Shown piece after piece: positions 1 through 64,000 of a stretch of DNA of 64,000 nt. Origin of the DNA: Beroe forskalii (taxonomy: Eukaryota; Ctenophora; Nuda; Beroida; Beroidae); the NCBI GenBank assembly GCA_011033025.1, contig WFMF01000013.1:930001-994000 (forward strand). The letters are read 5' to 3'. Position 1 is the stretch's first letter. Each line of letters begins with the position of its first letter. The notes beneath the pieces were generated by a model. It was not told the origin of the DNA. It saw only the letters and a program-made list of their open reading frames with translations, and did not search any database. The translations under genes were made by a program, and so were the position numbers.

Positions 1-156
1 ATTTCAAAGTCGTTTGTAACTTTAACCCCTTAATGCCCGGTAGGTCAGAACCTGGTCCGATTTTGATGAAATTTTGGATTTTGTGTCTAGATGAGGTCGC
101 ATAACTTCTACCATCAAAATTTGAGGTTTTGGACCCCCATGGGGCCAGAAATCCTC

Positions 157-290
157 TGGTTGCATATGCAACCACTAGGGGGAAATCGTTGCCAGTCAAA
201 TGGTGCATGGTTGCATATGCAACCACTAGGCAGAACTGGATATATTATGCCTGTATTTGTACAGTGGCCTGGTGGTTGCATATGCAACCA
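157..290. repeat. Left cluster of 18-bp palindromes
   Basis: Three perfect copies of TGGTTGCATATGCAACCA lie at 157-174, 208-225 and 273-290. The first two are followed by CTAGG. Each is its own reverse complement. They lie just inside the left end of the piggyBac-like element, mirroring the cluster near its right end, which suggests subterminal protein-binding sites. Confidence 0.9.
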
Positions 291-565
291 AGTGAAGCTT
301 TAGGCAAATTTATCCATATTTCATATCATGATAATATTATCTTATTTTTACCAATCAATGTGGAATATAAATATTTGCATAATTTAAGTATGAGCTTATC
401 AATAGAAGACTGAGTTATAACACAAATGGTAACTGTACAGTGTACAAACTTGAAATTGGAAACACCAATCAATGATTGTATTAATATCAACCTCTTCAAT
501 TCCATGCATGGAAAGTAGAATTTGCAATAACTCCTGTCAGTCAATCAACTATTCAAGAGAATTAC

Positions 566-1180
566 TGCGGGATTCCCCTGGGAGCCCTGCCAGAGTCCCA
601 AGGGAGTGTTACGGGGGCTGCCGGGAGTCCTCCAGGAGTCCCCCAGGAGCCCTCTGGGAGTCCTACAGGAGTCTTTAGGGAGTCCCACGGGAGTCCTTCG
701 GGAGTCCACTGGTAAGACTCCCGTGGGACTCCCTCGAACTCCCGTGGGGCTCCCTCGAGACTCCTGTAGTCCTGTGGGACTCTCGGAGGACTTCTGGGGG
801 ACTCCCGTAGTTGTAGGACTCCCATGGGACTCTCGCAGGACTCCCGTAAGATTCCCGTTGGAATCTTGTGGAACTCCCAGACTCCGGAGTACTCCTGGGG
901 GACTCGACTCCCATGGGACTCCCTCGAGACTCTTTTGGAACTCCCGTAAGACTCTCGCAGGACTCCCGTAGAACTCTTGTGGGACTCCTGGAATACTCCC
1001 GAAGGACTCTTGCAGGACTCCCGGGGGACTCCCGAGGGACTCCCGTAGAACTCAGTTAGGAATTCCCAGAGGAATCCCAGGGGACTGCCATAGGACTCCC
1101 GTGAGAATCCCGTAGGACTCCTGGAGTACTCCCGTAATACTCCCGGAGGACTCTCGGAGTACTCCCGGCAATCTCCTGCA
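566..1180. repeat. Degenerate GC-rich minisatellite
   Basis: Degenerate repeats of about 15 bases built on GGGACTCCCGTAGGACTC and its inverse GGAGTCCCNCGGGAGTCC fill this stretch. The first half reads mostly GGGAGTCC and the second half mostly GGACTCCC, so the array changes orientation at about 700 and could fold back on itself. It lies inside the piggyBac-like element. The open frames across it on both strands are simple consequences of the repeat and are not genes. Confidence 0.85.
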
Positions 1181-2242
1181 GTAATTTACTAGTATAACTG
1201 AACATTACATTAATATGAATTAGGAAAATTAGTTTGTGATGTGTGAAATTGCTGCCCTCAACGGAATTCTTGAACTTATCAAACCAGAGAAACTTATTCG
1301 TTCCTTAGAGGGTTTCTAGACTCTTGAGGCAGTTCAGAATATGAATTAGGATAAGGAAATGAAAGACACTATAAAAATAGTACTGGCTAATATCCTTTCA
1401 AAATTTCAAAGATTTAGGGAGCGCAATTACACCCATTGATCATTATACCTACTTATATCTTCATAATATAGGTTTTCAAGAAGTCCACAAACCAATGATT
1501 CGAGTCAAAATATAATCAATGTTTGGAGTTACTTGGAGCATTCTGAGATAGATGCTTAGATGGATAGATATTATTATTGTTAGTAATATTGTTATTATTA
1601 GTAACACAATTTCTGGCGTCTTTGGAGACAAATAATGCAGTTGGCTGCAAGATATTATAATAGTTCAGTTTCTGGACAAGCTACACTGGGCCTCAAATGG
1701 CTCTGAATAACTTCATATTCTTTATCATTTTTGGTAGATGGACAGAACCTTGAATGAATATTGCATAGGGCCAAAGGAAGGATAAACTGGTCAGGAAGGA
1801 TTTTTGTTTTGCTGATTGTAAATGAAGAATTGAGAACCATCAATTTCATCCAAAATCATATTGATTATTACCAAAGGTTACAATTGCTCATTTTGACTAA
1901 CACAAGTAGAGGAATTGTGTTGTTAAGTTATCTTTTCTTGAGTCTAAACTATAAGAATAATCTAAGCTTCTGGTACAAAAATCATTGCTTATTCTTATAA
2001 AATCGTTAGGCCAATAGATTGATGTTTTCATGCAGCAATGGCCAACATATATTAGAATGAAATGACTTTTATCAGATGAAATTATTTGATTATGGCAAAG
2101 TTCCAGATGCAAAATTTAGCGGCATTTTACTCAAAAATAATGTTTTTAAACTTGATGCACCACTAAAACTCTACTCAAATTTTTAGTTGATACCAAAATG
2201 GTGACTGCATAGCTTATTAAATAACAAATAATGTGGGCCTAG
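1181..2242. other. AT-rich interior of the piggyBac-like element, no gene seen
   Basis: I see no coding frame with recognisable content, no splice-bounded exon and no strong repeat here. The stretch is AT-rich filler between the minisatellite and the right-hand palindrome cluster. Confidence 0.6.
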
Positions 2243-2732
2243 TGGTCGCATATGCAACCATTTATGAAAATTTCACAATTCAGTGGTTGCATATGCAACC
2301 ACTAGGCCAGATCTTGTAGCCTGTTGGTTGCATACGCAACCGGTTTCATATGCAACCACTAGGCCCCACCTAGCGGTTGCATATGCAACCAGCATAGTTT
2401 CAAACATTCTCATGTTCACACTAATCTCCATTTTAACTTGAAATTACTTTCATGTTGTAGAGCTGCCAATTCTGAATCAGGAACAAAAATTTCCAAATCA
2501 TTTGGGGCAAATTTCAAGTTTTGAGGTGAAGAGCCCTAGAGTAGGTCATTTTTCAAATTTTTAACCCAACTTTGGCAGGTTATACCAGCTTCATAAATAA
2601 CTGTAGGCTGGAAATTTCTGTCTCAAATGAAAATTCAAACAATTTCCTACAAAACGCAATATGAACCATTTTCCTATCTCAAAATTTGCAAATTTTATGG
2701 GCGATTGAACTTGGTGGTTGCATATGCAACCA
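2243..2732. repeat. Right cluster of 18-bp palindromes
   Basis: Near-identical copies of TGGTTGCATATGCAACCA occur at 2243-2260 (one mismatch), 2284-2301, 2325-2342 (degenerate), 2374-2391 and 2715-2732. A partial copy is at 2344-2356. The last sits about 15 bases from the transposon's right end and is flanked by CTAGGCAATAATGGG, which forms the terminal repeat. Confidence 0.9.
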
Positions 2733-3092
2733 CTAGGCAATAATGGGTTAAGGGTCGGTTAAATAAAGGCCAATAAGGTAATTAAAAAATAGTTGTCAGT
2801 ACTGTATATTATAAGAAATAATGATTAATAAGTAATAAGAAATAAGAATGTAGATTGCGCACCATAGTTTCACTGTATGGTACATGCATGTATTTAAAGA
2901 GCACAGTATCTAATTATCATATTGTTATCATGGTTCTCATACAGCATACTGCAACGCTATGAATGAACTTGACAGTGTGTTACCAATCATACTATTATCT
3001 TGTGCGGCGGGCACAGCACAATTACCTGTGCCATGAACATCGTAATATATTATACAAATTATATGATACATAATATATTGTATATCCAGCTC

Positions 3093-3480
3093 TTCCTCGT
3101 CTCTCCACTCTTCCCACTCTCTTCACTCTTCCTCCTCTCTTCACTCCTCCCACTTTCTTCACTCTTCCCACTCCCTCCACTCTTCCCACTTTCTTCACTC
3201 TTCAACCCTCTTCAATCTTCCACCTCTCGTCACTCTTTCTCCCCTCTCCACTCTTCCCACTCTCTTTACGTTTACTCCTCTCTCCACTCTTCCCACTTTC
3301 TTCACTCTTCAACCCTCTTCAATCTTCCCACTCTCTTCACTCTTCCTCCTCTCTTCACTCTTCCCACTTTCTTCACTCTTCAACCCTCTTCAATCTTCCC
3401 ACTTTCTTCACTCTTCCCACTTTCTTCAATCTTCTCTCTTCAACCCTCTTCAATCTTCCACCTCTCTTCACTCTTCCTCA
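3093..3480. repeat. Pyrimidine-rich minisatellite, copy A
   Basis: This is a run of CTTCACTCTTCCCACTTT-type units on the + strand, almost purely C and T. The same array is at 36372-36664 with a different unit number. It produces a long open frame rich in Leu, Ser, Pro and Phe, which is an artefact of the repeat. The CR1-like retrotransposon inserted at its right edge. Confidence 0.9.
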
Positions 3481-3595
3481 GTCGTCACCTAACAACTCTA
3501 CTAATTACTTAATTACAATCAAATTTGAGGACCCCAAACTGTTGTTTACCTTGCCACTAAATTCATGGGTGATTTTTGCCAACTAGCTCCAACTC

Positions 3596-5695
3596 ATGAA
3601 AGCTAGCTTGAGTAGTGATAAAATGTCAAAAACAGAAAGTGGCAAAAAACAAGCATCCGGGAGGGGGGCCTCAGATGTGTTTCAGTGTGATAACAAAGAC
3701 AAGACCAATGGCAATGTCAATGATACTGTTTTGAAAGACCCTCTTATCATAAATGGAAAATGTTGTAGATGCCCCTTCAATGGCAATATTGTTAATGAAG
3801 CTATCACTTGTTCCATATGCTGTAAGTTGTATCATGCCCTGTGCAGGGATAAGAAAGGTGGGTTTGCTGCTAATGCTATATGTTCAAAAACTTATTTTGA
3901 TATGTATGTACGCTTGACTACACACCATAAGCAGAACTCATCTAGGTGGGGGCAATTCTTGTTTACCTGTCAGAGTTGTCATTTGAATTACCCAGGTTTA
4001 TTCCCAAATTCAAATTCAGATTCAGAGGAAATTGATGTTGAATCCTTGAAATCTCCTGCTAAGTTTATACCTCTGAAAAAATATTCATGTGCTGAGGTAC
4101 AGACTGTCATATCAGGAACTATGGGAGGGTATAATTCTGATAGTGAAACCAACCAAGACAATAATTTTTCATCTCTCACCAAGCTCAATCAAGAAATCCT
4201 GGATAAGGTAAACATTCTTGAGAAGCTATCTAGAGATCAGGCAGATGTTTTCAAAACTGAAGTCAATAAAGTCATGACTGATCTTAAAGCTAAGTCTCAT
4301 ACAACTTGCTCTAATGTACCAATGCAGGCAACTGAGAATCTTACTGAAAGCCCACCTAGTTATACATTCAAATCAACATCTTGTAAACCAACAAAATCAT
4401 ATGAGGAAAGCTTTCTCAATGAAGAGCAATATGAACAAGTACTTGATTTTCTTCAGAACTGTCAGGATTTTCAAACCATAAAGTCAGGTAACAGCAGCAG
4501 AGATGTATCATATTATGGTGAGTTTAAGTATCGTTATGGTGCCATTCAGCATGATGCAAATCCCATACCAAAAGCTCTAGAGCCTATCATTGAACAGTTG
4601 TCAGCTAAGTTTCCAAACACCACAGTTAACTCTTGCCTCATTACCAAATACAGGAATGGTAATAACATTTGTCCTAAACATTCAGATGATGAGCTCTTCA
4701 TTGCACCCTGGAGTGACATCTTTACACTATCCATTGGCACTGAGAGAACCATGCAATTTGAGTCATCATCTAAAGATTTTCACTCCATGAAATTAGCAGA
4801 TAACAGTCTTTTGTCTTTTTCACGTTCCTCTCAACTATTTTGGAAACATGAAATTCCAAAAGATGACAGTTCCACTGTAAGATACAGCATTACTTTTAGG
4901 CAGCTTGCTCCCTACTACCTTAACTCAACCCTTATAGTAGGTGATTCCAACACACAGAATCTTAAATTTGGCTCTGGTCGAAACACATTTGGAGTTTGGA
5001 TGCCTGGCTGCAGAGTCAAGGCTGGTAAGATTGAGGACATCCCTGGACCTGATGAGCTGGAATTCCCATACCGTAACTTAGTTGTACACTGTGGGATAAA
5101 TGACATAAGGAATAAGAATCACCTGCCTATTCCAGTCCTCATCAAAAACCTGGGGCATAAATGCCAAGCTCTACAATCCAAATTCCCAAATATGAAAATA
5201 TTCATCAGCCTTATCCTCCCTACCAAAGACCCTGGACTCAACTCACTTGTACGTGAGTTTAATCAAAGAATCATGAATTTTGTGAACAAAAACACCAGAA
5301 TCTCAATAATTTCACATGAAAACCTTGGGAATCATTCAGGCTTACTGACCCATGATCTTGGACGTCATTACCAGGATGGATCAGCCATGGTCTCTGATAC
5401 CGTTCATCTAGGCTCAAAAGGTATTTCAATCTTTTGCTCAAACATAAAAAACAGTATTGTTAAGAGGAAAGATAGCAAGAAGTCAGAAAATGCTCATGTC
5501 AACAACAGCAACAGTAATATGGGCCATGATTCTCCATTTTGGAACCCCAATCCGAGATACAAACCCAGTAACAGACCTCTTCCTGTTCACCCCTACCCGT
5601 GGACGGGTAACCATCATGATAGCTTCCCAACTGGTGGCTCAATAAACTTAGACTTTAGTAATTTGAACAATGGCTTCCAATCATATGACTACTAA
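3596..5695 (+). CDS. Retrotransposon ORF1: PHD-like, AlkB and SGNH esterase domains
   Basis: The predicted product has 699 residues and three domains. (1) A Cys/His zinc domain at about residues 56-127, with CxxC-type pairs and a central YHALC, resembles a PHD or FYVE/PHD-like finger. (2) An AlkB-type Fe(II)/2-oxoglutarate dioxygenase spans about residues 275-440. It has the iron triad H362-x-D364 (KHSDDE) and H418 (WKHE), and the 2-oxoglutarate/substrate arginines in RYSITFR (R429, R435). (3) An SGNH hydrolase spans about 445-620, with GDS (S451), GIND (N502) and the DTVH block (D601, H604). Low-complexity acidic and Ser-rich linkers and a basic Asn/Pro-rich tail fill the rest. Esterase-type ORF1 proteins are known in CR1/L2 elements; the inserted AlkB domain is the unusual part. 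The start may instead be Met10. AlkB proteins demethylate alkylated nucleic acids, so a role in repairing or editing the element RNA or cDNA is my inference. Confidence 0.9.
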   Translation: MKASLSSDKMSKTESGKKQASGRGASDVFQCDNKDKTNGNVNDTVLKDPLIINGKCCRCPFNGNIVNEAITCSICCKLYHALCRDKKGGFAANAICSKTYFDMYVRLTTHHKQNSSRWGQFLFTCQSCHLNYPGLFPNSNSDSEEIDVESLKSPAKFIPLKKYSCAEVQTVISGTMGGYNSDSETNQDNNFSSLTKLNQEILDKVNILEKLSRDQADVFKTEVNKVMTDLKAKSHTTCSNVPMQATENLTESPPSYTFKSTSCKPTKSYEESFLNEEQYEQVLDFLQNCQDFQTIKSGNSSRDVSYYGEFKYRYGAIQHDANPIPKALEPIIEQLSAKFPNTTVNSCLITKYRNGNNICPKHSDDELFIAPWSDIFTLSIGTERTMQFESSSKDFHSMKLADNSLLSFSRSSQLFWKHEIPKDDSSTVRYSITFRQLAPYYLNSTLIVGDSNTQNLKFGSGRNTFGVWMPGCRVKAGKIEDIPGPDELEFPYRNLVVHCGINDIRNKNHLPIPVLIKNLGHKCQALQSKFPNMKIFISLILPTKDPGLNSLVREFNQRIMNFVNKNTRISIISHENLGNHSGLLTHDLGRHYQDGSAMVSDTVHLGSKGISIFCSNIKNSIVKRKDSKKSENAHVNNSNSNMGHDSPFWNPNPRYKPSNRPLPVHPYPWTGNHHDSFPTGGSINLDFSNLNNGFQSYDY

Positions 5696-7322
5696 ACGTG
5701 AAACTTGTGAGAACTGCTGTAAAGAAATTTACTCCCATCAAAAAATATTGATATGTTCATCATGTAACCTTATTTCTCATTACAAATGTGGTAAACAGGC
5801 TTATGAATATGATCAAACTGTTGATCAATGGCATTGCTATAACTGCCGAACAGAGAAACTAGTCAAGTATTCTCCTTTCAACTCTATAAGTTACTGCAAA
5901 TACAATCTTGATGATCCAGAGGCGTATGCTGAAATAGAGAAAATAAAAAACTGTTTGAGTAGCTGTAAAGTATTGTCTAACCAATTATTAAATGCCCAAA
6001 ACTTTGGTTTTGATAAAAAGCCTTTAGCTGTTTTTTCCAATAACATTGATGGCATGTCACAGAATTTTGACTCTTTACTGGCTAAATTATCAGTGCTTGA
6101 CAATAAATTTGATCTTCTGGCAATTACAGAAACAAATATCAATGAGACCCACAAAAATCTTTATAGTATCCCTGGATACACTTCCATTTTTAGCTCTAAA
6201 TATCCTAACAAACACAAAGGGAGTGGAATAGGCATTTACCTAAATGAACATTTCACTGGTTCTATAATCAATGAGCTTACAATGATATGTCCTGGCATTG
6301 AAACCCTATTTATTGATGTGTCTCACAAAGGCCAAAATTTTATCTATGGTGTAGTGTACAGGCCTCCAAGTGGCAAACTGAAAACTTTCTTCCAACAGCT
6401 TGAAAAAATATTTAGTATTTTAGCAAACAAAGAAACAGGTGTACAATCAATTATATGTGGAGATTTCAATGTTAACCTGCTAAAAAGTGACCCTAACAAA
6501 TCCAAATTTGAGAATATATTCTTTGGTAACTGTTTTGTGCCAACAATCTCACTTCCCACCCATGAAAAGCCTGGATGTGACCCATCATGTATTGATAATA
6601 TATTTGTTTCTGACGTAGATAACGTTGTTGGTTCTGGTTTATTATCTGATGTCAAAATATCTCACCACTATCCAACCATTTGTTTCTATGATATATTAGA
6701 CCCTGTGGCTCAAAATGATAGTGTTACCGAAGAATGTGTTCCACCCCGTTATGACTATTGTGAAACTCATATTATTGAATTCAACTCTCAATTAAGTCAT
6801 AAACTCTCTGCTGAGGAGTTTAGTGCTGATGAGTTAGGATTTGCAAAATTCATTGAATGCATAAATAGTACAATGGAGAACTGTTTCAGAGTGTGTCCAG
6901 AAACTCTCAAAAAGTCCAGACGTAATCGTATTGAAAATCCTTGGATCAGTAATGGTGTCATCAATTCAATAAACTATAAAAACTTTCTCTATGAAAAATG
7001 GAAGAAAAGTAAGAACAAGAAAAACAAAATGGGTAATTCTCAACTTTATGAAAAGTACAAAAACTATCGGAAAAAACTAAGAAACTTGATAAAATCAGCT
7101 AAAAACATGTTTTACTCAAAAAAGTTTGACAAATGCCAGGGAAATAACAAGAAAACATGGGCCCTGATCAATGAACTTAGAGGTAAAAGTTTATCTAAAT
7201 CTAAATGCAGCTTCCTGGTGAATGGGGACTTAGTGAAGGATAGAAGAATTATTGCTAATGAATTTAACAAATATTTTGCCTCAGTTGCTCAAGACCTATT
7301 ACTCCCATTCCAGACTTTGTAA
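5670..7322 (+). CDS. Retrotransposon ORF2, N-terminal part: PHD finger and AP endonuclease
   Basis: The ATG overlaps the end of ORF1 by 26 bases in another frame, a usual arrangement for two-ORF non-LTR elements. Residues about 9-56 form a C4HC3 PHD finger (CENCC, CSSC, HYKC, WHCYNC). Residues about 110-345 are an exonuclease-endonuclease-phosphatase fold, with SNNIDG, the catalytic ITETN, ICGDFNVN, CIDNIF and the terminal SHHYP motifs visible. A Lys-rich segment (about 430-500) leads towards the reverse transcriptase. The frame ends at 7322 because of a single-base-type shift near 7285-7298; the RT continues in another frame. In an intact element these would be one protein that nicks target DNA and primes reverse transcription. 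Confidence 0.9.
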   Translation: MASNHMTTKRETCENCCKEIYSHQKILICSSCNLISHYKCGKQAYEYDQTVDQWHCYNCRTEKLVKYSPFNSISYCKYNLDDPEAYAEIEKIKNCLSSCKVLSNQLLNAQNFGFDKKPLAVFSNNIDGMSQNFDSLLAKLSVLDNKFDLLAITETNINETHKNLYSIPGYTSIFSSKYPNKHKGSGIGIYLNEHFTGSIINELTMICPGIETLFIDVSHKGQNFIYGVVYRPPSGKLKTFFQQLEKIFSILANKETGVQSIICGDFNVNLLKSDPNKSKFENIFFGNCFVPTISLPTHEKPGCDPSCIDNIFVSDVDNVVGSGLLSDVKISHHYPTICFYDILDPVAQNDSVTEECVPPRYDYCETHIIEFNSQLSHKLSAEEFSADELGFAKFIECINSTMENCFRVCPETLKKSRRNRIENPWISNGVINSINYKNFLYEKWKKSKNKKNKMGNSQLYEKYKNYRKKLRNLIKSAKNMFYSKKFDKCQGNNKKTWALINELRGKSLSKSKCSFLVNGDLVKDRRIIANEFNKYFASVAQDLLLPFQTL

Positions 7323-8083
7323 GTTTCATTGGTAAAAGAGTCAATGATAGTTTATTTCTAGAACCATGTTCCATAACAGAATTAGAAAGAATAATTAATG
7401 GGTTAGAGAATGGTAAAGCTAGTGATATTCCAGTTAGAGTTCTTAAAAGTTGTATGCCAATAATAAATTCACATTTGAACACTTTTTACAACAAATTCAT
7501 TGAACTAGGCGTGTTTCCAAATGTACTCAAAATAGGCCAGATCACTCCAGTATTTAAAAAAGACAACAAACAACTATTCAAAAATTATAGACCTGTCTCA
7601 ATGCTCCCATGCTTTGGGAAAATCTTTGAAAAGCTTATATACTCCCGTCTATACAACTTTGTAATCTCAAAAAATATTCTTTATGAAAACCAATATGGTT
7701 TCCGTAGTCACCACTCTACATCTCATGCTGTGAATTATTCTATTGATAAAATAGCATGTAATATTGAAAATAAAAACCATGTTCTGGGCATCTTCATCGA
7801 CCTAAGTAAAGCTTTTGACACTATATGCCATGAAAAACTTCTTGTTAAATTGGAAAACTATGGTATACGAGGCACACCACTGAATCTTTTGAGAAGTTAT
7901 ATGACCAATAGACAACAACTTACTAACTTTGATTCTGTTAAATCTGATTTATTGCAGGTTAAGTTTGGTGTTCCTCAAGGATCTGTTCTAGGACCACTTC
8001 TTTTCATTCTGTATATAAATGATATAGTCAACTGTTCTAAGCTGGGACACTTTGTTTTATTTGCAGATGACACTAAGATATTA
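7298..8083 (+). pseudogene. Retrotransposon ORF2, reverse transcriptase part
   Basis: This is the frameshifted continuation of ORF2. It contains the classical non-LTR RT blocks in order: PVFKKDN and NYRPVSMLPCFGKIFEKL, then YGFRSHHST, FIDLSKAFDTICH (first catalytic Asp), VPQGSVLGPLLF, and FADDT (the catalytic Asp pair) at about 8061-8076. Coding is cut at 8083 by a TA-flanked DNA transposon. Reading across the insertion site with the transposon and one TA removed keeps the frame through residues KILVFVSGTSE. Frame disruption makes this copy inactive. Confidence 0.9.
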
Positions 8084-8995
8084 GTGCGTTCGGAAAAGAT
8101 TGTCACTTGCAATTTTCTGGAGAAACGGCTGCCGGGAGTGACTTTTTGATGTGATATTCCTTTTTTTCAGACATTTTTGGATTAAGATAATCGGGTTTTA
8201 CCGATAACTAAGTTTTCTTAGCCCATTCTACAGCAGATTCAAATTTCTAATTATTTGCTCCGCTGTACGAAACTGACCACGAATTTCATTGTCAAAGAAA
8301 ACGCGCTATCAACGGACCCAAGAAGTGTGAGATAATCAAAATGAGGCTGTCGCAGCACACGTGGATGCTAACCGGAACAAATAGACTGTTTTTCGTCGAC
8401 ATGAAATAATCCTAAGGGGTGCCTTGACCTCAAAAAGGATATGCTCCAGATAGGGCAGTTGCAACTTTTGCTCTGGCAATTGCTTAGAAAAACAACATTT
8501 AAATAACTTGAAACTTTCGGTTATCGTGTTAGGCTATAAGTTCAGACCCTTCCGTACACGAGACAACCATTTTTAAGATTTTGAGTTATTGTCTTAACTT
8601 CAGAAACGTTTTTGCAAGATGTGTACTGCATTATCGGTTAATGAACTGTCAAATTTGCCACTTTTTAGCTCTACTCATTATCAATAATGCAGGGTTAATC
8701 TTTGCGGATGTCAACCAATCATCCTATTCTTTAGTTTTGGACCTGAAGGCCCTGAATATGTCCTGAATAGTGAAATCGGACCATAAAAACATGGCCTAAA
8801 GAGATCTAGAATTCGCCATACAACCTGAAAACAATCAAAAAACAAGCTAGATGACCCACTCAAAAATCTTCGTTAACACTGAAAATTTGCAATTCAGTCT
8901 AGTAGAGACCCTTGTACTCGAATATGTCGAAATTTTGACATAATTGGTCATATTTGTCATTTTATGCCTGTAGTGACAATCATTACCGAACGCCC
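8084..8995. mobile_element. TA-flanked non-autonomous DNA transposon nested in the RT
   Basis: The 912-bp element has inverted ends: GTGCGTTCGGAAAAGATTGT on the left, and GGGCGTTCGGTAATGATTGT when the right end is reverse-complemented. It is flanked by TA at 8082-8083 and 8996-8997. Removing it with one TA restores the reverse transcriptase frame exactly, which fixes its borders. TA targets are typical of Tc1/mariner/pogo-type transposases. I see no transposase frame, so it was probably mobilised in trans. Confidence 0.85.
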
Positions 8996-9991
8996 TAGTA
9001 TTTGTAAGTGGAACATCAGAAAGAGAAGCTTACTTTAAGGCCAATGAGGTTCTTAGAGATGTCAACCTATATATGCTGAGCAATCAAGTTCATATCAATA
9101 TTGAAAAATGTGTATACATACATTTCAGACCTAAACTTAACCATAATGAGCAAAAAACTTATGCCAGAACAAAAATTATAGCTGATGAAACCATATCTTC
9201 TTGAATAATAAGCTTAAGAAAACAAATATGGCAAGGTACTTAGGAATTATCATTGATGAGAACTTAAACTGGGAAGGTCATCTTGAACATTTAGAACAAA
9301 AATTGAACAGTTCAATAATTACAATTAAAAGAATTAAAAAATTCATCCCACAAGAACACTTTAACAAACTTTACCATTCACTTTTTGCCTCACATTTAAC
9401 TTATGGGATATCAGCATGGGGTGCTGTATCTAATGACAAATTAAAAATATATTTCATATTCAAAAAGATGCATACGCTTACTATTTTTGGGAAAAACTGA
9501 ATTTCGATCATGCTGAATACTATAAAACTTGTGCCAGAACCAGATCAATTGATGAATATTTAGCTCCAAAGGAATATGTTTTAGAGCACACTAAACCTCT
9601 CTTCACAGAATTGAAATTATTAACCGTGCATAATCTCCACAACCTTTACTTGCTGAATGAAATTTTTAAAATCAAAAAATATAGATACCCAATCTCTCTA
9701 TATACGTTACTGAAAAACTCACCTGAGTCAACAAGATGTTGTCAAAAGAACAATATTGTTATACCTCATTACAAACTCAAAATGTCAAGGCAACAATTTT
9801 TGTACTGTGGCTCCTCAGTGTGGAACAAATTCAACAACAAAACTGCCTCTGCGGGCAGCAACTTTTTGTCAGACTTATCCATATCCTCTTGTATTGCAAA
9901 ACATAGATTTCAAAAATTTCTTCTTGGGCTTCAATCATCAGGGCATTCTGAGCTTTGGGAAGACAAAAACCTTAACTTTGAAATTCTATGA
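8996..9991 (+). pseudogene. Retrotransposon ORF2, C-terminal part
   Basis: The RT thumb and C-terminal region of ORF2 continue after the nested transposon in pieces of different frames. These are about 8998-9200 (SGTSEREAYFKANEVL), 9201-9480 (MARYLGIIIDENLNWEGHL, the conserved KYLG-type motif after the RT palm), and 9500-9991 (KPLFTELKLLTVHNLH to KFLLGLQ). Shifts fall near 9197 and 9460-9500. The segment 9611-9991 is open to a stop at 9989-9991, which is probably the original ORF2 terminus. Confidence 0.85.
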
Positions 9992-10837
9992 TTGGATAAC
10001 AAATTGCTATTTTTTTCTTCACCAACACTCAGCAGTTCTCACAAGTTAACTTCTGGTAATATTTCACCCTGTTGAATGAAAAGGATTCAATCTAAAAGCT
10101 GCTTATATTATCTAAATAGGTATTTCACCAAACATAAAATTCTTCCTATCGAGTACAAATCAAAGCTGTTCAATTTAATGTATTGGTTTGTCATTGATCT
10201 AACGGTAGATAACAGCTTATGGTAGATAACAGCCTACAGTAAACAAGTATAGAAAGGAGTAGTCTCCTGATGCAATAAGTTTCTTTTTATTACTTTATTA
10301 ACTACGTTATCAATATCAGTTATTAATAATGTTTCTGATTTGCAGCAATCTGTTATTAAACATTTCTAATAATCCATCAGAATTAACCTAATAAATTGTA
10401 TCCATAGCAGTTGTACCAAGGGTGGTGCCCAAGTTTCCACAGGCATTCCCTGTAGCCGCAATACAATCCAATTCTTATTGAATAATATCTAGTGCTGCCT
10501 GGTTTGTGTTTTATAAGTATATTAATTATAAAAAACTATATTATTGTTTTTAACCTAAGTATTTATCCTCTAGGCTCTAGGCTAGACTCAGAATATCCTC
10601 CTTTGTTTTTATTTACTGCAGAATATAAGGATATCCTATTTTTCTTTAAATTATTATCATTTAATCGAATATTGAATTCCTAATAAATATTTAAGTTGTT
10701 TTTGTTATTTGTATATATGTGCTATTGCATTTTATAACCTAATTTCAATCATGATTATCTTATAAGATCAAGAGAAATTGATATGATAAATCTTGGTGTA
10801 ATGTGCTACAAAATATAACCTTTTGTTTTATTAACCT
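9992..10837 (+). other. Retrotransposon 3' untranslated region
   Basis: This is AT-rich sequence after the ORF2 stop, running to the second copy of the target duplication. No coding frame is recognisable. The end reads TTTTGTTTTATTAA directly before the 18-base target repeat; there is no long poly(A). Confidence 0.75.
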
Positions 10838-10982
10838 CAGTCGTCACCTAACTCTTCCCAGTTCCTACTCTCTTCACTTGGATATTCCTGGATACCTACT
10901 TTAAAATATATTTCAATCAAATTAAGAAAAATTCAAATTGATCTGATAAATTGAGTCATGATGTCAAAAGTACGTCAATTTA

Positions 10983-11793
10983 GCTTCATCCCCCCCCCCC
11001 CTAAGAAAAGGGGGGATGAAGATTTTGGCCCAGATAAGGTAGATGGGGGGTTAGCCAAATTACAATGATTCTGGGGGGATTTGAACAGAAGGGGGGAGTG
11101 AAAAAATTAAGGGGGGATTGGGATCTGGCAGGAGAATTTCGAAATTTGAGATGAAAATCCTATGTCCGTGAGAAATGTTTTTTCTGAGACCCTCTGGCTT
11201 CTGGGGCTGCGCCGCCAGACCCCCGCTCTCCTTTGTAAGACTACAATATCACTGTGATGCTTCAATTGCTTGCCATTTTCAAGGCATATCAGCTTATCAA
11301 TTATGTATCTATGATTTTATATCGTGCTGACAATGTTCCTGAGGCTTGATTTCATGCCATGATTCCCTGACAAGTGTCACTTAAAAGTTTCACCTATTGA
11401 TTCAAGAATTAATAGACATAAAAAGTGAACACCAATACCATTTCAGGCATTAGAAATATCATGTTATTATCTTATTATGACGTGTTAAAGCTCAAAATTA
11501 ACTAAATTTTCTGTCTGACTTGTTCTTTACTTCTGTCAGTCACATAAAATAGTTCACACACTTTAATCTTATCATTAATAAAGGTCATAATTTTGGTTGA
11601 TACTTGTGTAAACAATTCAATGGACATATCTTAGAAAAATTTTCGAAGATATTGGTGGGGGGTTGGTCGACTTTTTGAAATTCAGGGGTGGGGTGCCCAA
11701 AAGGGGGGATGGCGGATTTTAAGAATTCAGGGGGGAGGCTTTGGCAAGGGGGGAGTTTAAAAATTCAGGGGGGATTGGACCCAGGATGAAGCT
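10983..11793. mobile_element. C/G-rich inverted-repeat insertion, unclassified
   Basis: The element is absent from copy B (compare about 36780-36815). It begins GCTTCATCC followed by a C run and ends with a G-rich stretch followed by GGATGAAGC, so the ends are inverted repeats. The flanks share TAYGTCAATTTA (10971-10982 and about 11798-11808), giving a target duplication of about 9-12 bases. The interior holds several runs of GGGGGG and no gene. The class is uncertain. Confidence 0.6.
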
Positions 11794-11849
11794 ATGTATG
11801 TCAATTTAGGAAGATAAATTGACGTACTTTTGAAATTTTCAAATCCATT

Positions 11850-12638
11850 TCACATGATACTACAAAAGTGCATACCCCCAAAGGGCGTGTTAATTTCAAT
11901 TCCATCAGCTCCGACCTTTCCTCCATACCCAAGAGCGTGGCATTCTGCGTTACCATTTCGGATTCCAATACCTGTGTTATAATTGAGTCCAACGTGACCA
12001 CCAATTAAATTTCCAACGTTAAACGCAGCTTCACAGACTTTGACATCCAGAAAGAGGCCTGCTCCTGGGCCTGCAACTGCCTGTGCTGTTGCCTGTCCGA
12101 CCTCAGCTGTTACTTCGAGAAGTGGTGTTGATATCCGACCTTTTCCTAGACTGTAGAAGGCTATTGCATTACCTTCGTCAGCTACTTTAAAGCCATCATT
12201 GTCGAAGAAGTTCCTACTCAACTGCTGTTCTGCAGAGGAGGCGGAATGAGTGGTGTGCTCACACTTGAAGACCCCGTCTGTCAGCCAATGAATCATGTCG
12301 TAGGCAAACTTCTGACAGTTCTCAGCGAAGATGTTATATTGTGGGGTTTTACGTAACCATTCCTCAATCCACGAGTTGATTTCCCAGTCTAATTTGGTAG
12401 TTACCCCAACTATCTCACCGCCATAGGAGCCTGCACCACTCTTTGCTGCATAACCATCGCTCTTACTGATCCTGTTTACTTTCATCGATGGAGAGCTACT
12501 TAGGAAATCGCTGGAATCCCCCTCAAGACCTGCAATCTCGTACCAAATTCCCCCCACATTGACAGCCCAATGGTGAGCTATTATGATGCCTGGGGGTATC
12601 ATCTTCCGTCCCAACTTTACTCGCCTTTCCCTTGCCAT
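11850..12638 (-). CDS. LRAT/NlpC-P60-like cysteine-hydrolase protein with CaaX end, copy A
   Basis: This is an intronless 262-residue protein. The N-terminal half has the arrangement of circularly permuted papain-like folds (LRAT, PPPDE, NlpC/P60 relatives): AHHWAVNVGGIWYEI supplies the catalytic-type His, and about 85 residues later NCQKFAYDMI supplies the Cys (compare the NCEHF motif of LRAT-like proteins). The C-terminal third is Gly-rich (GGHVGLNYNTGIGIRNG and on to INTPFGGM), a small domain seen fused to varied hydrolase and effector modules. The protein ends in CSIM, which fits a CaaX prenylation box. There is no signal peptide or membrane span. Its near-identical duplicate at 36843-37634 is also intact, unlike the cyclin-Y exons around it, which suggests the frame is under selection. 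Substrate unknown; possible roles are deubiquitination-like, acyl transfer or peptide hydrolysis. Confidence 0.8.
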   Translation of the reverse strand: MARERRVKLGRKMIPPGIIIAHHWAVNVGGIWYEIAGLEGDSSDFLSSSPSMKVNRISKSDGYAAKSGAGSYGGEIVGVTTKLDWEINSWIEEWLRKTPQYNIFAENCQKFAYDMIHWLTDGVFKCEHTTHSASSAEQQLSRNFFDNDGFKVADEGNAIAFYSLGKGRISTPLLEVTAEVGQATAQAVAGPGAGLFLDVKVCEAAFNVGNLIGGHVGLNYNTGIGIRNGNAECHALGYGGKVGADGIEINTPFGGMHFCSIM

Positions 12639-12780
12639 CCTGTGAATGGTATTACTATTAAGTATTAGGGATCATTCGCATTCACCGTTCCGTGGCGGGA
12701 GAGGAAGGGGTTTTCAAATATCATGCTACAAACCGTCCGGAATACCCAACCTCCTTAATAACTAATATTTTACATACTAA

Positions 12781-12800
12781 CATGGGGGCTAGCCCCCATG
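12781..12800. promoter_or_regulatory. Perfect 20-bp palindrome upstream of the minus-strand gene
   Basis: CATGGGGGCTAGCCCCCATG is a perfect palindrome about 140 bases upstream of the start of the 262-residue gene. It is unchanged in copy B (37777-37796). It could be a binding site or a remnant of a repeat; no factor is recognised. Confidence 0.4.
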
Positions 12801-12934
12801 AAATCCGGCTGGATATGAAAAATGACAAACGGGAGTTTAATTTTTCAAGGGTTGCGGGTTGCGAGGAAATGAGGGGCCTGGAAAGTGGAAACCTCTCCCC
12901 CTTCGGCTGCTGGCATAGTATATGTGGTTTGTGA

Positions 12935-14328
12935 CGGTTCCCTAGATTCGAGTATTCTTTTCTGAGGTATTCGCAAGTTTGGGTAATCTGTGCCCAAGCC
13001 TAATCAATCACGCTACATGTTTGATGTTATTGTAACAAATACTATCGACCAAATTATATGCATTATTGTAAATCCATGCGTGTGGACAGGCTCCTATCGA
13101 TCTATCCACTTTACGACCATTGGCCTTATTATCTTACTTTGAACCAATAAGGTTATATCATCAAATGAAAAAGATAGAAGCATCCGAACGAACATCAAGC
13201 AATGGAGGAGAGAAAACAACAAAGAGAGGCCCAGAAACTCGCAGTGTCAAGATATATAGCTAAACAGAGCATTTTGTACATTGTGCAGTGTAAATTTTAC
13301 TTTCGCTTTTGGGAAACCTCATTAGCTAAAAGTCCTTCGTCTTGTTACCTGACACTTTGTGAGTGTGATGATGTGACACGATTCTGCATAACATGTAATA
13401 TAATACGTATGTAATGGTATTTGTCATTATGACGACATCAATTCACATATTATTCCTGGATTTTCATGAATAGCGTGCACGTCAAAAATATGAAAGTATG
13501 AAGAGCTCATGTTTGAAAAGAGAGTATAGTGCTAATTGGAGGGTGTATACTGTATAGCGAGTCATGATTTGACTCATCGCATTTGAATAGTGCCAGCTTG
13601 CTCACGTGACCCAAAACTGACGTGGGACAGAAACTGAAACACCTACAGACTTGAAACTTCAGTTCATGCAATGTGGGAGCGACACTCCGTGTACTGAGTG
13701 TTTGAATTTAATAAGTTGTCCGGCCTACTGACAAGTGCGCACGTGTGTGTGTGATATGCCATTTATAAGAGCGAGGCCAAAGGGTCGCTCTTTTTCAGGG
13801 TTATTAGGTTGTTTAACTGAGTTATACATCCGCCTTAATTTTTGTTCAAATTAGAGTTGTTTTTCTTCAAGCACCAAGATAACAGTGATAAAATTAAAAT
13901 TGACAAATAAGGTACTACCGTTCTTTATACAAAAAATTCAGTATTGTTCCATGTATTACAATCTTTACTACGGAAGGGCTCATGATAAACTATTCTGACG
14001 GTTGTTAGCGTGATATTTTCTGTCAATCTCAAAACTGATCTTAACACGTATTTTCAAATTTGTTGTTATCGCTGAAACCCATGACTTTTTGATGTAATTC
14101 GTTTGATAGGTTATATTGTTCATGAGTTCTTGGGTCTATTTTATGAGTTCTACTATTACATGAGTTCTACTATATGGGTATACTCCGTATACAGTAGAAT
14201 GCTTTCTCGTTTTTCTTATGTTCTTTAATTGACTTATCATGATATGTAGAATTAGACAGATGTAGTGATTAAAATTAGTGGTAGTAATTAATCAAAACTA
14301 GACTTTGTGCTAACCCAGAGTATTTCAG
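12935..14328 (+). other. Cyclin-Y intron 2 sequence, copy A, no exon seen
   Basis: This block is shared with copy B, where it is split by three insertions (38255-38851, 39002-39493, 40036-42101). I see no further coding exon. The segment CTTGAAACTTCAGTTCATGC at about 13650 recurs, inverted, at about 21760 and 45550 in intron 8. This indicates an older inverted-repeat element family in the cyclin-Y introns. Confidence 0.55.
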
Positions 14329-17249
14329 CGGGGTCCCCGGCCACGCCCAACCCACTCCAAAAAGCCAACTCATGTTCCACAATCTTCATAGACGACAACA
14401 CAGTCAGCCAACCTAACCTCAGAGCAACACTTAAATGGCAAGTAGAGTTTCGAGGTCGTGCATGATTAGTTAGGATTTTAGAGTGACGACAGTATCGTGT
14501 CAAAGGTTAAATTGCTGCCATATTGGTATATTGACCGCGCCTATTTGAGTATTTGAGTATTTGTTTTGCGTGGAATAAGACCCATTTTGTATCCCATTCC
14601 ATAATTCAATATCTATATTACCGATAGTTCAATTCGATTGTCTAGTTTTTTTAAGTAATAATTTTCGCAGATTAACCTTTTTCATTTTCATTCACACTGT
14701 TATGCTGTGATTTTTAATCTTAACTTTAACTTTTTCATTAACATTTAAATATTTTATCAATCGATACTAATGCTGTGTTCCAATTGCAGTGTATCGCTAG
14801 CGATATTCTACCACATCAAAAACAGAGACAAGGAGTCAGAATTTGTTGATATACTCGACGAGAAACGACATCCGCTAACCGTGAGTTGGGACTTGGGCCT
14901 TGGACTATGATATAGATAACTAATTGATTTAACATTTTCTTTAAAAGAAGATGTTAAATGGAGATAGTTATATATTCGCCTGTTACCTGAACTTTACCGT
15001 TTCCTTGAATTTGGTCAGTAGCTGTGTGTATTACATATGTACGTCAAGCGAGGTACGCGCTCTCGCTCGATATGATCATGAATATCGCGTGCGGCGAGCG
15101 TAGCATAATTAAATTTAAGAACGCGCACTAGTAGTGCTAACAATAATAAGGTTTGTAAACTTTTCCTCTTCTTGCTATGAAAACCACAACAATAAATTGC
15201 TTAGTGTGTTTAGCGCGCGCAGCCAGCCAGCAGCGCACGCGCCACGGTTCCGGATTTGGGCAATTTTACTGATTTTATTACTTCCAAGTCGAGCGGGCCT
15301 TTGTGTGGGTGTTACTAATTAGCCCAGATGGCAGGCAACTGGAGACTTAGGGTTATGGCTAGGGTCACAGTCCGGACTCCGCGCGAAGCGGAATTTGGGA
15401 CGTTGATTTGCCAAAAATCAACTTTAAAATCTATCTCCTCCTACAGTTTTCGAAGAAACCCTTGAAACTTCATAGTGTAGATACGGATCGTTCACATAAT
15501 ACGTAATCAATGTGTTGCTGACTCCCGTAGTCCTGTGATATTTGACCTCTTTTCAGAAACAACCTGTCCCTGCAGACTACTCGAGGAACGACCCCCCAAA
15601 CAATTATATCTACAGATTTATCAAAAATCTTTTCGTGTCAGCTCAGGTGGGGTCAAAATTCTGCAATTTATTCTTTCCGTTACATGAATCAATGTTGCCT
15701 ACTATGAAATTGTTTTCAAAGAATGAACATATTGGCATCATGACATTTATTGTTATATTTTCATTGACTATTGCCATGCCCTATCATTTTTATCGGTGAT
15801 TACCAGATACTTATTCAACCCCGATGCGCGAGGTTGCGCTACATGCTAGTACCTTGTGCGCAGTTTTGGGAATCGCACCAATTTCGCGACAACATCGCAC
15901 GATTTGAGGGTCTAAACTTAAGAAAAATGAATTTTGAAGGTGACCATTCAATAGAGCTCAGCTGTACGAGTTTATAGGTGAAAAGATCATTAAGATACGC
16001 TATTCCTGCCCGGAGTTATGTTCAATAACAGCTCGCAACAGAAAACACGTTTTTCTAATTGCGCCGTCTTCCATGGTTCATTGTGGAGCTCAGGAGCGTG
16101 ATATCCAAAATCTAAGATCAACTTGAAGTACAAAATTTTATCCTCTAGCGATTCCCGAAGGTTTCAAGTCTCTATCTTCAAAAATGTGGATTTCTATAGA
16201 ACGACACCACGAGTCGGTGCAAAATTGGTACAAATTTATCCCGAATGAGGTTGCGCTACAAAATTGTAGATGAATTTTGCCGAGCCGCGCGCGCTGTAGC
16301 GCAACCTCGCTCATTTCGATTGATAAATCAACGTCTTGATCCGAGATCGTATCGACAAAAAATTTCAATTTTCCTTGTAAATTTGCATTAGACGACAGCA
16401 GCATCTTCACAAATCTGCTAATTATTGATTAACTAATTATTTGTCATTTCAGGCGACTCACATAAGGTGAAACAGAATCTGAGATGCTGGGGTACAAGAA
16501 CCGGAGGAAAATTCTCAACAATTCTATTAACGGATGAGATTAAGAGGTAATTTCAGATGGCACAGATTTTCGTGATTAATATTCCATTACAAAACATTTC
16601 CTTGTATTTGATTGAGACAAAGAAATACTGAAAATCGATCACATAATCACGGTTTTGGTCGCTAAAACAGTGTAGCGTTTTGGCCTGTTAACACCCGACA
16701 AGCAATACCCTATATTTTGAACACACATGATGCTTTGAAAGTGTCCACCATAAGATTTAATAAACAGCAAAGTCTCTGTAATGAGGCGGAAACAAGCGAA
16801 TGAAGTAATCTTGTAAGTTGATTGTCAGCAAAACATCGTGGCAATGCGAAGTAGTCGGGCTCTCAAGTAATCAAATGTTAAAAACTGATATCTAGATAGT
16901 CCAGCAGCGAACAGAATTATAAGAGTATAAAAAGTACAGACTTTGGAATAAAAACTTGAATCAAATCAACGGCAATTCCATCAGCACTAGACATTTACCT
17001 CGAATCAAATAGTCAAGAGAACAGTGAAGTGGAGTGAATAGCGGAAGCTCAAATTCTGTAATGCAACCATTTCGAGAAGTTGCAATCATACAAAAATTAC
17101 AAACATAGGATTAGGAATGAAATTAAAGTTGAAAGATAGAATACAATATCGCGAAATTAAGTTTGGAATTTGCATAATTGCGTTGATCTCTGTCATGTTG
17201 CCTTGGTAACATATTCTTTGGAATTGGTAAGTGCTGGGTGAGTATTAGG

Positions 17250-17407
17250 GATGATTCGCATATTTTATGATCAATTTTTGGCCAATTTTTAACCCCCTCC
17301 CCCTCCTAAGCAAGTTTACATTAGTTGTATTTGTTTATACAATAGCATGTAACGTAGTCATTCGTAATCCCCCCCTTAGGTGATTAAGTAACATGTGAAC
17401 GATCCCT
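17250..17407. mobile_element. Nested MITE of the GGGATCGTTCACATATTACGTA family
   Basis: The ends AGGGATGATTCGCATATT and (reversed) AGGGATCGTTCACATGTT match the elements at 52235-52401 and 52420-52829. The C-rich motif AACCCCCTCCCCCTCC follows the left end, as in the 52-kb copies. It sits in the core of the foldback element. Confidence 0.6.
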
Positions 17408-18419
17408 GGCTTAGCCTATGTGGAAGTTGTGAGCCCGAGGGCTTGAAGGGCCCGGGGGCGAAAATTTGTTAAGGCGAATCGAATCAAAGCATGGACTCAA
17501 AGCATGGATGTATTGCTAAATAAATCTCAAAAGTTTTGAAATAGAAGGCTTGAATCAAAAATGTAGTGTGATGCTTTTAATGAAATTTAAAACACTAGTG
17601 ATCTTAGAAAAACAAACAATAATCAGATTGATAGAAACAAATGAATGTTGGTAGCATGTCACTTTGAAACGCTTAACGCATCAATTACAACAAGACATGA
17701 AATGAGATACAAAACGATGAAAGGAAATCGGTAAAATGAGAAAATTTACATTTGGTGAAACTCGGTTTTGCAGCACTGTAATAATAGGCAAATGAGAATG
17801 ACGTAATTACTATGGTTGAATATGGTATGTCAATGACTTTAAAAGTGTCTAGTATCTTACTTTTCTCATGGGACGGTTGCACAATGTATCAGACTGTTGC
17901 GGTAATTAGGCGGCATTTATTTGACATCGTTTCCTCAGTGTGTGAGAAAAAGTAATGCACCATTGTTACTAATGATAATGACGTATTACTCTCACCCAGC
18001 TCTTGCTATTTCCGAAGAATGTGTTACCATGACAACATGGCAATGCAAATGATCAACGCAAATTCCAAACTTTATTTCATGATTTTGTATTTAATTCTCT
18101 CGTGTTTGATTTTGTATCTTTTAACTTCTCTTCCTTGCGTATGATTTTAACTTTCTCGAAATGATTGCTTTCACAGAATTTGGCCTGCTGCTATCACTGC
18201 TTTCACTGCAGTTCACTGTTCTCTCGGCTATTTGATATATAACAGTTTGAGTATTTAATTTCGTGAGGCGAGAGCTTGACTACTTCCCATTGCCGCCATG
18301 TTTTGCTGATAATCGACTGACAGAAGTCCTTCATTTGCTTGTTTTTTGCCTCATGATAGAGACTTTGCTGGGAAACCGACTTGAAACCTCAGAAATTTTA
18401 CCTCACAGCGCTTTATCTC

Positions 18420-18525
18420 TCTCCTCTGACCCTAACCATACCCTTAACCCAACCCAAACCCTTGACCCTATTCCATACCCTAACCATAAACCTAACCAAG
18501 ACCCTAACCTTAGTCTAACTCTATA
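18420..18525. repeat. Telomere-like CCCTAA-type degenerate repeats
   Basis: A run of CCCTAACC, CCATACCC and AACCCAAACCC variants resembles the animal telomere unit CCCTAA in degenerate form. It lies in the foldback element. The same kind of sequence occurs around 56500-57250 and 62975-63058. Confidence 0.6.
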
Positions 18526-18771
18526 GTTGAAACATCATGCGGTAAATTGTTGTAGGTAGAAAATTTCGAGGTTGAATGTCCGTTCCCCACTGTGCTGCTT
18601 AAAATCTTATGGTGGACACTTTCAAAGCATCATGTGTGTTTGAAATATAGGGTGTTGCTTGTCGGGGGTTGACAGGCCGGAGTGCTACACTGTTTTGGCG
18701 ACCAAAACCGTGATTATGTGATCGATTTTGAGTATTTCTTTGTCTCAATCAAATACAAGGAAATGTTTTGT

Positions 18772-19046
18772 GATTGATGAGTAATTTATTAATTCTCTTT
18801 TGACTCAATGGTACAGATACAAATGTAAACGATGTGGTTCTTTTAATGACAATCAATTTCGTCGTTCTACGACATCTTCAGGTCTCAAATTTGATTGTAT
18901 AAAGTAGTGTTGTAAAGTTGATTGTCATTAAAAGAACCACATCGTTTACATTTGTATCTGTACCATTGAGTCAAAAGAGAATTAATAAATTACTCATCAA
19001 TTGTAATCATGCGACTCTTATTCAATGACCCGATCCGTGAAATCAG
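18772..19046. mobile_element. Hairpin element inserted in the foldback arm
   Basis: Two inverted arms of about 83 bases (about 18773-18855 and 18917-18999) are identical or nearly so and surround a loop of about 60 bases. A further 45 bases follow the second arm. The whole interrupts the right arm of the foldback element between two copies of GAAATGTTTTGT, a 12-base target duplication, and the left arm has the uninterrupted sequence. The arms would form a long stem if transcribed. Confidence 0.75.
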
Positions 19047-20025
19047 AAATGTTTTGTAATGGAATATTAATCACGAAAATCTGTGCCATCTGAAATTACC
19101 TCTTAATCTCATCCGTTAATAGAATTGTTGAGAATTTTCCTCCGGTTCTTGTACCCCAGCATCTCAGATTCTGTTTCACCTTATGTGAGTCGCCTGAAAT
19201 GACAAATAATTAGTTAATCAATAATTAGCAGATTTGTGAAGATGCTGCTGTCGTCTAATGCAAATTTACAAGGAAAATTGAAATTTTTTGTCGATACGAT
19301 CTCGGATCAAGACGTTGATTTATCAATCGAAATGAGCGAGGTTGCGCTACAGCGCGCGCGGCTCGGCAAAATTCATCTACAATTTTGTAGCGCAACCTCA
19401 TTCGGGATAAATTTAGACCAATTTTACACCGACTCGTGGTGTCGTTCTATAGAAATCACATTTTTGAAGATAGAGACTTGAAACCTTCGGGAATCGCTAG
19501 AGGATAAAATTTTGTACTTCAAGTTGATCTTAGATTTTGGATATCACGCTCCTGAGCTCCACAATGAACCATGGAAGACGGCGCAATTAGAAAAACGTGT
19601 TTTCTGTTGCGAGCTGTTATTGAACATAACTCCGGGCAGGAATAGCGTATCTTAATGATCTTTTCACCTATAAACTCGTACAGCTGAGCTATATTGAATG
19701 GTCACCTTCAAAATTCATTTTTCTTAAGTTTAGACCCTCAAATCGTGCGATGTTGTCGCGAAATTGGTGCGATTCCCAAAACTGCGCACAAGGTACTAGC
19801 ATGTAGCGCAACCTCGCGCATCGGGGTTGTTATTGACTAATTGAACTTTTTCAGCTCACGGCAGAATGTGCTATAATATCGCTGGTATGTTATTTTTTCC
19901 CTCTCCAATTGCGTTTTTGTTTTACAAAAAGGCAATGAGAGGGTTAGCAGAGATCGTGGTTTGGAGGATTGTGGGAGAATTTGTGTATACTACCTTTATC
20001 AGTACTGTTAATTCTGAAAAGTGCC

Positions 20026-20117
20026 CGGGTGGGGGAGAAATCTCCACAAATGGGGGAGAAATCTCCACAAATGGGGGAGAAATTTCCACAAATGGGGGAG
20101 AAATTTCCACAAATGGC
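20026..20117. repeat. Four-unit minisatellite
   Basis: About four copies of a 21-base unit, TGGGGGAGAAATYTCCACAAA, lie head to tail. Open frames in several phases across it are repeat artefacts. Confidence 0.9.
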
Positions 20118-20164
20118 GTAAGAAATCATGCAACTGCTCCTTTATAATATCAGTCAAGTCGGGG

Positions 20165-20250
20165 TATTTTGGAGTCTTTGGTGTAGTGGCATCGAGTGAA
20201 ACTGTACACTGCGGTTAGCTGACAGGAATTTGGGTTCAATGCTCAGGTCA
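20165..20250 (+). other. tRNA-like segment with A- and B-box-like motifs
   Basis: TGGTGTAGTGGCATCGAG resembles a Pol III A box, and TTTGGGTTCAATGCTCAGG, about 60 bases later, resembles a B box. A related inverted segment occurs in the sister element at about 41810-41900 (GTTTAGTGGCATCC and GAGTTCAATGC when reversed). I could not fold a convincing cloverleaf. It may be a tRNA-derived SINE head captured by the element; it is not called as a tRNA gene. Confidence 0.35.
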
Positions 20251-22164
20251 TTCTAACTTTGGAATTGATTCTTTTTAAAACCTTGCTAGATCGATTTCAT
20301 CGAATCTTTTCACGATAAAATAGTAAACTAATGAATTCAAAATATTTATCGATTTTCACAGTTTCGATTGGAGTTTGAAACAGTAGCCTTTTTCAGCTTG
20401 AGCATCTATAAACTCACCATGGATTAATGATTTGAGACTTGACTGCGACGATGGATCATGATGATTGGTCCAAGGAATTGAGTAGAAGTTATACCCGTAA
20501 TTATATACTGCAATCTTTTCCATTCCGGTACCTGCCCATCATTTCTATTTTCATGTTCATTGACCTCTTGAATTCATGCAAAATGAGTCGGGATGCAACA
20601 TAAGGTGCGACGGCTTGATATCAACAGCAAAGAAAATGTGACGCGTAACAAAAATGAACCCCTTGTTTATGAAACTAGGAACGGCGCGCAACAAACGAAT
20701 CATCAAAGAGTTGTACGAATTGTGGTGAATGCGCGCGCGTAGAATTTGCCACGTGCATCCGGACCGATCATTCGCCCACGTGCATGCGCGCGTTAAATCA
20801 AGCACATAGGAGAGGGAAATTAAGCGCCTGCACACGGGAACAACGGAAAACAAGAAAAGCACCAGCAGGCGCAATTCTTGTTTCGTTTTCTAGCGCTAAA
20901 ATATGACTTAATTATGCAGTTTCAAATTTGTCAAATAAAACGGGTCATCTCAATGATTGACTTGAATTCTATTAGTCACTCATCAATAAAATAGGTTATG
21001 ATTTTTATGATTATTGTCAATATTCAATTTAGAATATACGTATTTTCAGATTTACATTGAGCGGCTCCTCGTGTGTGCAGATATCTGCTTGCAACCCAGC
21101 AACTGAAAAGGATAGTTCTGGGAGCCATCTTACTGGCCAGCAAGGTACCGGCTACCTGCCTCATCTATTAATTTATTCTCCAATAAATTTACTGTAAAAT
21201 GGAGATGTGATCTTTGCCTATATAATAAATGGTTTCTCCCATCCTTAGCGCGCAACACTCGGGCATTTCGAGGGTCGTGTTGAATAAGAAGTGCACGCGA
21301 CGGAGGGGCAGGTAAAATCCTGCTAATCTTTGCCAAGCCAGAGCTATTATTAAGCCTGAATATTGAATGATTATCAAAACCGAATGATTAGCAGAGTTCA
21401 CATTTACAGTATCAAACCCGAGTTTGTGTGACTACATTCAATGTATTCATTGATTGATATAACCAATAATATTGGTGTTTCAATCCGTAATTCTTCGCCA
21501 AACACAGGTGGGACGATCAGGCCCGTGTGGAATGTTGATTACTGCCAAATTCTCAAAGACATGGTCGTGGAGGACGTGTAAGTCTTGGTTCAAAATACTA
21601 GACAGAGTGACTATTCTCATTTAGTTTTATACTATACGCATTTGAATAGTGCCGGGTTGCTCACGCGACCCAAAACTTCCATCTGACCTGATTACCTGGA
21701 ACTGAAAAAAAAACCTATTGGCTTGAAAACACTCTGTACACGGAGTGTCGCCTCCAAATTGCATGAACCGAAAGTTTCAAGTCTGTAGGTGTTTCAGGTC
21801 AGCCCTAGGTCAGAATTGAGATGAAAGTTTTTGGTCACGTGACCAGGCAAACACTATTGAATTGCATTCCTCTCATGGGTTTGTAAGCATCAGAAATATA
21901 TTTGAATTGAAAATAGGTTGCATAACAAACGATCAGTCAAATGAAAAAGTCGCAAGTATAAAGTATATCAACAGAATGCATAGTAATCCTACACTCCTAC
22001 AGGAACGAATTAGAGCGAGTGTTTTTGGAGCTAATCCAGTTCAACATCAACGTTCAGCAAAGTGCGTACGCCAAATACTACTTTGATTTGCGGTCGATAG
22101 CGGAGCACAACATGGCTTACCCTTCCAGTTGACACACTCGACAAAGAAACGCGCCAAGCTCGAG

Positions 22165-23163
22165 GTAAGTGGGAGGTTGACGAGGGGTTCAGAGCGTAGT
22201 AGTGCATGTTATGTAGCACTATAGTAACAAAAGATTGAGTTACGAAAAGATCCAGAGTTACCATTATAACTTTTAAAAGCGCATTGTGTCCAAAGTGGTG
22301 CCCGTTGGACTACATTATGACGCTGTAATGACGTAATGGTGAATTTCTTTCCGCTACACGGGACGGCACGCAGATGTTTAACTAAGTAATTCATAATATG
22401 ATTCATCATTATTGTAGGATTAGGCAGTTGAAGCACCGTGCTTAGCACACAACCCAAACGCCGGCTAAAACGGAGCTGAAACTCCGCGATTTTGAAGAAT
22501 ATAGTAGAAAAAATAAATTCCCTCTAAGAAGCATTATTTTTATTTGAATTTAGGCCTTAGATTTGATGAAATTAATGCTCAAAAGTTGGAAAAAAGGAAT
22601 CGCGAAACACGATCAGTGAAAGTTTAATGCACCAGTTGCGCGCGTTGCTATGGTGATTGGCGATTGTGCAAAAAACTACGTGCAGCATTTTAACGAAGAA
22701 TCTACCATTTCGTTACCGTACTTTGGAAACGTTTCGACTGTTTTAAGTCATAATTTACGTTCTCAATGGAATTTTCAGTTTTGGTAAAAGATTACGACAG
22801 AAGACTATCAACTCTAATCACTATTGTGGGAGAAAAGGTAAGACTTGAGAATTTGTTTCATTGTGAAAATCAGATAATCCTTCCATGTGGAAGATATTCG
22901 TAGTTTCGATGTTTTTTTGCAGGGGATGCGACAGAGATATTTATAATTGCTCAAGTTAGAAGTGGGTTCTAAATAGTAAATAGTTACAGCTTTACAGATA
23001 AAAATGCGGTCAATTTTGATTCAATGAGCTGATTCAAATTTTTGCCCATCTTTTTCTGCGAATCTAGGTTTGGATGAGAAAACCAATGTTCTTGAGTTCT
23101 TCTTACTTACTGTCCTAAAATTAATTTACAATCGCAAAATCTGCAATATTTTTGATTCATAAT
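22165..23163 (+). other. Downstream intron 9 sequence of the cyclin-Y duplicate
   Basis: Shared with copy B (45955-46963). I see no exon. It contains scattered GC-rich motifs and AT-rich filler, and ends at the duplication breakpoint. The true last exon of cyclin-Y (found at 49885 in copy B) is not present after it. Confidence 0.6.
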
Positions 23164-23690
23164 GGGTTAAACGTCCCGCTTTGTCCCGTTTGTCCCGCTT
23201 TGGTCCTGGCTCACCCAAATCTTGAGGGACATTTTTTGAGCGGGACAAACCGATAAAGTGGGGCATAGTGGGACAACCGGACATTTCTGGTATGAAATTG
23301 TAATAATTATGAAAAAGTTTATTTTTGGCTCATCTGGGCATTGAATTCATTCATTAAGGGTGAAACTTCATCTCATATTTTCGGCCTCATAGTGGGAAAT
23401 TGAGCTAAGATCTCAGCCCCTCATGGACTACTTTTTCTTGCCCTCACGCAGCTCACACAAAGTTAAACGCTCACCCCCATGCTCTTGAATGCATTTCATT
23501 TTGAAAATGGAAGGAAACACCTATAGGACACTTTGCCTGGGACAAATGGGACATTGACAAATGACAAATGGTATATACGCAGGAGAATGGCAATGGACAA
23601 AGAAAGATTGAGATATAAATTACAGAGACAAATGGGGGGGCAAAATGTTCTCAAAATGGATATTTAGGTCCCCGGCTATAATGAAATCAT
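23164..23690. other. Unassigned sequence at the duplication junction
   Basis: This begins immediately after the breakpoint and contains repeated and inverted GTCCCGCTTTG/CAAAGCGGGAC-like motifs (about 23175-23285 and 23520-23560). It may be the 3' part of the minus-strand retroelement that follows, or a separate MITE. No gene seen. Confidence 0.4.
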
Positions 23691-23752
23691 CTGCCTTTGC
23701 TGAGATATCAGAGAGCAGAAGATCAAGTTCATTTGAAAATGTGGATGTCAAA

Positions 23753-24112
23753 TTACCAGTTCTGTACAGAGTCACTACGTAAAATGATTTTTGTTTTTTC
23801 TGCTTTCAACCAAACAGCAACACACTCAAATGTTTCAAAAGCTCTGGATATTTTGCATAAATTAACTGGCAATCCTGTTTTAAACAAAACAGCAGTACCA
23901 CCCCCACGTTTGCCTTGCCTGAATTCATGAATGATTGAGTAGCCATAAGATTTAATGATACTTGTAGTAAAATTGGTGTCATCTTCTAACCATGACTCAC
24001 AAATTGATGCTATATCAATGTCTTTATCATGGAATAGACCCATAACATCATTAATCTTGTTGTTGAGTGAACGAGGGTTGAAAAGCATGAAGTTGAAGGA
24101 TGCTTCTTTCAC
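23753..24112 (-). pseudogene. Retroelement ORF2 endonuclease N-terminus
   Basis: The frame opens with FMLFNPRSLNNKINDVMGLF, then IDIASICESWL (the catalytic-Glu strand) and GGGTAVLFKTGL, the first three blocks of the AP-like endonuclease of non-LTR elements. It stops before the GDFN block, so the element is truncated. Confidence 0.8.
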
Positions 24113-24129
24113 ACAGGTGTTTGTGCCAA

Positions 24130-24528
24130 TTATGTCTTTTGATAAAAAGGGATAGTCTTTTTCACTTTTTCTAGTTGCTCAAGATAAGCTGGACATGAGA
24201 TACTATTGGCTTCATGGTGTGTATCAACATGATTAGCTTTAGTACAGTTCACACAGCAACTGGCTCCAGAGTTAGACTTCACCGTACATGTCCTAGTCTC
24301 ATGGTCCCCAGCACAATATCCACACTTGTGGGAATTCTTACAATCTTTACTGTGGTGCCCAAACTCTTGACAATTGTAACAACGAAGCACAAAGACCCTG
24401 TCATAGACTTTACATGTTTGAGACCCAACAAACAGGCGGTCATTTTGTTTACTGATGACTGTTCTTATAACATTGCTAACACGGATAGTTGCACGGAAAA
24501 TGTTGTTGTTGTTTTTCAGGGGGGCCAC
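24130..24528 (-). pseudogene. Retroelement ORF1 CCHC zinc-knuckle region
   Basis: The frame contains CYNCQEFGHHSKDC, a perfect CX2CX4HX4C knuckle, then CGYCAGDHETRTC and CVNCTKANHVDTHH, which are knuckle variants. Before these is an RNA-recognition-like strand pattern (ATIRVSNVIRTVI). Such nucleic-acid-binding knuckles are typical of ORF1 proteins of Jockey/I/R1-type elements. The frame is not continuous with the zinc-finger start upstream. Confidence 0.75.
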
Positions 24529-25110
24529 ATAAATGACATCAAGTATTTTATCATCAGTTGATGAGGAATTCTCAATGATGGAGGTTATTCAGGATTCTGA
24601 TTCTTTACCATTGTTGTTATTTCATCTTTTGAATACTCCCTATTTAGACCAACAACATTAACAGTAGAATTTTTGTATAACTTTTTCAATGGTATGTCTG
24701 GGCAATCACTGGCAATTTTTCTCTGAGTTTCTCTGCATCTGATCTATTGAGAATGATACCAGTATCTGATGACTTTTTTCATTGTGAAGGTCTTGTGCTT
24801 TTAGAGATTCCATTATCAATACAAATCTTTTCCAATTTCACTGCATTGACAGAGTTACCATTAGTATCTTTTGATAGCCATTGTATGCTTAAGATTTTCA
24901 GTTCTTTTTGTATCTTCCCAAACATTATTGGACTGAGGTTTGGTTGGGCTAGATGCTTTGACGGCCCAGTTATTCAGAATTGCTTATTGCTGCTTTTAAC
25001 TCACTCATTTCTGTTTTGGCATTCTTCATTGAGTCAATTTTCTTCTCAAACATCAACTCGATCCTGAATTCATGTGCTTTTTCTTTTTCTCTTCACATGT
25101 CATGCAAAAG

Positions 25111-25395
25111 TCACATATAAAGAAATCTCCCAAATCTCTTCTCATAAGCTCCTGTGTTATTAACAGCTGGTTGAAGCTGATTTGAAAACACTGTTGTGGC
25201 ACTTACACAATACTTTTCATTGGAACAGTTAATAGCATGAAACAAGTTCTTGCAAAACCAACATCGGATACAGTGGGCATCAACATTCACATTGGTATTG
25301 CATGCATTACATTGACCATTAGTGATGAGGTTAGGAGCAGTATTGTGATTACTATCGTCACTCTCTTCAGTATCAGAACCCTGAAAGGATGACAT
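25111..25395 (-). pseudogene. Retroelement ORF1 N-terminus with PHD-like zinc finger
   Basis: The 94-residue frame starts MSSFQGSDTEESDD, an acidic leader. A Cys/His cluster follows (CNACN, CIRCWFCKNLFHAINC), spaced like the first half of a PHD finger. It is followed by frame-broken sequence in the direction of the zinc-knuckle region, and is probably the start of the ORF1 of the minus-strand element. Confidence 0.65.
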
Positions 25396-25639
25396 CCTAA
25401 TTGAGGAACCCCAGAAGAAAGTAAGTATCTTCTTTACATACTTGGGTACTTGACATAGAAAAATATTGCATTTTAATTGACTAAACTAGGCATTAAAATT
25501 GATTTAATGAATAAAGTAATCTAAATCCCTTGAATATGTTATCTTAGGTGTGAGTAGGTAATATGTTTTTGATTATCTAGGTATGCCAATCTAAGTTTAG
25601 ATCATAACAGCCTCTCTTTCATAATTCATCATTCATCAG

Positions 25640-28600
25640 GTTGCTGCTATTGGTAGTTGTATCCCTCAACTTTTAATTGTGATAATTGCTTTGAAGGATG
25701 ATGTAGCTGTCCCTGCTTCAATGGAATGGACTTCTCCTCATGATAACCACGGTAGGTATGTGAATTGAGACATTATGATGTATATAATGTTAAGTATATT
25801 TGCCAATACAATTTGGATGACAGATAATTTTCATTAAATCATACAATTTATTTTATGCCCATTCAAATGTATGATATTGGTTATATGTAGAAATTTGTTT
25901 AGGGAATCATGTTAATCCTGATGTGCTATGAGAAAGAACAAGGAAAAACTTCAATCCTACCAGTTTGGACATTCTGGGTACTGTTAAGTTTGTACAGCAT
26001 AGTGAAGATTAGGACTCTATTCCTGAGATCTTGGAAGGTTAATAGAATCCATAGTAAATTGCTTTTCTAAAGTACTATGTATAATGTATCAACTATCATC
26101 TATTCAATGACTCGAATTTGAACTTCTGATTGCTCTCTTATCTTACAATAGCAGTTTTCTTCAAATTTAGGTAATATCAATCACTGATTTGAAATGTTTA
26201 TCTAGGCCACTGAGGATCTCAACTCACACCTTCCTATACTCTTCTGTGTGTATGGAGCTCTGTGTTTTCTTAATCTTGTCATCCATTCTATAGATGAAAT
26301 GCCTGATCAACTGAAAAAGAAAAAGAGTTTGGTGTTTCTTGTACTAAATGTCTGGTTTACTAAATTTTAATTAATATTTTGATACACTGGACTCAATGTC
26401 CAATTATTAAAAAATCAGTTAAATGATCATGATGTAATAACAGTTCAGTGCATGCACTTTGATTTTGTTACTCCATGTGAAAACTTAACCAAAGATATTA
26501 ATGATTAAAGTTTGTGTATGTACAATGTTCAATCACAGATTGATCTATGTCCCTTGTTATTGTTATTGTTTATTTAGAAGGAATCAAAACCATCAGAGTG
26601 GAAGCAGATACTTCATCTCAAGATGAAACACGGCTTGTCGAGGTAAAACTCTTGCATTTTTTGTGATGGTCTTACATATAGCTGCCTTTTACAGCTTTAC
26701 ATCATTTTACATTACAGGCTATAAAAACAGCTATCAAATCTCGAAATATTCCATTGAAAATAGCCTGGCCTGTTCAATGCTCATGATTTCATACCTATAC
26801 AGTATTTGCTATTTCGCTGATAATAAATGATTCTATACAGTTTCACTGCTAAAACCTGCTATATTGGTAAGTGAATTTATGAACTGATAACAGTTTGGGA
26901 GCTTGATTATGTAATAAATTGTTACTGCAATTTTTCCTGTTATGTGATTGAAAGTGTAGATTTGATAAACTACTAACTCGATCATTGTTTGTTTTTATGT
27001 ACTTATTAAATGAGATGGAATCAAACTTTGAAGGTTGATTCGGATTGGTGTAATGGCCAGTTTTTGATTCCATCAATAAATTGTGCAATGTGCACGAAAT
27101 TTAGAAGGTGAGTTAGCTGCTATGACTAAATGGTTGCTGACACAATGATGAATGAAATATCCTAAAACTAACACAATCATTACAATTACTTCTTTGTAAT
27201 TATGTAATTTTAAATGCACCAATTCACTTCAGAAAGACATGGAGCTAGAAGTTGATCAACCTAAAATGAAGTACGACCGACCTGCAAACGACGACAGGGT
27301 AGGTTCCGGATTCATGTGACAATTGAAACATCATAAGCAATTAATAAGTTATTACATTGCCCTACTTTCAACTGCCTGTCTTGGAGAAAATGGTAGTGGT
27401 GCATTTATATTCTTAGATAAGTAGATATTGAACGAATATTAATTGATTTCTATCACGGGGTTTGCTTTAAATCTAACATCTCGTCATCAAACCACTCATA
27501 TTTCAGAAGCCATGTCCTGCTGAGTACGTGTCTTTTCTGAAGTTCATCACCTTCCACTGGATGAACAGGTAGGAGACATGGGTCACCAGGGGGTCACTAG
27601 TGGGTCGCTTGGGGATCACTAGGGGGTCACCAGGGGGTCACTATGGGATCACCAGGGGAGTCACTAGGGGGTCATACACTCATTGAATGAGCCTGCGTAG
27701 GAGACATGAAACTAGATCCATCCTTTTAGGGTTAACGACGTACTTAGGTACTGTAACGTCATCAACTCACCATTCTAAACCTTAATAATAACGTCACCCT
27801 TAGCCCTAGTAATATTTGTTAGCAATATGTGGCAGTGTAAAGGTGTGAAAACTGTAATATAATGCTTGTGTATAAGTATGAACATAGATAAATGTTTCTA
27901 CACGAACTAATGGTTTATGCTTTTCCACAAATCTTGCCTCACTGAATACCTCACATTTTTTCCAGGCCAATCTGGCTCGGGTTTAAGCGCCCCCTAATTG
28001 ACGAGGACCTCACAAACGTTCCCCTGGATGTTCAGACTAGCACCATTATAGAGGAGTTTTATATGTCTTGGACAGGGGACAAGCCATGCCCAAAGTGAGT
28101 GTTGTTTCAGTGCATTATTTCATGAAATTGGAATTAGGAGTAAGCTGTAAGACTCATATCTTACGATATCTGTTGACTCCTCGCCTAAAAGTGAGTCGTG
28201 AGGAGTGGTAAATGGTAATAATCCGGCCAACCAGTGTACAGCAGTCGAAGGTTATTATTTTCCTGTGTGCTGACTGCTAATTGGTCGAATAATTCAATTT
28301 ATTGCGTTTTCAGGCGTTAAATTAGGTCCCAAAGTGATTCATCACTGTCTTTATCGTTTGTTTCATCAGGATTGTTTGTTTTCAATGATAGTTTGAATGA
28401 TGTTCAGCCTGGAGATATTCATAAAATTCTTTTTCAGTGGCACAACTTCCTGCATGGGTCGAGGTAAACTGATCCTGTCTCTGATAAGGTTTAACTTAAA
28501 GGACCTCCTGACTACCGTCCTTTTCAAACTCTGTAACGACTTCCTAACTTTCGTGCCTCCACTGGTTCTGAAACAGATTATCTACTACAACGGCGTGAAG

Positions 28601-30986
28601 AGGTGGGTGTGCTTTTTGATTTAAGGTACTGAATTCACGGATAGGTTCGTATCGAATATGACTCGTATGGATTTTCTATGAGAAGAGTGAATAGATTAAT
28701 CTCTCTTCTCATTGATTATACTTTTTTTTTAATAGTTTTTTCTGTAATTGTGTTAATCATTTATTACAATAATAAGAATAGGTATGTACAATTTCAGTGT
28801 GCTCGGCTAACTAAAATACTCTATACGGGTACATTATCTGATAGATCTATGTATAAGTTTGAATGCTGAAATGGGTTCTTCCGCATGTCAGCATGTAAAA
28901 TATTAAATAATATAAATATATAATTGCTATGGGACCGTTTACAATATGCAGATGTATCGCACTATGTGAAAGGTTTAAAGTTGGCATAACACGTGAAAAT
29001 ATGCGGATTCGTTCCCAAAAAGCACCAAATTTCACACTTTAAAGATAACTCTCGTAAAGCACTAATGTAAATAAAAATCTAAACCCCTCTCAGCACGGAC
29101 CCTGATGCTATATCAGTGTCGTATGGAGTTACCTTCTGTCTACTTATGATGCTGTCTCTTCTATTCCAGACCTTCTGCATACAGGTCAGTTTCCTGTGCT
29201 GAGACTCTGCATACAGGTCAGGTTTTTAGAATTTTCTGCGTGAAAATATGCGTCCATATAAAAGAGCATTTCAAAGCTTGGTGGACTCGAAGAATTTCAA
29301 GGAATTTTGATTTATTTCATCTTAATTTCAAATATTCAGGCGTATTTCGACAAGAGCGATGATCATAAGGCCCGAATAAGGGTGGCGTTGGTTGCGGCCA
29401 TCTACAGGAAAGGTGCAGGAATTCATTGTTCTGGATTTATATACTTGAAATTGTAAGAAAGCTAATGAAATCTGCAACAAATCTATGGAAAATTATATAA
29501 GAAAAGCTAATGGGAAATCTACGGAAATTTCGGAAACCACCGGCGGAAAGAATTGGAAAAATAGACAAGGTGGACGTTCACCCCCTTATATATATCCTTA
29601 CAACAGGGTTTGATCCTTTGCAAAAGGGTAATCTAGAAATATTATTTGTGTTTCGTAACAGTTGTCATAAATCACCTTCCTCCGCAGAGGCGTTGTTGCT
29701 TAGCAACGCCGGACAAACCTCCCAACTCGGACAGATGATTAATCTGGGAAATTGCAAGTAGACGCTCAGAAGTTCAGGTTCATTGGAGATCTATAAAAAT
29801 GGAGTCTCTTAAAATCACAGCTTTTGTTACCATTAGCATATCAGAAAAACCTGGGACCAATTGGGATCTAAAATTAATAACTTAAACGCAAAAGGCTTTT
29901 GTTAACTATAAATCCCTCGAAATCTCCATTACATGAACATGCTGTGGTCACCTTCCTACCATCTGCGCTCTCCATACCTCTGGCCTGAACTGGGGCCAGT
30001 ACCTTCGTAGGACTTAGCGTGACGATACTGCTGCTGCCGCTTAATTCCGTGCTTATGGGAAAATACGAATGTTAGGTAAAGACATCTCTATTTGGAGGCG
30101 TTAAGTTTACATTTGATAACTTTTATCATGGTTATGATTGTCAAACTGTCACATTTGATAACTTCGAGTGAATTTATTAACTTCAAATAGTAAAATTTTG
30201 TAGTGTCATTCGCGTTTGCTGCTACTAAATCTTCAGTTGTCATACTCACTCTTATCAAATCCCGCTGGTAATTTCCACCAACCCTTTAATTCCTCTAGTT
30301 TTCGAACATTTACACACACCCTCAAAAACATCCTTCAATTCTACCACTCCCAGCGAAAAGTTACGATGGTGATACACACCTCAAAATAGTTCCAATCACC
30401 CTCTCCATTTTACCTTTCAATTTTCCACTCAATGTTATGTCCAGTGTCCATCATTTAACCAATTTACCCTGAACTATGTTAATGACGTCATCTTTTCAAC
30501 TGAATGCTTCTCCACAGCGACAAGTTATGAAGGTGTCCGACCAACGGTGAAGAAAACGAATGAAATACTTGACGGGATTAAAGTGATTAAGTTATACGGC
30601 TGGGAGGAGTCATTTACTGATGTGAGTATGGTTTTAGTAGGGAATTCAGATGATTCGACATCATTGGAACCAGGACAAAACTTATGTGGGTTCTATCATG
30701 AACGGATAGAGTCATTGAGAACTATTAAAAGTGAAATTCCGTCTGTCTGACGCGCAATTGCTGAATTTAGAAGTTTCCGCGAGGTATAATAATACCATTC
30801 CTTATTTTGTTCTATGTACATCGTACAATATACATTTTACCTTATACCATGAACGATGTACAATGTACATCCAAATACCTTCTTACAGGAAGTAGAGAAG
30901 CTCCGTACCAAAGAACTGGAACGATGAAGAAAATGTCTCAGTTCTCCGTCATCATTACCTTCATCTGGAACTGCTCACCCATTCTG
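25640..30986 (+). pseudogene. ABCC/MRP-type transporter fragment (linker and first membrane domain)
   Basis: Exons, all with AG/GT borders and mostly matching phases: 25640-25751 (uncertain), 26578-26642, 27233-27298, 27507-27568, 27966-28094, 28438-28602, 29094-29184, 29340-29412, 29688-about 29745, about 29936-30066, 30518-30621 and 30889-30986. Diagnostic ABCC pieces are KPCPAEYVSFLKFITFHWMN (entry to TMD1), ALVAAIYRK, NEILDGIKVIKLYGWEESF (the conserved TMD1 signature) and FIWNCSPIL. Four of the last exons have single-base-type frame breaks (MINL before VDAQKF; the STFVGLSV exon; QR/VKKTNEIL; ELER/MKKMSQF). No nucleotide-binding domain follows: cyclin-Y begins 67 bases after the last exon. 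It is a truncated, probably dead gene, unless the breaks are consensus errors and the rest lies elsewhere. Intact ABCC proteins export conjugated organic anions. Confidence 0.8.
27575..27670. repeat. Intronic GGGGGTCACYAG minisatellite
   Basis: About eight degenerate 13-15-base units of the type AGGGGGTCACCAGG/TAGG lie just after the donor of the transporter exon ending at 27568. Confidence 0.8.
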
Positions 30987-31052
30987 GTGAGACAATTTTA
31001 AATGTTTTGTTTTCTTGGCACAGCCGTTCAGATGGCATGAAATTTTCAGGAG

Positions 31053-50004
<18,952 letters not shown>

Positions 50005-51630
50005 TATTAATTTTATTTTGTATATTTCCGAATGTGCCCTCGTTGTCAATATGTAATTGATCATGAGAATGTGCCCATGTTGTCAATATGATATTGGGGA
50101 GAAGCCCGTGATTTACTGATGTACTTTTGACGAATTTTATACTTATCACTAATGATTATTTAATTTCACAAAGTTTTTTAAAACCCATGTTCTATTAGTG
50201 TATTGAAGAATATGATGTTCCGCATATGGAAGTAAGCTACTATCTATTGATGATTGGTAATCATACCGGCGGCTAAAAGGTTTATCAACCGAGGTGTTTT
50301 ACGGAGTATAATTCAGCCTTGTCGATTGACCAATGACCAATCAGAACGTTTAGCTGAATAGAAATCAAAAACCGGTGAATTTTTTAGTCGCTTATGATTA
50401 GTATTGTCAAATTATCGTAATAACATTTCCCGTTCATTGGATATGTGACTGAAATTGTCCTGAAATTGTCGTTTCGAATAAGGATAGCTATACCAGAGTT
50501 ACTTAATACGCTGTAGAACGTACTTGTATATGTATACACACGAGAATAATTCTGCAATTTCTAGGCATACACCATTCGTACGTACGTGATGCTAATAAAG
50601 CAATCAATATTATCACGTGCGTACACGGTGCCGCGCGGCTGGAAATGATTCTCATTTCTTGGTGTTACGGCAGCTAATTAATAAGGGTCCTAATTACTTA
50701 GTATCACGTACCACTATGTGCAATACTCATCCTAGAGATATTCTTGAATCTTGGGACATAATAATGAAATTGAATGTTCCCATTAATTGTGGTGTCCCGA
50801 CCTATAGTTTACCCTGTAATCGCTACACCGCGTAACACCCAGCGTAACGTGGCGTGAAATTGTAAAATATTAAGCGCACAAGCCACAAGTGCCTACTCTA
50901 TTAGTCATTTCGATGCAAAATTGAAATTATGTTCGGCGTAGACTAGGTTAGGCCACCTCGGTATTAATCCCTTCCCTTAATTTATTGCTATCGGCTTTGG
51001 TACTAGCAGCAATTAGTTATCAATAGCAAACTTAGAAGAGTTTATCTATGACAGTTGTTTTTATGAAGTTAAATTCGTTGTAGAAAGTGTGCAGTTATGT
51101 TACCCGCCATCGTATCAGTGGCTATTGTAGCTATCAGTAACTATTGTAATTTTCTCCTGGCATCATGGCAAATTGCCATGCGTAGTGCGTACTGACGTAC
51201 TGTGTTGGCTATTGCACTGTGAATGCCGAACTCGTTATTTACATGTGCCTACTATTATAGAGTTTTGTTGAATAGTTTTCACAAATGCGTTTTATCCCAT
51301 ATTACGCATGCGTGCTCATCAGTCAGGAAGGTAGTAAGGAATGCCGGTAGAAAATAGTCCAAGTATGGACAGTGATCCAACGACCCGTGTACAGACAGTC
51401 CTTCCTTTAGAAAGAAAACTGTTCCCCCTCTCGAGTGGTGTGGATTACAATTGACATCCTCAACAGCGAATCAAGTGTCCCTGGGTACTTTTTGTGGCGC
51501 ATGGCACTGGCAGTGCGCAAAGTACTTTCAATGCAATGAGCCTTAAAAAGTACCCTAGCGCGACGTATTGGCGTAATACGCCGCGCCTCAAAAGGTCGAG
51601 ACACCACGGTAACTGTAAGGGGTGCAATGG
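50005..51630 (+). other. Cyclin-Y 3' flank, no gene seen
   Basis: This follows the cyclin-Y stop. No exon, tRNA or clear repeat is recognised. Small GC-rich spots occur at 50630 and 51540-51600. GTACTTT motifs near 51490-51550 resemble those at 53620-53690. Confidence 0.45.
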
Positions 51631-51845
51631 TGCATGTATAGTGCATTGGTCGATCGAATGGAATTGGTCGATCGATCAACTCCATTTGAACGATTGATGT
51701 GTTTTACTGGCCCCAAATGACATGAATTTATAGTTGTTTTCCTGAAAGCTCGAAGATTTTCTGTGTAAAACACATCACATCAGTCGATCAAATGAAGTTG
51801 ATCGATCGACCAATTCCATTCGATCGACTGTTGCACTATACATGC
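51627..51845. repeat. Hairpin element with GATCGATC arms
   Basis: Inverted arms of about 75 bases (left containing TGGTCGATCGAATGGAATTG, right containing the complement CAATTCCATTCGATCGAC) surround a loop of about 60 bases. This is probably a MITE; the target duplication is unclear. Confidence 0.7.
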
Positions 51846-52234
51846 GCCTAAGGGTGCATATACCAGCCCTTTTTACCGGCTATTTTTACTACCGATGCCA
51901 TTTTAACGTGCATTAGTTTTGACTGATAAGCACACATAGTAGTTATCATCGTTATTATCATCATTATTGTTATTTTAGAAAAATATAGTATATTCAAAGC
52001 AGATGAGAATGTGTAAAAATGAGAGTTATGAATATGTCTCTGGCAGTTTGCCAAGCATTGAGAAGAGTGAAGAAGACTAGATATTTGTTAAGTTGTAGAG
52101 CGAACTGCTGAGTATTTGTTTATACGTTGGATAATATCAAAAAATAATAATAAGACGTGTACAACTAAGCTAAAGGAGTGAATCTAATTTATATCCTCAT
52201 ATCTAAGAAATATGAATCTCTTTCATACTAATAT

Positions 52235-52401
52235 GGGATCGTTCACATATTACGTAATCACTTTTTGGCCGATTTTACCCCCCCCCCCCCCCCCCCTCGT
52301 AATCAAGTTTACAGTAGTTTTATTTGTAACAATAACCTGAAACGTAACCATTCGGAACCCCCTCCCTCTAGGTGATTACGTAATAATATGTGAACGATCC
52401 C
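52235..52401. mobile_element. MITE, GGGATCGTTCACATATTACG family
   Basis: GGGATCGTTCACATATTACG at the left end is mirrored by the right end ATATGTGAACGATCCC. TAT lies on both sides. A poly(C) run follows the left end. The same family occurs at 52420-52829 and 17250-17407, and a half copy lies at about 15487-15510 and 44280-44303 in cyclin-Y intron 4. Confidence 0.75.
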
Positions 52402-52419
52402 TATCGCTTTCATCATTAG

Positions 52420-52829
52420 GGGTCGTTCACATACGTAATCATCTAATTATAGGGGGAGGGGGCTGTTTTCAAATGATTGCGTTTGATTACGGGGAGGGGG
52501 TTTTGGCGGTTGATTACATAATCAAAGTATCTAATTTTCAACACAATTTTTTAAATTTTTGCTCCAAATTCTCGGTATTTTTTAGCAAAAACTCCAGGAA
52601 GCCGACTCAAAAACAACATTTTTCTAAACTTTCCTCTATATTTTCACCAAAGTTGAAACAATCAATATTCGAGTATTTACACTGTCCATTTTTTTCTTAT
52701 CTCCTCTTGTAAGTGGAGGGGGTAGCCATGATTACGTAATTTTCCCTCAAGAGGGGGGTTAGGCTTTGATTACGAGGGGGAGGGAGGGGGTTGAAATGGC
52801 CACGAATTGATTACGTAATATGTGAACTA
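52420..52829. mobile_element. Longer MITE of the same family
   Basis: The left end GGGGTCGTTCACATACGTAA and right end TTACGTAATATGTGAACTAT are inverted. Each is followed inward by G-rich stretches (GGGGGAGGGGG on the left, GAGGGGGAGGGAGGGGG on the right). It lies 18 bases from the previous copy. Confidence 0.7.
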
Positions 52830-52944
52830 TCCCGTATTAATATAATCCTAATCAATAGCACCATTGCATTAGGGAAAATAGTTATATTATAATTACACAC
52901 TGGAAAAATATTGATACTGATAGAGATAATCAATTATCATCACG

Positions 52945-53447
52945 ACGCATATGTGTGCAGATCACTCGATTGACGGAGGGTTCGATGAAGAGTTGCAAAT
53001 TTCCTTCTCACGCGTCAACTTTCTATAAATTCTATCGGAGCCCTCGATAAAGACGCGCAAAATGATGAATACATCATTGAGACCTCCGTAAATCGACGTT
53101 GATACTATAAAAAAAAGTACTACAATACTATAGTACTACAAACAGGAACTAGCCGAAACAAGCGGAACAACCCGAAACCACCCCGAAACATCCCAAAAAC
53201 CTCCCTGAATCAAGCTCATAGTTTGAACTTGATTCGGGGAGGTTTTTGAATCAAACAACAAGCGAATCAGCCCCTTCCCTAACCCGGGTTTATTCGTTTG
53301 TTAATGTTTCGGGTTGTTCGCTTTTTTGGCGTTGATCCACTTGCTTCGGCTTGATTCGGGGAGGTGTTTGGGTTGTTTCGGCTTGATTGGGCTAGTTCCT
53401 GCTTTTAGTATCGACGCTTTAATCGAGTGATCTGCACACTTATGCGT
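52945..53447. mobile_element. Inverted-repeat element, about 500 bp
   Basis: The left end ACGCATATGTGTGCAGATCA with CTCGATT is mirrored at the right by AATCGAGTGATCTGCACAC. Inner parts also pair: GGAACTAGCC near 53146 with GGCTAGTTCC near 53391, and CCTCCCTGAATCAAGC with GCTTGATTCGGGGAGG. No coding content. Confidence 0.75.
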
Positions 53448-53515
53448 AATCCGTTGCTGGCCTTTTAAAATTGAGCTATTATCCCCGTACCAGGTTAAAA
53501 TTTCAGTTCAACTTC

Positions 53516-53603
53516 AACTTCATTACTACAAGTCGTACTCGTGGTGTCTCAAACCTTTCAACTTCATTACTACAAGTCGTACTCGTGGTGTCTCAAACCT
53601 TTC
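53516..53603. repeat. Two-copy 44-bp tandem repeat
   Basis: The unit AACTTCATTACTACAAGTCG and 24 further bases is present twice without change. Confidence 0.9.
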
Positions 53604-53844
53604 AATTTCATGCGTTTGGGTACTTTTTTTGCAGCGCATGACGCTGCCACAGCGTGCAAATGTACTTTCTCCAAGTCCAAAAACGTAATAAAGCGGAGTG
53701 TGTGCTTCCAGGAAGCAAAATGTAGCACCCATACTCATACTCAACTCATACTCATAGGCATAAGTGCGTCGTAATTGATCTTGAATCTGATAAATACGCC
53801 GTGCATGTTGATGAAAAGTTCGAGGCACCACTGTAATTGGTTTA

Positions 53845-54420
53845 GGTCAATGACGAGTCGCCCGATGCGCCCTAGACGCACCCTAAATGACCAGGGCGTG
53901 CCCCCTATATCATTATCAATATGCACCCTATCTGTACCCCTTCAATTTCAAATCAGTGTACCCTAAAAGCACCTTATCTACACGTTATTTGCACCCTTAA
54001 AATGCCCATCTCTCAACCAACGTCATAAGCCCAATATGCAACCCCATATGCACGGCCTCAAATAACGGAATGCTATAAATAGAATTAAAATAAGCGCAAA
54101 TTTCTGCGCTCTTTTCCGCCCACCATCGCTCATTTGCGCAGTGCGCTCATATTCATAATTGCGTTCGATTGCGCCCATTTGCGCAATCGAGCAAAACTGA
54201 GCGCTCATAATTATACGCTCAGAAACTTATGGTGCATATTGGGTGCAAAAAGTGCGCTAAAATTAAAACGGTGCACTTATCAGGGTGCATTTAGGTAGCA
54301 TACTGATTTGAAGTGGTGCAGATAGGGTGCATTTTAACTTTTAGGGGGAACGCCCTGGTCATTTGGGGTGCTGATGAGGGCGTTTACTTTTAGAGTGCAT
54401 CGGGCGACTTGTCATTGACC
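53845..54420. mobile_element. Inverted-repeat element, 576 bp
   Basis: GGTCAATGACGAGTCGCCCG at the left is mirrored by CGGGCGACTTGTCATTGACC at the right. CCAAATGACCAGGGCGTGCC-type sequence and a central inverted GCGCTCATATTC region also pair, so most of the element can fold back. No gene. Confidence 0.75.
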
Positions 54421-54719
54421 GTATGATAGTAAATAGTAATACAATAATACTACTAGCACTATTGCTCTTTTCTAATAACTAATTTTAGTATGTAGTATCA
54501 AAGCGTTTCGCCATATTATTATTAAATTCTTGATTCATTTGATGATAATTGTGCACGAAATGGGAGTTATTGGGACTTCCTGAATTCTGAGTTTGAGATA
54601 ATTGAGCATCTCTACAATTATTACCCATTTGCAACGTCGTTGATGATTGAGTATGATCATGATATTTTCCCTTCACTTTGGTAACGTTCACTGCGTATTA
54701 ATTATTGTACTACTACAAC

Positions 54720-54902
54720 CAGGGGCGTAGCCAGATTTCTGAAAGTGAAAAGGGAGCGGCGAGTTACATTCAAAACCTGTGTGATGTTTTATTTTGTTGG
54801 CTCAAAGCTCTCATTTCATCAAATTGAACGAAATTTTCATATCACCTTTCCAAAAAGGGGGAGGCAGCCGCCTGAGTCGCCTCCCCCCTGGCTACGCCCC
54901 TG
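54720..54902. mobile_element. hAT-type MITE
   Basis: The 183-bp element starts CAGGGGCGTAGCCAG and ends with the exact inverse. It is flanked by the 8-base direct repeat ACTACAAC (54712-54719, 54903-54910). An 8-base target and CAGGG-type ends are hallmarks of the hAT superfamily. Confidence 0.93.
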
Positions 54903-54970
54903 ACTACAACCCCCGTACATATTACTACCGTTTAATTATTTTAAGAGTATAGCTGGTCGTGATACAATAA

Positions 54971-55363
54971 GGGGCCATCCAGAAATGAGCTAATCACTTG
55001 GCTATGTATGTATGTTTTGGAAATGATGAGGTAGTATGTATGTAGGTTTGCAAAATGATGAGTTCATCACTTACAGGGAAATTTTCACATCAACCACTCG
55101 TTGTAAAACTGGACCATGCCATACTGGTACACTAAATGTAGCACGGGACCATTTTCAATTTTGAGTAAATAAGTTAGATGATCTAACTTAAATTGCAGTA
55201 GTGACGCCACTTCAGCCTTTCATATTGAATGAGTTACGTAACATAAATCTTGAAATGATGAGATGAGGTTGGGGTATGTATGTATCTTTTCCAAATGATG
55301 AGGTAGTATGTATGTATGTTCCAATAGGGCCGATTTTTGATGAGCTCATTTCTGGATGGCCCC
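54971..55363. mobile_element. Harbinger-type MITE
   Basis: The ends GGGGCCATCCAGAAATGAGC and the exact inverse are flanked by TAA on both sides (54968-54970, 55364-55366). A 3-base TWA target with GG-rich ends is typical of PIF/Harbinger. Internal GTATGTATGTA and AATGATGAGGTAGTATGTAT are repeated. Confidence 0.9.
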
Positions 55364-55393
55364 TAAGCAGTAAAATCTAATCTAACGCCATAG

Positions 55394-55555
55394 AAGTGAT
55401 ACTGTTGCACTAATTCATAATTGCACTCGGCTGACATCTCGTGCCAATAAGTGTACTAATCAACACTCGGCTTCGCTTCGGGTGATTAGCACATTAATTG
55501 GCACTCGGCTTCTCCTCGTGCAGTTAAACTTAATGGCTAATGCAACAGTATCACT
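55394..55555. mobile_element. Short inverted-repeat element
   Basis: AGTGATACTGTTGCA and its inverse TGCAACAGTATCACT bound 162 bases containing repeated GCACTCGGCT motifs. No clear target duplication. Confidence 0.65.
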
Positions 55556-55607
55556 ATGCGCCGTTCGATTAGCGTAAATTATTATTGCACGCTACTGACA
55601 CTGTCGA

Positions 55608-55758
55608 ATGTCGACAATTGCAGAAGTACATACTTCAAGTTCAACTTCCAATGTCCGACTATTATTACAAACAAATAATACGAGTGACGAGTATGACTGT
55701 GGAGCTATGGCTACTCAAAAATTAAATACATTTGATTTTGAATTTGATGGATCTGGAA
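55608..55758 (+). CDS. Possible first coding exon, unknown product
   Basis: An ATG opens 50 codons (MSTIAEVHTSSSTSNVRLLL to FDFEFDGSG) ending at GGAA before a good donor, GTGAGT. The composition is Ser/Thr/Asp-rich and not repeat-like. Its phase does not match the first recognised TRIM exon at 60143, so it cannot simply be joined to it. It may be a 5' exon of an unidentified gene or a chance frame. Confidence 0.2.
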
Positions 55759-55899
55759 GTGAGTTATATTTCATAACTGTAAACAATATGAAAAAATAAA
55801 ACTGTTTTTATTTGTTGTTTAAACTTTAAGAATTAAATTTGAATTACTCTGCATTCTTTGCCAGTCTGCCAGACTTAAAAGGACATGAGAGACGTCAAA

Positions 55900-57570
55900 T
55901 GTAAATTGTCAATAGGGTTTAGTTAGGGCTATGGTTAGGTTTAGGATACAGAAAAATTGACGTTTAGATCTGTGACGTCACTCAGAGCCGTTTATATGGG
56001 AGACATACCCATGGTTAGGTTTAGGATACAAAAAATTGACCTTAATTAGGTCTGTGACGTCACTCAGCCAAAGTTATATGGGACACATACCACAATTATT
56101 TAGCACCATTTCACTCCGGTTCCCATTCCATGTATTAACATTTACCCTCCGCGCCTTCCCTTGCCTTAACCAGGGGTGTTGCTAAACACAGTAAACACGT
56201 ATATCCCTGTGTGGGTTGCGCGCGGCGCACTTCCCCGGCACAGTAGGGAAGCTTCCGAGTTCCGAGTGTTGCGCGCTAGGGATGGGAGAAATCCATCAAA
56301 CGCGGGACTAAGCCCGCATAGGTGCGCAACGCAGACAGGGATATACGTGTTAAGCAACTACGGGACACATGCTGTTCTGAAGAAGTGCGCCGCGCAATAG
56401 GATCACGATTTTTAGGGTCTGGAATTGGGGTAGGTCTCCCATATAAACGGGAGCCTTCATTATCTATGACAATGACGTCACTCAGAAAAATTTAATTAAG
56501 CGCACCTAGCGCTTTAAGGACTAGGGTTAGGGTCAGGATTAGGGTCAAGATTTGTTAGGGTTAGTGTTAGGATTAAGGTTAGGGTTTTGGTTATGGTTAT
56601 GGTTAGGTTTATGATACAGAAAAATTGACGTTTAGATCTGTGACGTCACTCAGAGCCGTTTATATGGGAGACATACCTAACCATGACCCTAACCCTAACC
56701 CTAACAAATCCGGTATCTCTCCCATATAAACGGCTCTGAGTGACGTCACAGATCTAAACGTCAATTTTTGTGTATCCTAAACCTAACCATAACCCTAACC
56801 AAAACCCTAACCTTAATCCTTACCCTAACCCTAACAAATCTTGACCCTAATCCTGACCCTAACCTAGTCCTTAAAGCGCTAGGTGCGCTTAATTATATTT
56901 TTCTGAGTGACGTCATTGTCATAGATAATGAAGGCTCCCGTTTATATGGGAGACGTACCACAAATCCTGACCCCAATCGTGACCCTAACCCTAGTCCTTA
57001 AAGCGCTAGGTGCGCTTAACTATATTTTTTCTGACTGACGTCATTATCATAGATAATGAAGAGCCAGGAGTTATATGGGTGAGTCTCCCATATAAACGAG
57101 AGCCTTCATTATCTATGACAATGACGTCACTCAGAAAAATGTAATTAAGCGCACCTACTAGCGCTTTAAGGACTTGGGTTAGGGTCAGGATTAGGGTCAG
57201 GATTAGGGTCAGGATTTGTTAGGGTTAGGGTGAGGATTAAGGTTAGGGTTTTGGTTAGGGCTATAGATAGGTTCCTAAGCCCGCATAGGTCTAGGTGTGT
57301 GTACGCGCCGCGCGCTTCCCGAGCCACACAGGGATATACGTGTTTAGCAAAGGTTTAGGATACAGAAAAATTGACGTTTAGATCTGTGACGTCACTCAGA
57401 GCCGTTTATATGGGAGACATTAGACATACCGTTATATGGGACACTAGCCATAATTGTTAACATTTGCATTTGATATTTCATAAGCCCGCATAGGTGTGTG
57501 TACGCGCGCAGCGCTTCCCTACGGGGAAGCGCGCCGCGCAACGCAGACAGGGATATACGTGTTTAGCAAA
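55900..57570. repeat. Palindromic region of telomere-like and TGACGTCA-bearing repeats
   Basis: Modules containing GATCTGTGACGTCACTCAGA, CTCCCATATAAACG, TTCATTATCTATGACAATGA, AAGCGCACCTAGCGCTT and degenerate GGGTTAGGGT runs recur in both orientations. A large inverted repeat of about 260 bases per arm is centred near 56695 (about 56430-56960). A separate short inverted element is embedded at about 56176-56356, with TATATCCCTGT-type ends, and related fragments are at 57285-57350 and 57482-57570. No gene is seen. Confidence 0.8.
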
Positions 57571-58367
57571 TTTGATATTGATCAAGTGCAAGTGGGTCAA
57601 CAAGCCAATAAGCCATCAAAGTGGTTGGTTTTATGGTACCAAGAAAACTGCACAAACCATTTTCCTAGTTTCCTTACAAAATGTGTCATATTCCACTCCA
57701 ACAACTTCAAACTTGAACAGCTGAAATTCTCGGAGAACATTGGAAAATGGCTAATCTTACTCAGAATACCAAAAATATGATGAAAAGTCAATGGCTGCAG
57801 TGACCGTAACAGAAAAGTCCCATTTTTTAGTTATCACCTGTTTTTTAGTTATCACCTGTTTTAAACTTAACAACACTACTAATTACAATCAGATTTGAGG
57901 TAACTCAATGACTTTTGCACTGATGATGATGATTTGAACGTACTTTGCATTAAAAAGTCAGCTCGTTGTGGTTATTCGTGTTGTGGAACTTGGCAATTAC
58001 AGTGTTTTATTATCACCTGTTACATATGCTTATATTATGTGCTATTGTTGGATTTAATAATAAATAATAACATTAATTACAGTGACCACCATGAAACTTA
58101 ATAAATGGTACTTGTTTTTTTAAGTTCATGAGTGGCAGATTTCCCTGCTAGTTGTTTCCTCCTTTTAAGTTTCGGCTTCATGATATTCTAACTACTTTTA
58201 TTATTTAGCTTATAATTCTGCTGTTTTATTATTTGTTCTTTGTTGCTAAGAAGAAAGGATTCAACACTTTTTGTCACACTGGTTAACTTTTTAACTTTTA
58301 CCATCTGGTATTTCAGTTTTTATTCATCATTTTGTTTTCTGGTTCTTAATTTATTCTAATATATTTT
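57571..58367. other. AT-rich interval, no gene seen
   Basis: No domain or credible exon. AACACTACTAATTACAATCAGATTTGAGG at 57871 closely resembles AACTCTACTAATTACTTAATTAC...AAATTTGAGG at the start of the CR1-like element (3493-3530), so a 5' fragment of a related retroelement may be present. Confidence 0.4.
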
Positions 58368-59742
58368 GAATTCCCTACACCGGACAAAGACTAATGATGA
58401 ACTTAAATTCCTGAATGAACTTGAAGCTTATGAGACTAACACACCATCTAGTGGTTGGGGGAGCGTTGGGCGCCCGTCAAATGCATTCAACCCCACAACA
58501 CGGTCGCAAGTCCGTGTGCCACAGTGTTAGCTTTCATTACACCATATCATTTTTGGTGTCTCATTATCATTTGTTTGGATCTGCCTAGATCTCTGATAAA
58601 GGTATCTTGGATCTCTAGATCTCTAGATCTCTAGATCTCTAGATCTCTAGATCTCTGATAAAGGTATCTTGGATCCTGTCAAAGACTAAGGAAAGAGCTG
58701 TTGGAAAGTTTTGTGGCTTGACTGTACAAAGATGACTGTATTTGTATCCCAAAGATAATTGTTTATACCTTGCTTGCAAGGAAACAGTCGCCCAGAATGG
58801 AGACATTGTTTCACTGGTTGTTTCGTCTCTCACGGAATTCGCCTTCAAATGTGCTCATAACACTTTATGTGACAGTTGACTTGATCTTTTGATCTAGTTT
58901 GACCAGATGGAGCTTTGAATTCCCTACACTGGACAAAGACTAATGATGAACTTAAATTCCTGAATGAACTTGAAGCTTATGAGACTAACACACCTTCTAG
59001 TGGTTGGGGGAGTGTTGGGCGCCCGTCAAATGCATTCAATCCCACAACACGGTCACAAGTCCGTGTGCCACAGTGTTAGCTTTCATTACATATCATTTTT
59101 GGTGTCTCATTATCATTTGTTTGGATCTGCCTAGATCTCTGATAAAGGTATCTCACTTGGATCCTGTCAAAGACTAAGGAAAGAGCTGTTGGAAAGTTTT
59201 GTGGCTTGACTGTACAAAGATGACTGTATTTGTATCCCAAAGATAATTGTTTATACCTTGCTTGCAAGGAAACAGTCGCCCAGAATGGAGACATTGTTTC
59301 ACTGGTTGTTTCGTCTCTACGGAGTCACCTTCAAATGTGCTCATAACACTTTATGTGACAGTTGACTTGATCTTTTGATCTAGTTTGACCAGATGGAGCT
59401 TTGAATTCTCTACACTGGACAAAGACTAATGATGAACTTAAATTCCTGAATGAACTTGAAGCTTATGAGACTAACACACCATCTAGTGGTTGGGGAGCGT
59501 TGGGCGCCCGTCAAATGCATTCAACCCCACAACACGGTCGCAAGTCCGTGTGCCACAGTGTTAGCTTTCATTACACCATATCATTTTTGGTGTCTCATTA
59601 TCATTTGTTTGGATCTGCCTAGATCTCTGATGAAGGTATCTCACTTGGATCCTGTCAAAGACTAAGGAAAGAGCTGTTGGAAAGTTTTGTGGCTTGACTG
59701 TACAAAGATGACTGTATTTGTATCCCAAAGATAAATATATTC
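58368..59742 (+). repeat. Three tandem units of about 340-550 bp
   Basis: Units start at 58368, 58917 and 59403 with GAATTCYCTACAC and continue through GACTAATGATGAACTTAAAT, GTTGGGCGCCCGTCAAATGC and TGGATCTGCCTAGATCTCTG. The third is cut short at TCCCAAAGATAAATATATTC. A GATCTCTA microsatellite (58607-58665) expanded in the first unit only. A short frame (ELKFLNELEAYETNTPSSGW) is open in each, so the unit may be a tandemly repeated fragment of a coding or 3' retroelement sequence. Confidence 0.85.
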
Positions 59743-60142
59743 TGAATTTATCGATAAATCTTGACTATTGAAACACAAGAAAACTATTATAATATTTCAT
59801 TTCTAACTGATATAGTGTGTTGAGGAGTTGGAATTTGAGCTGTGTTGCCACAAGGCAAAAATTTTTATCTTTATCTTTATCTTTAACTCACTTTTGTCAG
59901 GGCACTATGGCATAGTGCAACTTAATGTTTTATTATTTAATTCAATATTGAGAGTACCTTGTAGAGGTACATGACGTGAAGAAGGATGATGAAGAATGAG
60001 AATGATATAGTTGTGTTGTATTTATTACAAAACTGTTTATCTTATCTTATCTTATTATCCAGTTAAATGGTATTTGTTTCCACTTTAATTATTCTGAATG
60101 AAAAGGTTAATCTGACAAACTTGTGTTCTTTAATCTAGGTCA

Positions 60143-62610
60143 ATGTCAAAAACAGATTTAAAAAGAGATAGACCAGCTGTAAAAGTTGAAGGTGATTCTG
60201 CTGCTCTTAAGCTTCAAGATGATATCACTTGCAAGGGCTGTTTCAAAGAATTCAATTCCAACAGAGTGCCAAAAGTTTTACATTGTCTTCATAACCTTTG
60301 TACAGAATGCATAAGCATGTCATTTGGTTTAAATCCTGGTACAAACACTGTAACCTGTCCAACTTGCCAAATAAAATGTGTTGGGAAGAGTGCTGAATCT
60401 TTTCGTACTCATTCTTATGTCCAAATTATTTCTGATATTTCTGCCTGCTTTAAAGATCAAATGAATGGGACTCTAAAATGTATTGGATGTAAAAATGTTG
60501 CTGGACTTCGATGCTTGACATGCAATGAAAATTACTGTCAGGAACATACGGGTAATTTTGGGTCCTTTTATTTCAGACTAAAAATTTCATTCTTATAATT
60601 CATGATTTTTGCTACACATTAGCCATCAGTACTCACACTGCCACCCCTGCACTCCTTCATTATAGCCACTTCACTCGTAAGTAGGTACTCTCTCATCCTC
60701 AACTACTGTAAAATGAGACCTGACAGATGGTACACCATCAAATCTGTCTAAAAGCATAAAATTTGTGTAAAACCTGTCACTAACCTGTCCAAAACCTGTC
60801 CCAAAGTTAGTTTTGAAACGTGTCAAACTCATCCAAAACCGGTCACAGTGTTGGTAAAAAAGATGCAAATCCTGTTCAAAATCTTTTTTAAACCTGTCCA
60901 AAATCTGTCTTTGAATTAAAAAAAAACCCTGTTTTAACCTGTTCAGAGCCTGTCAACAAAAAGTGGATGGGTTACCACCTGCCAGAAAGCCTAAAATGTG
61001 ATATCCAAAAGCTCTCTGAAATGGAACTCTTTTAATCATTTAAAGTTTACACCTAATTTACACTCCTTATCACTGTAGCTTTCAATTCATAGTATGTATT
61101 ATTCTATAAGGTCTTAGGTCATAGATTCTGTCAAAAAATAATTTCCATATTTCAGATTTCCATGTGAGAAGTAGAGCTACATCACATCATAAAGTACTTT
61201 CGTTCAAACAAATCCTCAGTGCCCCTTTGATTGTCAGTACTATTAAAAAGGATGAAAACTGTCCCTCACATACCACCAAGCTTGTTGAATTCTTCTGCTT
61301 CACTTGTAAGCTCCCAATCTGTACAGCATGTGCATTATCTTCTCATGAGAGTTGTATTTATGAGGAACTTTCTATTGCTGTTTCTTCCCTCAAGGAAAAG
61401 TTTGACAAGATCAAGCCTGCTTTCAACCGAAAAGCATACAACCTTAAAAAGAAAGGTACAATCCTAGAAACAGGCATCAAGCAAATTGAGGGCGATTTTT
61501 CAAATAGTACAGCAACAGTTGCTGATATGAGTGACTCAATTCTAAGGCAGTTACGACAAAAAGAAGCTACCATGAACCTCCATATTGAAGAACATGTAGG
61601 TATTTTATTGGAACCATTTGACTTGAACCTTTTATTTTGTTCATTTACTTGTATAGTTGTATATAAACGAATTCCTGTGTGTACCTACAGCATTAATTTA
61701 TAATTTATGTTCCCTTTTAAACATGTAAACATTGTGACATTTGTTGTAGGTATCATTGAACATTATGGTATAACTAATGTTATAAAGGATATAATGTATC
61801 TTTGAATAAAAGCTAATGATTATGACACCTTAATTATTTGCAGAGCAACACACTGTAAGATAACAACTTCAATAACTGAGTTCTACATGTAATGCTAACA
61901 TTTCTGAATCTGTTGATGGGAGCACTTTGAATCCTGGATGACTTTTTCATGTGGCAAAGCAATTTCTCTTTGTAAGTGTCAGTGCCTGTGAATTGTGATA
62001 TGACTGAAGTTTAGTGTGCTTATCTAAGCTTTTAATAACTCCTGATATTGATAGAATAATATCATTTTCATATCATGATGTTTTCTGTTTTGAAGTAAGC
62101 CAAAAATAATTCATTTTTGTCCTTTTAAGATCCCTACGTATTCAATGAACAAAATGATCTGATCTTATTGAAAAATTCAGAGAAAAGAAAGTCAGGGGGA
62201 GTTAAGGATTCATCAATCCTTAGTGGAAGACAAAATTGCAAACATTGAATCAGGAACAGATTTTGTGGACACTGTATTTGATTACTGGAACCCTGTAGAA
62301 GTTCTCACTGTGGAAAATGAGATAAGTATGTCATGCTTTTATTGTAGCATGTGGTGAATCCTAAAATCAATGTCTAAGAATGTTTATGCTTTATAGCTGA
62401 TAATATGTTGTGGATAGTGAATCAACTACAAATTTACCTTTGCCTTTTTCAGTAAAACGGTTGACAGAGTTGACTGCAGAGCCAGAAGAGTTCAATGCAG
62501 AAAATGCCAAACCAAAAGCATACGACATGCCTCCCCTCTTGGGCGATTCTGTTGTTGATGCTATTAACTTGCTGGAAAACAGTTCATTCAGTAACAAGGA
62601 GTCTAGTTAA
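60143..62610 (+). CDS. TRIM-like RING/B-box/coiled-coil protein
   Basis: Exons: 60143-60551, 61156-61595, 62181 (or 62196)-62325 and 62453-62610; junction phases all agree, giving about 380 residues. The RING finger (CKGCFKEFNS, CLHNLCTECI, CPTC) spans residues about 33-75. A B-box 1-like Cys/His segment follows (CIGCKNVAGLRCLTCNENYCQEH), then B-box 2 (CPSHTTKLVEFFCFTCKLPICTACALSSHESC). A long helical region (KEKFDKIKPAFNRKAYNLKK to VEDKIANIESGTDFVDTVFD) fits the TRIM coiled coil. It ends in a short acidic tail at the TAA, with no NHL, filamin or B30.2 domain seen. The family are E3 ubiquitin ligases; substrate unknown. The ATG at 60143 lies just after an acceptor, so an upstream exon may exist. 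Confidence 0.85.
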
Positions 62611-62974
62611 TAAATGATTGAGTAATAATTGTAGCGGCTAAATTTACTTTCTGATGTAACTGTGGTCAGTCAATGAAGTAATTTATGTTAGCTGATAGGC
62701 TAACTGATCACAATGAATTTTCATAACACGCTTGTACATTTCAAAGTGATGACTGCTCAAACGCAAAATTGACATCGAAGGTTTTTTTAAATGTCAAAAT
62801 GAAGCATGTGTTGAACAAATCATTATACTGTATAATCCAATTCTGGTAATAATTCCTGGTATGGGTTGTCCTATTATTGTTTAAATATAATTGATGCATC
62901 ATTTTGGCAGTCTGGAGGAACACCGACTTTCCTTAGGCAAACCTATGGCAGACTTGCTTTAGCAGACCTATGAG

Positions 62975-63058
62975 GTTAGGGCAGAGGTAAGGGTTAGAGT
63001 TATGGCAAGTGTTAGGGTTACGGTTAGGGTAAAGGGTAGGTTTCAGTTAGGGTTAGGT
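62975..63058. repeat. Degenerate GGTTAGGGT repeats
   Basis: About ten degenerate telomere-like units (GTTAGGGTTACGGTTAGGG). They lie between the TRIM-like gene and the last two exons. Confidence 0.7.
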
Positions 63059-63290
63059 TGAATCTGTCTTAGGCCTGCTGAGAGAAGGTCAAACTGCCGA
63101 GCTTTTATGATATACAATATTAGTCATCAATTACCGCAGCTTAGACCATAATCTAGCCAGTACTAATATGGCCATTGGCATTAAGGGGAAAATCTCCCTT
63201 AATTTCACAAATAAAAAGGTTTGATTTCTTAAGCTAGATTTATATCCCTAGAAAATGATTGTACCTAAATTAAGTTTCCATATACCATAG

Positions 63291-63708
63291 GGTCCCACGA
63301 TGGCCGACTGGTACGCTAATAACTTCAAATCAAAAGGTCACATCGAGATTAACCAGGGTCCCACAGTGCCTTATCTACTTGAACTACATCGGATCGAGGG
63401 ACTCAAATTAAAGGTAGGTATTCACACTTAGATATTCAAGTGAGTCTGCAATTCAAATGCCTGGGTCACGCACATAAACCTGCAGGTTAAGTCTGAAAAC
63501 TTGAACCCCATCAATCATAGTTATTGATTATTGAAGTTCGAAGTTACACTTGGAACAAGTATGTGTGCTGAAAATCAGCACTAATAGTAGTAACCTGTTT
63601 CAGAGTAATGTTGAGGTGAGCATGGTGCTGTATGACTCAGGCAAATGCTGCTGTTATGGTACCATGTGGAGGAGCCTGTCAATAGCGCCACCTTTCACTA
63701 TCAATCAG
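63291..63708 (+). CDS. Two exons of an unidentified gene
   Basis: Exon 63291-63413 (41 codons: GPTMADWYANNFKSKG to HRIEGLKLK) and exon 63604-63708 (35 codons: SNVEVSMVLYDSGKCC to IAPPFTINQ). Both begin after AG, end before GT (GTAGGT, GTTAAA) and are in phase 0, so they join to 76 residues without a stop. The alternation of hydrophobic residues (VPYLLELHRIEG, NVEVSMVLYD) suggests a beta-sandwich such as a C2-type fold, but I do not recognise the family. They do not join in phase to the last TRIM-like exon, so they may belong to another gene continuing to the right. Confidence 0.5.
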
Positions 63709-64000
63709 GTTAAACTGGGGTTATCAGAAAATTATTTACAGGGTGTTTTGAGTCTCATGTCTAAAAATTAAATCTTTATTGCTGAGTTTATATAGGAGCA
63801 AATGTTTGATTATCGTTTTGTCAGTGTCAAGGAGGTCCCTCATTTGATTTCCCAATGATTTTGGAAAATTGTATTGGATTTTAAATAAATTTGAGCTTCA
63901 CTACATCAATATTAGGACATAAGGTAGCATTGTAAAGGCGGAACACATTCATATGCCATACCCACTCCCTGCCCCCCCTGCCCGCGACCCCTAGTGAGGA
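63709..64000 (+). other. Intron or flank, no feature seen
   Basis: AT-rich sequence ending in a C-rich stretch (ACTCCCTGCCCCCCCTGCCC) at the window edge. Confidence 0.4.

Follow-up and report, generated by a model that had tools for sequence, protein, structure and literature searches.

An AlkB dioxygenase domain joined to an SGNH esterase in ORF1 of a LINE from Beroe forskalii

Does ORF1 of a LINE in the ctenophore Beroe forskalii encode an AlkB dioxygenase in addition to an SGNH esterase, and what could such a domain do for a retrotransposon? The window analyzed here is a stretch of 64,000 nucleotides on contig WFMF01000013.1 (positions 930,001 to 994,000 of the forward strand, assembly GCA_011033025.1), and coordinates given without a locus name refer to it. 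In the ORF1 survey of Metcalfe and Casane, ORF1 parts comprise RRM, CCHC, PHD and esterase domains in the text available, and the words AlkB and dioxygenase are absent from its main text (PMC4120745). An AlkB-SGNH fusion is likewise absent from the ORF1 architectures described in the accessible parts of this survey and of a second account (PMC3905857), in agreement with the original prediction, which held that AlkB is not a standard part of ORF1.

Architecture of ORF1 and of the surrounding element

In the intact ORF1, a PHD-like finger is followed by a predicted coiled coil; next come an AlkB domain and, joined directly to it, a transposon-type SGNH esterase (Table 1). The presence of both enzyme motif sets in one frame of 699 codons had been predicted from the letters of the sequence and was borne out by Pfam, by profile searches against the PDB and by fold comparison. 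The Pfam model 2OG-FeII_Oxy_2 (PF13532) matches residues 310-435 above its cut-off (E 9e-17), and sequence and fold comparison revealed a double-stranded beta-helix with the HxD...H iron site and the RxxxxxR motif for 2OG. The second enzyme shows the SGNH fold and the catalytic Ser/Asn/Asp/His, while the Pfam GDSL match to the window ORF1 is sub-threshold (E 0.024). In an alignment of 37 rows (the window ORF1 and 36 homologues), H498 and S538 were counted by hand as the equivalents of the transposon-only residues His191 and Ser228, and are kept in 30 and 31 of the 37 rows, respectively.

A PHD-like finger had been predicted as well. All eight PHD-type ligands are present, with a long loop preceding the last ligand pair, but no Pfam PHD model matched the window ORF1 at E up to 1, matches of the finger to RING/PHD profiles are weak (best 0.011) and a PHD profile reaches E up to 0.01 in only 4 of the 37 rows. 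The finger is therefore called “PHD-like” here. As in the ZfL2-1 type (Type IV) of esterase ORF1s from CR1/L2 LINEs, the SGNH esterase follows a coiled coil and displays the GDS, GxND and DxxH blocks together with the transposon-specific His and Ser. Unlike this type, the ORF1 studied here has AlkB immediately ahead of the esterase and joined to it, and a complete C4HC3 finger with all eight ligands is added in 23 of the 37 rows. Published Type IV ORF1s are defined as esterases without a structural nucleic-acid-binding domain, whereas here AlkB and a zinc finger are found in frame with the esterase.

The element belongs to the APE-type non-LTR retrotransposons, with an AP-type endonuclease (E 3.6e-5) and a reverse transcriptase (RT) in ORF2, a target-site duplication, and 5′-truncated copies with a common 3′ end. 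The 18-bp target-site duplication is the longest exact repeat between 3300-3600 and 9991-11200, and a duplicate of the flank, 36-38 kb into the window, has the target once and lacks the element. The left flank is 94.7% identical to its duplicate over 622 aligned bases; the right flank is 96.2% identical over 132 bases, followed by about 840 unmatched bases and again by 96.2% identity over 1460 bases. The segmental duplication that gives this empty site also contains near-identical frames of 262 and 263 aa, at 11850-12638 and 36843-37634 (minus strand). Elsewhere in the window, at 60143-61703, two frames with RING/B-box-like cysteine patterns look TRIM-like by eye.

ORF1 and ORF2 overlap by 26 nt in different frames. 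Near the N-terminus of ORF2, residues 16-59 (5715-5846) form a second PHD-like cysteine pattern, for which the Pfam PHD match is not significant (E 0.33). The ORF2 of this copy had been described as decayed, and both the frame shifts and a 909-bp insert in the reverse transcriptase confirm this. With 40 of 246 candidates scored, the insert has at least 41 genomic matches, almost all of which share the same ends and are 88-93% identical; with inverted repeats read by eye, it resembles a DNA transposon of the non-autonomous kind with TA as its target.

The 3′ UTR has at least 58 matches in the same genome (40 of 192 candidates scored). The best 14 other matches are 87-100% identical, and two of them, neighbors on a single contig, could represent the same copy. 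In 13 of the 14, the end lies no more than 4 bp from the 3′ end of the window LINE, and 11 begin inside the query, which is the usual pattern of LINE 5′ truncation. Recent activity of the subfamily is suggested by five of the 14, whose identity reaches 99-100% over 96-581 bp.

Table 1. Features of the LINE and of its empty paralogous site in the window
Feature	Position	Strand	Basis
Left copy of 18-bp target-site duplication, CCTCAGTCGTCACCTAAC	3476..3493		Exact repeat of 10835-10852
Full-length LINE, 7341 bp including 909-bp insert	3494..10834	+	Target-site duplication, common 3′ end, empty paralogous site
ORF1, 699 aa, intact	3596..5695	+	
C4HC3 PHD-like zinc finger (C56, C59, C72, C75, H80, C83, C125, C128)	3761..3979	+	8 ligands; 23/37 rows
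Predicted long helix / coiled coil, residues 190-236	4163..4303	+	AF2 model
AlkB 2OG-Fe(II) dioxygenase domain, residues 268-437 (H362, D364, H418, R429, R435)	4397..4906	+	Pfam, profile vs PDB, fold, conservation
SGNH esterase domain, residues 441-622 (S451, N502, D601, H604; H498, S538 at transposon-specific positions)	4916..5461	+	
Disordered C-terminal tail, residues 629-699	5480..5692	+	pLDDT <50
ORF2, first open stretch, 550 aa: PHD-like finger and AP-type endonuclease	5670..7322	+	
ORF2, second open stretch: reverse transcriptase as far as the insert	7310..8083	+	RVT_1 8e-31; 78% to P0135
Inserted non-autonomous repeat with terminal inverted repeats, interrupting RT	8084..8992	+	
Remainder of ORF2, shifted frames	8998..9991	+	tblastn of P0135, 61-75%
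3′ UTR up to common 3′ terminus	9992..10834	+	
Right copy of target-site duplication	10835..10852		Exact repeat of 3476-3493
Paralogous empty site, target once, one mismatch, in duplicated flank	36660..36677		

Recurrence of the fusion and conservation of its active sites

The AlkB-SGNH fusion is a recurrent and diversified feature of LINE ORF1s. A protein search with ORF1 yielded 36 homologues, down to about 33% identity. PF13532 matched 36 of the 37 aligned rows, and GDSL_2 matched 10 of them at E up to 0.01. In 35 of the 37 rows, the stretch from the second AlkB arginine to the SGNH serine, these two included, comprises 17 residues, the exceptions being P0037 with a longer spacer and P0031, which lacks the region. 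Mean identity to the window ORF1 in this alignment amounts to 54% for AlkB, 53% for SGNH and 19% for the coiled-coil stretch. For nine of the 36 ORF1 homologues, the longest contig is exactly equal in size to that of some ORF2 homologue (among 120 of 218 ORF2 homologues listed); a control in which the sizes were moved by 1-60 bp either way gave 0.65 coincidences on average and never more than 3.

In the Beroe genome (216 Mb in 1134 contigs), scoring of 64 of 435 candidates gave at least 74 ORF1 matches, including several pieces of one copy, and the nearest near-complete ORF1 among the matches listed is 72% identical to that of the window. For PF13532, at least 150 matches were found (150 of 189 candidates scored), all above the cut-off and including host genes; 88 of the 150 listed lie inside open frames of 450 aa or more. 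Out of the 74 listed ORF1 matches, 20 loci were picked for an open ORF1. AlkB and SGNH share one frame at all 20, and ORF2 homology follows downstream on the same strand at 19, with no ORF2 match at L023. Both frames are open from stop to stop at L009 (698 and 1149 aa), L011 (738 and 1147 aa) and L013 (714 and 1200 aa). The search for the same domain order in other copies, which had been proposed as a check, thus succeeded in the homologues with their fixed spacing as well as at the picked loci. An accidental insertion confined to a single copy, named beforehand as the outcome that would speak against the original prediction, is excluded by the 36 homologues, the own-genome matches and the 20 fused loci.

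As minor observations, ORF1 and the start of ORF2 form one continuous frame of 858 aa at L018 (322-2895), and the AlkB match at G000:C225:193031-193483 lies within an open frame of 1169 aa.

Among the own-genome matches listed, 116 SGNH matches have an aligned start. An AlkB match ends within 150 bp upstream in 83 of these (within 26 bp in 77), and no AlkB match is present within 150 bp upstream in the other 33. Truncation, lineages without AlkB or an AlkB outside the matches listed may account for these. One of the frames of about 400 aa within this group, L046 (2322-3512), is an esterase ORF1 of 397 aa without AlkB (SGNH 6e-24); hence esterase-only and AlkB forms coexist in the genome and, taken together with the 33 of 116 matches, esterase ORF1s do not generally require AlkB. 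Downstream of L046, frames resembling endonuclease and RT were recognized by eye, the ORF2 profile being unmatched there.

Both active sites of ORF1 are conserved, and the AlkB domain is under purifying selection. The residues H362, D364, H418, R429 and R435 are kept in all 36 aligned rows that contain the region, most of which is missing from P0031. The original claim that every catalytic residue is retained holds in all 24 open own-genome ORF1s (window counted), where the full set of nine is present in a sample that favors intact motifs because its loci were chosen for an open ORF1, and it is strengthened by the dN/dS ratios of AlkB. These ratios were calculated according to Nei and Gojobori for pairs with dS of 0.05-1.5, which share members. 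For AlkB, seven of eight unsaturated pairs gave values of 0.06-0.11, and the eighth, L024-L027, gave 0.66 at a dN of 0.86. The SGNH median was 0.13 in four unsaturated pairs. In the coiled-coil stretch, ratios of 0.20 (L002-L003) and 0.36 (L012-L014) were obtained from those close pairs that yielded one, and the median of 0.90 over 33 pairs is no fair control since these are mostly distant, poorly alignable pairs. Residue 365 lies beside the iron ligands, in the “HxDDE” block that ORF1 has in common with ALKBH2/3. Of the 37 rows, 19 have D at this position, 14 have N and 3 have Q or H, and the substrate may therefore differ from that of ALKBH2/3.

Relationship to cellular AlkB proteins

The ORF1 AlkB is ALKBH2/3-like by profile and fold. 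In the comparison of its profile with the PDB, the closest solved sequences are ALKBH2 (3e-22) and ALKBH3 (1.5e-21), followed by weaker matches to ALKBH8, E. coli AlkB and ALKBH6; a 6mA demethylase was matched at 3e-8, and neither ALKBH5 nor FTO appeared at E up to 0.1. The best solved relatives in a single-sequence search are human ALKBH3 (1e-8) and ALKBH2 (2e-7). Among viral contigs, 27 pattern matches were obtained, none of them a relative.

Three trees were calculated for the AlkB domain. In the first, seven rows labelled cellular fell among the transposon rows (SH-aLRT 83 for the joining branch); P0097, a 156-aa protein of Mnemiopsis leidyi, stands among the transposon AlkBs of this tree on a long branch. 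Following the first tree, P0039, P0042, P0046 and P0048 were placed on the transposon side in the second, which omits P0050, P0052, P0097, P0037, seven other long-branched rows and, apart from P0126 and P0130, all cellular rows from P0098 onward. Here 42 transposon rows, of which 38 contain the fusion region and four are truncated relatives, are split from 36 others at 93/76, just below the usual thresholds. In the third tree, to which own-genome rows were added, L029-L031 group with ALKBH3 of the echidna (Tachyglossus) at 92/97 and L032 with human ALKBH2 at 100/99, and the cellular side, where ALKBH2 and ALKBH3 stand with bacterial relatives, receives support of 81/93. The bootstrap of this tree is unsettled, and the transposon rows form several supported groups that are weakly joined, so that the tree does not show a single origin of the transposon AlkBs.

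In the second and third trees, which are without ALKBH5, the transposon AlkBs do not fall inside the ALKBH2 or ALKBH3 clade. Thus, the phylogeny against cellular ALKBH proteins that had been suggested as a check places them outside the host enzymes, from which the ORF1 domain also differs by its fusion to the esterase. Separate ALKBH2 and ALKBH3 genes are present in the host and group with vertebrate ALKBH2/3, away from the transposon rows; the transposon AlkBs are therefore no recent copy of the host genes, and a recent capture finds no support.

A second AlkB lineage was observed in the same genome, with open frames of 457-584 aa (L034 and L036-L043). In some of these, a longer spacer is followed by a weak SGNH match, and L037 and L038 have none at threshold. 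The loci L041, L042 and L043 coincide with L034, L039 and L040; ORF2 remnants accompany L041, and the sequence around L042 and L043 gave no ORF2 match. In the third tree P0037 groups with the rows of this lineage, and L033 is one of its transposon rows.

Possible functions of a two-enzyme ORF1p

By description, the AlkB of plant RNA viruses is comparable in that a mobile RNA-based element carries the domain, although these are RNA viruses and not LINEs. In these viruses, AlkB sits in the viral replication protein. The domain occurs in Alphaflexiviridae, Betaflexiviridae and Closteroviridae, according to the accessible text of a study on orchids (PMC9289625). The Ty3/Gypsy elements described there are the only other retrotransposons with their own AlkB enzyme that we found in the literature; as far as that text goes, they are LTR elements with a separate, recently acquired ALKBH5-like ORF, whereas here an ALKBH2/3-like domain is fused into a LINE ORF1 with homologues down to about 33% identity (PMC9289625). 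Titles and abstract openings in the open-licence literature yielded no LINE with AlkB, and a mention in Repbase or in subscription AlkB surveys is possible.

Methyl groups on the base-pairing face block reverse transcription. The best explanation, in which we place moderate confidence, is a two-enzyme ORF1p of an autonomous-type LINE whose AlkB would demethylate the RNA or cDNA of the element, a substrate that we infer. Such an ORF1p would multimerize via the predicted coiled coil and coat the element RNA; AlkB would strip N-alkyl groups from the base-pairing face, probably of the RT-blocking 1-methyladenine/3-methylcytosine type, from element RNA or single-stranded cDNA in the particle, and the esterase would serve lipid or membrane contact, as proposed for ZfL2-1. 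Because these groups stall a reverse transcriptase that has to copy about 6.4 kb, AlkB would favor full-length insertion. Judged from sequence, protection or demethylation of the element's own RNA or cDNA, as suggested from the outset, is plausible. Esterase-type ORF1ps are reported, in the parts of the literature at hand, to be devoid of RNA-binding domains, and AlkB may therefore also anchor nucleic acid by supplying a binding surface absent from its esterase-type counterparts. If true, nucleic-acid demethylation or repair would be part of a LINE's own machinery, and a direct test would become possible of whether retrotransposition is limited by methylated bases or by alkylation damage. The ORF1s described here also supply a large set of natural predicted AlkB enzymes, and AlkB is a candidate for the nucleic-acid-binding part that esterase-type ORF1ps reportedly do not possess as a structural domain.

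Other roles have to be weighed against demethylation for reverse transcription. By analogy with Phalaenopsis Gypsy elements, whose ALKBH5-like protein is described as an m6A demethylase in vitro in the text available (PMC9289625), AlkB might act in epitranscriptomic counter-defence and erase m6A or m1A that the host has placed on element transcripts to direct them to decay or into granules. Since the closest cellular class is ALKBH2/3 and not the m6A erasers, the evidence leans to 1-meA/3-meC marks over an m6A counter-signal. We regard counter-defence as unlikely. Demethylation need not benefit a LINE: for human L1, the m6A writer is reported to promote retrotransposition and ALKBH5 to suppress it (PMC7873242).

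It is quite unlikely, in our estimate, that AlkB works at the DNA level, where it would repair or demethylate alkylated bases or 6mA in the cDNA or at the target site while target-primed reverse transcription proceeds and the PHD-like finger reads chromatin. ALKBH2, the top sequence match, is a duplex DNA repair enzyme; the match to the 6mA demethylase and the PHD-type ligands of the ORF1 finger point the same way, whereas the PHD assignment of this finger is sub-threshold. The AlkB fold could also be a nucleic-acid-binding module whose catalysis is unused, and any binding fold might be useful to esterase-type ORF1ps, since those of Repbase were found without a structural RNA-binding domain in the portion of the report available (PMC3905857). 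A fold kept only for binding would be expected to lose some of its iron and 2OG residues, and the retention of all five in every row with the region and in every open own-genome ORF1 makes this quite improbable. Finally, the ORF1 frame might be a host gene or an assembly artefact beside a LINE, which has next to no probability: nothing was found in its favor, and against it stand the target-site duplication, the empty site, the ORF2 homology at 19 of 20 picked loci and the existence of separate host ALKBH2 and ALKBH3 genes, the last three of which rule out the host-gene reading.

Demethylation of the element's own RNA or cDNA may be part of a wider picture, which we put forward tentatively as a possibility. 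In an old, recently active LINE lineage, an ORF1p combining AlkB with a lipid esterase could form a self-maintaining particle, AlkB stripping RT-blocking or host-deposited methylation and the esterase docking on membranes. That the two activities work together is suggested by the occurrence of the same enzyme pair in a Helitron. At L044 (3177-7499) and L045, on contig C847 of the same genome, a frame of 2026 aa with proline-rich repeats carries SGNH followed by AlkB, and a Helitron_like_N domain (5e-25) lies just downstream. This order is the reverse of that in ORF1, and the pair was therefore apparently assembled independently of the LINE fusion.
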